DNA of 64,000 nt from Burkholderia metallica (GTDB lineage Bacteria; Pseudomonadota; Gammaproteobacteria; Burkholderiales; Burkholderiaceae), in contig NZ_CADFDB010000006.1 of assembly GCF_902832845.1 (NCBI RefSeq), positions 329,313-393,312 of the forward strand, written 5' to 3'. The position numbers were made by a program, and so were the translations under genes. The notes beneath the pieces are model-generated. The model did not search any database, was not told where the DNA came from, and worked only from the letters and a program-made list of their open reading frames with translations. Positions 1 through 64,000 of this stretch are shown one piece after another. Position 1 is the first letter of the stretch. Each line of letters starts with the position of its first letter.

Positions 1-208
1 GTAGCTGCACGGCCTGTGCGCCGTCGATGGCCGACGCGATCGCGTTCGCGTCCGTCAGTTCGGCGATCGCGACGTCGCAGCCGAGCCGCGCGAAACGTTC
101 ACGATGGCGGGCGTCGTGCAACACCGCGCGCACGGGATGACCGGCGTTGCGCAAGGTTGTTACGGCCGACTGGCCGACATGGCCGGATGCACCGAAGATC
201 ACGAACAC
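1..208 (-). CDS. NmrA-like NAD(P)-binding oxidoreductase (partial, N-terminal part)
   Basis: Only the first 69 codons are inside the window; the gene runs off the left edge. The protein starts at a GTG preceded by AGGAG six bases upstream and opens with VFVIFGASGHVGQSA, the Rossmann beta1-GxxGxxG-alpha1 element of NAD(P)-binding NmrA/SDR-atypical proteins. A second strand with HPVRAVLHDARHRERF follows, and the GCDVAIAEL/TDANAIASAIDG stretch is typical of NmrA-family sugar-nucleotide-like folds. It lies downstream of an AraC regulator on the same strand with a 252-base gap, so that regulator may control it. Substrate cannot be predicted from this fragment. Confidence 0.75.
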   Translation of the reverse strand, partial: MFVIFGASGHVGQSAVTTLRNAGHPVRAVLHDARHRERFARLGCDVAIAELTDANAIASAIDGAQAVQL

Positions 209-460
209 GATTCGCTCCTGGGGGAATGAAGGTGGGGTGATTGTCGGGTGGCGCGGACGACACGGCGCACACGGAAGGATGAATACAGCAGGAAAAGATG
301 ACGGGGATCGATGGCCGTTGCCGTGCGCGTTGCCTGTCGCTTCGCATCGTGCGGTCTGCCGCCGGCCGAACGCGCGCGCGGCAATTGCCCGACAGCCTGT
401 TGGAGCATCGCCTCGGAACCCAACTCGACACGTCGTCTCCCGCGCGGCGCCGTCGCGCCG

Positions 461-1378
461 TTACGCCACGCTCTCGCCGCCGTCACCGTCGTACGCCAGC
501 CGCAGCCCCCCACGCGCCCCCGACCGCGCGATCTCCATCGGCGTCGCGCCCAGCACGCGATTCATCCAGTTCGCCATGTGGCTCTGGTGTGCAAATCCGG
601 CTTCGAGCGCGATCTGGCTGATGCTGAGCCGGCCTTCGAGCAGCAACGCCTTCGCGCGCTCGACCCGGCGCCGCACGACGTACTGGTGCACGGGCATCCC
701 GAGCGTTTCGCGGAACAGCACCTTGAAATGCGGCACGCTGATCGACACGAGCGCCGCGAGTTCGGCCAGTGTCATGCGCCGCTCGAGGTTCGCTTCGACA
801 TAGTCGATCACACGCGCGGCCGCCTTCGGCGCGAGCGTACGGCGGCGCTCGCGGAACGCCGGCCGGCCGTCGACCAGCCGCGCGACGAGCGCCGTGCACA
901 GGCTTTCCGCATAGAGCGGATCGGACGCGTCTTCCGCTTCGAGTTCGGCGGCCATCGCCCATGCGATGTGCTGCAGGCGCGGGTCGCGCACCTGCAGCCG
1001 GCGGCGGATCTGCCCCTGCGACGGCTTCAGCTCGAGCTGCTCGACCGTGCGCCGCACGAACGCGTCGCTGAGCGCGATATGGAGGATCCGGCAGTCGGCG
1101 CTGTCGGTCCATTGGCCGGGCAGGCCGGCCGGAATCACGTCGACGTCGCCATGCGCCTGGATGCGCGACACGCGCTCGCCGTCGCACACGCAATCCGCGC
1201 GAACGGGCGACCCGATATGCACGCCGATCCGGTGATGATCGGCGGCCGGAATCCGGTACGTGCCCGCGCGGATGTCCAGCAGCGACGCGCCGAAGCCCTG
1301 CCAGCCGAACCCGCGGCTGGAGCGCAGGCTGACCGGGACGCCGTTGTCCGTCGGTGCCGCGAGAATCGCATCGCTCAT
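461..1378 (-). CDS. AraC-family transcriptional regulator
   Basis: A 305-residue protein. The N-terminal ~190 residues form a putative cupin-like effector domain. The C-terminal ~100 residues carry the double helix-turn-helix of AraC/XylS: MTLAELAALVSISVPHFKVL in the first HTH and SISQIALEAGFAHQSHMANW in the second. The ATG at 1378 was chosen because GGGAGGAAGG sits directly upstream; an upstream in-frame ATG has no such site. A 31-bp inverted repeat lies about 90 bases upstream and is a candidate operator. The next gene on the same strand is the NmrA-like oxidoreductase, a plausible target. Ligand unknown. Confidence 0.9.
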   Translation of the reverse strand: MSDAILAAPTDNGVPVSLRSSRGFGWQGFGASLLDIRAGTYRIPAADHHRIGVHIGSPVRADCVCDGERVSRIQAHGDVDVIPAGLPGQWTDSADCRILHIALSDAFVRRTVEQLELKPSQGQIRRRLQVRDPRLQHIAWAMAAELEAEDASDPLYAESLCTALVARLVDGRPAFRERRRTLAPKAAARVIDYVEANLERRMTLAELAALVSISVPHFKVLFRETLGMPVHQYVVRRRVERAKALLLEGRLSISQIALEAGFAHQSHMANWMNRVLGATPMEIARSGARGGLRLAYDGDGGESVA

Positions 1379-1465
1379 GGCCTTCCTCCCGTGGATGGGG
1401 TGTCGATCGCGCATTGTGACGCGTTTTCGGGCCGCTTGCCGGGCCGGCAGGCGGCGCGGCCGGGT

Positions 1466-1496
1466 CGAGCAGAAAAAGATCATCCGTTTCTGCTCG
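1466..1496. promoter_or_regulatory. Perfect 10-bp inverted repeat upstream of AraC gene
   Basis: Arms CGAGCAGAAA and TTTCTGCTCG are perfect complements separated by 11 bases. The element lies between the AraC gene (minus) and a small gene at 1572 (plus). No T-run follows on either strand, so it reads as an operator rather than a terminator. Which protein binds is inference. Confidence 0.45.
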
Positions 1497-1571
1497 GGGC
1501 CATCCTTGCGTGCGCGCCGGCCGCCGCGGCGGCGCTTACGATGGCCTCATCCGACACCTACGGAGACCGTC

Positions 1572-1775
1572 ATGCCCCATCATCCATGCGTGGTTCGATC
1601 CGCGGCGTTCATCGCGCGCTCGCCTTCCGCCGCCCCCCGCCCGTCATCCGGCTCCCGCTCCCGCACCGCCCGCACGACGATCGCCGCCTGGTGCCTGCGC
1701 ATCGTCGGCTGGTACCGGCTCGAACGGCTGCTCGCGTCGATCCCCGACAGCAACGACGACTTCGGGCTCGTCTGA
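1572..1775 (+). CDS. Small hypothetical protein (67 aa)
   Basis: Starts at ATG 1572 with a purine-rich CGGAGA just upstream. The N-terminal half is basic and rich in Ser/Arg/Pro. The C-terminal half is a hydrophobic-aromatic helix, AAWCLRIVGWYRLERLLASI, then an acidic PDSNDDFG tail. This layout resembles the small DUF1127-like proteins common in proteobacteria, but the DUF1127 core is not clear. It is transcribed divergently from the AraC gene. No function is assigned. Confidence 0.45.
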   Translation: MPHHPCVVRSAAFIARSPSAAPRPSSGSRSRTARTTIAAWCLRIVGWYRLERLLASIPDSNDDFGLV

Positions 1776-1809
1776 CCGGCCGCACGGCCGCCCGACCACC
1801 GTCGCCTGC

Positions 1810-2763
1810 CTACTTGCGGCGCCGCTCGTGCGGCGCGACCGTCGCGCCGTCGATCACCGGCGCACCCTGCTTAATCAGGAAATCGCGGAACAGCCCCGTG
1901 ACCTGCGAGATGCGGCGGTCGGCGAGCGTGACCACATACCATTCGCGCTCGATCGGATTGCCGGGGAACGGCAGTTGCCCGAGCAGCCCGGTGCGCAGTT
2001 CGAGCGCACACGCGTGCAACGACAGGAACGCAACCCCGAGCCCCGCTTCGGCCATCTGCTTGATCGCTTCGTTGCTCGACAGTTCGGAGCCCACATGGAA
2101 CCGGTGACCGGCGTTCTTGAACAGGCTCTCGACGGTCGAGCGCGTCCCCGCGCCGCGTTCGCGCACGAGCAGGTGGGCGGATTCGAGATCCTTCAGCGCG
2201 ACGCGCTTGCGCTGCATCAGCGGATGGCCGGGCGCCGCGACGAACACCATCGGATGCTTCGCGAACTCGACCGCATGCGTGCGCAGCTCCTTCGGCGCGC
2301 TGCCCATCACCGCGAGATCGATTTCATGCGTCGCGAGCATGCGGATGATGTCGTCGCGATTGCCGACCTTGAAATAGGTCTTCACATGCGGACGCGTCGC
2401 GGTGAATTTCACGAGCAGCGGCGGAATCAGGTACTCGGCCGTCGTGATCGCGCCGATCCGCAGCGTGCCGCCGAGATCGCCGGTCAGCGCGGCCACTTCA
2501 TCGCCGGCCTCGCTCCACAGATGCAGGATCTCGCGCGCATAGCGCGACACGATCTCGCCGGCCGCGGTCAGTTGCACGCCGCGCCCCACCCGCTGCAGCA
2601 ACGCGGCGCCCACCGCCTCCTCGAGCAGGCGAACCTGCAGCGACACGGCCGGCTGCGTCAGGTTCAGCTCCTCGGCCGCCCGCGACACGCTGCCGAGCCG
2701 CGCAATCATGTCCAGCGCCTTCAGCTGCCGGAACGTCGCGGTCTTTCCTATAAGTGAATACAT
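1810..2763 (-). CDS. LysR-family regulator (CbbR-like)
   Basis: A 317-residue LysR regulator. The winged HTH is at residues ~12-70 (FRQLKALDMIARLGSVSRAA, then LNLTQPAVSLQVRLLEEAVG), followed by a LysR substrate-binding domain beginning near LRIGAITTAEYLIPPLL. That beginning resembles the CbbR/CysB-like subgroup. It is divergent from the type II NADH dehydrogenase gene at 2864. A 32-bp AT-rich element directly abuts its ATG and recurs upstream of the gene at 4549, which suggests that both flanking units form its regulon. No strong Shine-Dalgarno precedes the ATG. Confidence 0.92.
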   Translation of the reverse strand: MYSLIGKTATFRQLKALDMIARLGSVSRAAEELNLTQPAVSLQVRLLEEAVGAALLQRVGRGVQLTAAGEIVSRYAREILHLWSEAGDEVAALTGDLGGTLRIGAITTAEYLIPPLLVKFTATRPHVKTYFKVGNRDDIIRMLATHEIDLAVMGSAPKELRTHAVEFAKHPMVFVAAPGHPLMQRKRVALKDLESAHLLVRERGAGTRSTVESLFKNAGHRFHVGSELSSNEAIKQMAEAGLGVAFLSLHACALELRTGLLGQLPFPGNPIEREWYVVTLADRRISQVTGLFRDFLIKQGAPVIDGATVAPHERRRK

Positions 2764-2795
2764 ATGGGTCGCTTATAAACATTAAATTGTTCGCG
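2764..2795. promoter_or_regulatory. Operator-like element, copy 1 (LysR/ndh intergenic)
   Basis: The element starts ATGGGTCGCTTATAAACATT and ends TTGTTCGCG. It sits between divergent LysR and NADH dehydrogenase genes, touching the LysR start codon. About 27 of 32 positions match a second copy at 4443-4473. The core TTATAAACATTAA has the T-rich/A-rich dyad character of LysR-type sites. Binding by the adjacent LysR is inference. Confidence 0.55.
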
Positions 2796-2863
2796 TAGGT
2801 TCGAAACTATATCGTCGGTTCTTGAGCAATGTCATCCGAATCGTCATTCAGCGGGAGCCCAAC

Positions 2864-4222
2864 ATGGACAACACCACGCCCAACCTTGCAACTGGCCGCG
2901 CACCGCGCCTGCCGCGCATCGTGATCGTCGGCGGCGGCGCCGGCGGCCTGCACCTCGCCACGCGTCTCGGCGATACGGTCGGACGCCGCGGGCAAGCGGA
3001 AGTCGTGCTCGTCGACCGCTATCCGACGCACTTCTGGAAGCCGCTGCTGCACGAAGCCGCATCGGGCCATCGCGACCCGGCCTCCCACACGATCGAATAC
3101 GCGGCGCAGGCGAAGCGCCACGGCTTCCGTTTCGTGCAGGGCGCGCTGCAACGGGTCGACCGCGCGGCACGCACGGCGACGATCGCGGCCGTGCACGACA
3201 CGGACGGCACGGAAATCCTGCCGCAGCGCGAGCTCGGCTATGACGACCTCGTGCTAGCCGTGGGCAGCGTGACGAACTTCTTCAACGTGCCGGGTGCGGC
3301 GCGCCACGCGCTGCCGCTCGAAAATCTCGACCAGGCCGAGGATTTCCGCCGGAAGTTCCTCGCGGCCTGCACGAAGGCGAATCACGCGGCCGAGCAGCAA
3401 CCCGCGCGGCGCGCGGTGCCGATCTGCATCAACGTGATCGGGGCGGGCGCGACGGGCGTCGAGCTGGCCGCGGCCTTGCGGCATGCGATCCAGCAACTGA
3501 CGACGTACCGCTTCAAGGCACTGGTGTCCGCGCGCGACGTGCACATCCGGCTGATCGAAGGCGGCCCGCGCATCCTGCCGGCGCTCGACGCGCGGCTGTC
3601 CGGCAAGATGCACGCGCAGCTTCGCGCGCTGAACGTCGACGTGCTGACCGATACCCGCGTCGCGGAAGTCGGCGCAAACGCCGTGACGACCGCGACCGGC
3701 GAACGGCTCGCGAGCGACATCACGATCTGGGCGGCCGGCGTCGCAGGCCCCGCGATGCTGCGGGAGATCGGCGACATCGCGCTCAATCGCTCGAATCAGG
3801 TGATCGTGACCGATACGTTGCAGACGCCGGACGATCCGCACGTGTATGCGTTCGGCGACTGCGCCGCGTGCCCGACGGCCGGCGCGAGCGGGTTCCTGCC
3901 GCCGCGCGCGCAGGTCGCGTACCAGCAGGCCGTGTACCTGGTCGACGCGTTCGCGCGCCGCGCCGCCGGCAAGCCGGTGGCCGGCTTCACGTTCCGCGAT
4001 GCGGGCACCGTCGTGTCGCTCGGGCATGCGGGCGCCGTGTACCAGGCCGACATCGGCGTGCGTCCGCGCTCGCTGATCGTCGACGGGTTCGCCGCGATCG
4101 GACTGTACAAGTTCCTGTATCGCAAGCACCTGTTCAGCGTGGTCGGCGTGAAGCGCGCGCTGTTCCAGTCGCTGAGCCACTGGCTGCAAAGCCGCAACCA
4201 GCCGTCGATCAAGCTGCACTGA
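2864..4222 (+). CDS. ndh: Type II NADH dehydrogenase (NAD(P)/FAD-dependent oxidoreductase)
   Basis: A 452-residue flavoprotein expected to oxidise NADH and reduce quinone at the inner face of the cytoplasmic membrane without pumping protons. The FAD-binding motif IVIVGGGAGGLHLATRLGD is at residues ~19-37, the NADH-binding motif NVIGAGATGVELAAAL is near residue 190, and the second FAD contact VYAFGDCAACP is near residue 330. The C-terminal part has the amphipathic membrane-contact region with KFLYRKHLFSVVGVKRALFQ. ATG 2864 is preferred over an upstream start because GGGAGC precedes it. Divergent from the LysR regulator and followed by a strong terminator. Confidence 0.9.
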   Translation: MDNTTPNLATGRAPRLPRIVIVGGGAGGLHLATRLGDTVGRRGQAEVVLVDRYPTHFWKPLLHEAASGHRDPASHTIEYAAQAKRHGFRFVQGALQRVDRAARTATIAAVHDTDGTEILPQRELGYDDLVLAVGSVTNFFNVPGAARHALPLENLDQAEDFRRKFLAACTKANHAAEQQPARRAVPICINVIGAGATGVELAAALRHAIQQLTTYRFKALVSARDVHIRLIEGGPRILPALDARLSGKMHAQLRALNVDVLTDTRVAEVGANAVTTATGERLASDITIWAAGVAGPAMLREIGDIALNRSNQVIVTDTLQTPDDPHVYAFGDCAACPTAGASGFLPPRAQVAYQQAVYLVDAFARRAAGKPVAGFTFRDAGTVVSLGHAGAVYQADIGVRPRSLIVDGFAAIGLYKFLYRKHLFSVVGVKRALFQSLSHWLQSRNQPSIKLH

Positions 4223-4250
4223 TCGCGCCGCTTCGCACGCGGCATCCCAC

Positions 4251-4291
4251 GACGGCATATCGGGCGTGCATCGCTCGATATGCCGTCTTTT
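4251..4291 (+). terminator. Rho-independent terminator after ndh
   Basis: Perfect 12-bp stem GACGGCATATCG / CGATATGCCGTC with a 13-base loop, followed by TTTTC. It lies 28 bases after the NADH dehydrogenase stop codon on the same strand. Confidence 0.8.
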
Positions 4292-4442
4292 CATATGCAT
4301 ATGCCCGATGCATTCAGTTCGTGCGCCACGCCGGTGCATCGCATCGAAGGCCGTCGATGCGATGCAATTCAAGAGGAACGTACTGCATGACACGCATCCC
4401 GCGCCCACGTTGGTTCACCCCATGATTCATTAGTCGAATCGT

Positions 4443-4473
4443 ATGAGTCGCATATAAATATTAATTGGTCGCG
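4443..4473. promoter_or_regulatory. Operator-like element, copy 2 (upstream of HAD-like gene)
   Basis: The element reads ATGAGTCGCATATAAATATT followed by AATTGGTCGCG. It matches the element at 2764-2795 at about 27 of 32 positions with a single-base gap. It lies about 75 bases upstream of the GTG start at 4549, so the same LysR regulator may control both units. The rest of the 4292-4548 gap shows no convincing gene. Confidence 0.5.
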
Positions 4474-4548
4474 TTTTCCGGATCGACGCTAAGGTGTGTG
4501 GCATTCCCGTCGGCGAACGGATCATCACGTTTCTGAAGAGGAATCACC

Positions 4549-4983
4549 GTGGTTATCGAAGCCATCGTCACCCGTCTCGACGCTGCATTCGCGCAAATCG
4601 AAGCAACACCGGATTCACACGAATCGCGCCATCAACGCGACGCGATCATCCAGTGGCTCGACCGGGCATCGGAAGAAGGATATCGACTCGGTCTCGTCAC
4701 GACGCTGCCGGCCGCCCGGCTCAGCGACATGTTCGAAGGCCAGTTCGGCCGCGCGAACCTCGATCGTTTCTCGGTCGTCGTCACGGACGCCAATCAGCAG
4801 GACTCCGGATCGAATCAGCATCCTTTCGACATCGCGCTGCAAGCACTCGGCGTCCCGCCCGAACGCGCGGTGGCGATTGCGAGCAGCGAACCGGAGCGCC
4901 GCGAAGCCGAGCACTTCGGGCTGTCGCGCTGCGTGAACATCACCGACACCGTGCGCTCGATCGCATCGGCCGGCCTGCACTGA
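4549..4983 (+). CDS. HAD-like hypothetical protein lacking the catalytic aspartate
   Basis: A 144-residue protein starting at GTG with GAAGAGGAA upstream. The segments RLGLVTTLP, LDRFSVVVTDANQQDSG, PFDIALQALGVPPERAVAIA and SSEPERREAEHFGL follow the order of HAD-superfamily motifs II, III and IV (Thr after a hydrophobic strand, then the A-x-x-x-L-G-V-x-P-E/D segment of phosphoglycolate-phosphatase-type HADs). The N-terminal DxD nucleophile motif is absent. In HAD enzymes that residue is essential, so this is probably a regulatory or binding derivative. Function is not known. It appears to be a monocistronic unit sharing an operator with ndh. Confidence 0.6.
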   Translation: MVIEAIVTRLDAAFAQIEATPDSHESRHQRDAIIQWLDRASEEGYRLGLVTTLPAARLSDMFEGQFGRANLDRFSVVVTDANQQDSGSNQHPFDIALQALGVPPERAVAIASSEPERREAEHFGLSRCVNITDTVRSIASAGLH

Positions 4984-5059
4984 AGCACGGCCGCACACGG
5001 GCCGGCGGCGGCCGGCCTCGCGCGATCCGGCGGCAAACCGACGATCGCCCGACCGAATC

Positions 5060-5077
5060 CTGACATTCTGCTGTCAA
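5060..5077 (+). promoter_or_regulatory. Pho-box-like PhoB site
   Basis: Two near-heptamers, CTGACAT and CTGTCAA, are separated by four bases (TCTG). This matches the spacing and all but one base per half-site of the PhoB consensus CTGTCAT-N4-CTGTCAT. It lies about 90 bases upstream of the acid phosphatase start, the expected position for a phosphate-starvation promoter. Confidence 0.6.
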
Positions 5078-5165
5078 AGTAGCTTGCAACACTTCCGGGC
5101 TTGACCGATCCCTCCCGGAGACGGGACGACGCGCACCCGCATCGTCCCGCCCGTTGCACACCACG

Positions 5166-6791
5166 ATGACACGCCCGATCCGCACCGCCGCCGCCGTCGC
5201 GATTACCTGCCTGCTGCTCGCCGCCTGTGGCGGAGACGATTCGACACCGCCCACGGCCTCGGCCGACGACAACGGCTCGACGCCCGCACCGCAGCCGCAG
5301 CCGCAACCGCAGCCCACGCCGGCACCCGCGACTTACTACCAGACGAAGACGCCGTACCGTCCGCAGCAGGACACCGCGACGTACGAAGCGCCGCCCGCCG
5401 GCTACGCGCCCGTCTATACCGAGCTCGTCGCGCGCCACGGCTCGCGCGGGCTGTCCGGCTTCAAGTACGACGGCGCGATCTACGCGATGCTGGTCAAGGC
5501 CGAGGCCGACGGCGCGCTGACCGCGCTCGGCGCGCAGCTCAAGGCCGATACGTACGCGATGATGAAGGCCAATGCGCTGCTCGGTTATGGCGTGCAGGGC
5601 ATCTCGACGCCGGGGTACGGCAACCTCACGCAAACCGGCATCCGCGAACACCAGCAACTCGCCGTGCGCCTCGCGCAGCGGCTGCCCGCGCTGTTCGCGG
5701 CCGGCAACCGGCAGGTCGTCGTCGTCAACTCGGGGCAGGACCGCGCGGTCGACAGCTCGACGTTTTTCTCCGCGTCGCTCGTCGCCGCGCAGCCGGCGCT
5801 GGCCTCCGCCATCACGCTGCCGCCCGCGCCGTCCGGCTACCCCGCGAACGCGCCGGCCGCGCAGCCGGCCGGCACCAACCGTTTCCTGCTGTATTTCCAC
5901 GCGCTGAAGCCGGCCACAGATCTCGTGACCGATACGGGCGATCCGTACTACGCGACCTACCGGGCAAGCCAGGCGTACCAGGCCTATGCGAACGACGCGG
6001 CGGTCGCCGCGAAGCTTAGCGCGATCAAGGCCGCGCCGCAGGCGACCGACGTCTCGCAAACGGTGCTGTCCGCGCTCGTGTCGCCCGCGTTCATCGCGAA
6101 GTTCGGCACCGACGGTTATACGTTCGCGAACACGGGGACCTATGCGTTCACGTCGGCGGACGGCAAGTTCACCAACACGCTGAAGGGAGACGGCAAGACG
6201 AAGATCGCGACGGCCGTCGACGCGGTGAACGTGCTGTACAACCTGCTGCAGGTTGCGCCCGCGATGACGGCGGAAACCGGCGGCGTCACGATGGAGAAGT
6301 ACATCGGTGCGGAGCAGGCGCAGTATCTCGCGTATCTGCAGGATGCCGAGGATTACTACCAGAAGGGGCCCGGTATCCAGGAAGCGAACCCCGTCACGTA
6401 CCGGATGGCGAAGGTGCTGCAGGACGATTTCTTCGGCGAAGTCGATGCGATCGCGCGCGGCGACCTGACCCGCGCCGCGAAGCTGCGCTTCACGCATGCG
6501 GAGATCGTGATTCCGTTCGCGTCGATCATGAACCTGAAGAACGTGTTCGTGCCGACGCCGCAGGCGCAGACGTACACGTATGCGAACAACCCGTGGCGCG
6601 GCGACCAGGTGTCGCCGATGGCCGCGAACATGCAGTGGGACGTGTATCGCAACGGCTCGCGTCTCATCGTGAAGATGCTGTACAACGAGCGCGAGACGGA
6701 TTTCCAGGCCGCGTGCGACGGCGCGAAGATCGCACCGGGCAGTCACTTCTACGACTACACGGGGTTGAAGCAGTGTTACGGGTATCAGTGA
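5166..6791 (+). CDS. Histidine acid phosphatase family lipoprotein
   Basis: A 541-residue exported protein. A lipoprotein signal ends at the lipobox LLAAC with Cys21. A Pro-Gln-rich linker (residues ~40-54) precedes the catalytic domain. The histidine-phosphatase nucleophile motif is ARHGSRG (His91), and the distal catalytic motif THAE is near residue 443, corresponding to the HAE/HD proton donor of branch-2 acid phosphatases and phytases. Family knowledge predicts hydrolysis of phosphomonoesters in the periplasm or at the surface. A Pho-box-like element upstream suggests induction by phosphate limitation. The start is the ATG giving a compact signal peptide; no clear Shine-Dalgarno is visible. 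An 8-bp GC stem-loop (5122-5149) lies in the leader. Confidence 0.88.
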   Translation: MTRPIRTAAAVAITCLLLAACGGDDSTPPTASADDNGSTPAPQPQPQPQPTPAPATYYQTKTPYRPQQDTATYEAPPAGYAPVYTELVARHGSRGLSGFKYDGAIYAMLVKAEADGALTALGAQLKADTYAMMKANALLGYGVQGISTPGYGNLTQTGIREHQQLAVRLAQRLPALFAAGNRQVVVVNSGQDRAVDSSTFFSASLVAAQPALASAITLPPAPSGYPANAPAAQPAGTNRFLLYFHALKPATDLVTDTGDPYYATYRASQAYQAYANDAAVAAKLSAIKAAPQATDVSQTVLSALVSPAFIAKFGTDGYTFANTGTYAFTSADGKFTNTLKGDGKTKIATAVDAVNVLYNLLQVAPAMTAETGGVTMEKYIGAEQAQYLAYLQDAEDYYQKGPGIQEANPVTYRMAKVLQDDFFGEVDAIARGDLTRAAKLRFTHAEIVIPFASIMNLKNVFVPTPQAQTYTYANNPWRGDQVSPMAANMQWDVYRNGSRLIVKMLYNERETDFQAACDGAKIAPGSHFYDYTGLKQCYGYQ

Positions 6792-7029
6792 CGCCCGATT
6801 ACCGGAGACTGCACCGAAGCCATCCCGCGCCATGTTGCCACGTCGTTGCGTCGGCCTTGCTCTTCAAGCCCGCATGCAAAACGCGTGACTACGACTCCGT
6901 CGAGACACGAACGCTTCAATACCGATAACCGGCAGTCGCGAACACCGCGCGGTCAATAAAAATAGGTGTTCGCGCTCTATCAAGTTTTGGCGCGCGTGGT
7001 CGTTACCCTGAATTTCGATCGGGAATGAC

Positions 7030-7404
7030 ATGCACTCAATCCTCACACGCTCGTTCGGCGGACTCACGCGCGCCTACTATATCCGTCACTTTCTTTTCAG
7101 CCTGATCTTTCCCGTGCTGTTCGTCTTCGCGTCCAGCTTCGGGAAATCAACCATGCCGGGCGGGCTGGTCGCGCTGGTGTCGAGTTACATGGCGGTCAGT
7201 TGCCTACTCTACCCGTACGCCCGGTTCGTCTACGAAAGCGTCGTGAACTACATCGTCGGACGCAACATGTTCATCGTGAACGCATTGCTGATGCTCGCCG
7301 TCAAGTTCATGACCATGTTCCTGTGCTGGTACCTGGCCATTTTTATTGCGCCGCTTGGCCTCGCGTATCTTTACTTCCGCAATCGCTCGCCACGGATCGG
7401 CTAA
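7030..7404 (+). CDS. Small multi-pass membrane protein of unknown function
   Basis: A 124-residue protein with GGGAATGAC upstream of its ATG. Three to four hydrophobic segments are visible at residues ~19-37, 45-62, 78-98 and 99-115, ending with a short basic tail YLYFRNRSPRIG. No family is recognised. Its stop codon overlaps the stop codon of the convergent hydroxylase gene within the sequence CTAA. The preceding 238-base gap is AT-richer than its surroundings and probably contains its promoter. Confidence 0.65.
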   Translation: MHSILTRSFGGLTRAYYIRHFLFSLIFPVLFVFASSFGKSTMPGGLVALVSSYMAVSCLLYPYARFVYESVVNYIVGRNMFIVNALLMLAVKFMTMFLCWYLAIFIAPLGLAYLYFRNRSPRIG

Positions 7405-8387
7405 GAACGGGTAATGCGCATTGACGCCCCGCGCTCGGCCGTTTCGACCGGGCATCCCGACTCCTCGCCCTTGCGCTCGACGCTCCACGTGTGGATCGGC
7501 CGATGCCCCGGCCGCTCCCACTCGGGCGGCATCCACAGGTGTTTCAGCCGCTGCACGACCGGCCCGGGCGCGAGCACGTCGCGCCACATGTCGACGAATT
7601 CGTGCAGATTCAATACCAGGAAGTTGTACGAACGAATCTGCTGCGTGATCCCGTAGTCGACCGGCTCCGTTTCCTCGACGTACGTGCCGAACAAGCGATC
7701 GAAGATGATCAGCACGCCGCCGTAGTTCCTGTCGATGTAACGCGGATTGCGGCCGTGGTGCGCGCGATGGTTCGACGGCGTGTCGAACACGTACTCGAAC
7801 CAGCGCGGCAACCGTCCGATCGCCTCGGTATGCACGAAATACTGGTACGCGAGATCGACCGCGAGCAGGAACAGCACGACGGCAGGCGGAATGCCGAGCC
7901 ACACCGGCGGCAGGTAGAACACGAACACGCCGACGAACGCGTTCAGCAGCGACTGCCGCATCGCGGTCGTGAAGTTCATCACTTCACCGCTGTGATGCGG
8001 CACGTGCGCGGCCCAGAACCAGCGCACGCGGTGCGACGTGCGATGAAACCAGTAGTAGCAGAACTCGACGACGACGACGATCGGCACGATCGTCGCGCCG
8101 TTCACCGGCACGTCGAACAGCCGGTGCCGATAGACCCACGCGAAGATCGCTCCCGTGAACAGGAGCCCCATCACCGTTTCGGCCACCTGATAACCGGCAC
8201 CGAGCGACAGGTTCGCGACGATCTCCTTCCAGCGAAACGGCTCGCGGCGGCCGCGCCCCGTCATCACCGCATACTCGATCGCGAACGCGATCAGGAAGAC
8301 CGGCGTCATGCCGATCAGCAGCACCTGCTTCCAGTCCACGTCGTTACCCAGGAACGCATGGAGCCACGTCATCAATTCGGTCGGCAT
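7401..8387 (-). CDS. Sterol desaturase / fatty acid hydroxylase family protein
   Basis: A 328-residue integral membrane di-iron enzyme. Hydrophobic segments at residues ~20-40, 62-85 and 97-112 are followed by the histidine clusters HRTSH, HVPHH and HRAHH that bind the two irons in the FA_hydroxylase superfamily. The predicted reaction is O2-dependent hydroxylation or desaturation of a lipid-type substrate; the substrate is unknown. ATG 8387 is used; a TTG six codons earlier is an alternative. Divergent from an AraC regulator whose promoter holds a 21-bp-spaced direct repeat, so regulation by that protein is plausible. Confidence 0.88.
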   Translation of the reverse strand: MPTELMTWLHAFLGNDVDWKQVLLIGMTPVFLIAFAIEYAVMTGRGRREPFRWKEIVANLSLGAGYQVAETVMGLLFTGAIFAWVYRHRLFDVPVNGATIVPIVVVVEFCYYWFHRTSHRVRWFWAAHVPHHSGEVMNFTTAMRQSLLNAFVGVFVFYLPPVWLGIPPAVVLFLLAVDLAYQYFVHTEAIGRLPRWFEYVFDTPSNHRAHHGRNPRYIDRNYGGVLIIFDRLFGTYVEETEPVDYGITQQIRSYNFLVLNLHEFVDMWRDVLAPGPVVQRLKHLWMPPEWERPGHRPIHTWSVERKGEESGCPVETAERGASMRITRS

Positions 8388-8445
8388 GTTCGCGGCCTCG
8401 CTCAAGAACCGACCGGCAGTATGGCCGCGCGCGGGTCGTCCCGCG

Positions 8446-8481
8446 TTGACACTTGCCGACGATTACTTGACACTTTCCGCC
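8446..8481 (+). promoter_or_regulatory. Direct repeat at 21-bp spacing, candidate AraC-type operator
   Basis: TTGACACTTGCCGAC (8446-8460) and TTGACACTTTCCGCC (8467-8481) match at 13 of 15 positions. They are offset by exactly 21 bp, two helical turns, as in direct-repeat sites bound by AraC-family proteins. The second copy ends at the base before the AraC ATG. The site lies in the divergent promoter region shared with the hydroxylase gene. Confidence 0.55.
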
Positions 8482-9528
8482 ATGCCCGCCGCCTCCCCGC
8501 TATCGACGCAGCGCATCTACTACTCGAGCACCTACGTGCGGCTGCTGTTCGACTATCTGTCCGAGCAGGGCCAGGACGCGGCGCGCGTGCTCGGCGAGGC
8601 GCGGCCGCCCGAGGACGACCGCGGGCTCACGCTGTACGCGAGCGCGCACTGGCGGCGCCTGCTCGAAAGCGCCGTGCGCGCACTCGACGATCCGCTGCTC
8701 GGCCTGCATGTCGGCCAGCGGATCACGCCCGCCCACCTCGGCGCGCTCGGCTACGCGCTGCATGCGTGCCGCGATGCCGGCGCCGCACTCGCGCGCTGGC
8801 AGCAATACGAGCACCTGATCGCGAACGTCGCGCGCATGGAAGTGCGGGTCGGGCCGACGTCGGTCGCGATCGAATGGCACGACGCACCCGAGCCGCTCGG
8901 CCCGCTCGTCGACGAAGTCGCGCTCACGGCCATCGTCCAGTTCGCGCGCAACATCACCGGCACGCGTCACGGGCCCGACGAAGTCTGCTTCGTGCATCCG
9001 CCGCCCGGCGACACGCAACCGTACCTCGACTATTTCGGCTGCCCGGTACGGTTCGGCGAACCGGTGAACCGCCTCGCGTTTCCGCTGCACCTGCTCACCC
9101 AACCGCTGCGCCAGCCGGACGACGCGCTGCTGCAGATGATGGAGCGCCAGGCGGGCGCGCTGCTTGCCGAGCTGCGGCAGACGAACGATCTCGAACAGTC
9201 GGTGCGCGAAGCCGTCGCGCGCCTGCTGACGCAAGGCGACGCGAGCATCGAACAGATCGCGTCGGATCTGCACGTGTCGTCGCGCACGCTGCATCGCCGG
9301 CTTGCCGAACTCGGGCTCAACTTCCGGACCCTGCGCGAAGACACGCGGCGGCGGCTCGCGATCGACCACCTGAACGATCCGCGGCTGACGCTCGCGGAAG
9401 TCGCATGGCTGCTCGGCTATTCGGAACACAGCGCATTCACGCGCGCCTTTCGGCGCTGGACCGGCGAATCGCCGCAGCAATGGCGCAGCCGGCAACCGGC
9501 GCGGGCAGCGAACGTCGCGCGCGGTTGA
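8482..9528 (+). CDS. AraC-family regulator with Arabinose_bd-type N-terminal domain
   Basis: A 348-residue regulator of the OruR/ArgR-like AraC subgroup. The first ~200 residues form the hydrophobic effector domain typical of this group, with LLGLHVGQRITPAHLGALGY and the later CFVHPPPGD segment. The C-terminal domain has two HTHs: SIEQIASDLHVSSRTLHRRL and TLAEVAWLLGYSEHSAFTRA followed by FRRWTGESPQQWR. ATG 8482 matches the usual start of the subgroup and lies immediately after a direct repeat that may allow autoregulation. Divergent from the hydroxylase gene; effector unknown. Confidence 0.9.
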   Translation: MPAASPLSTQRIYYSSTYVRLLFDYLSEQGQDAARVLGEARPPEDDRGLTLYASAHWRRLLESAVRALDDPLLGLHVGQRITPAHLGALGYALHACRDAGAALARWQQYEHLIANVARMEVRVGPTSVAIEWHDAPEPLGPLVDEVALTAIVQFARNITGTRHGPDEVCFVHPPPGDTQPYLDYFGCPVRFGEPVNRLAFPLHLLTQPLRQPDDALLQMMERQAGALLAELRQTNDLEQSVREAVARLLTQGDASIEQIASDLHVSSRTLHRRLAELGLNFRTLREDTRRRLAIDHLNDPRLTLAEVAWLLGYSEHSAFTRAFRRWTGESPQQWRSRQPARAANVARG

Positions 9529-9602
9529 GTGCGACGCGCAGGCGTGCCGCCGACGAACTCGCGTCCGCCCGCGCGGTCGAACGGGCATCGCCGGAGAATC
9601 CC

Positions 9603-9908
9603 ATGAAACGCATTGCCGCTGCCGCCATCCTGACCCTGCTGGCCGCCTTCAGCTTGCCGGCCGCCGCCGGTGCGCCATCGGGCAGCGCCGGGCCGGCTCC
9701 CGTTCAGGCGCACGGGAAAAACTGCGTCCCGTCCCGCGACGCGATGCGCGACACCCGCTCGCCGTCGAAGGCGCCGCCGATCCGCGTATGCGTGGGCGAT
9801 TCCGATACGCAACTGAACCTGCCGTGGTTCCTGACCGATGTCCTCACCGCCGTGGACACCCATCAGTCGGGCGGCGACCTGCTCCGCAAGATGCGCGACG
9901 ATTTCTGA
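9603..9908 (+). CDS. Small secreted hypothetical protein (101 aa)
   Basis: GGAGAATCCC precedes the ATG. The N-terminus MKRIAAAAILTLLAAFSLPA is a clear Sec signal peptide with likely cleavage after AAAGA or nearby. The mature part has two cysteines (KNCVPS and RVCVGD) that could form one disulfide, followed by a TQLNLPWFLTDVLTAVDTHQ amphipathic region. No family is recognised. It follows the AraC regulator by 74 bases on the same strand and might be cotranscribed with it. Confidence 0.6.
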   Translation: MKRIAAAAILTLLAAFSLPAAAGAPSGSAGPAPVQAHGKNCVPSRDAMRDTRSPSKAPPIRVCVGDSDTQLNLPWFLTDVLTAVDTHQSGGDLLRKMRDDF

Positions 9909-9943
9909 ATCGCGGCTCCCACGACGCGCCGGCGCCGTACCGT

Positions 9944-10240
9944 TCACTCGCCGTCGGACGCCTGCAGCACCTGAATGAACGTGCCGACCATGCCGGCCCA
10001 CATCGCAGGGTCGGCAATGCTGCGCAGCAGCGCGAGCAATTCCTTTCGCTCACCTTTCGAAAGCGGCCCGTGTTCACCGCTGACGGTGTTGTAGCGCGGC
10101 GTACCGCGCGAAGCGAGCGCGCGGTCGAGCACGTAGTGACGGGCCTGCCGGTTCACGTCGATCCGGATCCACAGCGACCCGCCATCGGCTGCGGCTGCAC
10201 CATCGGTCACGGTGACCGTGGGCACGGTATTTTTTTCCAT
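9944..10240 (-). CDS. Hypothetical protein (98 aa)
   Basis: Starts at ATG 10240 with CGGAG eight bases upstream. The sequence has a short beta-rich half (SLWIRIDVNRQARHYVLDRA) and a helical C-terminal half (LSKGERKELLALLRSIADPA) ending at QASDGE. No cysteines or signal peptide are seen. No family is recognised. It is convergent with the small secreted protein gene and divergent from the candidate small RNA. Confidence 0.55.
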   Translation of the reverse strand: MEKNTVPTVTVTDGAAAADGGSLWIRIDVNRQARHYVLDRALASRGTPRYNTVSGEHGPLSKGERKELLALLRSIADPAMWAGMVGTFIQVLQASDGE

Positions 10241-10352
10241 CCCGACGCTCCGGACGCGCAAGAGTGTTTCTTTTTGAGACACAATCACAAAAGTACACGC
10301 ATCGTTGAATAACAATATTTCGCAATAGCTCGTCACATCTTATACTTGCGGC

Positions 10353-10423
10353 GCACCATCCTCGTGCCAAGAGACGGTGTTCTTTCATCCCGGCCGCACG
10401 ACCCTGCGGCCGGGGTTTTTTTC
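10353..10423 (+). ncRNA. Candidate small RNA of about 70 nt
   Basis: A near-consensus -10 box TATACT lies at 10341-10346, with a weak TTCGCA at the -35 position (10319-10324). A first hairpin follows at 10354-10379 (CACC-a-TC paired with GA-c-GGTG), then an unpaired TTCTTTCAT linker, then a strong intrinsic terminator. No start codon with a ribosome site occurs in this stretch and the next gene begins about 230 bases later. This is the promoter-hairpin-linker-terminator organisation of an independent small RNA. Expression is not shown by sequence alone. Confidence 0.5.
10390..10423 (+). terminator. Strong rho-independent terminator
   Basis: Ten-bp GC-rich stem CCCGGCCGCA / TGCGGCCGGG with six-base loop CGACCC, followed by G and seven T residues. 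It ends the candidate small RNA. No coding gene ends upstream on this strand within 480 bases. Confidence 0.85.
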
Positions 10424-10654
10424 GGTCCGCTACGCCTGCCTGCGCCGTGTGCGCACGTTCATGGAGGCAAGCCGCCGAAATGAATGGCCGATCGCAACGG
10501 GGCTGCGGCACCTCCCGTCGCGACCGTAGAATCGCTCGTATCGCGATACCGGCGCGCCCAACGCCCGACCCGGGCATCACGCGTGCGCGCCGTTCGTATG
10601 TCGACCGGTTCGACTTGCCTCTTTCTATACACAACACCAAAGGCAACCGCGGGA

Positions 10655-12229
10655 ATGTCGGCGTTCACGCCAGGCTCGAAGGCAGTTTTCCAGCGCAGCG
10701 GTGCGTGGCCGCGAGTCGTCTTTTTCGTCATAGTAATCGTTTGCGTGCTCGTGCCCGCCTGCGCGATCGTGCTGGCCGACCGCTACGCGCGCGATACCGT
10801 CACCCGGCATGAACGAGTCGTCGCGGACGACATCGTCGCCTCGGTGGACCGCATCCTCGACGGCGCACGCCTGCGACATGTGGACGAGCTGACCGCGCTC
10901 GTCGGGCAGCCATGCCCGGCAGTCTTCCGGACGCTCGCCGAGATCGCCACGCGCCTGCGCTACCTGCGCGCCGTCGCGCTGGTGCACGACGGCCGCGTCA
11001 TGTGCTCGTCGGCACTGGGGTCGATCGACTTGCCGCTCGGCGCATACACGCACGAGCCCGAACCCGGATCGACGCTCGTCACGCTGCTGCGCCAGACGCC
11101 GTTCCAGCAGGGCATCCCGGTGCTGCCCGTGTTCTACGCCACCGCGCCCGGTGCGGGTGTGCTCTACCTGATCGAAGGCGACTACGTGGCCGACGCGCTC
11201 GCGCACGGCGCGCGCTACGGGACGGAAACCGCGACGCTGTCGATCGCGGGATCGGGCCATCTCGATCAGCGCGGGAAGTTTTCGCCGGAATCAGCCGTGG
11301 AACCCGCAGGCGGAAGCAGGATCGTGTCGCCTCACTGGCCGTTCACGGTGCAGGTTGCCGCATCCGCACAGCATGCGTCGCAGGTCCGGCAGCGCTATCG
11401 GCTGATCGGCATCACGATCGCACTGCTGGCGGACGGCCTCATGATCGCGGCCTACCTGCTGGCGATGGCGCCGCGCCGCCTGCTGCTGAAAGCCGTGCGC
11501 AACGCACTCAGGCGCGACGAACTCCATGTCGTGTACCAGCCGATCGTCGATGTCGACACGCGCAGGACCGTCGGTGTCGAGGCGCTGCTGCGCTGGCAGC
11601 ATCCCAAGTGGGGGGCGATCAGCCCGGCCGCGTTCATTCCGCAGGTCGAATCGAGCACGGTGCTGCCGAAAATCACCGAGTTCGTGCTGCGGACAGCGGT
11701 GTCGGAGCTGTCCGCGCTGACGCCGTCCGCACCGCTGCGCATCGCCGTCAACATCGCGCCGAAGGATCTCGAGCGCACGCGGTTCGTGTCCGTCGTCGAG
11801 GACGCGATCCGCGCGCTGCCGTCGGGCTTTACGCTGGTGCTCGAAGTGACCGAGCGCATCCTGCTCGAGAAGAACCCGCGGACCACCGCGATCTTCCATG
11901 CGCTGCGGGCAAAAGGCGCGCAGTTCGCGATCGACGATTTCGGCACGCATCACAGCAATCTCGACATGCTGTCGCGCTTTCCGTTCGACTACGTGAAGAT
12001 CGATCGCCAGTTCGTGTCGCAACTGAACGGCGGCAGCGCAGGGTTGATCGAGGGGATCGCGTCCGTTGCGCACCACTACGATCTGAAGATCATCGCGGAG
12101 GGCGTGGAGACCGAAGTGCAGCATCGCGCGCTGCATGCGGTCGGGATTCAGTATGCGCAGGGATATCTGTATCAGCGGCCCCAGCGCATGGAGCATTTGA
12201 AGCAGGATTTCGTGCGGATGTCGGCGTAG
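10655..12229 (+). CDS. CSS-motif EAL-domain c-di-GMP phosphodiesterase
   Basis: A 524-residue membrane protein. TM1 spans ~20-42. A periplasmic CSS-motif domain follows, with Cys87 and the signature MCSS (Cys117). TM2 spans ~249-271, then a C-terminal EAL domain. The catalytic residues look complete: EALLRW (309-314), the N in AVNIAP, EVTE, the DDFG loop, KIDRQF and AEGVE. Family knowledge: EAL domains hydrolyse cyclic di-GMP to pGpG, and in CSS proteins periplasmic thiol redox state controls activity. An earlier in-frame ATG at 10598 is possible, but neither start has a strong ribosome site. The gene stands alone downstream of the candidate small RNA. Confidence 0.88.
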   Translation: MSAFTPGSKAVFQRSGAWPRVVFFVIVIVCVLVPACAIVLADRYARDTVTRHERVVADDIVASVDRILDGARLRHVDELTALVGQPCPAVFRTLAEIATRLRYLRAVALVHDGRVMCSSALGSIDLPLGAYTHEPEPGSTLVTLLRQTPFQQGIPVLPVFYATAPGAGVLYLIEGDYVADALAHGARYGTETATLSIAGSGHLDQRGKFSPESAVEPAGGSRIVSPHWPFTVQVAASAQHASQVRQRYRLIGITIALLADGLMIAAYLLAMAPRRLLLKAVRNALRRDELHVVYQPIVDVDTRRTVGVEALLRWQHPKWGAISPAAFIPQVESSTVLPKITEFVLRTAVSELSALTPSAPLRIAVNIAPKDLERTRFVSVVEDAIRALPSGFTLVLEVTERILLEKNPRTTAIFHALRAKGAQFAIDDFGTHHSNLDMLSRFPFDYVKIDRQFVSQLNGGSAGLIEGIASVAHHYDLKIIAEGVETEVQHRALHAVGIQYAQGYLYQRPQRMEHLKQDFVRMSA

Positions 12230-12325
12230 CGGCGTTGCCCTGGGCCCGTTCGCCAGCCTGTCGCTGCGCGATCGCGATGCCGATGAACAGGGAACGCGAG
12301 TGCCGGCCGTGAGAGCGCAACCCGC

Positions 12326-12640
12326 TCAGACATGTTCCCGAAGATAGCGGATGCACTTCATCCGCACACTCGAGCGATCTGCCAGCGCATCGGGTGGAGC
12401 ATCCGCCTCCGCCAGTTCGGCATTGCCGACCGGGCGGACCGACTTCGCGATCTGAAGAGAAGCATGGCCTATCCAGACACGATCGCGCCAGTCACATTTC
12501 GCACGATGGATCACCAGCCACCCTTGCAGCGATTCGACGAGTTGAAACGGCGACAGCCACTCGCGATTCTGCCTTTGCGTGACGAGTTGCAGCACCACCA
12601 GGAAATACAGCAGATCCACGTACTTCGTCGCGACGCGCAT
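12326..12640 (-). CDS. Hypothetical protein (104 aa)
   Basis: Last gene of a minus-strand series of very small genes. From ATG 12640 the protein begins MRVATKYVDLLYFLVVLQLV, a hydrophobic possibly membrane-associated helix. It continues with a polar part including WLSPFQLVESLQGWLVIHRA and ends KCIRYLREHV. No family is recognised. Codon use is less GC3-biased than that of neighbours. The overlapping plus-strand frame was judged less likely because this strand continues the operon. Confidence 0.45.
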   Translation of the reverse strand: MRVATKYVDLLYFLVVLQLVTQRQNREWLSPFQLVESLQGWLVIHRAKCDWRDRVWIGHASLQIAKSVRPVGNAELAEADAPPDALADRSSVRMKCIRYLREHV

Positions 12641-12690
12641 GGTTGGTCTTTTGGTTGACGATGCCCGCGGGTGTGTGTGCCGTCGCCAGC

Positions 12691-12897
12691 TCATCCCTGG
12701 ATGCTGAGCGCTTTCTCGATCGCGGCAATCAACTTGAACGCATCGTCGCGTCCGATCAGAAAACCCCGGCTGGTGTACTCGCATCCGAACGCGTAGAAGC
12801 TCGGCAGCAGCGTCACCATGTCCTTCGTCCGATCGAGATCGACTTCGCATTTCGTCAGGGGGAAAAACGGGGGTACCTCCGCCGGCAGGTTGTACAC
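12691..12897 (-). CDS. Small hypothetical protein (68 aa) downstream of rpsU
   Basis: Starts at GTG 12897 with AGGAGCGCATC directly upstream. The sequence MYNLPAEVPPFFPLTKCEVD and the ending GRDDAFKLIAAIEKALSIQG suggest a compact cytosolic protein without signal or membrane segment. Only nine bases separate it from the rpsU stop, so the two are very likely cotranscribed and possibly translationally coupled. Function unknown. Confidence 0.6.
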   Translation of the reverse strand: MYNLPAEVPPFFPLTKCEVDLDRTKDMVTLLPSFYAFGCEYTSRGFLIGRDDAFKLIAAIEKALSIQG

Positions 12898-12906
12898 GAT
12901 GCGCTC

Positions 12907-13119
12907 CTAGTACATCTTGCGCGGCGGCAACATGCGCTTCGCCCGCAGACGCTGCCTGGCGACGGCGCTCGCCTTTTTCCGCTTGCGTTCCGTCGTGGGC
13001 TTTTCATAGCCGGTGCGACTGCGCAACTCCCGAATCAGCCCGGTTTTCTCGATGGTGCGACGGAATCGTCGCAGCGCGACATCGATCGGCTCATTGATCT
13101 TCAGCGTAACGGTCGTCAT
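12907..13119 (-). CDS. rpsU: 30S ribosomal protein S21
   Basis: A 70-residue protein matching S21 from end to end: [20 protein letters not shown] at the N-terminus, then [20 protein letters not shown] and a basic tail with RLRAKRM. S21 binds near the 3' end of 16S rRNA and affects mRNA initiation. Burkholderia usually carries a housekeeping rpsU elsewhere next to dnaG/rpoD-type genes. Here the gene lies instead among small unknown genes near a cold-shock gene, so this is likely an accessory paralogue producing specialised ribosomes. Confidence 0.95.
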
Positions 13120-13153
13120 GGTTATCCTGTTTTTCGAATGGTTGAACGGAGGC

Positions 13154-13363
13154 CTAGCCGAGTCGCGTCATGACGGCGCTCGCTATCTCGTCGGACTCGA
13201 ACTCCGAATATCCGGCCCCGATCGTCAATGCGCGTACCGCCACGAACATCTGTAGCTCCTGCTGATGGCACCGTGCTGAATCGCCTATTCCGGCGGGCAG
13301 GACGGCGTCGGTCCGAATGACCTCATTCCGCCTGATCAAACCGAGCAGTTCGTCGATGATCAT
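13154..13363 (-). CDS. Small hypothetical protein (69 aa) upstream of rpsU
   Basis: ATG 13363 is preceded by GGAGG. The protein [20 protein letters not shown] continues to [20 protein letters not shown] and ends at SAVMTRLG; it is acidic overall with a single cysteine. No signal peptide or known domain is seen. It is 34 bases upstream of rpsU on the same strand and is probably cotranscribed with it. Confidence 0.55.
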
Positions 13364-13410
13364 TTAGACCTCCAAATTGAAGACACACCGTGGTGCTTCG
13401 ACGGTTCACG

Positions 13411-13689
13411 TCAAGGCGTACCGGAAAGGAACCCTTGTTTGTCGCGATTGTCGTCGATGAAGTTTTCCGCGTAGCGCACCGAAGCACGACGCGCATCGCC
13501 GGCGCTACCGAACGGGCCGTTGTCGCGCAACCTGAACGTCTGGCTGGACGTCGACGTATCGCCGCGCAGGCAAATCTTGACCGCCGCATCGAAGCCGGCA
13601 TCGTAGTTGTGCGAGCAGCCATCCGGCGCCGACACGTGGGGATAAATCAGTGGATAGATCTCGAATCCACGGTAGATATGCATGCTCAT
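13411..13689 (-). CDS. Hypothetical protein (92 aa), first gene of rpsU unit
   Basis: Starts at ATG 13689 with AGGAG seven bases upstream. The protein opens MSMHIYRGFEIYPLIYPHVS, followed by an HNYDAGFDAAVKICLRGDTS beta-rich core and the ending ENFIDDNRDKQGFLSG. It resembles the small YfhO/DUF-like beta proteins of Burkholderia stress loci, but no family is assigned. It is the first of five close minus-strand genes, so its upstream region (13690-13900) likely carries the promoter. Confidence 0.55.
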   Translation of the reverse strand: MSMHIYRGFEIYPLIYPHVSAPDGCSHNYDAGFDAAVKICLRGDTSTSSQTFRLRDNGPFGSAGDARRASVRYAENFIDDNRDKQGFLSGTP

Positions 13690-14100
13690 GACAGGCTCCT
13701 GACGTTCGGCCGCGACACATCGCACGGGCGAACACAGCCGGCCGGCATCCCGGTTGCGGGGCGGGCCAGGGGGATGAAAGGGACAACGTTGCAGCGCGGA
13801 GGCGGGGCGATGCAGCAGCGGATAGCGGGAGGAGCGAACGACCGGACGACGCGGTTCGATCGGATGGACCCATCATACGCGCATCGCCTGCCGAGCGCCC
13901 GACTTATTCCGGATTACGCACGACCGCGCAGGACAGCGCACGGCGATCCCGGCACACGCACGACCTCGGGCTGCGACGTATCGAGCGAAGGGCGCCGTCT
14001 GGTCCGGACGAAGGCGGCCGCGATCCGGCCGCCGTCGCGCATCGCGTTCGTGGCGAAGCGGGCGGTAGCCGCCTTTCGTCGTACGGGAGGGGTCCGATCG
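13690..14100. other. Intergenic stretch without a supported gene
   Basis: A 411-base GC-rich gap. Several open frames exist on both strands but lack ribosome sites and consist of Arg/Ala/Pro-rich shadow peptides. The part near 13700-13800 is where the promoter of the rpsU unit should lie. A GGCGGTAGCCGCC palindrome with a short T-run lies near 14065-14085 and may be a weak terminator. Nothing else is recognised. Confidence 0.4.
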
Positions 14101-14256
14101 CTATTGCGCAGCCGGCGTGCGTTTGGTCGAACGCGATTGCGTGGCCGAGGCCGGCGTGGGCGGCACCCAGTTCAGTGCCGTACCGAGCCTGGGCAGCATC
14201 ATGGCCTGCTTGATGCGCGGCGGCGCCTTGTTGCTGCGGGATTGAATTCGGGTCAT
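14101..14256 (-). CDS. Small basic hypothetical protein (51 aa)
   Basis: A strong CAGGAGAG site sits seven bases upstream of ATG 14256. The product MTRIQSRSNKAPPRIKQAMM continues to LPRLGTALNWVPPTPASATQ and ends in SRSTKRTPAAQ. It is strongly basic and has no acidic residue, which suggests nucleic-acid or ribosome contact, though this is inference. It lies downstream of the cold-shock gene on the same strand and may be part of its transcript. Confidence 0.5.
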   Translation of the reverse strand: MTRIQSRSNKAPPRIKQAMMLPRLGTALNWVPPTPASATQSRSTKRTPAAQ

Positions 14257-14362
14257 GCGGACTCTCCTGGTGCGCCGCGTGCACGATCGGACGAGCGCGG
14301 CTCGTCCGGTCATGCACGTGCTGCGAAGGCGGTTGACGCATCGGCCTTCACGCGGATTCGGC

Positions 14363-14406
14363 ATCCCGATGCGAAACGGCCGGCCCTGGCGGGCCTGCAT
14401 CGGGAT
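14363..14406 (-). other. Long hairpin between cold-shock gene and 51-aa gene
   Basis: ATCCCGATGC (14363-14372) and GCATCGGGAT (14397-14406) form a perfect 10-bp stem enclosing a GC-rich 24-base loop that can itself pair (GGCCGGCCCTGGCGGGCC region). A second stem, GAAGCGGC / GCCGCTTC (14440-14463), lies closer to the cold-shock stop codon. Neither has a good T-run on the minus strand, so they may be mRNA-stabilising or weak terminator structures. Confidence 0.35.
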
Positions 14407-14489
14407 ACGTGGCGCCCGCGACAACGGCGCGGGGCGCAAGAAGCGGCGGTGACGTGCCGCTTCGTGAACGAGGCGAAACGCTCAGGCGA

Positions 14490-14693
14490 TTACAGCGGGG
14501 TAATGTTCGACGCCTGCAGGCCCTTGGGGCCGTTCTTCACTTCGTAGCTGACTTTCTGGCCTTCGGCGAGCGTCTTGAAGCCGTCGCCGCGAATCTCGGA
14601 GAAGTGCGCGAACAGATCGTCGCCGCCCTTGTCGGGCGTGATGAAGCCGAAGCCCTTGCTATCGTTGAACCACTTGACGGTACCGGTATCCAT
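14490..14693 (-). CDS. Cold-shock protein (CspA family)
   Basis: A 67-residue single cold-shock domain. RNP-1 is KGFGFITP and RNP-2 is DLFAHFSEI. The start [20 protein letters not shown] at ATG 14693 is preceded by CAGGAGATCC, and the protein ends [10 protein letters not shown]. Csp proteins bind single-stranded RNA and DNA and act as RNA chaperones. A sigma-70-like promoter and a ~134-nt leader lie upstream, as expected of thermoregulated csp mRNAs. Confidence 0.95.
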
Positions 14694-14862
14694 GTTGGAT
14701 CTCCTGAAAATGGACGAGCAAATGCGCCCCAAGCGGACGCGGGAAATGGATCAAGGAGGGAGAGGACAACGAATACCGCAGGCTGCGGTCGATGATGAGC
14801 AGCAATCGCGCTTCTTGAAGACTTCAGCAAGCGACAGTACGTGCCATCACAGAGTGTGTCAA
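14694..14862 (-). promoter_or_regulatory. cspA-type promoter and long 5' leader
   Basis: On the minus strand a consensus -35 TTGACA (14857-14862) is followed after exactly 17 bases by TACTGT (14834-14839), placing transcription start near 14827. The resulting leader of about 134 nt before ATG 14693 is comparable in length to the structured leaders of cold-inducible csp genes. Thermosensing is inference. Confidence 0.6.
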
Positions 14863-14966
14863 GCGCTTTCGACGAGGGGCAGACCACGCGGCAGCGGGCC
14901 GGCACTCGCCGTTCGATGCCCGGACTGGAGAAGCGGGCGCCGACCGCAGACATTCCTGCGACCCCG

Positions 14967-15251
14967 TCAGAGGGTGGCCAGCAAACGCAGTTGATGCTCG
15001 GTCTCGGTTCCATTGATCAGCGCAAAGAACCCGGTTTCCCGACGCTCGACCACCGACAGGCCCTCGGCAGCGGAGAAGACGTTCCACGCGACGTCGTCGA
15101 CATGGGCGAACCCGCCGCGCGCTCGCGCAAACGCATGCAGCAACGGGCTGGCCTGGCGGCGCAGCACCAGACGGTCCGCATTCAATACATAGGGGGGCGA
15201 GCCGGCACGCAGGACGAGATAGCAGGGAATGGAGCTGTGATCGATTTTCAT
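14967..15251 (-). CDS. Hypothetical protein (94 aa)
   Basis: From ATG 15251 the product begins MKIDHSSIPCYLVLRAGSPP and continues with ADRLVLRRQASPLLHAFARA, ending GTETEHQLRLLATL. It is predicted cytosolic with mixed alpha/beta content. No family is recognised. The ribosome site is weak (CGGCGG). It lies upstream of the cold-shock gene on the same strand but is separated from it by that gene's own promoter. Divergent from DNA polymerase II. Confidence 0.5.
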   Translation of the reverse strand: MKIDHSSIPCYLVLRAGSPPYVLNADRLVLRRQASPLLHAFARARGGFAHVDDVAWNVFSAAEGLSVVERRETGFFALINGTETEHQLRLLATL

Positions 15252-15603
15252 GGGGCCGCCGTTTTGTCCGGATCCGGTTCGTGCAGGCCAAGGGGCGGCC
15301 TGCTTCAAGGTCGACTGGAGCATCCACGCCGCTGCGCGACCCGACGCCCTGACGATGTCGCCGCTGAATGCGACGACCGTTCACGGAACCGGCGACAAGG
15401 CTTGCCCCACTATACGCGCTGCCGCCGCCGCGCACACCTTCGCGGCAACCCGAACCCCTGCTTCGACCCGCCAACGCGGCACGCACCGAATCGCGCATCG
15501 CACCGCGCGTTCCTGCCGCCTGGTGCCATTGCGCGCGATCCCGGCACAGCCGTCGTCCAAGCGCTAAAATCCGCCGCCTGGGCATCCACGACGAGCAAGC
15601 GTT
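15252..15603. other. Intergenic stretch upstream of polB
   Basis: A 352-base GC-rich gap between divergent genes. No LexA-type palindrome (CTG-N10-CAG) was found although E. coli polB is SOS-regulated, and no convincing small gene or terminator was seen. The promoters of both flanking genes must lie here. Confidence 0.4.
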
Positions 15604-17982
15604 TTGACGGCGTTCGAGCAGGGTTTCATCCTCACCCGCCACTGGCGGGACACCGCATCCGGCATCGAGATCGAGTTCTGGCTGGCAACCGGAAACGGTC
15701 CGCGCCGCGTGCGGTTGCGCCCGCAGGAAGCCGTCGCGTTCATTCCGGCCGAACAGCAGGCGCTCGCCGAGCGCGCGCTGGCCGGCGAGCGCGATGCCGA
15801 GTTGCGCCCGCTCGCGCTGCGCGACTTCCGGCGGCGCCCCGTCGTCGGCCTCTATTGCAAGCGCTACCGCCATCTGACCGGCCTGCAGAAGCGCCTCGCG
15901 GCGGCCGGCGTCGACGTCTACGAAGCCGACGTGCAGCCGCCCGACCGCTACGCGATGGAGCGCTTCATCACCGCGTGCGTGCAGTTTCGCGGACAGCCCG
16001 GCCCCGACGGCACGCTGACCGCCGCCGAACTGAAAGCCGCGACCGGCTATCGGCCGGCGCTGCGCTGCGTGTCGCTCGACATCGAAACCAGCGTCCACGG
16101 CGAGCTGTATTCGATCGCGCTCGAAGGCTGCGGGCAGCGTCAGGTCTACATGCTCGGCCCGCCGAACGGCGACGCGCACGCCGACGCCATCGACTTCCGC
16201 CTCGACTACTGCGACAGCCGGCCCGCGCTGCTCGCGCGGCTCAACGAATGGTTCGACGAACACGATCCCGACGCGGTGATCGGCTGGAACCTCGTGCAGT
16301 TCGACCTGCGCATCCTGCATGCGCATTCGGAGCAGTACGGCATACCGCTGAAGCTCGGGCGCGGCGGCAGCGTGCTCGACTGGCGCGCGCACGGCCAGCA
16401 GCCCGACCACTTCTTCGCGGGTGCGGCCGGCCGGCTGATCCTCGACGGCATCGACATGCTGAAATCCGCGACGTGGACGTTCCCGTCGTTCAGCCTCGAA
16501 TACGTGTCGCAGACGCTGCTCGGCGAAGGCAAGTCGATCGACAACCCGTACCAGCGGATGGACGAGATCCAGCGCCGCTTCGATCACGACAAGCCGGCGC
16601 TCGCGCGTTACAACCTGAAGGACTGCGAACTCGTCACGCGCATCTTCGACAAGGCCGACCTGCTGTCCTTCGCGCTCGAACGCGCGAGCGTGACGGGCCT
16701 CGCGGCCGATCGCACCGGCGGGTCGGTCGCGGCGTTCACGCACCTGTACCTGCCGCGCATGCACCGGCTCGGCTATGTCGCGCCGAACCTCGGCGACGTG
16801 ACGGGGCAGAACAGCCCCGGCGGCTTCGTGATGGATTCGCGCCCCGGGCTGTACGACTCGGTGCTCGTGTTCGACTACAAGAGCCTCTATCCGTCGATCA
16901 TCCGCACGTTCCTGATCGATCCGGTCGGGCTGATCGAAGGGCTCGCGAATCCCGGCGACGACGCGTCGGTGCCCGGCTTCCTCGGCGCGCGCTTCTCGCG
17001 CACCGCGCACTGCCTGCCCGACATCGTGCGCCGCGTGTGGGAAGGCCGCGACGATGCGAAGCGGCAGCGCAACGCGCCGCTGTCGCAGGCGCTGAAGATC
17101 ATCATGAACTCGTTCTACGGCGTGCTCGGCTCGACGGGCTGCCGTTTCTTCGACCCTCGCCTCGCATCGTCGATCACGATGCGCGGGCACGAGATCATGC
17201 ACCGCACGCGCGCACTGATCGAAGCGCAGGGGTACGAAGTGATCTACGGCGATACCGATTCGACGTTCGTGTGGCTCGGCCGCGCGCACGACGACGACGA
17301 AGCCGGCGCGAAGGGCCGCGCGCTCGTCGAGCACGTGAACCGCTGGTGGCGCGCGCACCTGCGCGACCAGTTCGGGCTGGAGAGCGCGCTGGAACTGCAG
17401 TACGAGCGGCACTACCGCCGCTTCCTGATGCCGACCGTGCGCGGCGCGGAAGAAGGCAGCAAGAAGCGTTACGCGGGCCTCGCGGCGGCGGCCGACGGCG
17501 GCGAGGATCTCGTGTTCAAGGGGCTCGAAACGGTGCGCACCGACTGGACGCCGCTCGCGCAGCAGTTCCAGCGCGAGTTGTACCGGCGCGTGTTCAGCCG
17601 CGAGCCGTACCAGGATTTCATCCGCGACACCGTGCGGCGCACGCTCGCCGGCGAATTCGACGACCAGCTCGTCTACCGCAAGCGCGTGCGCCGGCCGCTG
17701 CGCGAATACGAGCGCAACGTGCCGCCGCACGTGCGCGCGGCACGGATCGCCGACGAGTTCAACCTCGCGCATGGCCGGCCGCTGCAGTATCAGCGGGGCG
17801 GCTGGATCAGCTACGTGATGACGACGGCCGGCCCCGAGCCGCTCGAGACGATGCGCTCGCCGATCGACTATGCGTTCTACCTGAACCGCCAGTTGCAGCC
17901 CGTGGCCGACGCGATCCTGCCGTTCCTGCGCGACGATTTCGAACGCGTGATCTCCGGGCAGGGGCAGTTGTTTGGCGACTGA
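15604..17982 (+). CDS. polB: DNA polymerase II (family B)
   Basis: A 792-residue family B polymerase, full length compared with E. coli Pol II. Exonuclease motif I is SLDIETS (Asp159, Glu161). Exo III is YNLKDCELV near residue 335. Polymerase motif A is [11 protein letters not shown] near 423, motif [16 protein letters not shown] near 496, and motif C YGDTDST near 547. Both proofreading and polymerase centres are intact. The role is replication restart and translesion synthesis after DNA damage. The start is a TTG; no better ATG is nearby. No LexA box was seen upstream, unlike E. coli. Confidence 0.96.
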
Positions 17983-18135
17983 TGCAACGCCGCCGCGCTG
18001 CCCACTCTTGCTCGTTCGGAAACACTGCAGTCGCGGATTCTCCATTTATCCGGACGGTCCGGGTTCCTAAACTCGTGTCGTCGGTTCAGCCAAGCGAATG
18101 CGTGCAGGACCGTAACGAAACCGTCTGAGGAAATC

Positions 18136-18468
18136 GTGAAATTCATCATCGTCACCGTCGCCGGCGTCGCCGCTACCGCCACCGTTCTCCTCGCCGCACC
18201 GGCCGCGTCGTACGCGCAGTCGTCGGAGTCGTCACACTCGACGCTCACGCGCGCCCAGGTGCGCCAGGAGCTGTTCGACCTCGAATCGGTCGGCTACGAC
18301 CCGATCGCCGCCGACGACGAGAACTATCCGGGCGACATCGTCGCCGCGCAGGAGCGCCTGGCCGCCAAGCGCGTCGCCGAACGCAAGCATGCCGAACCGG
18401 CCTATGGGTCGAACGGCATACCCGTTACGGAGTCGGGCGCGCCGGCCGTTGCGGCGGTGAAGCAGTAA
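18136..18468 (+). CDS. DUF4148-type secreted small protein
   Basis: A 110-residue protein starting at GTG with TGAGGAAATC upstream. A signal peptide runs through residues ~1-27, ending SYAQ. The mature part has LTRAQVRQELFDLESVGYDP followed by a Tyr-Pro and repeated Ala-Lys-Arg segment, characteristic of the DUF4148 proteins that occur in many copies in Burkholderia. They are periplasmic and of unknown role. A long stretch of minus-strand frames overlaps it but lacks start signals. Confidence 0.85.
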   Translation: MKFIIVTVAGVAATATVLLAAPAASYAQSSESSHSTLTRAQVRQELFDLESVGYDPIAADDENYPGDIVAAQERLAAKRVAERKHAEPAYGSNGIPVTESGAPAVAAVKQ

Positions 18469-18576
18469 CGCGCCGCCGGTCGCATCGGGGATCCGCGCCC
18501 CGGCGTGCCTCCCGCAGCCCGTCCGGCTAAAATACCGGGCTGCTGCGCCTCCCGCCGCGGCCGGAGGACATTCAAC

Positions 18577-19704
18577 ATGACCGCACATCGCGGTGCCGCG
18601 GTCGTCATCGCACCCGGCCATGAGACAGCCAGCCTGTCGAACGCCCAGAAAACGTTCAATACGCTCGTCAAGCAGATCGAGAAGCGGCGCGAGCGTCTCG
18701 GCGCGTGGGAAGCCGTGATGCCGGCCTTCCAGAAGAAATTCGTCGACGAGCTGTTGCCGCTCGAACAGGCGTCGACCGCGCTGCGGATCCGGCTGCTCAA
18801 CCAGCTCGACGACGCATTCCTGCAAAAAGGACTGAGCAAGGCCGAGCAGCACACGCTTTCCGCGATGATCGTCAACATGGCGCGCGACTTGCTCGACGTC
18901 AGCGACGACGCGCAGTTGAAGGCTATCCACGACCGGCACCGCGCAGCCGACCCCGGCAGCCACGCGGCGGCCGGACGCAGGCGGGCCAGACCGGAGGCGC
19001 CCGAACCGCAATCGACGCCCGACGTCGCCGCCGACGACGATCTCGACGCGCTGTCGCCCGACGAACTCATCGCGCGCGTGCAGTCCGAACTGGACGAACA
19101 GTTCGAGCGCGACATGGCCGAGCATGCGGCCCGCGAGGCGCAGCGCGCCAAGCGCAGGAAAGCGCCCCGGCAGTCCGCCGCGCTGGCGAAGCGCGAAGCC
19201 GAGCAGGCCGAAGCGAGCCGGTCGCTGCGCGAGGTCTACCGGAAGCTGGCGAGCGCGCTGCACCCCGATCGCGAAACCGATCCCCGCGAACAGGAACGCA
19301 AGACCGTGCTGATGCAGCGGGTCAACCATGCTTATGCGAACGGCAAGCTCCTTCAACTGCTGGAGCTGCAACTGGAGATCGAACAGATCGACCGGCACGC
19401 GATCAACGGCCTCGGCGAAGATCGGCTCGCGCGTTACAACGGCATCCTGGAAGATCAACTGCGCGAGCTGGATCAGGAAATTCAGGACGTCGAAACCGGA
19501 TTCCGGCGAACTTACGGGATCGCACCGTCCGTCAAGGTCGCGCCCGACACCGTCATCCGCATGCTCGCACGCGACATCGCGAGCACGCAGCGCGGCATCC
19601 ACGACCTGAATCTGACGCTGCGCGAATTCGACGATCCTGCGAACGTCAAGGACTGGCTGAAGGACCTGAAGCGCCAGCAGGCATTCCCGCGCGACGACGA
19701 CTAG
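18577..19704 (+). CDS. J-domain-like protein with coiled-coil flanks
   Basis: A 375-residue soluble protein from ATG 18577. Residues ~20-120 are helical and basic. The region ~130-215 is a charged Glu/Arg/Ala-rich predicted coiled coil. Residues ~215-265 carry LREVYRKLASALHPDRETDP followed by RVNHAYANGKLLQLLEL, matching helix II-HPD loop-helix III of a J domain (HPD at ~229-231). The C-terminal 110 residues are again helical. J domains stimulate DnaK-type ATPase. Here the domain is central, without Gly/Phe or zinc regions, so it is a class C type cochaperone with unknown client. It stands alone. Confidence 0.7.
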   Translation: MTAHRGAAVVIAPGHETASLSNAQKTFNTLVKQIEKRRERLGAWEAVMPAFQKKFVDELLPLEQASTALRIRLLNQLDDAFLQKGLSKAEQHTLSAMIVNMARDLLDVSDDAQLKAIHDRHRAADPGSHAAAGRRRARPEAPEPQSTPDVAADDDLDALSPDELIARVQSELDEQFERDMAEHAAREAQRAKRRKAPRQSAALAKREAEQAEASRSLREVYRKLASALHPDRETDPREQERKTVLMQRVNHAYANGKLLQLLELQLEIEQIDRHAINGLGEDRLARYNGILEDQLRELDQEIQDVETGFRRTYGIAPSVKVAPDTVIRMLARDIASTQRGIHDLNLTLREFDDPANVKDWLKDLKRQQAFPRDDD

Positions 19705-19713
19705 CTTCCGTCA

Positions 19714-19735
19714 GGCGGGCCTGCATCTGCCCGCC
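19714..19735. terminator. GC stem-loop between convergent genes
   Basis: GGCGGGC / GCCCGCC, a 7-bp stem with an 8-base loop, lies between the J-domain gene and the convergent hydrolase gene. No T-run follows on either strand, so it is at best a weak bidirectional terminator. Confidence 0.3.
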
Positions 19736-19786
19736 GACGATCGTACTGCGGTGCGGTCGCCCGTTCGGGCGAACCGCCGATGCGCA

Positions 19787-21163
19787 TCACGCGCGATGCC
19801 CCGAAATCGGCCCCGCTTCGCCGGTCAGGTTGAACACGCTGTCGATCCACGCAAGAAACGTCGAGAACGTGAAATCCGACCACTGCTGCGTGCGGAACGC
19901 CTTCATCACCGGCGTATCGGCCGGGTCCTGCTGGTTCAGCAGGTTGTCGACGAACGTGCCGATAGCCGCGTCGATGCCGTTCTCGTGGATCGCGGACCCG
20001 GTGAAGCTGACCGCCGTCACCTGATGGTTGGCGATGAAGTCGTTGCGCGCCCACGGCATGAAGTAGCCGAAGTTCGGCAGCGGGTTCAGCGTCTGCTTCA
20101 GCCCGTCCAGCTCCTGCCCGAACATCGCGAGCGACAGCGCATCCTTCGTCGCGTCGTCGGGCGCCGCGATCACGGCCGGCACGAACGCGCGATAGTGATA
20201 CGCGGCGATGATTTTGTCGCGCTGGTAGCTGGAAAAACCGAAGCGGTCGTGCGGAAAGGTCGCCGACAGCGCCGCATACGCGCTACCCATGTTGCCCGGA
20301 TCGAAATGGCTGGTCAGCCGGCTGTTCACGGTGATCATCCCGTCGGGGGCCGTCATCCCCCACTCGGTGCGCACGCGGTCGTACAGCCCGACCGACGGAT
20401 GCGCGGCCGCGTCCGCGCCGAACGGCGTGTCGAACACCGTGCCGGCGTCGTCGAGCAGCGAACTATGCGCCTGCGGCTGCAGCGTGTTGCGCAGCGACGC
20501 GTAGTTCGCGAGCGTGCCGTAGCCGCCCGCGCTCATCCCGTACACGAGCAGCCGGTTCGGCTTGCCGAAGCCGTGCGACACCAGCCATTGCGCGACGGCC
20601 TGGATGTTCTTCAGCCCGCTGTAGTGCTGCAGCCGCCAGTCGCCGTTCGGCGACGTGTAGTTGCGCACCGCGCTGCCCATGTGGATATCTCCGGTGCAAT
20701 AGGGCACGAAAACCTGTGTCCACTGCTGCGTCTCGACCTTCGGTTCGCCGACGAGAATGTGCGCGAGATCCATTCGCGTGAGCAGCGGCGACAGGAACGA
20801 CGACAGCAGCGCCTCGTTCGCGGTGCCGTTCATGTAGTTGTGCGGAATGCCGTCCGGGTTGAAGCCGCCGAGGCCGGCCTCGGCGCCGGTCGACGTCTGC
20901 GTGCAGGTGCCGTAATCCCAGCATGCGCCGCCCGGCTCCATCATGTACAGCAGGTTGTCCGACTGCGCACGGTTGACGTAGAAGCGCATCGGCGTGCCGT
21001 TGCCGCACGATGCGCCGGTGCTCTCCGGCAACGTCACTTCGTACCACGAATAATACGGAATCGACGGGTCCGGCATCATCGTATCGGCCGCGTGGCCGTT
21101 CAGTGCCGCGCAACCGAGCAGCGTGGCGAAGGCCGCGCGCAGCAGGCATCGTGCTGTGGACAT
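19787..21163 (-). CDS. Pectinacetylesterase-family secreted hydrolase
   Basis: A 458-residue exported protein. The signal peptide is MSTARCLLRAAFATLLGCAA, ending near LNGHAADT. Motifs of the pectinacetylesterase/Notum alpha-beta hydrolase family are present: MMEPGGACWDYGTC (oxyanion region with conserved Trp-Cys), the nucleophile elbow YGMSAGGYGT (GxSxGG), an Asp in LLDDAGTVFD, and a late His in SAIHENGID. The predicted activity is carboxylester hydrolysis outside the cytoplasm; substrate (acetylated polysaccharide, lipid or polyester) unknown. The start has AAGGAGGGGAG upstream. The preceding gene, 64 bases upstream, encodes an anchored helical protein that may be its dedicated partner. Confidence 0.8.
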   Translation of the reverse strand: MSTARCLLRAAFATLLGCAALNGHAADTMMPDPSIPYYSWYEVTLPESTGASCGNGTPMRFYVNRAQSDNLLYMMEPGGACWDYGTCTQTSTGAEAGLGGFNPDGIPHNYMNGTANEALLSSFLSPLLTRMDLAHILVGEPKVETQQWTQVFVPYCTGDIHMGSAVRNYTSPNGDWRLQHYSGLKNIQAVAQWLVSHGFGKPNRLLVYGMSAGGYGTLANYASLRNTLQPQAHSSLLDDAGTVFDTPFGADAAAHPSVGLYDRVRTEWGMTAPDGMITVNSRLTSHFDPGNMGSAYAALSATFPHDRFGFSSYQRDKIIAAYHYRAFVPAVIAAPDDATKDALSLAMFGQELDGLKQTLNPLPNFGYFMPWARNDFIANHQVTAVSFTGSAIHENGIDAAIGTFVDNLLNQQDPADTPVMKAFRTQQWSDFTFSTFLAWIDSVFNLTGEAGPISGHRA

Positions 21164-21227
21164 CTCCCCTCCTTGTCGATGGACATGACGCGGCCGCCGG
21201 GCCGCCCCGGCGTCGCGGATTCGGCGC

Positions 21228-21941
21228 TCAGTGCGCGCCGGACGGCGAAGCGCCGTCGAACAGCCGGACGCGCAGCGCCTGCAGGCGCTGCGCGATGACG
21301 GCTTGTTGACGGTCGGGATCGGGAATGCTCGCCTGAACCTGCCGGACGACGTCGCGGCTCTGCTGTTCGTACGACAGATAGCGCGGGTCCTGCGCCGGCG
21401 ACGGGCCGACCGTCTGCTGCGCATAGGCGTCCCATTGCGCGCGCATCGACCGGAGCGCCGCGCTGCGCGTCGCGGGGTCGGCTTCGGTATCGGTCAGCAG
21501 CGCGGCGCTGAGCGCTTCGGCCTGCACCGGCACGATCTCGTTGCGCGCGACATGGTCGGGCAGTTCGTCGAGAATCCGGCGCGCGAGCGCGGCGCGCTCC
21601 GCTTGCGGCACGACGTTGCGGCGATCGCCGTACGCGGCGACCGCGTCGCGAAAGCGCGCGAACGCGACGATGCGCTTCACTTCGGCATCCGCGTCGGGGC
21701 GCCCCGCGAGGCTGCGGCGCAGCGCGTCGACGTCGAGCTGCCGCTCCTCGGGGCCGGGCGTCGCGGCGCCGGTGCCGAACGCATCGGCCGCGCCGGACTG
21801 CGCGCTCGCCGTCGCGGCCGGCGTGCCGGACGACGCGGCCTGCGCCGGTGTCGCCGCCTCGTATCGCCAGACTGCAACCGCGGCCACGCCGATCGCCGCG
21901 ATTGCGCCCGTGCGCCGCCAGAGTGCCCTGTTCTTCTTCAC
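21228..21941 (-). CDS. Membrane-anchored helical protein, possible hydrolase accessory factor
   Basis: A 237-residue protein starting at GTG with GAGGAGG upstream. One N-terminal transmembrane helix (residues ~10-27, GAIAAIGVAAVAVWRYEA) is followed by an Ala/Pro/Ser-rich linker and an all-helical periplasmic part rich in Arg, Ala and Gln (for example RIVAFARFRDAVAAYGDRRN). This arrangement, and its position directly upstream of a secreted GxSxG hydrolase, recall steric foldases such as lipase chaperones. The lipase-chaperone signature is not evident, so the role is a hypothesis. Confidence 0.5.
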   Translation of the reverse strand: MKKNRALWRRTGAIAAIGVAAVAVWRYEAATPAQAASSGTPAATASAQSGAADAFGTGAATPGPEERQLDVDALRRSLAGRPDADAEVKRIVAFARFRDAVAAYGDRRNVVPQAERAALARRILDELPDHVARNEIVPVQAEALSAALLTDTEADPATRSAALRSMRAQWDAYAQQTVGPSPAQDPRYLSYEQQSRDVVRQVQASIPDPDRQQAVIAQRLQALRVRLFDGASPSGAH

Positions 21942-22082
21942 GTCGCCTCCTCGTCACGTCATGCCGTTCTTCGCCGGTGCATCCGCGAGTAGGTTCTAGG
22001 TCGAATCCGGCATGCAGTCAAAAGCGGAACTAGAACGCAGGCACTAAACCTGCGCGCATCGGCCACGCGCGGCGAAACGTTT

Positions 22083-22094
22083 GAAACGCGTTTC
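22083..22094. promoter_or_regulatory. Perfect 12-bp palindrome GAAACGCGTTTC
   Basis: The palindrome lies in the 429-base gap between the accessory-protein gene (minus) and the PLP-enzyme gene (plus), about 140 bases upstream of the former and 280 of the latter. A further GAAACG occurs nine bases before it, making a composite dyad. It resembles LacI/GalR-type half sites, but no LacI gene is in the window. Otherwise the gap shows no supported gene. Confidence 0.4.
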
Positions 22095-22370
22095 GTTGCG
22101 GCAGCCGCCGGCGCGCAACGTCGCGTGCACGCCCGTGCGGCGGCGGTCCGGGCCGGCACGCGCCGCATGCGCGCGACACCAAGCAAGCAACGCTCCCGTT
22201 GCCCGGACGCACGACGGTCGCGCATCCGCACGGCCGATACGGATGGCCGGATCGGACCCGTCGAACGACCCGCTGAGCGCTTGGTCGTCATTTTGACCGG
22301 CCCTATGCTGATTTCCGACACGCGCCGAACGGTCGGCGCGACGCACCCCTCACCCAGCCGAGCCCGTTCC

Positions 22371-23597
22371 ATGAGCCGTGCAGACCTTCCGCATCGCGCA
22401 CCCGCCGCCGCCCACGACTATCCGGCCTATCGCGACGCGCTCGCGGGCCGCCGCCTGCCCGCCGCGTTCGTCGACCTCGACTGCCTCGACGCGAACCTCG
22501 CCGACCTGAAACGCCGCGCGCGCGGCCTGCCGATCCGGCTCGCGACGAAATCGGTACGCTCGCGCGAACTGATCGGCGCTGTGCTCGCCGCCGGCCCGTT
22601 CATGCAGGGGCTGCTGTGCTATTCGGCCGCGGAAGCCGCGTGGCTCGCGGACGGCGGGTTCGACGACATCGTCGTCGCCTATCCGAGCGTCGAGCCCGAC
22701 GACCTGCGCGCGGTAGCCGCGCAGCTTCGGCGCGGCCGCTCGATCACGCTGATGGTCGACGACGCGGCGCAGGTCGACGCGATCGACCGCGTCGCGCACG
22801 ACGAACGCGTGACGATCCCGCTCGCGATCGATCTCGACATGTCGTCCGCGTATCCGGGCCTGTACTTCGGCATGTACCGCTCGCCGGTGCGCGACGCGGC
22901 CGGCGCACTCGCGCTCGCGAACCGCATCGCCGAGCGGCCGCACGTGCGGCTCGACGGGCTGATGGGCTACGAAGGACAGATCGCCGGCGTGGCCGACACG
23001 CAGCCGGGCAGCGGCGCGCGCAATGCGCTGGTGCGCTACCTGAAGCGCCGCTCGGCGCGCGAGGTCAACGCGCGCCGCCATGCGGCCGTGCAGGCGCTCG
23101 CGGCGGCGGGCCACGCGTTGCGCTTCGTGAACGGCGGCGGCACCGGCAGCTTCGAAAGCACGCTCGGCGACGCATCGGTCACCGAGCTTGCGGCCGGTTC
23201 GGGCCTCTACGCGCCGGCGCTGTTCGATCACTACGCGGCGTTTCATGCGCAGCCGGCGGCCGGCTTCGCGCTGCCGGTCGTACGGATTCCGCGGCCGGGC
23301 ATCGTGACCTGCTCGGGCGGCGGCTATGTCGCATCGGGCCCGGCCGGCAAGAGCCGCCTGCCGCGGCCGTGGCTGCCGGCCGGCTGCACGCTGATCGACA
23401 ACGAAGGCGCGGGCGAAGTGCAGACGCCGGTGCGCGTGCCGCACGGCGTCGCCCCGGCGATCGGCGAGCCGATCCTGTTCCGCCACGCGAAAGCCGGCGA
23501 GCTGTGCGAACGCTTCAACACGCTGCTGCTGATCCGCGGCGGACGGGTGGTCGGCGAAACGCCCACCTATCGCGGCGAAGGCAAGAGCTTTTTCTAG
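22371..23597 (+). CDS. PLP-dependent alanine-racemase-fold enzyme (D-threonine aldolase / amino acid deaminase type)
   Basis: A 408-residue protein of the fold-III PLP group. Near the N-terminus AAFVDLDCLDANLADLKRRA precedes LPIRLATKSVRS, whose Lys is the expected Schiff-base lysine. The barrel continues with DLDMSSAYPG, LMGYEGQIAG and NGGGTGSFEST, and the C-terminal domain has the conserved ending PTYRGEGKSFF. Family members cleave or deaminate D-amino acids such as D-threonine or D-serine, but the substrate here is unknown. It is followed by lactone oxidase, MFS and porin genes on the same strand, suggesting a small catabolic operon. Confidence 0.8.
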   Translation: MSRADLPHRAPAAAHDYPAYRDALAGRRLPAAFVDLDCLDANLADLKRRARGLPIRLATKSVRSRELIGAVLAAGPFMQGLLCYSAAEAAWLADGGFDDIVVAYPSVEPDDLRAVAAQLRRGRSITLMVDDAAQVDAIDRVAHDERVTIPLAIDLDMSSAYPGLYFGMYRSPVRDAAGALALANRIAERPHVRLDGLMGYEGQIAGVADTQPGSGARNALVRYLKRRSAREVNARRHAAVQALAAAGHALRFVNGGGTGSFESTLGDASVTELAAGSGLYAPALFDHYAAFHAQPAAGFALPVVRIPRPGIVTCSGGGYVASGPAGKSRLPRPWLPAGCTLIDNEGAGEVQTPVRVPHGVAPAIGEPILFRHAKAGELCERFNTLLLIRGGRVVGETPTYRGEGKSFF

Positions 23598-23671
23598 CGA
23601 GCGTCGCTGTCCGTCGTTCATGCAGCGCCCCCGTTTCAACCTGTTCAACCGACAACCACGGAGACAAAGCC

Positions 23672-25078
23672 ATGTGGCGCAACTGGTCGGGATATGTCTG
23701 CAGTCCTGATGCAACCGTGTCGACGCCGGCTTCGCGCACCGCGCTCGCGGCGGTGCTGCGCGACGCGGCGGCGGCCGGCGCCACCGTGCGCGCGGCCGGC
23801 GCCGGTCATTCGTTCTCGCCGCTCGTGCAGACCGACGACGTGATCCTGTCGCTCGATGCGATGCAGGGCGTGATCGACGTCGACCGCGACCGGCGCGTCG
23901 CGCGCGTGCATGCCGGCACGCGGCTGTGGGCACTGGGCCCCGCGCTCGCCGCGCACGGCCTCGCGATGGAGAACCTCGGCGACATCAACGTGCAGTCGAT
24001 CGCCGGCGCGACCAGCACCGGCACGCACGGCACCGGCATCACGCTCGGCAACCTGTCGACGCAGATCGACAGCCTGACCTTCATGTGCGCCGATGGCAGC
24101 GAGATCCGCGCGAGCGCCGATTCGCATCCCGACCTGTTCGCCGGCGGCCGGATCGGGCTCGGCGCGCTCGGCGTGCTGACCGAGATCGGCCTGCGCCTCG
24201 TGCCCGCGTTCAAGCTGCGCCTCGAACGCGGCGGCATGCGGCTCGACGACTGCCTCGCGCAAGCGGACGCGCTGATCGCGACGCACCGCTCGTTCGAGTT
24301 CTACTGGTTCCCGCATACCGACACCGTGCTGACCAAGGCGTGGGACCTGACCGACGAGCCGGCCAGCGCGGTGCACTGGGCGAGCCGCGCGTCCGAGTCG
24401 TTCCTCGAGAACACGGTATTCGGCGCGCTGTGCGGGCTCGGGCGACGCGTGCCGTCGCTGTGTCCGGCGCTGAGCCGGCTGTGCGCGTCGACCGTGTCGG
24501 CCGGCCGGCACGTCGATGCGAGCTACGCGATGCTGTCGACGGTGCGCCGCGTGCGCTTCAACGAAATGGAATGGTCGGTGCCGGCCGAACGCGGCGCCGA
24601 CGCGCTGCGCGAAATCCGCGCGTTCATCGCGCGCCGCAGCTTCCCGCTGATGTTCCCGATCGAATACCGCTGGGTACGCGGCGACGACATCTGGCTGAGC
24701 CCCGACTACGGCCGCGACAGTGTGCGCATCTCGGTGCACCAGTATCGCGGGATGCCGTTCGACGCGTACTTCTCCGGTGTGCAGGCGATCTGCCGCAATC
24801 ACGGCGGGCGGCCGCACTGGGGCAAGGTGCATGCGATGAAAGCGGCCGAACTCGCGGCGTGCTACCCGCATTGGGACGATTTCCTCGCGCTGCGCGAACG
24901 GATGGACCCGCACGGCCGCTTCCTGACGCCTTACCTGCGCATGCTGTTCGGGCTGCCGCCACGCGCAGGCGCGAGCACCGCCGTGCGCGCCGCCGCGCTC
25001 GCCCGAGGGGCGCACCCGATGCACGAAACGGCCGGCGTCGCGCAGGATCGGTCACGATCGAACCCGGAGGCTTCATGA
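23672..25078 (+). CDS. D-arabinono-1,4-lactone oxidase family FAD enzyme
   Basis: A 468-residue flavoenzyme of the aldonolactone oxidase / VAO group. The FAD region includes VRAAGAGHSFSP at residues ~42-53, where His is the usual covalent FAD site of the family, and SIAGATSTGTHGTG near 110-125. The family motif HWGK near residue 388 (GGRPHWGKVH) binds flavin N5/C4. No signal peptide. It oxidises an aldonolactone or polyol with O2 or a dye acceptor. Its last codons overlap the MFS start (ATGA), indicating translational coupling. Pairing with a PLP enzyme is unusual. Confidence 0.88.
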   Translation: MWRNWSGYVCSPDATVSTPASRTALAAVLRDAAAAGATVRAAGAGHSFSPLVQTDDVILSLDAMQGVIDVDRDRRVARVHAGTRLWALGPALAAHGLAMENLGDINVQSIAGATSTGTHGTGITLGNLSTQIDSLTFMCADGSEIRASADSHPDLFAGGRIGLGALGVLTEIGLRLVPAFKLRLERGGMRLDDCLAQADALIATHRSFEFYWFPHTDTVLTKAWDLTDEPASAVHWASRASESFLENTVFGALCGLGRRVPSLCPALSRLCASTVSAGRHVDASYAMLSTVRRVRFNEMEWSVPAERGADALREIRAFIARRSFPLMFPIEYRWVRGDDIWLSPDYGRDSVRISVHQYRGMPFDAYFSGVQAICRNHGGRPHWGKVHAMKAAELAACYPHWDDFLALRERMDPHGRFLTPYLRMLFGLPPRAGASTAVRAAALARGAHPMHETAGVAQDRSRSNPEAS

Positions 25079-26259
25079 CCACCGCCACGCTGCACACCGC
25101 CGCCCAGTCGCGCCCCGATCCGTCGACGGGCGCCGTCGTCCGCCTCGCGCTCGCGTTCGCGGCGGCCACCAACGGGCTGATCCTGTCGCCGTTCCTCGTC
25201 GCGGCCGTGATGACGCGCTTCGGGCTCGACGAGGGCACCGCGACCGCGCTCGTCAGTGCCGAGATTCTCGGCATCGCGATCAGTTGCGCGCTGCTGTCGC
25301 ACCGGATCGCGCGCGCCGCGCGGCCGTTCACGCTCGCCGGCATCGTCGGCACGGTCGCGGGCCAGGCGCTCGGCGCGGCCGCGCCCGGCGTCGTATCGGC
25401 GGCCGCCGCGCGCGGAATGACGGGCCTTTTCGAAGGGATGCTGTTCGTCGTCGTCGCGTCGGGCGTATCGCAACGCGCATCGACCGACCGCCTGTGGGGG
25501 CAAATCAACCTGCTCGCGGGCGGCATCAACGGCGCCATCCTCGTGCTGATCTCCGCGTTGCCGGCCGCGTGGCTCGGCCGCTGGGTGTTCGCGCTGCTGG
25601 CGGCCGTCGTCGCAGTGCTCGCGCCCGCGATCCGCGGCATCGACGCGTTCGCGAGCCCCGCCGCGCAAACCCGCGTGCGCGCCGGCACGCTGCCGTGGCG
25701 GCCGGTGATCGCGATCTGGGTCGTGACGGCGCTCGTCTACGGCGTGCAGGCATCGCAATGGGCGATCGCCGGCTTCGTCGGCGAGCGTGCCGGGCTGTCG
25801 CCGACGACGATCGGCATGCTGCTGTCGGTGTCGTCGCTGCTCGGCTTCGTCGGCGCGGCGATTCCGTCGCATCCGGCCAGCCACAAGCACCGCCTCGCGC
25901 TGATCTGGGCCGCGCAGCTCGCGATGATCGGGTCGATCGAATGGTTCTTCGGCGCGCGCGGCGGCAGCGCGTACTTCCTGAGCCAGTTCGTGCTGAACAG
26001 CGCGTTCTTCGTGATCGTGCCGTTCCTCACCGGGATGTTGTCCGACGTCGACCCGGACGGCTCGCTCGTCGCGCGCACGCTCGTCGTCACGTTCTTCGCG
26101 GCCGGCATCGGCACCGCGCTGTCCGGCGCGATGCTCGGCCGCTTCGGCGGCACGCGCGTCGCCCATCTGCTGTGCGTGGCGGTGGTGGCCGCCGCCCCGT
26201 TCGTGCGGCTTGCACTGCGCCGCGCGGCGCCCGGTGCCGTGGCCCGTGCGTCGTCCTGA
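25075..26259 (+). CDS. MFS transporter
   Basis: A 394-residue protein with about 12 hydrophobic segments, beginning with ALAFAAATNGLILSPFLVAA near residue 25. Loop motifs are weak, but the repeated 6+6 helix organisation and the central hydrophilic part near residues 195-210 fit the Major Facilitator Superfamily. The start overlaps the lactone-oxidase stop by four bases. In the operon with a PLP enzyme, lactone oxidase and porin it is the likely inner-membrane carrier for the substrate or product. Confidence 0.85.
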   Translation: MTTATLHTAAQSRPDPSTGAVVRLALAFAAATNGLILSPFLVAAVMTRFGLDEGTATALVSAEILGIAISCALLSHRIARAARPFTLAGIVGTVAGQALGAAAPGVVSAAAARGMTGLFEGMLFVVVASGVSQRASTDRLWGQINLLAGGINGAILVLISALPAAWLGRWVFALLAAVVAVLAPAIRGIDAFASPAAQTRVRAGTLPWRPVIAIWVVTALVYGVQASQWAIAGFVGERAGLSPTTIGMLLSVSSLLGFVGAAIPSHPASHKHRLALIWAAQLAMIGSIEWFFGARGGSAYFLSQFVLNSAFFVIVPFLTGMLSDVDPDGSLVARTLVVTFFAAGIGTALSGAMLGRFGGTRVAHLLCVAVVAAAPFVRLALRRAAPGAVARASS

Positions 26260-26397
26260 TCGCAGTGCGTCATGCCGTGGCCGCGACGCACCACGAGAAT
26301 GGCCGCCGCGGCCGTGGCCCGCGCAAATTTGGCTTTCTACAGTCGTTCACGACGGTGCCACGCCGTCCACCCCCAGCTCGATGCGGAGTCCAGAAGA

Positions 26398-27594
26398 ATG
26401 AATCGTCCCGATAGCATTCGCGCAGCGTGCTGCGCGATGATGGTCCTGGCCAGTGCCGGCGCGCACGCGCAAAGCAACGTGACGCTGTACGGCGTGATCG
26501 ACGCGGGCATCCGCTACGAAACGCACGGCGTGTCCTACGGCGCCGACGGTGCGCCGGCGTCGACGGGCCGCAAGATCTCGATGGCCGACGGCGGCGGCCT
26601 GACCGAAAGCTACTGGGGCCTCAAGGGGCAGGAGGATCTGGGCGGCGGGCTGTCCGCGCAGTTCAACGTGGAAAGCCACTTCGGCCCGAACAGCGGCGCG
26701 ATCGTGCCGGCCGGCTCGCCGAACTTCTTCCAGGTCGCATACGTGGGGCTCACGTCGACGTCGCTCGGCCAGCTCGCGCTCGGCCGCCAGTACAACGTGC
26801 CGTTCGAGATGGTGTCGCTGACCTACGGCTCGAACCTGTGGGCCGGCCCGCAGGACCCGTACTTCAACCTGTTCAAGCCCGAGCAGACGATGCTCGCGGG
26901 CTCGCGCACCAGCAACATGATCCAGTACGGCGCGCAGCTCGGCGGCCTGTACCTGCTCGCGCAGTACGCGCCGGGCGGCCACGCGGGCGGCGGCGTGCGC
27001 GGAGGCCAGGCCGGTGCGGCGGCCGCTTACGCGCCGGACAAGGGGCCGTTCACGCTCGGCGCGTCGTTCATGCGCAGCTGGGACGACGCCACGCACGCGA
27101 AGTTCGACATCTACGGCGGCGGCGGGTCGGTAACGCTCGGCAACGCGACGGTGAACGCCGGCTACATCGAGAACGCGCGCGACAACGACTTCACGTCGTT
27201 CGAGAACGGCCCGTTCAGCCCGACCGATCTCGCGGCGCTCGGCATCATCTCGCCCGCGCAGGTGGTCGATCCGTCGGTGCCCGGCGGGTTCCGCCGCCGC
27301 AAGATGGCGCTCGCGGGGCTGACCTACCGGGTCACGTCGGCGTTCACGGCCGCCGTCAACGCGTGGTGGACCACGCAGTCCGGCTACACGCCGGACTTCG
27401 ACGGCCGCGCGCGCCAGTTCCAGGTGATCGCCGGCTACAGCCTGTCGAAGCGCAGCATGCTGTATGCGGAAGTCGACTATGCGATCTACCGCGGCGGGCT
27501 GATTGGCGCGCAGCTGGTCGGCATCAACGGGCAGTCGCCGAGCACGAGCACCACGCAGCTCGGCGCGACGGTCGGCCTGCGGCACTATTTCTGA
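26398..27594 (+). CDS. Outer-membrane porin (Gram-negative general porin)
   Basis: A 398-residue protein with a signal peptide ending in SAGAHAQS. The mature start SNVTLYGVIDAGIRYETHGV is diagnostic of Burkholderia/Neisseria-type trimeric porins, and the C-terminus TVGLRHYF ends in the aromatic residue needed for BAM insertion. Internal segments ESYWGLKGQEDLGGGLSAQF and GQLALGRQYNVPFEM are family-typical. Located 138 bases after the MFS gene on the same strand, it likely supplies outer-membrane entry for the same compound. Confidence 0.95.
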   Translation: MNRPDSIRAACCAMMVLASAGAHAQSNVTLYGVIDAGIRYETHGVSYGADGAPASTGRKISMADGGGLTESYWGLKGQEDLGGGLSAQFNVESHFGPNSGAIVPAGSPNFFQVAYVGLTSTSLGQLALGRQYNVPFEMVSLTYGSNLWAGPQDPYFNLFKPEQTMLAGSRTSNMIQYGAQLGGLYLLAQYAPGGHAGGGVRGGQAGAAAAYAPDKGPFTLGASFMRSWDDATHAKFDIYGGGGSVTLGNATVNAGYIENARDNDFTSFENGPFSPTDLAALGIISPAQVVDPSVPGGFRRRKMALAGLTYRVTSAFTAAVNAWWTTQSGYTPDFDGRARQFQVIAGYSLSKRSMLYAEVDYAIYRGGLIGAQLVGINGQSPSTSTTQLGATVGLRHYF

Positions 27595-27694
27595 CGCCGG
27601 GCCGCACGGGATGTGGGCGATCGCGGCAGGAGAAGCACCGGGTTTCCGGCCCGGCGGGACGAGTACAATCCATGGAAAAAAATACGGAGCATCC

Positions 27695-28714
27695 ATGGAC
27701 GAACCCGACCGTTACACGACGGCGAATCTGCCGGTCCATCTGTTGCGGTGCCTCGCGGAGACAAGCAAGGAGCTGGGCATCGACCCCACGCGGCTGTGCC
27801 TCGGGCTCGGCTTCGACGTTGCCGACCTGTCGAACCCGTCGTGCCGGATTTCCCTGCGCCAGGCGAGCACGATGATCCGCCGCGCGCTCGATATGGCGCC
27901 CGGGCGGGCGCTCGGCCTCGAACTCGGCACGAGCGAGACGATCGCGTCGATCGGCCTGGTCGGCTATGCGATGCTGACGAGCCCGACGCTGAAGGATGCG
28001 ATCGTGGTCGGCATCGAACTGCAGCGCCATACGGGGCCGCTGATGCGCTTCGAAGTGGTGTCGGATGCGCGTACGCTGTCGATCCGCGCGACCAACGTGT
28101 TCCTCGAACCCGACATCGAAGCGTTCCTCGTCGAAGAGGCGTTCGGCAGCTTCATGAAGATCGGGCGCTCGCTCGTCGGCCCCGCGTTCCAGCCGAAGGT
28201 CGTCGATCTCAGCTACCCGCCGCCCGCCTATGCGGACCACTACACGCGCGTGTTCCCGTGCCCGGTGCGCTTCGAACAGGAGCAGAACCTGTTTTCATGC
28301 GACGCCGCGCTCGGCAACCGCCCGATCGCGACCCACGATCCGCTCGCGCATCGCCAGGCGCTCGAATTCCTGCAGGATGCGCTGCCGCCCGAGCCCGAAG
28401 GCACCGAATTTCTCGAATCGATCGAACGGATCATGCGGCGCGACCTGCGGCATGCGCCGTCGCTCGCGGCGATCGCCGCGCAGCTGTGCATGAGCGAGCG
28501 CACGTTGCGGCGGCGGCTCGCCGATCAGGGCGTGTCGTATCAGACGGTGATCGACACGATCCGCCGCAAGCGTGCATTCACGCTGCTGAGCAACCCGCGA
28601 CTGTCGATCGAGGACGTCGCGCACGAAGTCGGCTTCAGCGACGCGCACAACTTCCGGCGCGCGTTCAAGCGGTGGACCGGGCACGGGCCGCGCGAAGGGC
28701 AGCGCCCCGCGTAA
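27695..28714 (+). CDS. AraC-family regulator (Arabinose_bd subgroup)
   Basis: A 339-residue protein. The N-terminal ~190 residues form the Arabinose_bd-type domain (LGLELGTSETIASIGLVGYA). The C-terminal HTHs are SLAAIAAQLCMSERTLRRRL and SIEDVAHEVGFSDAHNFRRA, then FKRWTGHGPREG. ATG 27695 follows ACGGAGCATCC. A TACAAT -10-like box at 27664-27669 lies just upstream. It sits directly after the racemase-oxidase-MFS-porin series and is the likely regulator of it. Confidence 0.9.
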   Translation: MDEPDRYTTANLPVHLLRCLAETSKELGIDPTRLCLGLGFDVADLSNPSCRISLRQASTMIRRALDMAPGRALGLELGTSETIASIGLVGYAMLTSPTLKDAIVVGIELQRHTGPLMRFEVVSDARTLSIRATNVFLEPDIEAFLVEEAFGSFMKIGRSLVGPAFQPKVVDLSYPPPAYADHYTRVFPCPVRFEQEQNLFSCDAALGNRPIATHDPLAHRQALEFLQDALPPEPEGTEFLESIERIMRRDLRHAPSLAAIAAQLCMSERTLRRRLADQGVSYQTVIDTIRRKRAFTLLSNPRLSIEDVAHEVGFSDAHNFRRAFKRWTGHGPREGQRPA

Positions 28715-28742
28715 GCAATAATCGCAGGCCGCCGCGTGCGCG

Positions 28743-29648
28743 TCACGCCGCGTCGCCGATCCCGCCCATCAGCGTCATCAGTTGCTCGCGCAACCACCGG
28801 CTGCCCTGGTCCTGATCGGCGCTGCGATGCCAGTAGCAGAAGTATTCGAGGCCCGGCATCTCGAACGGCAGTTCGAGAATCCGCGCCGGATAGCGCTGCA
28901 GCAGCCGCAGCGGCGCCGTCAGCGCGAGATCGCTGCGCATCGCGATCAGCGGCGCGACCATGTAGTGCTGTACGCGCATCTGGATGGTGCGGCGCAGCCC
29001 GAGCCGCGTCAGTTCCGCGTCGACGTGCCCGCTTCCCTTGCGGCGGCTCGACACGTGGATGTGCCCCATCGCAAGGTAGTCGTCCATGGTGAGCGTGTCG
29101 CCGCTGAACGGATGATCGTCGCGGATCATGCATGCATAGCGGTCGCGCACGAGCAGCGCCTGATGCAGATGCGGATCGCCGATCAGCGGCGCGTCGATCG
29201 CGAGGTCGACGGAGCCGTTCGCGAGCGCGGTCGCCACTTCGCGGCGGTCCATCGTGTAGCTGCGCACGTGCATGCCGGGCGCATGCGTCTGCAGCAGTTC
29301 GCCGAGCGCGGGCAGCAGCAGCGCTTCGGTCAGGTCGCTCATGCTCATCCGGAACACGCGCGTCGACGACGCCGGATCGAACACGTCGCCTTCGTGCGCG
29401 CTCGAATCGAGCAGTTGCATCGCCTCGCGCACGCGGCCGACGATGTTCTCGGCCAGCGGCGTGGGCATCATCCCGGCCGGCGTGCTGACGAACAGCGGAT
29501 CGTTCAAGGTCTTGCGCAGCCGCGCCAGCGCGTTGCTGACGGCCGGTTGCGTGAGGTTCAGCACCTCGGCCGCCCGCGTCAGGTTGCGCTTGGTGTAGAT
29601 CGCATCGAATACGACGAACAGGTTCAGGTCAATCTTCGAAAGGCGCAT
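28743..29648 (-). CDS. LysR-family regulator (NodD/PcpR-like)
   Basis: A 301-residue protein with GGAGATCCGGCG before ATG 29648. The N-terminal winged HTH MRLSKIDLNLFVVFDAIYTK with RNLTRAAEVLNLTQPAVSNA marks the NodD-like branch of LysR proteins. The effector domain includes FRMSMSDLTEALLLPALGEL. It lies 76 bases downstream of the acyl-CoA dehydrogenase gene on the same strand, so it is probably the last gene of that operon or its local regulator. Confidence 0.92.
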   Translation of the reverse strand: MRLSKIDLNLFVVFDAIYTKRNLTRAAEVLNLTQPAVSNALARLRKTLNDPLFVSTPAGMMPTPLAENIVGRVREAMQLLDSSAHEGDVFDPASSTRVFRMSMSDLTEALLLPALGELLQTHAPGMHVRSYTMDRREVATALANGSVDLAIDAPLIGDPHLHQALLVRDRYACMIRDDHPFSGDTLTMDDYLAMGHIHVSSRRKGSGHVDAELTRLGLRRTIQMRVQHYMVAPLIAMRSDLALTAPLRLLQRYPARILELPFEMPGLEYFCYWHRSADQDQGSRWLREQLMTLMGGIGDAA

Positions 29649-29724
29649 CGCCGGATCTCCTTGCCGGCATCTTACGGCGTGCGCCTCTCGTTCGTCCACG
29701 GCCCGGCGCATCGCGGCGCGACGC

Positions 29725-30969
29725 TCAGGCGCGCGGCGGCGGCGTCAGGTACGCGGCCGTCGAGCCCGGCTCGCCTTCCTTGATTTCCATCCGCGCGATC
29801 GCCTGCAGGTGCACCTCGTCCGGGCCGTCCGCGAAGCGCAGCGCGCGGCCCCAGGTCCACAGGTCGGCGAGTGGCGTATCGGGGCTCAGGCCCGCGGCAC
29901 CGAACACCTGCATCGCGCGGTCGCACACGTTCGTGTACACGGTCGGCACCAGCGCCTTGATCATCGAGATTTCCTTGCGCGCGGCCTTCGCGCCGACCTT
30001 GTCGATCATCCACGCGGCCTTCAGCACGAGCAGCCGCGCCTGTTCGATCTCGATGCGCGAACGCGCGATCCATTCGCCGACCGTGCCGTGCCGGTTCAGC
30101 GGCTTGCCGAACGCGACGCGCGACTGAGCGCGGTCGACCATCAGCTCCAGCGCCAGCTCGGCCGCGCCGATCGAGCGCATGCAGTGGTGGATGCGGCCCG
30201 GCCCGAGGCGGGCCTGCGCGAGCGCGAAGCCGCTGCCTTCCTCGCCGAGCAGGTTGCTCGCCGGCACGCGCACGTTGTCGAACGTGATTTCGCAGTGCCC
30301 TTCCGGCGCGACGTGATTGACCACCGTGATGTTGCGCACGATCGTCACGCCCGGCGTGTCGCGCGGCACGAGGATCATGCTCTGCTGCCGGTGCGACTCG
30401 GCCTCGGGATCGGTCTTGCCCATCACGATGAAGATCTTGCAGTTCGGATGCGCGGCGTTGGTGATGAACCACTTGCGGCCGTTGATCACGTACTCGTCAC
30501 CCACGCGTTCGATGCGCGTCGTGACGTTCGTCGCGTCCGATGACGCCACGTCCGGCTCGGTCATCGCGAACGCCGAGCGGATCTCGCCGCGCAGCAGCGG
30601 CTTCAGCCACTGCTCGCGTTGCTCCGGCGACGCGAACATGTGCAGCAGCTCCATGTTGCCGGTGTCCGGCGCGTTGCAGTTGAACACTTCCGACGCCCAG
30701 CCCACGCGGCCCATGATCTCGGCGAGCGGCGCGTATTCGAGGTTCGTCAGGCCCGTGCCCGGCTCGTCGTCCTTCAGGTGCGGCAGGAACAGGTTCCACA
30801 GCCCTTCCGCCTTCGCGCGCTCCTTCAGCTCCTCCATGAACGACACGGGGTACTGGCCCGCGTGCACTTCCTCGTTCCACTGGCGGATGCGCGGCACGAT
30901 GTGCGCGTCCATGAATGCGCGCACGCGGCTGCGCAGTTCTTCCACTTTCGGGGTATAGCCAAAGTCCAT
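29725..30969 (-). CDS. Acyl-CoA dehydrogenase (ACAD10/11-like)
   Basis: A 414-residue flavoprotein. The N-terminal domain begins [20 protein letters not shown]. The beta-barrel has [15 protein letters not shown] (FAD-binding signature 1) and [20 protein letters not shown]. The C-terminal helical domain has the [20 protein letters not shown] segment. It introduces an alpha-beta double bond in an acyl-CoA. The sequence and its operon partner, an APH-type kinase, place it in the ACAD10/11 group rather than the linear fatty-acid group. Last enzyme of a five-gene operon. Confidence 0.92.
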
Positions 30970-31002
30970 GATCGACTCCTCGATTCCGTTCGTTCGGTTC
31001 GG

Positions 31003-31761
31003 TCAGAAGGCCGAGACACCGCCGTCGACGGCGACGGCCTGCCCGGTCAGATAGGTGTTGTCCTTCGCGCACAGCGACAGCATCGTCGCGACGATTTCCT
31101 CGGGCCGGCCGAGCCGCTTCATCGGCGAGCCCTGCGCGAGAAAGTCCTGCCGATCGCCGATATCGCTGTCGGTGACCATCGGCGTCGTGCTGTAGAACGG
31201 GCACACCGCGTTCACGCGGATGCCGTGGCGCGCGTATTCGATGGCCGCCGTCTTCGTGAGCCCGACCACCGCATGCTTCGACGCCGCGTACGCGGCCAGC
31301 TTCGGCGCGCCGCCGAGCCCGGCCATCGACGCGACGTTCAGGATCACGCCTTCGCGCTGCGCGAGCATCTGGCGGATCTGGTGCTTCATCCCGAAGAACA
31401 CGCCCTTCGCGTTCACCGCGAAGCTCAGGTCGAGATCGGCTTCGTCGGTGTCGATCAGCGCCTTCATCGGCGGCGCGATGCCCGCGTTGTTGATGCCGAC
31501 GTCGAGCCGGCCGAAACGCTCGACGGACGCATGCACGAGCGACGCCACCTCGGCCTCGACGCGCACGTCGCAGCGCTGCGCGATCACGTCGGCGCCGGCC
31601 GCGCGCAGCGGCGCGGCCACGCGTTCGAGCGCGTCGCCGTTCAGGTCGCCGAGCGCCAAGCGCGCGCCCATCGCGGCCAGCTCGCTCGCGAGCAACGCGC
31701 CGAAGCCGCTCGCGGCGCCGGTGATCATCACGGCCTGGCCGGCGTAGCTGTCGATTCTCAT
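31003..31761 (-). CDS. SDR-family oxidoreductase (3-hydroxyacyl-CoA dehydrogenase type)
   Basis: A 252-residue classical short-chain dehydrogenase. Cofactor motif TGAASGFGALLASEL at residues ~14-28, NNAGIAPP near 89, catalytic Ser in LNVASMAGLG and YAASKHAVVG (Tyr/Lys) near 155. Asp after beta2 (GDLNGDAL) suggests NAD preference. Seven bases from the second SDR gene, and likely to oxidise a hydroxyacyl-CoA made by the acyl-CoA dehydrogenase pathway. Confidence 0.9.
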   Translation of the reverse strand: MRIDSYAGQAVMITGAASGFGALLASELAAMGARLALGDLNGDALERVAAPLRAAGADVIAQRCDVRVEAEVASLVHASVERFGRLDVGINNAGIAPPMKALIDTDEADLDLSFAVNAKGVFFGMKHQIRQMLAQREGVILNVASMAGLGGAPKLAAYAASKHAVVGLTKTAAIEYARHGIRVNAVCPFYSTTPMVTDSDIGDRQDFLAQGSPMKRLGRPEEIVATMLSLCAKDNTYLTGQAVAVDGGVSAF

Positions 31762-31768
31762 CGCGCGC

Positions 31769-32533
31769 TCAGATCGTCAGGCCGCCGTCGACGACGATGC
31801 ACTCGCCGTTCGTGTAGCTCGCCGCGTCCGACACGAGATACAGCACGGTGCCGGCCATTTCGCGCGGCTCCGCATGACGGCGCAGCGGAATCTTGCCCAT
31901 CCAGGTTTCGTAGATGTCCTTGTCGGCGAAGAGCGCGCCGGCGAATTTCGTCTTCGTGAGACCCGGCAACAGCGCGTTCACGCGGATGCCGAGCGGCCCG
32001 CATTCCTTCGCGAACGCCTTCGTCATGTTGACGACCGCGGCCTTCGTGATCGAATAGATGCCCTGCCGGTCGCCCGGCTGCAGCGCGTTCACCGACGCCG
32101 TGTTGACGATCGCGCCGCCGCCGTGCGTCTTCATCAGCTTGCCGGCTTCGACCGACATGAAGAAGTAGCCGCGGATGTTCACGTCGACGGTCTTCTCGTA
32201 GGCGGCGAGGTCGGTATCGAGGATGTGCCCGAAATACGGATTCGCGGCCGCGTTGTTCACCAGGATGTCGAGGCGGCCGTGCTTGCCGCGGATGTGCTCG
32301 AACGTCGCGGCGATGTCCTCGAGCCGCCCGACGTGGCAGGCGAGCGCCTCGGCGCGGCCGCCGGCCGCGACGATCTCGTCGGCCACGGCCCGGCAGTCGT
32401 CGAGCTTGCGGCTCGACACGATCACGTGCGCGCCCTGCTCGGCGAGCAGTTTCGCGATTTCCTCGCCGATGCCGCGGCTCGCGCCCGTCACCAGTGCGAT
32501 CTTGCCCGTCAGGTCGAACAGATTCGTTGCCAT
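31769..32533 (-). CDS. SDR-family oxidoreductase
   Basis: A 254-residue classical SDR. Cofactor motif VTGASRGIGEEIAKLL, NNAAANPYFG, NTASVNALQPGDRQ and catalytic YSITKAAVVNM are present; the C-terminus is GECIVVDGGLTI. ATG 32533 is preferred; an in-frame ATG six codons earlier overlaps the Shine-Dalgarno GGAGGAG itself. It may act at a different oxidation step from the adjacent SDR or have opposite stereospecificity; this is inference. Confidence 0.9.
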   Translation of the reverse strand: MATNLFDLTGKIALVTGASRGIGEEIAKLLAEQGAHVIVSSRKLDDCRAVADEIVAAGGRAEALACHVGRLEDIAATFEHIRGKHGRLDILVNNAAANPYFGHILDTDLAAYEKTVDVNIRGYFFMSVEAGKLMKTHGGGAIVNTASVNALQPGDRQGIYSITKAAVVNMTKAFAKECGPLGIRVNALLPGLTKTKFAGALFADKDIYETWMGKIPLRRHAEPREMAGTVLYLVSDAASYTNGECIVVDGGLTI

Positions 32534-32587
32534 GTTGCTGTGCTCCTCCATTGATATGGTGTCGTGCCGTCCGTCGTGCCGGCCGCT

Positions 32588-33619
32588 TCAGCGATGCGCG
32601 TCGATCACGCCGACGGCCAGTTCGGCGAGCCGCCCGGCCATCGCGCCGACGCGCAGCGCCTGTTCGCTCGACGCGTTGCCCTGCAGCGCGCGCGCCTTCA
32701 CGCCCTGCGTGATCGATGCGAGCCGGAAGAAGCTGAACGCGAGGTAGAAGTGCCAGTCGCGGATCGGCTCGATGCCGCGCAGTTCGCAATAGCGCGCGAC
32801 GATCGCCGCTTCGTCCGGCACGCCGAGTGCGGCGCGATCCTGGCCCGCGAGCCCGCCCACCTGCCCGCCGGACGGCAGCCGCAGGCACATGCAGAGATAC
32901 GCGAGATCGGCGAGCGGGTTGCCGAGCGTCGACAGCTCCCAGTCGAGCACGGCCTGCACGCGGTAGCTGTCGCGCGCGAACATCAGGTTGTCGATCCGGA
33001 AATCGCCGTGCACCAGCGTCGGCCGGCCCGTGTCGGCGGGGCACGCCTTCGGCAGCCAGTCGATCAGCGTCTCCATCGCGTCGAGACGCTCCGTTTCCGC
33101 CGCGCGGTACTGCTTCGTCCACACGCCGATCTGGCGCTCGAAGTAGTTGCCCGGGCGGCCGTAGTCGGCGAGGCCCACCGCGTCGACGTCGACGTCGTGC
33201 AACGCGGCCATCGTCTGCAGCAGCGCGTCGTAGCAGGCGGCGCGATCGGCCTTCGGCAGCTCGGGCAGCGCCGGGTCCCAGAAGATCCGGCCGTCCTCGA
33301 AGCTCATCACGTAGAACATGCTGCCGATCACGTCGCGGTCTTCGCAGAGGTGATACGGATGCGCGACCGGCACCGCGGTGCCCGACAGCGCGCTGAGCAC
33401 GCGGAATTCGCGGTCGACTGCGTGCGCGGACTTCAGCAGTTCGCCCGGCGGCTGGCGGCGCAGCACGTAGCGGCCGCTCTTCGCGTTCAGCAGGAAAGTC
33501 GGATTCGACTGGCCGCCGGCAAACTTCTCCGTGTCGACCGGGCCTTCGAAGCCCGGCACGTGCGCTTCCAGATAGCGGGTGAGGCGGGCTACGTCGAGTT
33601 GCTGGGTAGGGTTCGTCAT
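32588..33619 (-). CDS. APH-family phosphotransferase (ACAD10/11 / LvaA-type acyl-CoA kinase)
   Basis: A 343-residue protein with the aminoglycoside-phosphotransferase fold. The nucleotide-binding N-lobe has KFAGGQSNPTFLLNAKSGRY and VLRRQPPG. The catalytic loop is LVHGDFRIDNLMF (HGDxRxDN), and the metal-binding motif is AVLDWELSTLGNP (DWE in place of DFG). This subgroup occurs fused to acyl-CoA dehydrogenases in ACAD10/11 and, in levulinate catabolism, phosphorylates 4-hydroxyacyl-CoA. Adjacent ACAD and SDR genes support that role; antibiotic resistance is unlikely. Confidence 0.85.
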   Translation of the reverse strand: MTNPTQQLDVARLTRYLEAHVPGFEGPVDTEKFAGGQSNPTFLLNAKSGRYVLRRQPPGELLKSAHAVDREFRVLSALSGTAVPVAHPYHLCEDRDVIGSMFYVMSFEDGRIFWDPALPELPKADRAACYDALLQTMAALHDVDVDAVGLADYGRPGNYFERQIGVWTKQYRAAETERLDAMETLIDWLPKACPADTGRPTLVHGDFRIDNLMFARDSYRVQAVLDWELSTLGNPLADLAYLCMCLRLPSGGQVGGLAGQDRAALGVPDEAAIVARYCELRGIEPIRDWHFYLAFSFFRLASITQGVKARALQGNASSEQALRVGAMAGRLAELAVGVIDAHR

Positions 33620-33638
33620 CGTCGCGATCGTTCGTGGG

Positions 33639-34313
33639 TCAGCCGTAGGTTCGCAGCGCGTGTCGTTCGGGATCCTCCAGATGCGGGATGCCGTTGAACG
33701 ACGCGAGGTGGAACGCATCGGCGTTGAAGAAAAACTGCGAAAGACTGCTGTTGCGGATCTGCAGGTTCAGCGCGATCGCGCTCGCCGGCGGGGCGGCCAG
33801 CACCTGCTGCACGGTGACGGCGATCGGGCCGCCGGAGCTCACCGCCAGCACGCGCTGGCCGCCGCCGTGGCGGATGGCCGCGCGCGCATCGGCCACGCGC
33901 TGCTGGAAGTGCGCCCAGGTCTCGGGCGCCGAATCGCCGAGCTTGTCTTCCGACCAGAGCTGCAGCACCTGCCGCAGCGCGCGGAAATGCTCCTTCATCG
34001 AGCCGGCCGCGAGGCGGGCGATGTCCGGGTAGTCGTGCGCGGCAGCGGCGAACAGCCCATGGAAGTCGTATTCGTTCAAGCCCGGATGGCGCTCGACCGG
34101 CGCGCCTTCGCGGCCCATGCCGCGCAGGATCGCGTCGACCGTCTGCGCGTGGCGGTGCAGCGTGCCGCACACCACGCGGTCGAACGCCAGGCCCTGCTGC
34201 GCGAAGTATTCGCCGAGCCAGACGCCCTGCTGCTCGCCCGCCGCGGACAAACGGTCGTAGTCGTCCGCGCCGAAGGACGCCTGCCCGTGCCGTACCAGAA
34301 AAAGTTCAGCCAT
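33639..34313 (-). CDS. Histidine phosphatase (phosphoglycerate-mutase-like)
   Basis: A 224-residue branch-1 histidine phosphatase, beginning MAELFLVRHGQASFGADDYD with the catalytic RHG at residues ~8-10. Arg in VCGTLHRHAQTVDAI, Glu in LNEYDFHG and His in VSSGGPIAVT-type C-terminal segments complete a partly divergent pocket: the usual second His after the V-S-H-G-G motif is replaced by Ser, giving VSSGG. It is the first gene of the APH-SDR-SDR-ACAD operon and may remove phosphate from an intermediate or control its pool. Confidence 0.82.
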   Translation of the reverse strand: MAELFLVRHGQASFGADDYDRLSAAGEQQGVWLGEYFAQQGLAFDRVVCGTLHRHAQTVDAILRGMGREGAPVERHPGLNEYDFHGLFAAAAHDYPDIARLAAGSMKEHFRALRQVLQLWSEDKLGDSAPETWAHFQQRVADARAAIRHGGGQRVLAVSSGGPIAVTVQQVLAAPPASAIALNLQIRNSSLSQFFFNADAFHLASFNGIPHLEDPERHALRTYG

Positions 34314-34522
34314 CGCCTGTCCGCCAGATCAGAAGGATTCAGCATAGGGGGCCGCCACACATTTTTAAACTTTATTTTCTGAATCGCCCGGTATTCATTT
34401 TGTGAATTCGGTGTCTGCCGAATCTTGCCGACGCCCCGCACGCCGTCGCCGCGGCACACGAATTGCTCCACTCGGCTTCGGCGGGAGAACCGCGATGTCC
34501 AATCCATTCCAGGAGGGGTGCG

Positions 34523-34678
34523 ATGCTCGGTACGATCCTTATCGTCATACTGATTCTGCTACTCATCGGTGCATTTCCTGCATGGCCTCACAGCCGAAGC
34601 TGGGGCTACTGGCCTTCGAGCACCGTCGGGCTGATCGTCATCATCGTCGTCATACTCGTGCTGCTGGGTCGCATCTGA
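34523..34678 (+). CDS. DUF3309-type small membrane protein
   Basis: A 51-residue protein with strong CAGGAGGGG upstream. It has two hydrophobic helices, MLGTILIVILILLLIGAFPA and VGLIVIIVVILVLLGRI, joined by a WPHSRSWGYWPS turn. This layout and the PxWxxSRxWGYxPS motif are those of the DUF3309 proteins common in Burkholderia and Rhizobiales. Function unknown; likely an inner-membrane stress-type peptide. Confidence 0.85.
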   Translation: MLGTILIVILILLLIGAFPAWPHSRSWGYWPSSTVGLIVIIVVILVLLGRI

Positions 34679-34850
34679 CGCCGCAGCGCGCCGGCCGGGC
34701 AGGCCGCGCCCCTTATGAAACAATGGCGAACGGCCCGGCCGGGCATACCGGAACGTGTCCATCGCGACACCGGGATGGCCGGCGTTCGATTCATCGGAAC
34801 GACGCGCGTCACGCGGCGTCGATCACCGTCATCCGTAAGAGACGCATGCC

Positions 34851-35189
34851 ATGAATGCAGACGGAAAAGCACGCGTCGCCCCCGTGGCGAATCTGGAAGG
34901 ATGGTGCAATTTCGATGCGCGCTCACCCGAGTGCGATACGGATCATGCGCGCATCCAGGCGGAGCTGGAGATCGAAATACACCCGGCGCATCCGTTTTAC
35001 CGGCGCCGTCTCGAAGTCGTCGCGCACGCCCTGGGTTGCGACGATGTGCTGTGTACGCACGTCGACGAACCCGGACGCTATTCCGCGCTGCATCTCACCT
35101 GGGGCGGCCGCCCCGAGATCGGCTCGTGTCCCACCATCGATTTCGATGGCGACCGGCAGGCGGTCGCGAAGTATTTCGACTGTTCATAG
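34851..35189 (+). CDS. Hypothetical protein (112 aa)
   Basis: A cytosolic-looking protein starting MNADGKARVAPVANLEGWCN, with DHARIQAELEIEIHPAHPFY, then LGCDDVLCTHVDEPGRYSAL and the end TIDFDGDRQAVAKYFDCS. Several Cys, His and Asp residues could bind metal, but no family is recognised. A weak AAGAGACG site precedes the ATG. Convergent with the quinone oxidoreductase gene. Confidence 0.5.
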   Translation: MNADGKARVAPVANLEGWCNFDARSPECDTDHARIQAELEIEIHPAHPFYRRRLEVVAHALGCDDVLCTHVDEPGRYSALHLTWGGRPEIGSCPTIDFDGDRQAVAKYFDCS

Positions 35190-35321
35190 CGGGGCGGCCG
35201 CGCCTGCGGCGTCGTGGCGTCACGCTTGCGGTCGTTCGCAGCCAGATCGCCCCGAGGGTCCGGCAGTTGCGAAGCGCTGCAACTCAGCCGCCCACGTCTG
35301 CCGGGCTGAATCACGGCCCGC

Positions 35322-36368
35322 TCACGCGGCATGCTTGCCCGCTGCGGCGAAAGCCGGCGTGCGCAGCACGATCTTGCCGATGTGGCGGCCGGAATCCATC
35401 AGCACGTGGGCCGCGCTCGCATCGCGCAGGTCGAAGGCCTGATACACCTGCGGCGTCACCGTGCGCTGCCTGATCAGCGGCCACACGGCCTCTTCCAGTT
35501 CGCGGATGATCTGCGCCTTCTCCGCATAGGTGCGCGAGCGCAGCGTCGAGCCGATGTGCGTGAGCCGCTTGGTGAGCATCGGAAACAGGTCGAGCTCCTT
35601 CGCGGGCCCGTTGATCACGCCGATCTGAACGATGCGGCCGTTCATCGCCGCTGCCGCGAAATTGCGTGCGACGTAGTCGCCCGCGATGATGTCGACGATC
35701 ACGTCGACGCCCTTGCCGTCAGTGAAGCGCTTGACCGCATCGACGAAATCCTCGTCGCGGTAGTTGATCGCGAGATCCGCGCCGAGCCGCAGGCTCGCGT
35801 CGCGCTGCGCGTCCGAGCCCACCGTCGTGATGATGGTCGACGCGCCGAACGCCTTCGCCAGCATCGTCGCCGTCGTGCCGATGCCCGACGCGCCGCCGTG
35901 AATCAGCACGCTTTCGCCGGCCCTGAACCCGCCCCGCTGGAACAGGTTCAGCCAGACCGTCATGAAGGTTTCGGGCATCGCCGCCGCTTCCGTCATGTCG
36001 AGGCCCTCGGGAATCGCGAGCGTATTGCTCTCGTTCGCCACTGCGTATTCCGCGTAGCCGCCGCCCGGGATCAGCGCGCAGACTTCGTCGCCGACCGCGA
36101 AGCGCGTGACGTCGCGACCGATCGCGACGACTTCGCCGGCAACCTCGAGACCGGGAATGTCGGACGCGCCGGGCGGCGGATCGTACAGCCCCTTGCGCTG
36201 GAAGACGTCGGGGCCGTTCACGCCCGCGGCGTGAATGCGGATCAGCACTTCGTCCGCAGCCGGCGACGGCACGTCGCGCGTGGTCGGCACGAGCACGTCG
36301 GGGCCGCCGGGATGGACGATTTCGATCGCCGTCATGCGGGCGGGCAGGGGTTTCATTTCATCAGTCAC
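35322..36368 (-). CDS. NAD(P)H-quinone oxidoreductase (zeta-crystallin type MDR)
   Basis: A 348-residue zinc-free medium-chain reductase. The GroES-like domain includes RIHAAGVNGPDVFQRKGLYD and IPGLEVAGEVVAIG. The Rossmann domain has LIHGGASGIGTTATMLAKAF. It reduces quinones with NADPH. The GTG at 36368 is chosen because GAGGATCATATC sits directly upstream; ATG 36356 is an alternative. Divergent from a LysR regulator with a 140-base gap containing two CGAATCGCGG-like 10-mers 18 bp apart, consistent with LysR-controlled stress or catabolic reduction. Confidence 0.9.
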   Translation of the reverse strand: MTDEMKPLPARMTAIEIVHPGGPDVLVPTTRDVPSPAADEVLIRIHAAGVNGPDVFQRKGLYDPPPGASDIPGLEVAGEVVAIGRDVTRFAVGDEVCALIPGGGYAEYAVANESNTLAIPEGLDMTEAAAMPETFMTVWLNLFQRGGFRAGESVLIHGGASGIGTTATMLAKAFGASTIITTVGSDAQRDASLRLGADLAINYRDEDFVDAVKRFTDGKGVDVIVDIIAGDYVARNFAAAAMNGRIVQIGVINGPAKELDLFPMLTKRLTHIGSTLRSRTYAEKAQIIRELEEAVWPLIRQRTVTPQVYQAFDLRDASAAHVLMDSGRHIGKIVLRTPAFAAAGKHAA

Positions 36369-36508
36369 GATATGATCCTCAACGTTCGTCAATGCGCGGC
36401 CGATTCGCGGATCATCCTCGAATCGCGGCATCGCAATGGGTGTGAAGACAGTCTAGGGACGGTGCCGCTCGCAGGCACGCAGTGAATTGCCGAACGAGGA
36501 ATGCAAAA

Positions 36509-37402
36509 ATGCATCAGTCAGCACAAGCGATGAACTGGGACGACGCGCGCGTGTTCCTCGCGATCCATCGCGAACGCACGTTGCGCCGCGCGGCGCAGAC
36601 GCTCGGGGTCGACCAGGCGACGGTCGGGCGCCGGCTCGCGCAGCTCGAGCACATGCTCGGCGCCACGCTGTTCCTGCGCTCGTCGAAGGGCTACCTGACC
36701 ACGCCGGTCGGCGAGCTGGCGCTGCGCGCCGCCGAGGCGATGGAGCTGCACGCGCACGAACTCGTCCGGCTGACGCAGGGCGTCGACCGGCGGCTCGCCG
36801 GCGAGGTCAAGATCACGACGACCGATGCGCTCGCGCTCGAATTCGTGATGCCGTCGATCGCGCGGCTGCATGCGAAGCATCCCGACGTATGCGTGTCGCT
36901 GAACACGTCGACTCACGTCCTGAACCTGGCGAAGCGCGAGGCCGACATCGCGGTGCGCACCGTGCGGCCCGACAATCCCGACCTCGTCGCGCGCCGCCTC
37001 GCGTGCTGGGACATGGGCCTGTTCGCTTCGCACGACTATCTGCAACGGCACGGCGAGCCCGCGCCAGGCAGCGCGTTCGCGGGGCACGACCTGGTCGTCT
37101 ACCAGCCGTATGTCGACGCGAGCCGGAAGCCGGCGATCGCCGGCGTGCCGATCGACGCCGGGCGCATCGTCGCGCGGATGAATTCGAGCCTGATGATGCG
37201 CGCCGCGCTGCGCGCGGGCCTCGGCATCGGCGAAATCCCGGTGTACATGGGCGAACGCGACGGCCTCGCCCGCGTCCTGCCCGCGCAAATGCGCGAAGCG
37301 CCCTACGAGGTCTGGCTCGTCACGCATCGCGACCTGCGCCACACCGCGCGCATCCGCGCGACGATCGACGAGATCGTGTCCGCGTTCGACACGCATCGGT
37401 AA
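36509..37402 (+). CDS. LysR-family regulator
   Basis: A 297-residue regulator. The HTH region is MNWDDARVFLAIHRERTLRR with VDQATVGRRLAQLEHMLGAT. The effector domain begins near VKITTTDALALEFVMPSIAR and belongs to the CrgA/GcvA-like group. ATG 36509 follows GAGGAATGC; a second ATG lies seven codons in. Divergent from the quinone oxidoreductase, its likely target. Confidence 0.92.
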   Translation: MHQSAQAMNWDDARVFLAIHRERTLRRAAQTLGVDQATVGRRLAQLEHMLGATLFLRSSKGYLTTPVGELALRAAEAMELHAHELVRLTQGVDRRLAGEVKITTTDALALEFVMPSIARLHAKHPDVCVSLNTSTHVLNLAKREADIAVRTVRPDNPDLVARRLACWDMGLFASHDYLQRHGEPAPGSAFAGHDLVVYQPYVDASRKPAIAGVPIDAGRIVARMNSSLMMRAALRAGLGIGEIPVYMGERDGLARVLPAQMREAPYEVWLVTHRDLRHTARIRATIDEIVSAFDTHR

Positions 37403-37508
37403 AACACGCCGGCATACCCCCGCGCGCACCGCCGCCCGGCCTCCGTTCGACGGCGTTTCCCATGCGGTAGTATGGCGACTCGATGGAAACCCCGACGGAT
37501 TCACACGA

Positions 37509-38246
37509 ATGTCCCTGCCTGATCTCCCGCCCCTTTCCAGCGCCGGCCCGGACGCGCAGGCGCTCGTCCTCATCGCCGAAGACGAACCCGAGATCGCCGA
37601 GATCCTGACCGCCTATCTCGCGCGCGGCGGCCTGCGCACCGTGCATGCGGCCGACGGCCGCCGCGCACTCGAACTGCACCTGCAGCTCAAGCCCGACCTC
37701 GTGCTGCTCGACGTGCAGATGCCGCACATCGACGGCTGGAAGGTGCTCGCCGAAATCCGTCATCGCGGCGACACGCCGGTGATCATGCTCACCGCGCTCG
37801 ACCAGGACATCGACAAGCTCACCGGCCTGCGCATCGGCGCCGACGACTACGTGGTGAAGCCGTTCAATCCCGCCGAAGTCGTCGCGCGCGCGCAGGCGGT
37901 GCTGCGCCGCTCGATGGCCGGCGCGCGCCAGGAAGAACAGCGCGTGCTGCGCGTCGCGCCGTTCGAGATCGACCTCGAACGCCACGAAGCCACGCTCGAA
38001 GTGGGCAGCGAACGGCACACGCTCGCGCTGACGCTCACCGAATTCAAGCTGCTCGCGCAGCTCGCGCGCGCGCCGCGGCGCGTGTTCAGCCGCGCCGAGC
38101 TGATGGCGACCTGCCTGCCGGAAGGCGACGCGCTGGAGCGCACGGTGGACAGCCACGTCAGCAAGCTGCGCAAGAAGCTCGACGACCTCGGCGTGCAGGG
38201 CGTGCCCGTCAGCGTGCGCGGCGTCGGCTACAAGCTCTGGAGCTGA
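37509..38246 (+). CDS. OmpR/PhoB-type response regulator (BaeR-like)
   Basis: A 245-residue regulator. The receiver domain has the acidic pocket EDEPEIAEIL, phosphoacceptor Asp in PDLVLLDVQMPHIDGW, Thr in IMLTALDQD and Lys in DDYVVKPFNPAEV. The C-terminal winged HTH includes LTLTEFKLLAQLARAPRRVF and VDSHVSKLRKKLDDLG. Four bases separate it from the histidine kinase, so they form one operon. Its targets are probably envelope or efflux genes by analogy with BaeR; this is inference. Confidence 0.93.
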   Translation: MSLPDLPPLSSAGPDAQALVLIAEDEPEIAEILTAYLARGGLRTVHAADGRRALELHLQLKPDLVLLDVQMPHIDGWKVLAEIRHRGDTPVIMLTALDQDIDKLTGLRIGADDYVVKPFNPAEVVARAQAVLRRSMAGARQEEQRVLRVAPFEIDLERHEATLEVGSERHTLALTLTEFKLLAQLARAPRRVFSRAELMATCLPEGDALERTVDSHVSKLRKKLDDLGVQGVPVSVRGVGYKLWS

Positions 38247-38250
38247 ACAC

Positions 38251-39336
38251 GTGAAGCTCGATGGTCTGAGCCGGCAGATCGCGCTGACCATGGCCGGAAT
38301 GGTGTTCGGCGTGACGCTGCTGATGGTGCTCACCGCCATCGCTTTCTACTACGTCGCGTTCAATTACTGGCCCGCGCACTTCAACACGAAGAGCTGGCTG
38401 CCGACCGCGCCGGAATGGCTGTGGCTGATCGCGACCACGTCGGTCGGCCTCGTGCTGTCGGTCGCGGTGGCCGTCAATCTCGCGCGTCGCATCCTCGTGC
38501 CGTTGAACTCGGTCACCGACAGCATTCGCCGCGTCGCGCGCGGCGATCTCGACGCGCGCGCCGTCGCGGGCGACCGCTCGCTGCACGAAGCCGCACTGCT
38601 CGCGGACAACTTCAACGCGCTCGCCGACGAACTGCAGCGCGTGACCAACGAGCAGGCGATCTGGAACGCCGCGATCGCGCACGAGCTGCGCACGCCCGTC
38701 ACGGTGCTGCGCGGGCGCCTGCAGGGGCTCGCCGAAGGCGTGTTCAGGCCCGACGAAGCGCAGTTCCGCAGCCTGCTCGCGCAGGTCGAAGGGCTGACGC
38801 GGCTGATCGAGGATCTGCGCGTGGTCAGCCTCGCGGACAGCGGCCACCTGAGCATCGAGATCCGCGACACCGATCTTGCCGCCGAAGTGCGCGCCGTGGT
38901 CGACGTGTACGCGCACGCGATGCAGGCCGCCGGCCAGCATCCGGTGCTCGATCTCGACACGCGGCGCATGCGCTGCGACCCGGTGCGCATTCGTCAGGCG
39001 CTGCTGGCGCTGCTGGAAAACGCGCGCCGCCACGCGGTGCCCGGCGCGATCCGCATCCAGACGCGTATCGAACAGAGGATGTGCCGGCTGCGCGTCGAGG
39101 ACGACGGCCCCGGCATCCCGGCCGAGTTCGCGCCGCACGTGTTCAAGGCATTCCGGCGCGCGGACGGCACGCAACGGGGCGGCAGCGGCCTCGGGCTCGC
39201 GGTCGTCGCGGCGATCGCGCATGCGCATCACGGCGAGGCCGTCTGCATGCCGACCGGCGCGGGCGGTACGCGGTTCGAAGTGCAGTGGCCCGACAATCTC
39301 GTGCCGACGCCGGACAACGCGCGCTTTCCGGCTTGA
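38251..39336 (+). CDS. Sensor histidine kinase (BaeS-like)
   Basis: A 361-residue kinase starting at GTG with GGAGCTGAACAC upstream, inside the end of the regulator gene. TM1 spans ~12-34 and TM2 ~55-75 with a very short periplasmic loop (~20 residues). A HAMP follows (RRILVPLNSVTDSIRRVARG), then the H-box AIAHELRTPVTVLRG (phospho-His), N-box LLENARRHAVPG and G1/G2 DDGPGIP and GGSGLGLAVV. The short periplasmic loop suggests intramembrane sensing, as for envelope-stress or peptide-sensing kinases. Confidence 0.92.
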   Translation: MKLDGLSRQIALTMAGMVFGVTLLMVLTAIAFYYVAFNYWPAHFNTKSWLPTAPEWLWLIATTSVGLVLSVAVAVNLARRILVPLNSVTDSIRRVARGDLDARAVAGDRSLHEAALLADNFNALADELQRVTNEQAIWNAAIAHELRTPVTVLRGRLQGLAEGVFRPDEAQFRSLLAQVEGLTRLIEDLRVVSLADSGHLSIEIRDTDLAAEVRAVVDVYAHAMQAAGQHPVLDLDTRRMRCDPVRIRQALLALLENARRHAVPGAIRIQTRIEQRMCRLRVEDDGPGIPAEFAPHVFKAFRRADGTQRGGSGLGLAVVAAIAHAHHGEAVCMPTGAGGTRFEVQWPDNLVPTPDNARFPA

Positions 39337-39379
39337 GAAGCGGGCCTCAACGCTTTCGCGCTTTCACCTCCTTACGCTT

Positions 39380-40066
39380 TCACGCTCGCGGTTCGCGCCC
39401 GATCTCTTCGAGCGGCGGGTGGAACCCGAGCACCGTGTACTCCCGCACGGACACCGTCCCTTTCCCGGCCGCGCCCTGCACGACCACCGCGCGCACGGCG
39501 CCGGCCCGGTCGAATTTCAGGCGGGTGCCGACGGTTGCGTTGCGCAGCGCCTCCAGTTCCTCGATCCGCGCGATCGCCAGCTTGCGCACCGCGCCGGATA
39601 CGTACACCGGCAGGAACACCAGCGCGATGAAGATCGACACCGTGTCCTTCGATGCGCTGTCGAGCACCGGCTGACCCGACATCACGAGCGACAGCGACGT
39701 CGCCGCGACGAAGATCGCGAGCACGGTCGCGCCTACGCCGAGCGATGAGAACCGCTCGGCCGCCTTTTTCATGCGGGCCTTCACGAGCGCGCGCGTGGCC
39801 GCGGACGGCACCAGCCATTCGCGCTGCGCGCCGTGATATCCGGCGAAGCCGAGGAACAACGTCGCGACCGCGCTGATGCCGATGCTGGTGTACAGCGCGT
39901 CGAACAGCATGCAGACGAATTCGAGCAGGAACACGATCACCGGCGGCCACAGCAGCAGACGGAACGAATAGCCGCCGCGGCCATGCCCGCGGATCCACCA
40001 TTTCACCGGCGGCCACTCCCAGAAGCGGCTGTCCCGGTGGAGCGAAAGTTCTTCGATATCGTTCAC
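39380..40066 (-). CDS. Membrane protein of unknown function (228 aa)
   Basis: Starts at GTG 40066 with AGGTGAGACC upstream. The N-terminus is polar (VNDIEELSLHRDSRFWEWPP). Hydrophobic segments follow at residues ~39-57, 62-78, 115-135 and 145-165, then a cytosolic beta-rich tail with VGTRLKFDRAGAVRAVVVQG and the ending PPLEEIGREPRA. No family is recognised. Convergent with the sensor kinase. The left flank of the pilus locus begins about 90 bases upstream of its start. Confidence 0.65.
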   Translation of the reverse strand: MNDIEELSLHRDSRFWEWPPVKWWIRGHGRGGYSFRLLLWPPVIVFLLEFVCMLFDALYTSIGISAVATLFLGFAGYHGAQREWLVPSAATRALVKARMKKAAERFSSLGVGATVLAIFVAATSLSLVMSGQPVLDSASKDTVSIFIALVFLPVYVSGAVRKLAIARIEELEALRNATVGTRLKFDRAGAVRAVVVQGAAGKGTVSVREYTVLGFHPPLEEIGREPRA

Positions 40067-40157
40067 GGTCTCACCTGCCTGTGCGATCCCGTTCCGTCCG
40101 GGCATCGCGTTGCGTCGCCCGCCCGATCCGGCGCGAGAGGCGGCCCGACAGGCAAAC

Positions 40158-40240
40158 GAATGCGTCAGGTTATCAAATGATCCGGAAGATTCATTCGCCC
40201 CTTCGCCGACGGGCGATGCCGGGCTCGCCTGTCGACGCGG
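40158..40240. repeat. Left imperfect direct repeat bracketing the pilus locus
   Basis: Block 1 (40158-40195) matches 48543-48580 at 33 of 38 positions, including TCAGGTTATCAA, GATCC and AAGATTCATT. Block 2 (40211-40240) matches 48599-48628 at 23 of 30 positions and ends TCGACGCGG. The repeat stops exactly at the stop codon of the last pilus gene. Both copies have the same orientation, about 8.4 kb apart. Confidence 0.65.
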
Positions 40241-40939
40241 TCAGAGGGCGTCCGCTCCGCTTGCGCTCGCATCCGCCGGAGCGGCCCCACCGCGACACGT
40301 CGGCTGCCCCGGAATCTCGACGACGCGCCCTTGCAGCGGCCGCGGCACGCCCGGGTACACATTGAACGGTTCGACCGCCTGCCCGTCGACCTTCGCGTCC
40401 TTCACCGCATAACGTACGGTTCCCGTCGCCGTCAGCCGCGCGCCGTGCGCGTCGCACGCAACGGACAATGCCTCCTTCCGGCTCTCCGGCATTTGCCGGA
40501 CGAGCGCACTGAATCCCAGATTGACGACGATGCTCCCGGTCGCCTTCTGCTGCCCCTGCGGCATCACCTTGATCTCGGGTTTGACATCCAGCCGATACAC
40601 CGTCTCGGCCTGAACCGCCCGCAACGGCTTCAACGCAATGCTCTTGGTCTGCCCGGGCGCGAGCGTCAGCTTGAACGGGAATGCATAGAGCGCCGGATTC
40701 GCTTCGTTGCCGACCGGCTCGAGCTTCTCGTCTTTCAGCGGCACGCCGGGATTGAGCAGGCGCGACAATGAAATGGTCACGTACTCGGGGCGATCGCCGT
40801 TGTTGACGATCTGCACGTTTGCCGTGCCCGAATCGACCGGGATTTCCTTCGGAAACACGTCGATCGTCGCAACCGCGACGCCCGGAATCAGCGCGGCGAG
40901 CGTGGCCGCAATCGGAAGAAAGAGTGAACGCAATCTCAT
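40241..40939 (-). CDS. CS1-type pilus periplasmic chaperone (distal copy)
   Basis: A 232-residue exported protein from ATG 40939, with a signal peptide ending near IPGVAVA. The fold has the conserved chaperone strand pattern: IDVFPKEIPVDSGTANVQIV, PEYVTISLSRLLNPG, APGQTKSIALKPL, then VYRLDVKPEIKVMPQG and VNLGFSALVRQMPES, ending in a second domain with a disulfide pair (VACDAHG and QPTCRGG). It belongs to the CooB/CblB alpha-clade chaperones. It is the last gene of the pilus operon, 193 bases after the second pilin and preceded by a hairpin. Confidence 0.85.
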   Translation of the reverse strand: MRLRSLFLPIAATLAALIPGVAVATIDVFPKEIPVDSGTANVQIVNNGDRPEYVTISLSRLLNPGVPLKDEKLEPVGNEANPALYAFPFKLTLAPGQTKSIALKPLRAVQAETVYRLDVKPEIKVMPQGQQKATGSIVVNLGFSALVRQMPESRKEALSVACDAHGARLTATGTVRYAVKDAKVDGQAVEPFNVYPGVPRPLQGRVVEIPGQPTCRGGAAPADASASGADAL

Positions 40940-41067
40940 GTTGGGGTCCAGTTGAGTCGGCACCCCGGGAAGGCATGCCGGTGCTGCCGTCGCGCCCGAT
41001 TTGCCATTCGCATGCGCGCATGCAAGTCTTGACGCAGACGACACTCGGAAACGGAAAATCCAAAGCA

Positions 41068-41093
41068 CACCGCCCGCGACACGGCGGGCGGTG
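41068..41093 (-). terminator. Intercistronic hairpin before distal chaperone gene
   Basis: CACCGCCCGC / GCGGGCGGTG, a perfect 10-bp GC stem with a six-base loop, followed on the minus strand by TGCTTTGGATTTTCC. The weak U-richness suggests an attenuator between the second pilin and distal chaperone genes. Confidence 0.5.
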
Positions 41094-41132
41094 AAGAACC
41101 GGAACGTCTCCGCGACGGGGAGACGACCACTG

Positions 41133-41684
41133 CTACTGCTGTTTCACGACGACCGGCTCGAACACGAGCGACAGCGTGCCCGTATAGGTGCCGACCGTAC
41201 TCCTGAAGTCGCCTTCCGGCGGATACGCGGAAACGGCGAGACGGTAATAGCCTTCGGAATCGACATTGGGCGACGGCGGCGCCGGGTTGTTGAATTCGAC
41301 CACCTGCCCGACGACGAGCGGCTTCGGGTCGGCCCCTTCGGCGCCGATGCTGACCGCCGGCTTGCGGAACGCGAGCGTCGGCTTGGCCTGATTCCGGATA
41401 TCGAGCGGTTGATCCATGCGGACCTGAAATCTGCCCGTCGTCGATACCACGCGCAGCCGCGCGTCCACCTCGTACGCCGTCTCCCAGCCGCCGAACTGCT
41501 GCATCGTCAGGCCCTGCCCGAACCAGCCGCCCTTGTCGTCGGTGATGATCAGGTTGTTCGGGCGCACGACCTTGGCCGTAATCTTGCTCTGCGTCTTGCC
41601 CTTGATCTCCAGGGTTTCCGCCGACGTGTACATCGGCTGGAGCGCCAGCGCCGCCAGCAATCCGCTCAGGATGATTTTGCTCAT
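41133..41684 (-). CDS. Second CS1-type pilin subunit
   Basis: A 183-residue protein with signal peptide MSKIILSGLLAALALQPMYT, cleaved near TSA. The mature protein ends in the family C-terminal strand GTYTGTLSLVFEPVVVKQQ, parallel to TYSGDLVMVFEP-type ends of CS1 pilins, and has RVVSTTGRFQVRMDQPLDI matching the core strands of the major pilin at 47491. It is only eight bases after the second tip gene, with AGGAAGCGAA before its ATG. It may be a minor or alternative shaft subunit. Confidence 0.8.
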   Translation of the reverse strand: MSKIILSGLLAALALQPMYTSAETLEIKGKTQSKITAKVVRPNNLIITDDKGGWFGQGLTMQQFGGWETAYEVDARLRVVSTTGRFQVRMDQPLDIRNQAKPTLAFRKPAVSIGAEGADPKPLVVGQVVEFNNPAPPSPNVDSEGYYRLAVSAYPPEGDFRSTVGTYTGTLSLVFEPVVVKQQ

Positions 41685-41743
41685 TTCGCTTCCTATGATT
41701 TCGTGACGACCGTGAACGACAGCACATCGCTGTAGTCGCCAGC
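41653..41743. repeat. 91-bp perfect direct repeat, copy A
   Basis: Identical to 42699-42789. It covers the first codons of the second pilin gene, its ribosome site and the last codons of tip gene 2. Similarity continues at lower identity through the C-terminal half of the tip gene. It marks a tandem duplication of about 1046 bp. Confidence 0.9.
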
Positions 41744-42730
41744 GTCCACAGTTGCGTCGACCGAGGTCCTGAACGTCGGCACGAAGCAGGTCCGAGCGTT
41801 GTTGTTCAACAGCACCGGGCTGGCGCTCGTATTCGGCAACCGGAACGTCGCGCTGCCACTGTCCAGCGTCAGGTCGTACGGAACCGTCTGCTCAGGCTTG
41901 CTCGCATTCCTGAGCAGATACCGGTTACCCGAAACACCGTTCGCACTCGTCGCATTGATCACGAAATTGCGACTACCGCCGTTGAACCCCATGTACGTGA
42001 AGCAGAGCTGCTGCTCCGCACCCGCAATCGTCTTTTCGCCATCGCCTCGCGGCAATTCCCCGAGATTCCAGTCGGGTGCCGCCACATCTACCGCGAGAAT
42101 GGCCGGCGGATCCGGCGGCGTGACCTCGGGATCGATCACCTTGCATGAACTGCTCCCGCTCACGGGGGTGAGATAGACGCCACCAGTAACCTCGCCGCGA
42201 TCGTTGGCATCAGTAAAGATGCCGGCACGGAGCGTAATGCCGGGCCAATCCTTGATGATGGCATTGTCGATAATCACCTCGACCTGGGCCTTGTGTGCGT
42301 AGCGTGCTGCCCAGAGATACTGCCCCCAATACGTCACGTGATAGTTGCCAACAATTGACGCCCTAAAGTGTTCAACGCCGCGCATCTTGACAGACTTTGC
42401 CGCCGCCGTGCTTTGCTTCATCTTTCCGTTCGCGTCATACGTGTAGACCAGAACGCCCCGGGATACGAAAGTGCTGAATCCGATGTTCAAATCGGAAGCC
42501 TTATAGTCAAATACCACTTGAAGAGTACTGGTCCCATCCCCGTTATTTATCCACGCGCACGCATCATAGCTATAAACCAGGTCGGCGGGTATAAGGTCCC
42601 ACCCAGCAGATGCGTTCAACGAAAGGCCCATCAGGCATGCGCCGAATAGACAACCTCGCCACCGCCGAATCATTCCGAATTTTTTCATCGATTTTTCAGC
42701 CAGCAATCCGCTCAGGATGATTTTGCTCAT
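41693..42730 (-). CDS. CblD/CooD-like pilus tip subunit 2 (chimeric leader)
   Basis: A 345-residue protein. The C-terminal ~135 residues (from VAAPDWNLGELPRGDGEKTI to LSFTVVTKS) form the conserved CblD-family pilin domain and are nearly identical to tip subunit 1. The N-terminal ~190 residues differ and are probably the adhesin domain. The first 11 residues, MSKIILSGLLA, are those of the downstream pilin and then run in frame into the native signal MKKFGMIRRWRGCLFGACLM. Translation at ATG 42730 uses AGGAAGCGAA copied from the pilin gene; ATG 42688 would be the original start but has no ribosome site. CblD/CooD proteins initiate assembly and sit at the tip. Confidence 0.85.
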   Translation of the reverse strand: MSKIILSGLLAEKSMKKFGMIRRWRGCLFGACLMGLSLNASAGWDLIPADLVYSYDACAWINNGDGTSTLQVVFDYKASDLNIGFSTFVSRGVLVYTYDANGKMKQSTAAAKSVKMRGVEHFRASIVGNYHVTYWGQYLWAARYAHKAQVEVIIDNAIIKDWPGITLRAGIFTDANDRGEVTGGVYLTPVSGSSSCKVIDPEVTPPDPPAILAVDVAAPDWNLGELPRGDGEKTIAGAEQQLCFTYMGFNGGSRNFVINATSANGVSGNRYLLRNASKPEQTVPYDLTLDSGSATFRLPNTSASPVLLNNNARTCFVPTFRTSVDATVDAGDYSDVLSFTVVTKS

Positions 42731-42789
42731 TTCGCTTCCTATGATTTCGTGACGACCGTGAACGACAGCACATCGCTGTAGTCGCCAGC
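42699..42789. repeat. 91-bp perfect direct repeat, copy B
   Basis: Identical to 41653-41743. Here the pilin-gene part is only an 11-codon remnant, fused to the leader of tip gene 2. The repeat also contains the last codons and stop of tip gene 1. Confidence 0.9.
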
Positions 42790-43767
42790 ATCCACGGTCG
42801 CGTTGACCGAGGTCCTGAACGTCGGAACAAAGCAGGTGCGCGCGCTGTCGTTCAATCGCACCGGGCTTGCGCTCGCATTCGGCAGCCGGAACGTTGCGCT
42901 ACCGCTGTCCAGCGTCATGTCGTACGGAATCGTCTGGGACGGCTTGCTGGTATTCCTGAGCAGATAACGGTTACCCGAAATACCGTTCGCGCTCGACGCA
43001 TTGATCACGAAATTACGATAGCCGTCGAGGCCCGTGTACGTGAAGCAGAGCTGCTGCGCCGCACCGGCGAGCGTCTTCTCGCCATCGCCTCGCGGCAATT
43101 CCTCGAGATTCCAGTCGGGTGCCGCCACATCTACCACGAGAGAGGGCGTCGGCGGTGGCGGGACTTCGGGATTGATCACCTGGCAGGTGTTGGCACTGCC
43201 AGTGTTGGTGACATAGGCCCCGCCGGTAATCTCGCCAACGTCGTCGCCTATCTTGTAGTTGCCGGCACGGATGGAAATGCCGGGCCAGTCCCTGATTTCG
43301 GCATTGTTGATCATCACCTCGATCACAGCCGTGAACGGATTTCTATTTTTCCAGTTGGAAGGATCCCACTCGCTCGCGCCGAGCCTATATATCACGTAAT
43401 CGTCACTCACAAAGCCGCTAGTGGATTTACTGCCGTTAATAGCGACATAATTCGCCGCGTTGCTGCTTGGCAGCATGTTCCCATTAGCATCATACGTATA
43501 GATCAGGATACCTCTAGATATAAAATCACTGTCAGGCGAGGGTTTACCGTTCGGCAATACCCCTAGATTACCCGTAATGGATTTAAAATTAGCGGTCACC
43601 TGAAGCGTACTCGTTCCGTCTCCGTTGTTTTTCCACACGCACCCGCTGTAGTTGGTGATCACACTGGCGTACTGAAGCTTGTAGGCCGCAGCGTTGAACG
43701 AAAGCACCATCAGACATGCACCAAAGATGCAACCTCGCCATCGCCGAATAACTCCGAAGCTTTTCAT
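42739..43767 (-). CDS. CblD/CooD-like pilus tip subunit 1
   Basis: A 342-residue protein with signal peptide MKSFGVIRRWRGCIFGACLM, cleaved near NAAA. The N-terminal adhesin-like domain has two cysteines (NYSGCVWKNN and SANTCQVINP) with lower GC than the rest of the operon. A Pro-rich joint PEVPPPPTP leads to the C-terminal pilin domain (VAAPDWNLEELPRGDGEKTL to LSFTVVTKS) with its own cysteine pair (QQLCFTYTG and RTCFVPTF). The start has GGAATGAAGAATCG upstream. Family role: initiator and receptor-binding tip of CS1/cable pili. Confidence 0.88.
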   Translation of the reverse strand: MKSFGVIRRWRGCIFGACLMVLSFNAAAYKLQYASVITNYSGCVWKNNGDGTSTLQVTANFKSITGNLGVLPNGKPSPDSDFISRGILIYTYDANGNMLPSSNAANYVAINGSKSTSGFVSDDYVIYRLGASEWDPSNWKNRNPFTAVIEVMINNAEIRDWPGISIRAGNYKIGDDVGEITGGAYVTNTGSANTCQVINPEVPPPPTPSLVVDVAAPDWNLEELPRGDGEKTLAGAAQQLCFTYTGLDGYRNFVINASSANGISGNRYLLRNTSKPSQTIPYDMTLDSGSATFRLPNASASPVRLNDSARTCFVPTFRTSVNATVDAGDYSDVLSFTVVTKS

Positions 43768-43952
43768 CGATTCTTCATTCCGATTAAGTCAATACGTCAA
43801 GCTGGCCATAACTGGAAATGGCCCCTGCGACCTGCGTTGCATGCTTGGCGATGTGAGGAAACGACCTTATCCGCGCAACACTCCATGTGCGATTGTGTAC
43901 AGCCACGCGTCATCTCGACGGCAGGGGCGCACATTGTTTCGGCAACCGCCGG

Positions 43953-44426
43953 TTACTGAGCCAACGCCGCACGTTGGTAGATCACCACGCCATATCCGAC
44001 ATTGACGAACAGCGGAGCCGGCGCACCTTCGCTCTGACCGGCATCGACAGCAATCCGCTCGTTTGGCCGGAACGTAACGCGCCATACCTGCGTTTTCGAA
44101 GGCACAGCCAGTTCTTTCAGCCCGATTCGATATTTCTGCCCCGGCGCCAGCGCCAAGCGCCCGGGCACCACCAGCAGCATGGGTCGCTCCACTTCTCCTA
44201 CCGGCACCCGATGCTCGGGAGAATCGCCCGGATTGGTCAGCAGGTGCTGCTCGATGTCCAGGTAAAGCGGCGTGTCGCCGGCGTTCTCGACATACAGTTC
44301 GGGCGCCGGCTTTTCCGGCTCGAGCGTCAGCTCCATGCGCGACAGCTTCAGCACGCCGGCGGCCATGCTGGAGGTGCAGGCCAGCGCGGCCAGCACCCCG
44401 ATTGCGGTGCGCGCCACGCGCATCAT
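43953..44426 (-). CDS. Half-size pilus chaperone-like protein
   Basis: A 157-residue exported protein, signal ending SSMAAG. It has the same strand sequence as the first domain of the neighbouring chaperone: LKLSRMELTLEPEKPAPELY, DTPLYLDIEQHLLTNPGDSP, APGQKYRIGLKEL, QVWRVTFRPNERIA and VNVGYGVVIYQRAALAQ. It ends before a second domain. Its ATG overlaps the preceding stop (TGATG), with GGAG eight bases upstream, so it is translationally coupled. It may be a dedicated second chaperone, or a donor that forms a heterodimer; this is inference. Confidence 0.75.
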   Translation of the reverse strand: MMRVARTAIGVLAALACTSSMAAGVLKLSRMELTLEPEKPAPELYVENAGDTPLYLDIEQHLLTNPGDSPEHRVPVGEVERPMLLVVPGRLALAPGQKYRIGLKELAVPSKTQVWRVTFRPNERIAVDAGQSEGAPAPLFVNVGYGVVIYQRAALAQ

Positions 44427-45112
44427 CACGGGCACTCCAGCGTCTGCGGCTTGTCGTCGACACGCAACGTCATCCGCTTCGTCGCGAAGTGCTGAGGCGT
44501 GCCCGGGAATACCGCGATCGTTTGTGCAGCCGCCGCGCCGTCATACTTCGCATCGTTGAACACCTGGCGCACGTTGCCGGTGTTCTCGAGCGTCAGGCCG
44601 CCGTTCTCGCAACGGTGCGCCCAGCTCACGCGTTGCTTGCCCGGCGGCGGCATGTGCCGCACCAGCACGCCATAACCGACGGATACCGACATCGGCGCGG
44701 TGATCTTGTCCTGCGGCGCGTCGTCCACCTTGAGCGACCTGACCGGCACGATATAGAGCCGGTACAGTTCTTCGTTCTCGGGCTCCGCGAGCGACCTGAG
44801 CGTGATCGAGCGCGACTGGTTCGGGCCGAGCGTCAGCTTGTCCGGGCTCGCAAGCACGCCCGGATGCTGCAGCTCGCCGAGGTTCTGTTTCTCTTCGGGC
44901 GTTTTGCCCGGATTCATCACTTTCTGCGCCGAGATCGACAGGTAGAGCGGCGCGTCGCCCATGTTCTTCACCGTGACGGTCTGGTCGTGATTGTTGAATA
45001 CCTTGGTCGTGGCCGGCATCACCATCAGCTCACCTTCGGCATGCGCCGGTTGAGCGGCGGCAAACAGCAGCGCGCACGCTAGCGGAAGTGCGGTTCGCAA
45101 GTTCAGATTCAT
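44426..45112 (-). CDS. CS1-type pilus periplasmic chaperone (CblB/CooB-like)
   Basis: A 228-residue protein with signal peptide ending QPAHAEG and AGGAATTGACGAC before ATG 45112. Domain 1 has GELMVMPATTKVFNNHDQTV, LYLSISAQKVMNPGKTPEEK, LGPNQSRSITLRSL, LYRLYIVPV and VSVGYGVLVRHMPPPG. Domain 2 has a cysteine pair (HRCENGG and TLECP). It binds pilin subunits by donor-strand complementation and hands them to the usher. Located 33 bases after the usher gene. Confidence 0.88.
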   Translation of the reverse strand: MNLNLRTALPLACALLFAAAQPAHAEGELMVMPATTKVFNNHDQTVTVKNMGDAPLYLSISAQKVMNPGKTPEEKQNLGELQHPGVLASPDKLTLGPNQSRSITLRSLAEPENEELYRLYIVPVRSLKVDDAPQDKITAPMSVSVGYGVLVRHMPPPGKQRVSWAHRCENGGLTLENTGNVRQVFNDAKYDGAAAAQTIAVFPGTPQHFATKRMTLRVDDKPQTLECP

Positions 45113-45145
45113 GTCGTCAATTCCTGTCAATGGTTGGGTGCGCCA

Positions 45146-47401
45146 TCATTGGCAGCGGAAGTCGTTTCCGCCGGCGTCCTTCAGGCTGCACGTGTAGTGA
45201 TGGCCGTCCTGGTCGAGCGTGATCTGCGACAACAAGGTTTTGCTGACAATCGAGAACAGCCCGTTCGGATGCACCGTGTCGCCGGTTTCGATCACCTTGC
45301 CGCTCACCGGCTTGCCGTTCGTGTCCTTCAGGAAGCCGCTGTACACCATGTTGATGTCGACCTTCGCCAATGCCGCGTAGACCTGGCCCGGGTGAGCCCG
45401 GACGATGTTCGCCGGCACCTCGACGTTCATGTCGAACTGCTCGCTGTTGCTCATCACGCGCGCGAACGACACGTCGCGATACGCATTGAGCGGCACCGCA
45501 TACGTGCTGTTGCCGGCCACCGGGCTGCCTTCGACGTTGAACCCGTACTTCACGCCCTGAAGGTCCGGCGTTTTCAACAGCATCGCGCTGCCACTCGAGC
45601 TGTAACGGCCGAACGCAACGCCGTCCTTGCTGGCCGCGACCATGCCGCGGTAGTTGAAATCGACGTTGCCGCCACCGCTGCTCTGGCCCAGGTTCAGCGA
45701 CGCGTCGCCGCGCGTGCCGGAGCGCGTACCGTAGACGTTCACGCCGTAATTGGTGCCGATCCGGTTCGCCGTCAGGCCGACGGATGTCATGCCGAAGCCG
45801 TCCTGGAAATCCTTGCGGACGTCGCCGCTGATCTGCGTCTGGCCGCCGGAATGCGCGGCGCTGAAGCTCGCCTGCGCCCTGTCCAGCATCATCGTCATGT
45901 TGAAATACACGCCGTAGCCACCGCGGCCCTGATAGCCGCCCTTCTGCACACCGAGCGCGAACGTGCTCCACAGGCCGTTCGGCCGGTAGTTCCAGCGCGC
46001 CTCGGCCTGCTGCGATTCGCTGAACGTCGAGCGCTGGTAGTTGTAGCCGAACGTCACGCCGCGGAACGCGCGGCTATACGACACCGCCGTGCTCGGCTGA
46101 CCGATGTAGAAGCGCGACACGGCGGTATTCTGGTAGCGGCTGACCATCAGGCTGCCAAGCGCCTCGCTCGCCATCGACAGGTTGACGTAGCCGCCCGTGC
46201 TGCGTTCTCCGCTCAACAGACCGAGCGTGGGCGTGATATCGACGCCGCCCAGCTGCATCGGCCGCGTGATGTTGACTTCGGCCGCCCATTTGCCGCCCTT
46301 TCCGGCGAGCATCGACCCGTTCAGGTAGAACTGCTTGAAGTTCCGGCTGACCGCGGCCTCGAGCAGATAGCCGCCGTTGCCCATCTCCTTGCCGGCCGTC
46401 ACGTGCCATGCGTTGCCGCTGCTCGCGCCAAAATTGAGGTTGTTGACCTCGCGGGTTTCGCGGTTGACCACGTTACCGTTGCGGTCGACGAGGCGGACCT
46501 CGACCGAGTAGTAGCCGCCCGGCAGATCGGCGAAGCTGATCTCGTTGCGGCCGAGCACGGCCGGCCGCTTCAGGATCTGCCGGCCGTTCCGGTAGAACTC
46601 GTAGTTGCCTTCGGCCGACGCGTAGAGGATCAGCGAGCCGGCCTTGCTGTCGACCTGCAGGTGGGTCTGGCTGCCGACTGTCACGAACTGGTCGAAGCTC
46701 GGCGACAGCAGCGTGTTGACCGTGCCGGCCGCGTAATCGATGTTGTTCTGCTTGCCCGCCCGCACGTACGTTTGGGCGAAATTCTTCTGCAGGTAGTACG
46801 AAGACAGCCCCTGCTGGCTGGCGCTGGAATGGCGCATTTCGGTACGGTTCGCGTACCAGCTCATGTAGCCGAAGCTCTGGAGCGGCAGCCCGACATACGT
46901 GTTGCCGTTCACGTTGACCGCACGGTAACCGTCGGACGCCGCCCGCAAGTCGAGCGCCTGGTTGTTGACCAGCCCGAAACCCGTTTCCGGCGCGATGTAG
47001 TCTTCGCGCGAATCGCGGATCGAGATCGACCGCTTCAGCTTGTCGACGGTAACGTGGTACCCGTCTATCAAGATGTCGCAACCCTTGCTGCAGCGCTTGT
47101 AGTCGAGCTGCGAGATCACGCTCCGGATCGTGTCGACGTCGTCGGGGGAAATACCGTTTGCTGCATACTTGGCCGCGTCGAATTCAAGCGACGCGGCCTT
47201 CGATGAATAACTGATGAACCCCGGCAGCGTGCGCCCGTTGAAGGTCGCGACATAGTTCGCACTATCGTCCAGTTCGGCCGCACTGAACCCTTCTGGCACG
47301 CCATACGTTACCTTTAGTTGTGCGAATGAGTATGACGAAACAAAAAGAAACGCACCCAGCCACAGCTTGTTGAAACGGAAAGGAGCTTGATAGGCGACCA
47401 C
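45146..47401 (-). CDS. CS1/cable-type outer-membrane usher (TcfC/CblC family)
   Basis: A 751-residue protein from GTG 47401 with a signal peptide (LWLGAFLFVSSYSFAQL). It has the N-terminal chaperone-binding part with DFDAAKY-like segments, a large beta barrel with repeated GY/GR-rich amphipathic strands, and a plug-like PGGYYSVEVRLVDRNGNVVN Ig domain. The C-terminus ends at a cysteine pair (HHYTCSLKD and DFRCQ). It is shorter than ~820-residue gamma-type ushers and fits the alpha clade. It exports and assembles the pilus fibre. It begins 90 bases after the pilin stop, beyond a stable hairpin. Confidence 0.88.
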   Translation of the reverse strand: MVAYQAPFRFNKLWLGAFLFVSSYSFAQLKVTYGVPEGFSAAELDDSANYVATFNGRTLPGFISYSSKAASLEFDAAKYAANGISPDDVDTIRSVISQLDYKRCSKGCDILIDGYHVTVDKLKRSISIRDSREDYIAPETGFGLVNNQALDLRAASDGYRAVNVNGNTYVGLPLQSFGYMSWYANRTEMRHSSASQQGLSSYYLQKNFAQTYVRAGKQNNIDYAAGTVNTLLSPSFDQFVTVGSQTHLQVDSKAGSLILYASAEGNYEFYRNGRQILKRPAVLGRNEISFADLPGGYYSVEVRLVDRNGNVVNRETREVNNLNFGASSGNAWHVTAGKEMGNGGYLLEAAVSRNFKQFYLNGSMLAGKGGKWAAEVNITRPMQLGGVDITPTLGLLSGERSTGGYVNLSMASEALGSLMVSRYQNTAVSRFYIGQPSTAVSYSRAFRGVTFGYNYQRSTFSESQQAEARWNYRPNGLWSTFALGVQKGGYQGRGGYGVYFNMTMMLDRAQASFSAAHSGGQTQISGDVRKDFQDGFGMTSVGLTANRIGTNYGVNVYGTRSGTRGDASLNLGQSSGGGNVDFNYRGMVAASKDGVAFGRYSSSGSAMLLKTPDLQGVKYGFNVEGSPVAGNSTYAVPLNAYRDVSFARVMSNSEQFDMNVEVPANIVRAHPGQVYAALAKVDINMVYSGFLKDTNGKPVSGKVIETGDTVHPNGLFSIVSKTLLSQITLDQDGHHYTCSLKDAGGNDFRCQ

Positions 47402-47454
47402 GCTGATTTCTTCTAGGGAGGGTTGGGACGGGCTGGCATGGAATTCTTCAGGGA

Positions 47455-47477
47455 GAGCCCCGATCGAATCGGGGCTC
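47455..47477 (-). terminator. Hairpin between major pilin and usher genes
   Basis: GAGCCCCGAT / ATCGGGGCTC, a perfect 10-bp stem with loop CGA, lying 13 bases after the pilin stop codon. No U-run follows, so it probably acts as a partial terminator or 3' stabiliser giving excess pilin transcript over usher transcript, a known feature of pilus operons. Confidence 0.6.
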
Positions 47478-47490
47478 CGTACGGGACGGG

Positions 47491-48018
47491 TTACGGTGCT
47501 GCTGCTGCGACCGGTTCGAACACCATCACGAGATCGCCGCTGTAGCTGCCGTTCGTGCTGTTCGTGCCGACCTGGATCGGTGCGTCGACGTTGATCTTCA
47601 GGTTGTGGATTTCGTCGAAACCGCCGTTGCCAGCCGTCACTTGCGTGACCTTCTGGACCGCGCCGAACTTGACTTCAGCATCGCCGCCGTTGCCCGTCAG
47701 CGAAACCTTCGCGTTCTTCATTTCGTACGCGCCGCTCGACATCTTCAGCGGTTGTGCGAGCGACACGTTGAAGTCGGCGTTCTTCGACCAGACGCGGATC
47801 GGCAGCGTCTTCTCGAACTTGGCCTGCGTGTAGTCGGTAGCGTTCAGTTCTTCCGTGCCGTACCAGGTCGAGCCGTCCGGCTTCGACACGAAAATGCCGT
47901 CGTTGATCTGGGCGGTCAGCGTGATCTTCTTCGACACCGTATCGGCCTGTGCCGTATGTGCCATGCCGAACAGTGCCGTGGTGACGCCCATTGCCAAAAC
48001 GAGTTTGCTGAGTTTCAT
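47491..48018 (-). CDS. CS1-type major pilin (CblA/CfaB-like)
   Basis: A 175-residue protein with signal peptide MKLSKLVLAMGVTTALFGMA, cleaved after AQA. The mature donor-strand start is DTVSKKITLTAQINDGIFVS. Core segments KTLPIRVWSKNADFNVSLAQ and the terminal strand NGSYSGDLVMVFEPVAAAAP are typical of the CS1/CFA/I and cable pilin family. The mature protein has no cysteine, also typical. ATG 48018 follows TAGGAATTACTCG. It is the first gene of the operon. Confidence 0.9.
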   Translation of the reverse strand: MKLSKLVLAMGVTTALFGMAHTAQADTVSKKITLTAQINDGIFVSKPDGSTWYGTEELNATDYTQAKFEKTLPIRVWSKNADFNVSLAQPLKMSSGAYEMKNAKVSLTGNGGDAEVKFGAVQKVTQVTAGNGGFDEIHNLKINVDAPIQVGTNSTNGSYSGDLVMVFEPVAAAAP

Positions 48019-48542
48019 CGAGTAATTCCTATTAAAGAATGAGCTTCTTAGTTCGAATCGCATTGAATAAATAATCGATGGAAATTCGATACGTGAGAAA
48101 TAGATCCCACCGCTGCAAGTCTATGGACGTAGACGCCAGCTGAAAATGAGACGAGTTCTTAATTGCGAATGAAAATGACTAGTTCAAGTTCCAAAAAATA
48201 TAAAACTGTCACCTTAAGCCCATGATTGTTACGTTGATTTAAAGAATTGTGCGAGGCGAGGCAAGCAGAATGCTTTTCGCAGCGGATCGAGTGCGCGTGG
48301 TTGCAGCGCTCAGGCGTCGATCGGCACGCCGCCGCCGCGGCAGGCAGCGGCTGTCGCGTGGCGAGACGGCTTGTGTGCCGGGCAGGCGCATCCACGCGCA
48401 TGGAACGGGGTGTTCGGGATGGCGGGTGTGCCGCGCGGAGCAGGCGCCGTGTCAGCGCATCGAAGGCGAGGAAAGCGCTACTGCACGGAACCTGCAGTCG
48501 ACCGCACCGCCACGGATCAGGTCGATGCGCCCGGGCTGAAAT
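48019..48542. other. Pilus operon leader (AT-rich) and GC-rich spacer
   Basis: Bases 48019-48240 are strikingly AT-rich for this genome and must contain the pilus promoter; several A/T tracts (for example CAAAAAATATAAAACTG at 48187-48204) are typical of H-NS-type silencing targets. Bases 48240-48540 return to high GC with only shadow frames and no recognisable gene. No regulator gene of the CfaD or CblS type is adjacent. Confidence 0.5.
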
Positions 48543-48628
48543 GAATGCCTCAGGTTATCAACCGATCCAAAAGATTCATTAGACGGCCTCTCCCCGGCGC
48601 GCGATGCTGGCTGCGCCAATCGACGCGG
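48543..48628. repeat. Right imperfect direct repeat bracketing the pilus locus
   Basis: Matches 40158-40240 in two blocks (33/38 and 23/30 identical). It lies 40 bases upstream of the MFS gene, so it also forms part of that gene's promoter region. The TCAGGTTATC and GATTCAT words recur near the LysR promoter at 51162-51177. Confidence 0.65.
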
Positions 48629-48667
48629 CGTCCGTGTAACGCCGCGCACGACAACGGAGCGAGACAC

Positions 48668-49945
48668 ATGCCTAACGATCACCGTCAACGGCGCCACACG
48701 CTGTGGCTGCTGTGCGCGCTGTCATTCATCCTCTACGTCGACCGCGTGAACCTCGCGACCGCGGCCGGCGCGATCAAGGCCGAACTCGGCCTGTCGAATA
48801 CCGAACTTGGCGTCGCATTCTCCGCGTTCGCGTATTCGTATGCCATCTGCCAGATCGGCGGCGGCTGGATCGCCGACCGCTTCGGCGCCCGCATCACGCT
48901 GATCGGCTGCGGGCTGATCTGGGTCGTGTCGACCTTCACGACCGGGTTCGTGCACAGCCTCGGGCTGCTGTTCGCCGCGCGCCTGCTGCTCGGCATCGGC
49001 GAAGGCGCGACGCTGCCGGCCCAGGCCCGCGCGATCACCCACTGGTTCCCGCGCGAGCGGCGCGGCGTCGTGCAGGGCTTCACGCATTCGTTCTCGCGGC
49101 TCGGCAACGCGGTCACGCCGCCGATCGTCGCCGCGCTGATGACTTGGCTGTCGTGGCGCGCCGCGTTCTTCGTGATCGGCGCGGTCACGCTGGTGTGGCT
49201 CGCGTGGTGGATCGTCGGCTTCCGCGAACATCCGCTGGGCGACGCAGCCGCCGGCGGCCGCCCGCATCCCGCGCGCCCCGCGCCGCCGGCCGGCCCGACG
49301 CCGTGGGGGCCGCTTTTCCGCCGGATGGCGCCGACCATCTTCGTGTACTTCTGCTACGGCTGGACCGCGTGGCTGTTCTTCACGTGGCTGCCGACGTTCT
49401 TCCTGAACGGCCAGGGGCTGAACCTGAAATCGACCGCGCTGTTCGCGTCCGGCGTGTTCTTCGCGGGCGTGGCGGGCGACACGCTCGGCGGCTGGCTGTG
49501 CGACCGCATCTACCGGAAGACCGGCAATCTCGCGTTGTCGCGCCAGAGCGTGATCGTCGCGAGCTTCGTCGGCGCGCTCGTGTGCCTGCTGCCGCTCGCG
49601 CTCGTGCATTCGACGGCCGGCGTCGCGCTGTGCCTGTCGGGGTCGTTCCTGTGTCTCGAACTGACGATCGGGCCGATCTGGGCCGTACCGAGCGACATCG
49701 CGCCGACCCACGCCGGCATCGCGAGCGGGATGATGAACGCGGGCTCCGCGATCTCGGGCATCCTGTCGCCGATCCTGTTCGGCTATCTCGTCGATCGCAC
49801 GGGAAGCTGGACCGTGCCGTTCATCGGCTCGGTCGCGATGCTGCTGATCGGTATCGTCGCCGCGCTGCGGATCCGGCCGGAGCGCACACTCGCGGAATCG
49901 ATGCCGGCGCTCGTCGATGCGCCCGCCGCGCCGTCGACGCACTGA
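48668..49945 (+). CDS. MFS transporter, ACS family (sugar acid/hexuronate type)
   Basis: A 425-residue 12-helix transporter, with CGGAGCGAGACAC before its ATG. TM1 contains LSFILYVDRVNLATAAGAIK, the anion:cation symporter signature (YxDRVNL) of hexuronate, galactonate and phthalate carriers. The loop 2-3 motif GGWIADRFGARITLIG and the GIGEGATLPAQARAITHWFP segment are also typical. It is the first gene of the sugar-acid region and is convergent with a LysR gene. Substrate likely an aldonate or related acid. Confidence 0.9.
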   Translation: MPNDHRQRRHTLWLLCALSFILYVDRVNLATAAGAIKAELGLSNTELGVAFSAFAYSYAICQIGGGWIADRFGARITLIGCGLIWVVSTFTTGFVHSLGLLFAARLLLGIGEGATLPAQARAITHWFPRERRGVVQGFTHSFSRLGNAVTPPIVAALMTWLSWRAAFFVIGAVTLVWLAWWIVGFREHPLGDAAAGGRPHPARPAPPAGPTPWGPLFRRMAPTIFVYFCYGWTAWLFFTWLPTFFLNGQGLNLKSTALFASGVFFAGVAGDTLGGWLCDRIYRKTGNLALSRQSVIVASFVGALVCLLPLALVHSTAGVALCLSGSFLCLELTIGPIWAVPSDIAPTHAGIASGMMNAGSAISGILSPILFGYLVDRTGSWTVPFIGSVAMLLIGIVAALRIRPERTLAESMPALVDAPAAPSTH

Positions 49946-50043
49946 CACCGCTCGCTCAGGGTTCGCCTGCGTCAGCCGTCCGGGCGGCGGCGCCGTCACG
50001 CGTCACCGTGTGCCGCGATGGCGGCGTGCGACCGGCCCGGTTT

Positions 50044-50191
50044 GCCTGGCTGGTTCGGCTGGTTCGGCCGGCGCGGCTGACTTGGCGGGTTCGTCCGGCG
50101 TGGCTCACTCGGCTGGTTCGGCCGCTCCGGCTGCCGCGGCTGGTTCGGCCAACGCGGCCGGCGCGGCGGGCTCGGCCGCCTCGGCTGGCAA
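50044..50191. repeat. Degenerate GGCTGGTTCGG minisatellite
   Basis: About 150 bases made of imperfect 9-bp units (GGCTGGTTC, GGCCGGCGC, GGCTGCCGC and variants) between the convergent MFS and LysR genes. Any frame through it yields low-complexity peptides such as AGSAGSAG or NQPRRP without start signals, so it is scored as a repeat rather than a gene. Confidence 0.7.
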
Positions 50192-50200
50192 ACCACCCCG

Positions 50201-51148
50201 TTACACGCGGCCGTCATCGCCCGCCCCGTCCTGGTGAAACAGCGCGAGAAACTGCTGCGCGGGGATGCTCAGCGGCCGGTCGCGCCGCACGAGGCTGCCG
50301 TACGACGGCAGCTTCTGTTCGAGCGTGTAATCGATGATCGCGACGAGCCCGTGCGCCGCATTGCGCCGCGCCACCGTCAGCGGAATCACGCCGAGCATCG
50401 GCGAACGGTCGACGAGGTTCATCGTGGTCAGAATCGACCCCGTTTCGACCAGCCCGCGCGGCATCGGCTGATGCCGGGCGTTGAACTCCCGCTCGACGAC
50501 CTCGCGCGCCGGGCTGCCGGCCGGCTGCAGGATCCACGTGTAATCGAGCAGCGCGTCGAATTCCACCGCCCCCGCACCCGCGAGCGGATGGTCGCGGCCC
50601 GCGATGATCGCGAGCGCCTCGTCGTCCACCACGCGGAAGTCGCAATCGGTCCCGACGTGGCGCCCGATCACCACTTCGAGCACGCCTTCGCGCAGTTGCG
50701 GCATCAGCCGGTCGCTCGTATCCACCGCGATGTCGATCGCGAGCAGCGGGTAACGCGCCTTCAATTGCACGAGCGCCTCGGTGAGCCGCCCCGGCGACGC
50801 CGCCATGATGCTGCCGATCGCGAGCCGCCCCGCGCTGCCGAGCTGCAGTTCGCCGAGCTCGCGGTTCAGCGCCTCCACGCTGCCGCGGATCCCGCGGAAA
50901 TAGCCGAGCACGCGCGCGCCGGCCGGATTCAGCACGAGCCCGCGCCCGACGCGATCGAACAGCCGCTGGCCGAGCGCACTCTCCAGTTCGGCCAGCATCT
51001 TCGTCGCGGCCGGCTGCGTGAGGCCCATCTGATCGGCCGCCGCGCGCAGCGTCGAGCATTCGTCCACGGCCAGCAGCAGCGCGATCTGCCGCATCCGCAG
51101 CCGGTTCAGCAACTGCGGGGTCGAGTCCCGTCGGTCGATCGAGCCCAT
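50201..51148 (-). CDS. LysR-family regulator (GbpR/galactose-binding regulator type)
   Basis: A 315-residue regulator with [23 protein letters not shown] and [20 protein letters not shown]. The effector domain starts [20 protein letters not shown]. The sequence groups with GbpR-like LysR proteins that control sugar and sugar-acid operons. Divergent from pdxA at 51263. A dyad-like AGGTTATCGATTCATC lies just upstream of its start. It probably controls the sugar-acid genes on both sides. Confidence 0.92.
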
Positions 51149-51161
51149 CTCTGATTACTCC

Positions 51162-51177
51162 AGGTTATCGATTCATC
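51162..51177. promoter_or_regulatory. Candidate LysR-type operator
   Basis: AGGTTATC followed directly by GATTCATC, in the divergent LysR/pdxA promoter. The same two words occur, 13 bases apart, in the direct repeats at 40167-40195 and 48552-48580; the latter is upstream of the MFS gene. Common regulation is inference. Confidence 0.35.
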
Positions 51178-51262
51178 AAGAGTTTTCAATTTACCGACTC
51201 ATTCCGTCTACCTAGCATCAACCCCATAGACAAACGGCCACGCGCCGCCACCGGAGACACGC

Positions 51263-52318
51263 ATGACCACCCCCTCGCCCGCCGCCCCCCTGCCCGTCGT
51301 CGCGCTGACGCTCGGCGACCCCGCCGGCATCGGCGCCGAACTGATCGCGAAGCTGCTCGCGCGCCCCGACGCAACCGCCCATGCAAATCTCGTGCTGATC
51401 GGCGACCGCTGGCTGTGGGAAGCCGGCCAGCGCTTCGCCGGCGTCGCGGTCGACGTCGAGCCCGTCGCGTCGCTCGCCGCCGCGCGCGGCCGGCGCTCGA
51501 CCGCGCGCGCCGCGTTCGTCGCCGTCGACACGATCGCCCCGGCCGACGTCACGGTCGGGCAGCCCGGCGCGGCCGGCGGCCGCTCGACGCTGACCGTGCT
51601 CGACCTGTGCCTCGACGCGGCGCTCGCCGGCGACATCGACGCGATCTGCTTCGCGCCGCTGAACAAGTACGCGATGAAGCTCGGCGGGCTGAAACACGAG
51701 GACGAGCTGCACCACTTCGCCGAAGCGCTCGGCGTGACCGGCTACTTCTGCGAATTCAACACGCTCGGCGAGCTGTGGACCGCGCGCATCTCGTCGCACA
51801 TTCCGCTGAAGGATGCGCCGCGCTACCTGAGCATCGAGCGGATCGAGCAGGCCTCCGAACTGATCTACCGGTCGCTGCTCGCGAACGGTGTCGCGGCGCC
51901 GAAAGTGGCGATCGCCGCGTTCAACCCGCACGGCGGCGACGGCGGCAGCTGCGGCCGCGAGGAAGTCGACATCATCGAGCCGGCGGTGCGCAAGCTGCAG
52001 GCGCGCGACTGGCCGACCGACGCGCCGTTCCACGGCCCGTTCCCCGCCGACACGATCTTCCTGAAGGCGCAGGCCGGCGACTACCAGGCGATCGTCACGA
52101 TGTACCACGACCAGGGGCAGATCGCGATCAAGCTGCTCGGCTTCTCGCGCGGCGTCACCGTGCAGGGCGGGCTGCCCGTGCCGATCACGACGCCCGCGCA
52201 CGGCACCGCGTACGACATCGCGGGCCGCGGCACGGCCGACGTCGGCGCAACCTGGCAGGCGCTGCAGATCGCGTGCCGGATGGGCGCCGCGCGCCGCACT
52301 GCCACCGTTTCGGCGTGA
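51263..52318 (+). CDS. pdxA: PdxA-family 4-phospho-sugar-acid dehydrogenase
   Basis: A 351-residue member of the PdxA fold. Key features are [18 protein letters not shown] at the N-terminus, [28 protein letters not shown] and metal-binding [13 protein letters not shown], and [15 protein letters not shown] at the end. PdxA oxidises 4-phosphohydroxy-L-threonine in vitamin B6 synthesis, but the PdxA2 group found in sugar-acid operons acts on 4-phospho-D-erythronate or threonate. Context favours the second. No kinase (DUF1537 type) is adjacent, which is unusual for PdxA2 clusters. Confidence 0.85.
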
Positions 52319-52368
52319 CGTTCGCGCGCCTCCCGCACCCGACAACACCAATTACCGGAGACACCATC

Positions 52369-53541
52369 ATGAAAATCCGTTCCGTGCGCGCACGCGTATT
52401 CCAGTGGAAAGGCAAGACCGTTCCGCCCCAGGGCAACTTCTGCTCGAACGCGATGGATCTGCTGTACGCGCCGCAGGAAACGATGAGCACGTTCCGCTTC
52501 CATTCGTGGACGGTCGTCGAGGTGGAGACCGACGACGGCATCGTCGGCCTCGGCAACGTCGCGCTCGCGCCGCACGTCGCGAAGGTGATCATCGACCAGT
52601 ACCTCGCGCCGCTCGTGATCGGCCACGACCCGTGGGACTACGAATACCTGAACCAGCGGATGTATCGCGCGACCCACGCGTGGGGCCGCAAGGGCATCGG
52701 CATGGCGGCGATCTCGGCGGTCGACATCGCGATCTGGGACATCCTCGGCAAGAGCGTCGGCAAGCCGGTGTTCAAGCTGCTCGGCGGCCGCACCAAGGAA
52801 AAGATCCCCTGCTACTACTCGAAGCTCTACCGCACCGACCTGAAAGAGATGCAGGACGAAGCGCAGCGCTACCTGAAGGAAGGCTTCCGCGCGTTCAAGA
52901 TGCGCTTCGGCTACGGGCCCGCGCACGGGCAGCAGGGCGTGGTCGAAAACCTGAAGTCGGTTGCCGCGATCCGCGAGGTGATCGGCTACGACAACGACCT
53001 GATGCTCGAGTGCTACATGGGCTGGAACCTCGAGTACGCGAAGCGCATCCTGCCGAAGCTCGAGAAATACCAGCCGCGCTGGCTGGAAGAACCGGTGATC
53101 GCCGACGACATCGACGGCTATGCGGAGCTGAACCAGCTGACGCGCATCCCGATCTCCGGCGGCGAGCACGAGTTCTCGCTGTACGGCTTCAAGCAACTGC
53201 TCGACCGCAAGGCCGTGTCGGTCGTCCAGTACGACACGAACCGCGTCGGCGGGATCACGATGGCGCACAAGATCAACGCGCTGTGCGAGGCGTACAGCGT
53301 GCCGGTGATTCCGCATGCGGGCCAGATGCACAACTATCACCTGACGATGAGCACGCTCGCGTCGCCGATGAGCGAGTACTTCCCGATGTTCGACGTCGAG
53401 GTCGGCAACGAGCTGTTCTATTACATCTTCGACGGCGAGCCGGTGGCCGAGAACGGCTTCGTGCAGCTGCGCGACGACGTGCCAGGCCTCGGCCTCACGC
53501 TGAAGACCGCGTTTCTCGACCAGTTCGACATCGTCGAGTGA
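52369..53541 (+). CDS. Enolase-superfamily aldonate dehydratase (rhamnonate/lyxonate dehydratase-like)
   Basis: A 390-residue mandelate-racemase-type enzyme. The N-terminal capping domain has [20 protein letters not shown]. The barrel has [12 protein letters not shown] (Lys177-x-Arg179), metal ligands Glu214 ([10 protein letters not shown]), Glu240 (RWLEEPV) and Glu266 (SGGEHEF), then Asp289 and His316 ([12 protein letters not shown]) as the Asp-His dyad. It dehydrates a sugar acid to a 2-keto-3-deoxy acid. The KMRFGYGP signature fits the L-rhamnonate/L-lyxonate dehydratase group; exact substrate unknown. Eight bases from the DapA-family gene. Confidence 0.85.
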
Positions 53542-53549
53542 GGCCCGCC

Positions 53550-54467
53550 ATGCACGCACGCTACCAGGGCGTCTTTCCGGTCGCGCCGACGATCTTCGAC
53601 GCGACCGGCGCGCTCGATCTCGACGGCCAGCGCCGCTGCCTCGAGTTCATGATCGATGCCGGTTCGCAAGGCATCTGCATCCACGCGAACTACTCCGAGC
53701 AATTCTCGCTCGGCGACGACGAACGCGACCTGATCACGCGCGTCACGCTCGAGCACGTCGCGGGCCGCGTGCCGGTGATCGTCACGACGTCGCACTTCAG
53801 CGCGCGGATCTGCGCGGCACGCAACCGGCACGCGCAGGCGCTCGGCGCCGCGATGGTGATGGTGATGCCGCCGTACCACGGCGCGACATTCCGCGTGCCG
53901 GAAGCGCAGGTGCGCGCGTTCTTCCGCGAGGTGGCCGACGGCCTCGACATTCCGCTGATGATCCAGGACGCACCCGCTAGCGGCGTCGCGCTGCCGGCAG
54001 CGCTGCTCGCGTCGCTCGCCCGCGAGATCGACGCCGTGTCGTACTTCAAGATCGAGACGGCCGGCGCCGCGTCGAAGCTGCGCGAGCTGATCGCGCTCGG
54101 CGGCGATGCGATCGAGGGGCCGTGGGACGGCGAGGAAGGCATCACGCTGCTCGCCGATCTCGATGCCGGCGCGACCGGCGCGATGACGGGCGGCGGCTAT
54201 CCGGACGGCATTCGCCGGATCACCGACGCGTATTTCGCCGGCCGCCGCGACGAAGCAGTCGAGCAGTACGTGCGCTGGCTGCCGCTGATCAACTACGAAA
54301 ACCGCCAGTCGGGCTTCCTCACCGCAAAGGCGCTGATGCGCGAAGGCGGCGTGATCGCATGCGACGCCCCGCGCGCGCCGTGGCCCGAGCTGCATCCCCA
54401 GGTGCGCGCCGGGTTGCTCGACACGGCGCGGCGGCTCGATCCGCTCGTGCTGCGCTGGGGGCATTAG
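53550..54467 (+). CDS. DapA-family aldolase/dehydratase for 2-keto-3-deoxy sugar acid
   Basis: A 305-residue class I aldolase-fold protein. The N-terminus is YQGVFPVAPTIFDATGALDL. The Schiff-base lysine is in AVSYFKIETAGAA. The substrate-carboxylate motif normally GTTGE is here IHANYSEQF, the version found in sugar-acid operons rather than in lysine biosynthesis. It should cleave or dehydrate the product of the upstream dehydratase. The barrel ends with EGPWDGEEGITLLADLDAGA and GAMTGGGYPDGIRRITDAYF. Part of the pdxA-dehydratase operon. Confidence 0.85.
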   Translation: MHARYQGVFPVAPTIFDATGALDLDGQRRCLEFMIDAGSQGICIHANYSEQFSLGDDERDLITRVTLEHVAGRVPVIVTTSHFSARICAARNRHAQALGAAMVMVMPPYHGATFRVPEAQVRAFFREVADGLDIPLMIQDAPASGVALPAALLASLAREIDAVSYFKIETAGAASKLRELIALGGDAIEGPWDGEEGITLLADLDAGATGAMTGGGYPDGIRRITDAYFAGRRDEAVEQYVRWLPLINYENRQSGFLTAKALMREGGVIACDAPRAPWPELHPQVRAGLLDTARRLDPLVLRWGH

Positions 54468-54661
54468 GCGTCCGGACGCCTGCGGTGTGCGCTTCACGGC
54501 TCCTGCCCGACGCGCACGCCGTGCAGCCGGACAGACGTTCGCGCCGATGGGAAATGCGTACCTGCGTTGCGCATCGGCGGTTAGCCCCGTGCGGATTCGT
54601 CACGGCGTGACAGCGGTCCATCAGAAGATCGCTGCCGCAGATCGACAATATTGGAGACATC

Positions 54662-55954
54662 ATGAATTCGTTGAACCCGGCCACCCCGGCCTACGAAGCC
54701 GGCGAAGCCATTCCGCGCCGCCGCTGGCTGCGCGTGATTCCGCCGCTGCTGCTCGCCTGCATCATTTCCTACATGGACCGCGTGAACATCGCGTTCGCGA
54801 TGCCCGGCGGGATGAACGCCGATCTCGGCATGGACGCGACGATGGCCGGCCTTGCCGGCGGCATCTTCTTCTTCGGCTACCTGTTCCTGCAGATTCCCGG
54901 CGGCCGGCGCGCGGCGCTCGGCAGCGGCAAGACCTTCATCGCGTGGTCGCTCGTGAGCTGGGCCGTGCTGTCGGTGCTGACCGGGCTCGTCACGCACACC
55001 TGGCAACTGCTGACGCTGCGCTTCCTGCTCGGCGTGGCCGAGGGCGGGATGCTGCCCGTCGTGCTGACGATGGTCAGCCACTGGTTTCCCGACCGCGAGC
55101 GCGGGCGCGCGAATGCGATGGTCATCATGTTCGTGCCGCTCGCCGGCATGATCACCGCGCCGCTGTCCGGCTTCATCCTCGCCGCGTACGACTGGCATCA
55201 CCTGTTCTTTAGCGCGGGCGCGCTGTCGCTGCTGTGCCTGGTCGTATGGCTGATGTTCGCCGACGACGGCCCCGAGACCGCGCGCTGGGTGTCGCCGCGC
55301 GAGAAAGCCTACATCCTCGACGCGCTGCGCGACGAACAGGAACGCAAGCGCGCAGCCGGCACGCCGGCTGCCGCGTCGTTCGGCGAGATGCTGCCCAACC
55401 CGACGATCTGGCTGCTGATCGCGATCAACTTCTGCTATCAGGTCGGCATCTACGGCTATACGATGTGGTTGCCGACCCTGCTGAAAAACCTCACGCACAC
55501 CGGGATGGGCAAGATCGGCCTGCTCGCGATGCTGCCGTACGTCGCGATGGTGATCGGGATGTTCGTCACGTCGTATTTGTCTGACCGAACCGGCAAGCGC
55601 CGCCTGTTCGTGCTGCTGCCGCTCGTCGGCTTCGCCGCGTGCCTCGCGCTGTCGGTGCTCACGCACGCGTCGATGGCCGTGTCGTTCGCGTTCCTGATCG
55701 GCTGCGGCTTCTTCCTGCAGGCGGCCGCCGGCGTGTTCTGGGCGATTCCGCCGAAGCTCTGCAGCGTCGAGACGGCCGGCAGCGCGCGCGGCCTGATCAA
55801 CGCGCTCGGCAATCTCGGCGGGTTCTGCGGCCCGTATGCGGTCGGCGTGCTGACCCAGCACGTGAGCGCGGCGGCCGGCGTGTACAGCCTCGCGATCACG
55901 CTCGCGGTGGCCGGCCTGCTCGCGCTGACGCTGCCCAAGCGCTGCGAGGACTGA
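54662..55954 (+). CDS. MFS transporter, ACS family (second sugar-acid carrier)
   Basis: A 430-residue 12-helix transporter. TM1 includes IISYMDRVNIAFAMPGGMNA (YMDRVNI signature). The segment FGYLFLQIPGGRRAALGSGK is the loop 2-3 region, and GVAEGGMLPVVLTMVSHWFP corresponds to TM4-5. The ATG follows GGAGACATC. A 194-base gap separates it from the aldolase gene, so it may have its own promoter. Family members carry tartrate, glucarate, 4-hydroxyphenylacetate and aldonates. Confidence 0.9.
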   Translation: MNSLNPATPAYEAGEAIPRRRWLRVIPPLLLACIISYMDRVNIAFAMPGGMNADLGMDATMAGLAGGIFFFGYLFLQIPGGRRAALGSGKTFIAWSLVSWAVLSVLTGLVTHTWQLLTLRFLLGVAEGGMLPVVLTMVSHWFPDRERGRANAMVIMFVPLAGMITAPLSGFILAAYDWHHLFFSAGALSLLCLVVWLMFADDGPETARWVSPREKAYILDALRDEQERKRAAGTPAAASFGEMLPNPTIWLLIAINFCYQVGIYGYTMWLPTLLKNLTHTGMGKIGLLAMLPYVAMVIGMFVTSYLSDRTGKRRLFVLLPLVGFAACLALSVLTHASMAVSFAFLIGCGFFLQAAAGVFWAIPPKLCSVETAGSARGLINALGNLGGFCGPYAVGVLTQHVSAAAGVYSLAITLAVAGLLALTLPKRCED

Positions 55955-55997
55955 TGGCCGATATACGGGACAACGAACGAATCGACGGAGACACACC

Positions 55998-56945
55998 ATG
56001 AACGACATCCTGTTGCTGGTGCAGAAATGCGCCCATACCTTCAGCTTCTACGACCTCGACACGAAAACCGCGCTCAGGCACGTCGTGCTGCCGAACTTCC
56101 CGCACGAGTTCACCGTCGACGTGAACGAGCGCTACGCGTATGTCGGCATCTTCGGGATCGAGACCGCATGGTCGCGCGGCCATGAAGGCGATCACCGGAT
56201 CGCCGAGATCGACCTCGTCGAACGCACGCATACGCGCATGCTCGACCTGTGGCCGTACTACCGGCCGCACGGGATGGCGAGCGACCGCGACGGCCGGCTG
56301 TACGCGATGAGCGAGGCGCACGACATGCTCCTCGTGTTCGACGAGCCGACCAAGCAGCCCGTGCCGAACATGGCGGTGCCGTCCGGCGGCGTGAAGACGC
56401 ACCTCGTCACGCTCACGCGCGACGCGAGCCGTGCGTACGGCGTGCACCTGTTGTCGAATACGGTCACGCAATTCCATCCGCGCGACGCGACGGTCGCGCC
56501 GCGCGCGGTGATGCCCGGCCCGCGCCCCGAAGGCAACGCGCTGTCGAGCGACGAGCGCACGCTGTTCGTCGCGAATCGCGGCGACGACACGCTCGTCGCG
56601 ATCGACACCGAAACGATGACCTGCGGCCGCCGCGTGAAGACGCGCAGCGATCCGAACCGCATCTACCGCGCAAGCGCGCCGGACGGCCGCGACCTGTTGC
56701 TGCTGACCAATTCGGGCGAACGGTCGATCTCCGTGTTCGATGCGCAGCAGCTGGAGGAGATCGAACGCATCGCACTGCCGGCCAACCCGACCGCGCTGTC
56801 GTTCCATCCGTCGCGGCGCGTCGCGTACGTGTCGTTCCAGGACGACTACGTGCGCGAGCTCGACCTCGATACGTGGCGTTTCGTCGGCGCGCTGGCGACG
56901 CTGCGCGAGCCCGATGCGTCGTACGTGCTCGCCGGGGCCCGCTGA
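55998..56945 (+). CDS. Cytosolic beta-propeller protein (YncE/lactonase-like)
   Basis: A 315-residue protein without signal peptide. It has repeated four-strand blades: FSFYDLDTKTALRHVVLPNF, HRIAEIDLVERTHTRMLDLW, LYAMSEAHDMLLVFDEPTKQ, TLFVANRGDDTLVAIDTETM and RSISVFDAQQLEEIERIALP, about seven in all. This is the WD40-like YVTN/lactonase propeller fold. In a sugar-acid operon a lactonase or sugar-binding role is plausible, but catalytic metal ligands cannot be assigned. One base separates it from the lactonase-type amidohydrolase gene. Confidence 0.65.
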   Translation: MNDILLLVQKCAHTFSFYDLDTKTALRHVVLPNFPHEFTVDVNERYAYVGIFGIETAWSRGHEGDHRIAEIDLVERTHTRMLDLWPYYRPHGMASDRDGRLYAMSEAHDMLLVFDEPTKQPVPNMAVPSGGVKTHLVTLTRDASRAYGVHLLSNTVTQFHPRDATVAPRAVMPGPRPEGNALSSDERTLFVANRGDDTLVAIDTETMTCGRRVKTRSDPNRIYRASAPDGRDLLLLTNSGERSISVFDAQQLEEIERIALPANPTALSFHPSRRVAYVSFQDDYVRELDLDTWRFVGALATLREPDASYVLAGAR

Positions 56946-56946
56946 C

Positions 56947-57906
56947 ATGCACACCCCGCCGCCGCCCGACGGCCTGCCGGATGCGCTCGTCGATGCGCAC
57001 CACCACCTGTGGCGGCTCGACGCGGGCGCGCACTATCCGTGGCTGCAGGAGGACTACGATCCGGCGCGCTTCATGTTCGGCGACTACGCGGCGCTGTGCC
57101 GCGATTTCGGCGTGGACGATCTGCGGCGCGCGGCGCAACGCACACCGATCGTCGCCAGCGTGCACGTCGAGGCCGAACGGGCGCGCGGCGAGGCGCTGGC
57201 GGAAACGCGCTGGCTGCACGAGGTCGCGGCGTCGCACGGGTTGCCGTCGGCGGTCGTCGCGTGGGTCGACCTGCTCGCCGGCGATGCGGATGAACGGCTC
57301 GCCGAGCAGGCCGCATGGCCGCGCGTGCGCGGCGTGCGCTTCAAGCCGCGCACCGCGGCCGCGCCCGATGCGCTGGTCGACGGGCCGGGCACGCTGCGCG
57401 ATCCGCGCTGGCCGGCCGCGCTCGAACGCGTCGCCGCGCACGGGCTGTGCTGGGATCTGCGCGTGCCGTTCTGGCATCTCGACGACGCGGCCGCGCTGCT
57501 GGCCGATGCACCGGATGTCGACGTCGTGCTCGAACATGCGGGGCTGCCGTGGGATCGCTCGGACGCGGGGCTCGCGCGCTGGCGGCGCGGGATGGCGGCG
57601 CTGGCCGCGTGGCCGCGCGTGGCCGTGAAGATTTCCGAACTCGGCTTGCGCGATGCGGCGTGGAACGACGCGGACAATGCACGGATCATCCGCGACACGA
57701 TCGCGATCTTCGGCGCGCAGCGCTGCCTGTTCGCGAGCAACTTCCCGGTGGCCGGCCTGCGCGTGTCGTATCCCGCGCTGCTGCGTACGTTCGCGCGTTC
57801 GATGACGCACCTCGACGACGCCGCGCGCCGTGCGATCTGGCATGACAACGCGCTGCGGGTGTACCGGATCGCACTCGATGCGTCGGCTCGCCCGATCACT
57901 GGATAA
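56947..57906 (+). CDS. COG3618-type amidohydrolase (sugar lactonase)
   Basis: A 319-residue TIM-barrel amidohydrolase. The metal motif is VDAHHHLWRLDAGAHYPWLQ near residue 16 (HxH). VASVHVEAERARGEALAETR corresponds to strand 3, VVLEHAGLPWDRSDAG gives a His, and CLFASNFPVAGLRVSYPALL supplies the terminal NFP motif characteristic of COG3618 (L-rhamnono/L-fucono-lactonase type). It should open an aldonolactone to the acid used by the dehydratase upstream. Cotranscribed with the propeller gene. Confidence 0.85.
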   Translation: MHTPPPPDGLPDALVDAHHHLWRLDAGAHYPWLQEDYDPARFMFGDYAALCRDFGVDDLRRAAQRTPIVASVHVEAERARGEALAETRWLHEVAASHGLPSAVVAWVDLLAGDADERLAEQAAWPRVRGVRFKPRTAAAPDALVDGPGTLRDPRWPAALERVAAHGLCWDLRVPFWHLDDAAALLADAPDVDVVLEHAGLPWDRSDAGLARWRRGMAALAAWPRVAVKISELGLRDAAWNDADNARIIRDTIAIFGAQRCLFASNFPVAGLRVSYPALLRTFARSMTHLDDAARRAIWHDNALRVYRIALDASARPITG

Positions 57907-58087
57907 CGCACGCTGCCCCGCCTCGCCCCCGCACCCCACCACCACATTTTGTGCATCGCACGACGCACGCTGAGCAAAAAGTATCGGTCCGCGAATTCTT
58001 TTGATGTGGTGATCGCATCGCCCCCGTCACACCATTGTTCCTGCCGTCATCGGCGGCATTCGAACAAGCAGAATCAAGGAGACACGG

Positions 58088-59362
58088 GTGAACAAGATGC
58101 GAATCGTCGCAGCCGGCCTGCTGCTCGGCGCCTGTCTGCCGGGCGTCGCGGCCGCGCAAACCTGCAAGGTGCCGACCCTTCGGGTGCTCGCGCAGAAGAG
58201 CCTCGGCCTGTCGGTGATGGAAAAATCGCTGGCCGACTACGAGAAGAAGAGCGGCACGAAGGTCGAGATCAGCTACTTCGGCGAAAACGACCGCCGCGCG
58301 AAATCGCGGCTCGACGCGTCGACCGGCGCGGGTTCGTACCAGATCTACTACGTCGACGAGGCGAACGTCGCCGAATTCGCGTCGGCGAACTGGATCGTGC
58401 CGCTCCTCAAGTACTACCCGAAGGAATACGACTACGACGACTTCCTGCCCGGCCGCCGCGCGGTCGCAAGCTACAACGGCGTCGCGTACTTCGCGCCGCT
58501 GATCGGCGGCGGCGACTTCCTGTTCTACCGCCGCGACCTGCTCGACGCCGCGCACATCCCGGTGCCGAAGACGCTCGACCAGCTCGTCGCCGCGATCAGG
58601 AAGCTCAACGCGCCGCCGAAGCTGTACGGCTGGGTCGCGCGCGGCCAGCGCGGCTCGGGGATGAACGTATGGCGCTGGTCGCCATTCATGCTCGGGATGG
58701 GCGGCGCGTGGACCGACAAGGCCGGCCAGCCCGCGTTCAACTCGCCGGCCGCGGTGAAGGCCACGCAACTCTACAGCGAACTGTTCAAGTACGCGCCGCC
58801 GGGCGCCGCGACCTACGACTGGAGCAACGCGCTCGAAGCGTTCCGCTCGGGCAAGGTCGCATTCATGATCGAATCGACGCCGTTCGCCGACTGGATGGAG
58901 GATGCGAGCAAGTCGAGCGTGGCCGGCAAGGTCGGCTACACGCGCCCGCCCGCGCCGCTGCCGTCGGCCGCTTACGGACACGGCTTCGCGATCTCGGCGG
59001 TCGGCGCGAAGGACGACTGCACGCGGATGGCCGCTGGCCGCTTCATCGCGTGGGCGACCAGCAAGGACCAGGAGCAGGCGCGGCTGCGCAACGGCGTGTT
59101 CAGCGACTACAACCGATCGAGCACGATCGCGAGCCCGTACTTCAGGCAGCACGTCGCACCGCAGATCCAGGCCGGGCTGAACGACACCAACCCGGTCACG
59201 CAGGTGACGATCTGGCGCACGCCGCAGTGGCCCGACATCGGCGACAACCTCGGCATCGCGCTCGAACAGGTGTTCACCGGCACGCAGACGGACGTGCGCG
59301 GCACGCTCGACGATGCGGCCCAGTACGCGAAGGACGCGCTCGAACATGGCGCTCGCAAATGA
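58088..59362 (+). CDS. ABC transporter sugar/polyol-binding protein
   Basis: A 424-residue family 1 periplasmic binding protein, starting at GTG with AAGGAGACACGG upstream. The signal peptide ends LPGVAAAQ. Mature features include VEISYFGENDRRAKSRLDAS, YQIYYVDEANVAEFASANWI and LNAPPKLYGWVARGQRGSGM, where aromatic residues line a polyhydroxy ligand pocket. It belongs to the sorbitol/mannitol (SmoE/MtlE) type. First gene of a transport operon; the permease gene begins within its last codons. Confidence 0.9.
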   Translation: MNKMRIVAAGLLLGACLPGVAAAQTCKVPTLRVLAQKSLGLSVMEKSLADYEKKSGTKVEISYFGENDRRAKSRLDASTGAGSYQIYYVDEANVAEFASANWIVPLLKYYPKEYDYDDFLPGRRAVASYNGVAYFAPLIGGGDFLFYRRDLLDAAHIPVPKTLDQLVAAIRKLNAPPKLYGWVARGQRGSGMNVWRWSPFMLGMGGAWTDKAGQPAFNSPAAVKATQLYSELFKYAPPGAATYDWSNALEAFRSGKVAFMIESTPFADWMEDASKSSVAGKVGYTRPPAPLPSAAYGHGFAISAVGAKDDCTRMAAGRFIAWATSKDQEQARLRNGVFSDYNRSSTIASPYFRQHVAPQIQAGLNDTNPVTQVTIWRTPQWPDIGDNLGIALEQVFTGTQTDVRGTLDDAAQYAKDALEHGARK

Positions 59363-60314
59363 CGGCGCCGGCGGACGCGCGCTCGACGTCCGCCCGGCCC
59401 CTTCCCCGCCTGCCGCACCGTCCGCGCGGCGCGGCCGCGCGCGCCGCGACCGCACGAGCCTGCCGTGGGTGTTCCTCGCGCCGACGCTCGCGCTGCTCGC
59501 GGTCCTGAGCCTCGTCCCGACCGTCGCCGCGATCAACCTCGCGCTGCGCAACCGCGTGCTGCGCTATCCGGACAGCGAATACGTCGGCCTGCGCAACTTC
59601 GTGCGGCTCGCCGCCGACCGGCGCTTCCTGAACGCGATCGAGGTGTCGGTGCTGTGGGAAGTCGTCACGGTGGCCGGCGCGGTGATCGTCGGGATCGCGC
59701 TCGCCGTGTTCCTGTTCGAGCGCGTACACGGCCGCTGGCGCCGCGTCGCGTCCCTGGTGTTGATCATGCCGGTGCTGCTGCCGCGCGTGTCGGCCGCGTT
59801 CATCTGGAAGTTCATGTATGCGCCGCTCACCGGCATCCTGAGCTGGCTGCTCGGCACGATCGGCATCGAAAACACCGCGTTCCTCGCCGATCCTCATCTC
59901 GCGCTGTACGCGGTCGCGCTCGTCGACGTATGGCAATGGGGGCTGTTCTTCGCGGTCGTGATCCTGAAGCTGCTGGAGACGCTGCCGCCCGAACCGCTCG
60001 AAGCCGCGCGGCTCGACTACGCGACGACGTGGCAGGTGCATGCGTACATCGCGCTGCCGATGCTGAAGGCGCCGCTCGTGAGCCTCGTGTTCATCAAGAT
60101 GGTCGAATCGCTGCGCTCGTTCGACCTGATCTACGTGATGACCAAGGGCGGCCCCGGCATCGCGACCGAGACACTCGATCTCTACGCGTACCAGCAGGGC
60201 ATCGGCCTCGCCGGCAAGGTGTCGTATGCGTCGAGCATGGCCGTGCTGATGATGGTCGCGACCACGCTCGTCTTCACGCTCATCTGGAAGAGGGTCAACA
60301 AATGGGACGACTGA
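59346..60314 (+). CDS. ABC transporter permease (MalF/SmoF type)
   Basis: A 322-residue inner-membrane protein with six hydrophobic segments, starting with WVFLAPTLALLAVLSLVPTV. The EAA loop PPEPLEAARLDYATTWQVHA followed by YIALPMLKAP contacts the ATPase. It overlaps the binding-protein gene by 17 bases and the second permease by 13 bases. It forms the heterodimeric channel with the next gene. Confidence 0.92.
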   Translation: MALANDGAGGRALDVRPAPSPPAAPSARRGRARRDRTSLPWVFLAPTLALLAVLSLVPTVAAINLALRNRVLRYPDSEYVGLRNFVRLAADRRFLNAIEVSVLWEVVTVAGAVIVGIALAVFLFERVHGRWRRVASLVLIMPVLLPRVSAAFIWKFMYAPLTGILSWLLGTIGIENTAFLADPHLALYAVALVDVWQWGLFFAVVILKLLETLPPEPLEAARLDYATTWQVHAYIALPMLKAPLVSLVFIKMVESLRSFDLIYVMTKGGPGIATETLDLYAYQQGIGLAGKVSYASSMAVLMMVATTLVFTLIWKRVNKWDD

Positions 60315-61141
60315 TGGCCCGCCGCGGCGGCGGCGCAAGCATTTCGACCGCATCGACCGTCGCGATCGCCGGCGCGATCCTGCTCGTCGCCGCGTTCCCG
60401 CTGTTCTGGGCAGTGCTCAATTCGCTCAAGCACCTGCTCGACATCGTCACGCCCACGCCGCGCTTCTTCTTCACGCCGACGCTCGCGAACTACGAGCAGG
60501 TGCTGTCGAGCCCCGAGGTGCTGATCGGGCTCGGCAACAGCATCGCGATCGTCGGCGCGGCCGTGCTGATCGGCGCGGTGCTCGGCGTGCCGGCCGCGTA
60601 TGCGATCGCGCGCTATCCGGTGCGCGGCAAGCGCGACATCCAGTTCTTCCTGCTGTCGCTGCGCTTCCTGCCGCCCGTGGCGGTCGCGCTGCCGCTGATC
60701 GCGATCTGGGTCGATCTCGGGTTGTACGACACGAAGCTGTCGATGATCGTCACGTACCTGCTCGTCACGCTGTCGACCATCACGTGGCTGTCGATTCCGG
60801 TGTTCCGCCGGCTGCCGCGCGAGATCGAGGAAGCCGCCGCGCTCGACGGCTACGGCCCGTATGCGGTGTTCTGGCACATCGCGCTGCCGGTGTGCGCGAG
60901 CACGCTGCTCGGCGGCATCGTGTTCAGCTTCGTGCTGGTGTGGAACGAACTGATGATCGCGCTCGCGCTCACGTCGTCGCGCAGCGCGACGCTGCCGGTG
61001 GTCGCCTCCGCGTTCACGTCGCTCGGCCAGGAAGTGCCGTGGGGCGTGATCAACGCGTCGACGGTGCTGCTCGCGCTGCCGCCGCTCGTGTTCGTCGGCA
61101 TCCTGAGCCGGCTGCTCAATTCGATGGTCAACGGAAAATAA
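60302..61141 (+). CDS. ABC transporter permease (MalG/SmoG type)
   Basis: A 279-residue protein with six hydrophobic segments (first: [20 protein letters not shown]). The EAA loop is [20 protein letters not shown] followed by IALPVCAS. The ATG at 60302 has GAGGG upstream within the previous gene; ATG 60314, overlapping the previous stop as TGATG, is also possible. It pairs with the previous permease. Confidence 0.92.
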
Positions 61142-61148
61142 GGAGGAT

Positions 61149-62186
61149 GTGTTGAAAGCGCTCGTACTCGAACGCACGCGCGAGCTCGCGCTGCGCGACA
61201 TCGACCTGCCGCAGGCGGTCGGCCCCGGCGACGTCCGGATCAAGGTGCATACGGTCGGTGTGTGCGGCAGCGACGTGCACTACTACGTTCACGGCGGGAT
61301 CGGCCCGTTCCGCGTCGACGCGCCGATGGTGCTCGGCCACGAGGCGTCCGGCACCGTCGTCGAGACGGGGGCCGGCGTCACGCACCTGCGCGTCGGCGAC
61401 CGCGTGTGCATGGAGCCCGGCGTGCCGCGCCTCGATTCTCCCGCGACGCTGCGCGGGCTCTACAACCTCGATCCCGACGTGCGTTTCTGGGCGACGCCTC
61501 CCATACACGGCTGCCTGACGCCTTACGTCGTGCATCCGGCCGCGTTCACGTACCGGCTGCCCGAGAACGTGTCGTTCGCCGAAGGCGCGATCGTCGAACC
61601 GCTATCGATCGGCCTGCAGGCCGCGAAAAAGGCGGCGATGAAACCGGGCGACCTCGCGGTGGTGATCGGCGCCGGCACGATCGGCGCGATGACGGCGCTC
61701 GCCGCGCTCGCGGGCGGCGCCGCGCGCGTGATTCTCGCCGACATCGTGCCCGACAAGCTCGCGCTGTTCGCCGACAACCCGGCCGTCACGACCGTCGACG
61801 TGCGCACGCGGCCGCTCGCCGATGCGGTGGCGGAAGCATCCGGCGGCTGGGGCGCGGACGTCGTGTTCGAGGCGAGCGGCAGCGCGAACGCGTATGCGGA
61901 TCTCGTCGACCTGATGTGCCCGGGCGGCTGCGCGGTGCTGATCGGGATGCCGGTCGCCCCGGTGCCGCTCGACGTGGTCGCGCTGCAGGCGAAGGAAGGC
62001 CGCATCGAATCGGTGTTCCGCTACGCGAACATCTTCCCGCGCGCGCTCGCGCTGATCGCGTCCGGCGCGATCGACGTGAAGCCGTTCATCTCGCGCACGT
62101 TCCCGTTCTCCGAAGGCGTGCGCGCGTTCGAGGAAGCGGCGAGCGGCCACCCGCGCGACGTCAAGATTCAGATCGAAATGGATTGA
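61149..62186 (+). CDS. Zinc-dependent polyol dehydrogenase (xylitol/sorbitol type), structural-zinc site lost
   Basis: A 345-residue MDR enzyme starting at GTG right after AGGAGG. The catalytic zinc ligands are Cys39 ([10 protein letters not shown]), His64 and Glu65 (GHEASG). The NAD site is [20 protein letters not shown], with Asp in LADIVPDKL giving NAD preference. The loop that normally carries four cysteines for structural zinc reads [20 protein letters not shown] and contains none. It oxidises a polyol delivered by the ABC transporter encoded around it. Confidence 0.9.
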
Positions 62187-62189
62187 GCC

Positions 62190-63383
<1,194 letters not shown>

Positions 63384-63415
63384 CACGCCGGCACGCCCCG
63401 CAGACGGAGCTCACG

Positions 63416-64000
63416 ATGAACCCGGATCTCGAGATCGTTCCCACCCACCGCGACGAGTCGTTCCGCGCGTGGATTCACGACTATCCGCATTCGGTCGCGA
63501 AGTGGCACTTCCATCCCGAGTACGAGATTCATCTGATCCAGTCGTCGCACGGCAAGATGTTCGTCGGCGATCACATCGGCGATTTCGGCCCCGGCAACCT
63601 GATCGTCACCGGGCCGAACCTGCCGCACAACTGGGTCAGCGAACTCGCCGACGGCGAACGCGTGCCGTCGCGCGACGTCGTGCTGCAGTTCTCGCGCGAT
63701 GCGATCGAGAAGATGGTCGGCGCGTTCAGCGAGCTGCAGCCGGTGATCGACCTGATCGACGATGCGGCGCGCGGCGTGCAGTTTCCCGATCGCGTCGGGC
63801 TCGACGTCGCGCCGCTAATGCTCGAACTCGCGAACGCGCACGGCTGCCGGCGCGTGGAGATCCTGATGTCGCTGTTCGACCGGCTGTCGTCGTGCCGCGA
63901 GCGGCGCGTGCTCGCCGGCCCCGGCTACCGCAGCGACGCGCAGCACTACATGTCGTCGACCATCAACCAGGTGCTGTCGTACCTGCAGCAGAACCTGCCC
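63416..64000 (+). CDS. AraC-family regulator (partial; C-terminus outside window)
   Basis: The first 195 codons are present and the frame stays open to the window edge. The start is ATG with GACGGAGCTCACG upstream. The N-terminal cupin is clear: SVAKWHFHPEYEIHLIQSSH, then GNLIVTGPNLPHNWVSEL. The linker continues ARRVEILMS-like helices and RSDAQHYMSSTINQVLSYLQ, the start of the first HTH region. It lies 32 bases after the ABC ATPase gene and probably controls the polyol operon. Confidence 0.88.
   Translation, partial: MNPDLEIVPTHRDESFRAWIHDYPHSVAKWHFHPEYEIHLIQSSHGKMFVGDHIGDFGPGNLIVTGPNLPHNWVSELADGERVPSRDVVLQFSRDAIEKMVGAFSELQPVIDLIDDAARGVQFPDRVGLDVAPLMLELANAHGCRRVEILMSLFDRLSSCRERRVLAGPGYRSDAQHYMSSTINQVLSYLQQNLP

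Follow-up and report, generated by a model that had tools for sequence, protein, structure and literature searches.

The window is the whole stretch of DNA analysed here, 64,000 nt of a Burkholderia metallica contig (NZ_CADFDB010000006.1), and the genome that hosts it (G000) is 7.55 Mb in size. A pilus operon occupies its minus strand from 48063 to 40241 and represents a seven-gene type with one extra gene. The genes are, in order, pilin 1, usher, two chaperone-like genes, tip 1, tip 2, pilin 2, and a third chaperone-like gene.

47491..48063 (ORF coordinates as listed), minus strand: pilin 1 gene (CS1-type major pilin), start of the operon; Pfam Fimbrial_CS1 above cut-off
45146..47401, minus strand: usher gene; Pfam TcfC domain above cut-off
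44426..45112, minus strand: chaperone-like gene 1; weak TcfA-type match
43953..44426, minus strand: chaperone-like gene 2; weak TcfA-type match
42739..43767, minus strand: tip gene 1, 342 aa; open reading frame aligned with the tips of relatives
41693..42730, minus strand: tip gene 2, 345 aa when started at the borrowed pilin ATG, which lengthens its leader by 14 residues; open frame
41133..41684, minus strand: pilin 2 gene, 183 aa, intact, parent of the captured fragment; open reading frame and relatives
40241..40939, minus strand: chaperone-like gene 3, end of the operon; weak TcfA-type match, order conserved

Pilin 1 matches PF04449 at 24.8 bits (cut-off 21), as a CS1-type major pilin does, and the usher matches PF16967 (TcfC) at 39.3 bits (cut-off 29.4), which places it with ushers of the TcfC/CfaC kind; a profile of the usher found no match among PDB sequences at E 0.1. 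The three chaperone-like genes match the TcfA model NF011836 at 9e-13, 3e-7, and 1e-12, all far below its 500-bit cut-off; they are at most candidate alternate (FGA) chaperones. Neither tip 1 nor tip 2 matches a family in Pfam at E 0.001, the curated CblD tip family included, or in NCBIfam at E 0.01. The structure model of tip 2 is confident and two-domain (mean pLDDT 84.8), and its C-terminal domain resembles the CFA/I tip CfaE, suggesting a two-domain CfaE-like tip. Foldseek alone gives low TM-scores (0.27–0.30) to CfaE, CsuE, and CupB6, and the comparison at the domain level is clearer. The genome has no further tip besides these two at E 0.001.

Two stretches of exactly 91 bp within the operon are identical, as the sequence-only reading had reported, and the identity cannot be extended by even one base at either end.

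42699..42789, minus strand: repeat copy A, with the end of tip 1, the stop/ribosome site, and the captured 32 nt of pilin 2; identical to 41653–41743
41653..41743, minus strand: repeat copy B, with the end of tip 2, the stop/ribosome site, and the true start of pilin 2; the closest relative, G034, has this arrangement once

Read on the minus strand, each copy opens with 51 nt from the 3' end of a tip gene (16 codons with their stop), continues with 8 nt that include the larger part of the ribosome site, and closes with nt 1–32 of pilin 2, so that the previously described content of tip end, ribosome site, and first pilin codons is present in both. The stop codon overlaps the ribosome site (TAGGAAGCGAAATG). 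The 91 bp form the first part of a direct repeat of 300 bp that is 90% identical with a spacing of 1046; all of its 30 differences lie within the remaining 209 bp and none in the 91 bp. At the difference rate of the repeat, 91 identical bases would arise with a chance of about 8e-7. A cautious estimate through G034 gives 5 to 7.5 expected differences, and the chance of zero is then 7e-3 to 6e-4. The single-copy arrangement in G034 differs from the window repeat at 5/91 bases, so the identity within the genome is more than the conservation of a constrained stretch.

The repeat ends at the seam where the pilin 2 fragment meets the upstream region of tip 2.

42698..42699, minus strand: duplication join point, between nt 32 of pilin 2 and the tenth nt before the own ATG of tip 2; the alignments to the two parents meet without overlap
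42612..42698, minus strand: leader region of tip 2, where the duplicated unit begins, 83% identical to 43691–43777; repeat alignment
43691..43777, minus strand: matching start region of tip 1; repeat alignment
42689..42730, minus strand: leader extension of 14 codons, MSKIILSGLLAEKS, with 11 pilin residues and 3 from the old upstream region; sequence

No bases are common to both parents at the join (42699|42698). All 62 aligned nt on the pilin side are identical, the tip side matches at 83% over 87 nt, and no gap lies between them; a downstream end is thus joined to an upstream start with the parents matched right up to the seam, as in a fusion at the join point of a tandem duplication. Copy A holds 10 whole pilin codons and 2 bases, and the 11th codon (Ala) is completed by the join; the 11 captured pilin codons counted earlier are, more exactly, 10 codons with two thirds of the 11th. 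From 42730 the frame MSKIILSGLLA-EKS-MKKFG... stays open across tip 2 as far as 41693; both other frames run into stops in the 60 nt that start at the pilin ATG. The proposed in-frame chimera, with a tip 2 leader extended by 14 residues, is therefore present, and the duplication seam that carries it is real and well preserved.

A block TTGACGTATTGAC(C/T)TAATCGGAATGAAGA stands directly before the tip ATG (43768–43800 of the window, minus strand; L031, L033). It is kept in the window, G034, and G018 and is gone before tip 2. The tip 1 copy of the block contains a frame of 4 codons, whose stop overlaps the tip 1 ATG.

We compared the locus with related operons. A relative of the tip occurs in 20 of 65 genomes of the genus, the window's own included, and the window species is represented by one genome in the comparisons. 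Twenty regions were taken from the 19 other genomes, 18 of which carry the operon. The two regions of G027 that were studied (L049, L050) show tips only, with no usher or chaperone of this operon; this genome has several tip relatives with 37–42% identity to tip 2, which probably belong to another pilus type. Fifteen of the 18 Burkholderia operons, among them the unduplicated tip–pilin 2 locus of G034, have a single full tip before pilin 2. The arrangement of the window is thus not common to all relatives, and the comparison across Burkholderia genomes proposed by the sequence-only reading bears out a tandem duplication of the tip together with the pilin start. The remaining three operons are those of B. 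catarinensis 89 (G006), with three modules of chaperone 2-like part, tip, and pilin 2, of G025, with two such modules, and of B. aenigmatica LMG 13014 (G001), with two tips.

A scan of contigs with ushers yielded 16 loci, of which eight were already among the Burkholderia operons and eight come from other genera, namely Pseudomonas (5), Erwinia, Serratia, and Pragia; the same scan with tip 2 as the query found no relative. Only Pseudomonas sp. NFIX28 among these eight has two tips, and the gene order differs in five of them. The plasmid collection contains two Burkholderia records by DNA search and the same two by protein search, both single-tip loci. Besides the window, 28 operons were thus collected (including a P. 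edaphica locus that the end of its contig truncates within pilin 2), of which 24 have one full tip, two have tip–tip pairs, and two have repeated modules. A search with the 22 kb around the operon for a donor or an intermediate gave no record matched over 80% of its length. In a wider survey, the tip occurs in 19/398 genomes of the family, all of one genus, in 4/398 genomes of the genus of NFIX28, and in 1/369 genomes of the class, which is the window's own.

Several relatives show irregular copies of operon genes. In B. catarinensis 89 (L040/L053) the three modules stand in succession, and chaperone 2 copies 2 and 3 are diverged, the third being a partial match. The second module of G025 (L048, 7121–8721) has a partial chaperone 2, and its pilin 2 matches only residues 5–73 and 142–178, so that the middle seems to be missing. 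A short tip fragment lies between pilin 2 and chaperone 3 in G048 (L038, about 7651–7764; model positions 265–302, E 2e-5) and is perhaps what remains of another tip copy. G033 (L043, 5561–6121) has an extra pilin 2-like gene between chaperone 2 and its single tip; tblastn matches residues 2–83 only, the middle seems absent, and the gene is perhaps left from a module duplication whose tip was lost. In G008 (L032, 8802–9071) a second, partial chaperone 3 match (54%) lies directly behind the full chaperone 3 gene.

The two other tip–tip loci, LMG 13014 (L047/L056) and NFIX28 (L058), should be noted, since the arrangement of the window had been thought to be without precedent. This claim does not hold, because captured pilin starts lie between the tandem tips in both. 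Each has the same operon type and the same order of tip, captured pilin 2 start, tip, and pilin 2: behind the first tip come the stop, the pilin 2 ribosome site, the ATG, and further pilin bases; these run into the end of a chaperone 2 copy, after which the second tip follows. The breakpoints of the window, LMG 13014, and NFIX28 all differ from one another. Unlike in the window, the upstream breakpoint lies inside the end of chaperone 2 and the fragment is out of frame with the second tip; the captured ATGs open peptides of 30 and 51 residues, which end before the open frame or the ATG of the second tip. A duplicated unit that contains a whole tip and ends in the next gene necessarily leaves such a fragment, and capture therefore needs no special cause. 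Capture is a recurrent by-product of tandem duplication, and one in-frame fusion among three is within chance. What is special in the window, judging from the sequence, is that the unit begins just 10 nt before the tip ATG, so that little of the own ribosome site of tip 2 was kept; in LMG 13014, by comparison, GAGGGG stands shortly upstream of the second tip ATG. In B. catarinensis 89 (three modules) and G025 (two), tips are likewise multiplied in the same operon, but each module contains a pilin 2 gene and not just its start, and no chimera arises at the tip start.

The second tip of LMG 13014 (L056, 12205–13196, the same in L047) is broken into two parts in different frames that meet at about 12834–12846. 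The NFIX28 tips (L058, 11070–12050 and 12387–13355) form a young pair, whose DNA identity is lowest at codons 60–120.

Tip 1 and tip 2 are 64% identical as proteins. Their adhesin domains differ by a dS (Nei–Gojobori) of 0.89 and their pilin domains by one of 0.30, and the corresponding values are 0.46 and 0.20 between tip 1 and the G034 tip, and 0.73 and 0.27 between tip 2 and the G034 tip. The six other operon genes give 0.09–0.26 between the window and G034. The adhesin domain is the more diverged one in all nine tip pairs compared, though the excess is slight in LMG 13014 (0.78/0.65, measured in pieces) and between tips 1 and 2 of B. catarinensis (1.61/1.33). In the NFIX28 pair, adhesin dS is 0.14 with dN 0.18, and pilin-domain dS is 0.08.

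A simple recent duplication as the whole story is ruled out, since the two tip bodies have diverged far beyond their identical tail, with a dS above that to G034. Diverged bodies with an identical tail require later recombination or replacement, and the tail must be younger than the bodies or homogenised. Trees of the two domains conflict: the pilin domain groups tip 1 with tip 2 (85/80), whereas the adhesin domain groups tip 1 with G034 (88/61), and the AU test of the three groupings rejects none. These trees use 8 of 23 aligned tips with gapped columns removed. The full and domain sets were trimmed by the final 15 codons (the repeat contains 16), and neither the broken second tip of LMG 13014 nor any G027 tip is part of alignments A2 and A3 or of the trees. 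Tip 1 and tip 2 also seem to share a deletion of one base before the ATG relative to G034 and G018, by our own reading of the alignment rather than the placement by MAFFT.

These figures give some room to an import, in which the tandem pair came about through recombination with the tip allele of another strain, tip 2 or its adhesin domain being foreign; the 91-bp identity would then show the point at which the crossover returned from the import to the resident sequence. Such a foreign tip 2 body is possible, and the body dS between the tips (adhesin 0.89), above that of the six operon genes between the window and G034 while the tail is identical, would fit it, as would the adhesin-domain tree, which weakly sets tip 2 apart from tip 1 and G034. 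Against this, the pilin-domain tree and the apparent shared 1-nt deletion unite the two tips, and local diversification fits as well, since adhesin dN already exceeds dS in NFIX28, the youngest pair. No donor was found among the 65 genus genomes, in which the best match of tip 2 outside its own genome is G034 (68%). We regard the import as the strongest of the alternatives, but as doubtful overall. We conclude that this lineage probably produced the duplication itself and that recombination either kept the tail identical or made it so.

The start from which tip 2 is translated concerns two sites besides the pilin ATG itself.

42735..42740, minus strand: borrowed ribosome site AGGAAG, overlapping the tip 1 stop codon; sequence
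42686..42688, minus strand: own ATG of tip 2, now internal, with a weak ribosome site (−1.5 kcal/mol); pairing energy

Ribosome-site energies were calculated as pairing with the 16S tail over the 12 nt at −15 to −4. They are −4.2 kcal/mol for 42730, −3.5 for tip 1, −1.5 for 42688, and +0.3 for 42676. The own start of tip 2 was said to lack a ribosome site; the site is weak beside that of the pilin ATG, and over 22 nt upstream 42688 reaches −3.3 against −4.2 at 42730. The gap is smaller there, where a GGA too far upstream is probably counted. The score of 42730 is not rare either, 14% of the ATGs on the same strand scoring as well, and the difference is a modest one. Because the own start has the weaker ribosome site, the pilin ATG at 42730 appears to be the likelier start of tip 2. 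In addition, 23 of 33 distinct tip ends have their stop written as TAGG, which leads straight into the ribosome site (two of the 23 being the window's own, in a motif scan that missed some tips), suggesting that coupling of the next gene to the tip end is the usual design, which tip 2 would have inherited. Slightly longer tip leaders may already exist, as G034 and G018 have, by our reading, in-frame ATGs 12 and 15 nt before the usual tip ATG. The sequence-only reading held that the DNA shows both the event and its consequence. The event, a duplication, stands; the start in use, its coupling, the processing and function of the leader, and the order of events are what we infer, and an in-frame join occurs by chance in about one case in three.

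Translation from the own ATG at 42688 would leave the pilin fragment as an inert scar or at most a short coupled leader. The two other tip–tip loci lend weight to this, since the fragment is out of frame in both and capture thus needs no function. However, a ribosome starting at 42730 meets no stop and passes 42688 in frame, and among the four tip starts scored only 42676 has a weaker site than 42688, which makes translation from the own ATG unlikely.

It is somewhat more unlikely still that tip 2 is a decaying duplicate that is hardly expressed. Extra copies do decay, as seen in the second tip of LMG 13014 in its two frames, the second pilin 2 of G025 matching only at its two ends, and the tip fragment beside the full tip in G048. 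Tip 2, by contrast, is an uninterrupted full-length gene, carries the residues invariant among the 23 aligned tips, and gives the confident two-domain model described above. An assembly artefact is very improbable: a short perfect repeat flanks the junction, but 91 bp falls within ordinary read length, the two tip proteins share just 64% of their residues, and the contig extends over 468 kb.

The repeat, the join, the open frame, the unduplicated relatives, the divergence figures, and the ribosome-site energies are all direct observations, and the reading of them that we favour, with a probability of about 0.72, is a tandem duplication in a CS1-like operon, with tip 2 placed on the pilin ATG and later divergence with homogenised ends. 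The tandem duplication would have copied the segment that begins 10 nt upstream of the tip ATG and ends at nt 32 of pilin 2, with no homology visible at the join. The seam between the tips would thereby have left the conserved element of stop, ribosome site, and ATG with 11 pilin residues, by chance in frame with tip 2. The join would have removed the larger part of the ribosome site that belonged to tip 2, so that translation of this gene most likely starts at 42730 and is coupled to the tip 1 end, in the way usual for pilin 2; its leader, longer by 14 residues, would be cut off with the signal peptide. Later, the adhesin domains would have strongly diverged or been exchanged, while recombination between the copies preserved the identity of the 3' ends and of the pilin start. 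Points against this reading are the order of the dS values, which by itself would make the duplication older than the split from G034, the lean of the adhesin tree to tip 1 with G034, the one-in-three chance of an in-frame join, and the modest ribosome-site gap.

An adhesin gene family is here caught in expansion, with a seam that marks where the copy was joined and that yields a testable prediction of how a new tip copy is translated. The recurrence in two other loci is a more interesting result than the chimera itself. Because LMG 13014 and NFIX28 are independent loci, they suggest that the tip genes of this operon type multiply repeatedly by one route, in which the binding domain changes and the docking domain is kept, and this bears on how pili gain a second binding specificity. 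More speculatively, the operon may stack alternative tip adhesins recurrently and reversibly: duplications running into the next pilin gene would make tip–tip pairs bounded by identical or nearly identical repeats, and these repeats would allow tip loss or homogenisation of the ends while the adhesin domains diversify. The seam in the window would then have rewired the second adhesin to a pilin start with a chimeric leader. We consider this broader picture rather improbable as it stands. Literature on tandem tip genes in this operon type was not found in a search of mainly the open literature, as far as its accessible text goes, which makes the absence a weak one.

Compared with the CS1 and CFA/I class 5 pili, as described in the accessible parts of PMC4133393 and PMC7531860, the operon is alike in its CS1-type pilin 1, its TcfC-type usher domain, and its predicted two-domain CfaE-like tip. 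The CS1 operon encodes four proteins according to those texts, whereas the basic operon here has seven genes (two pilins, three chaperone-like genes, usher, and tip); the window has two tips instead of one, in a seven-gene order that is kept in relatives. A duplication touching a pilus operon is described in the same genus, in the available portion of PMC12124856, for B. thailandensis E264, where 208.6 kb including the csu chaperone–usher pilus operon are duplicated. That case is unlike ours, since a whole operon lies in a huge RecA/IS-mediated duplication, with no tip-gene fusion in the portion available. The closest likeness is to the join-point fusions of tandem duplications, in which his genes were fused to new promoters at the seams (Anderson and Roth 1978, as cited in the accessible part of PMC11111574). 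There, as here, a gene is placed behind foreign expression signals without long homology. In comparison with the fusions in that part of PMC11111574, the signals borrowed here are predicted to be those of translation (ribosome site, ATG, and leader codons), and the gene is that of a pilus tip, whose copies have diverged. The principle of the join-point fusion is thus already known, and its setting in this operon is, as far as we know, new.
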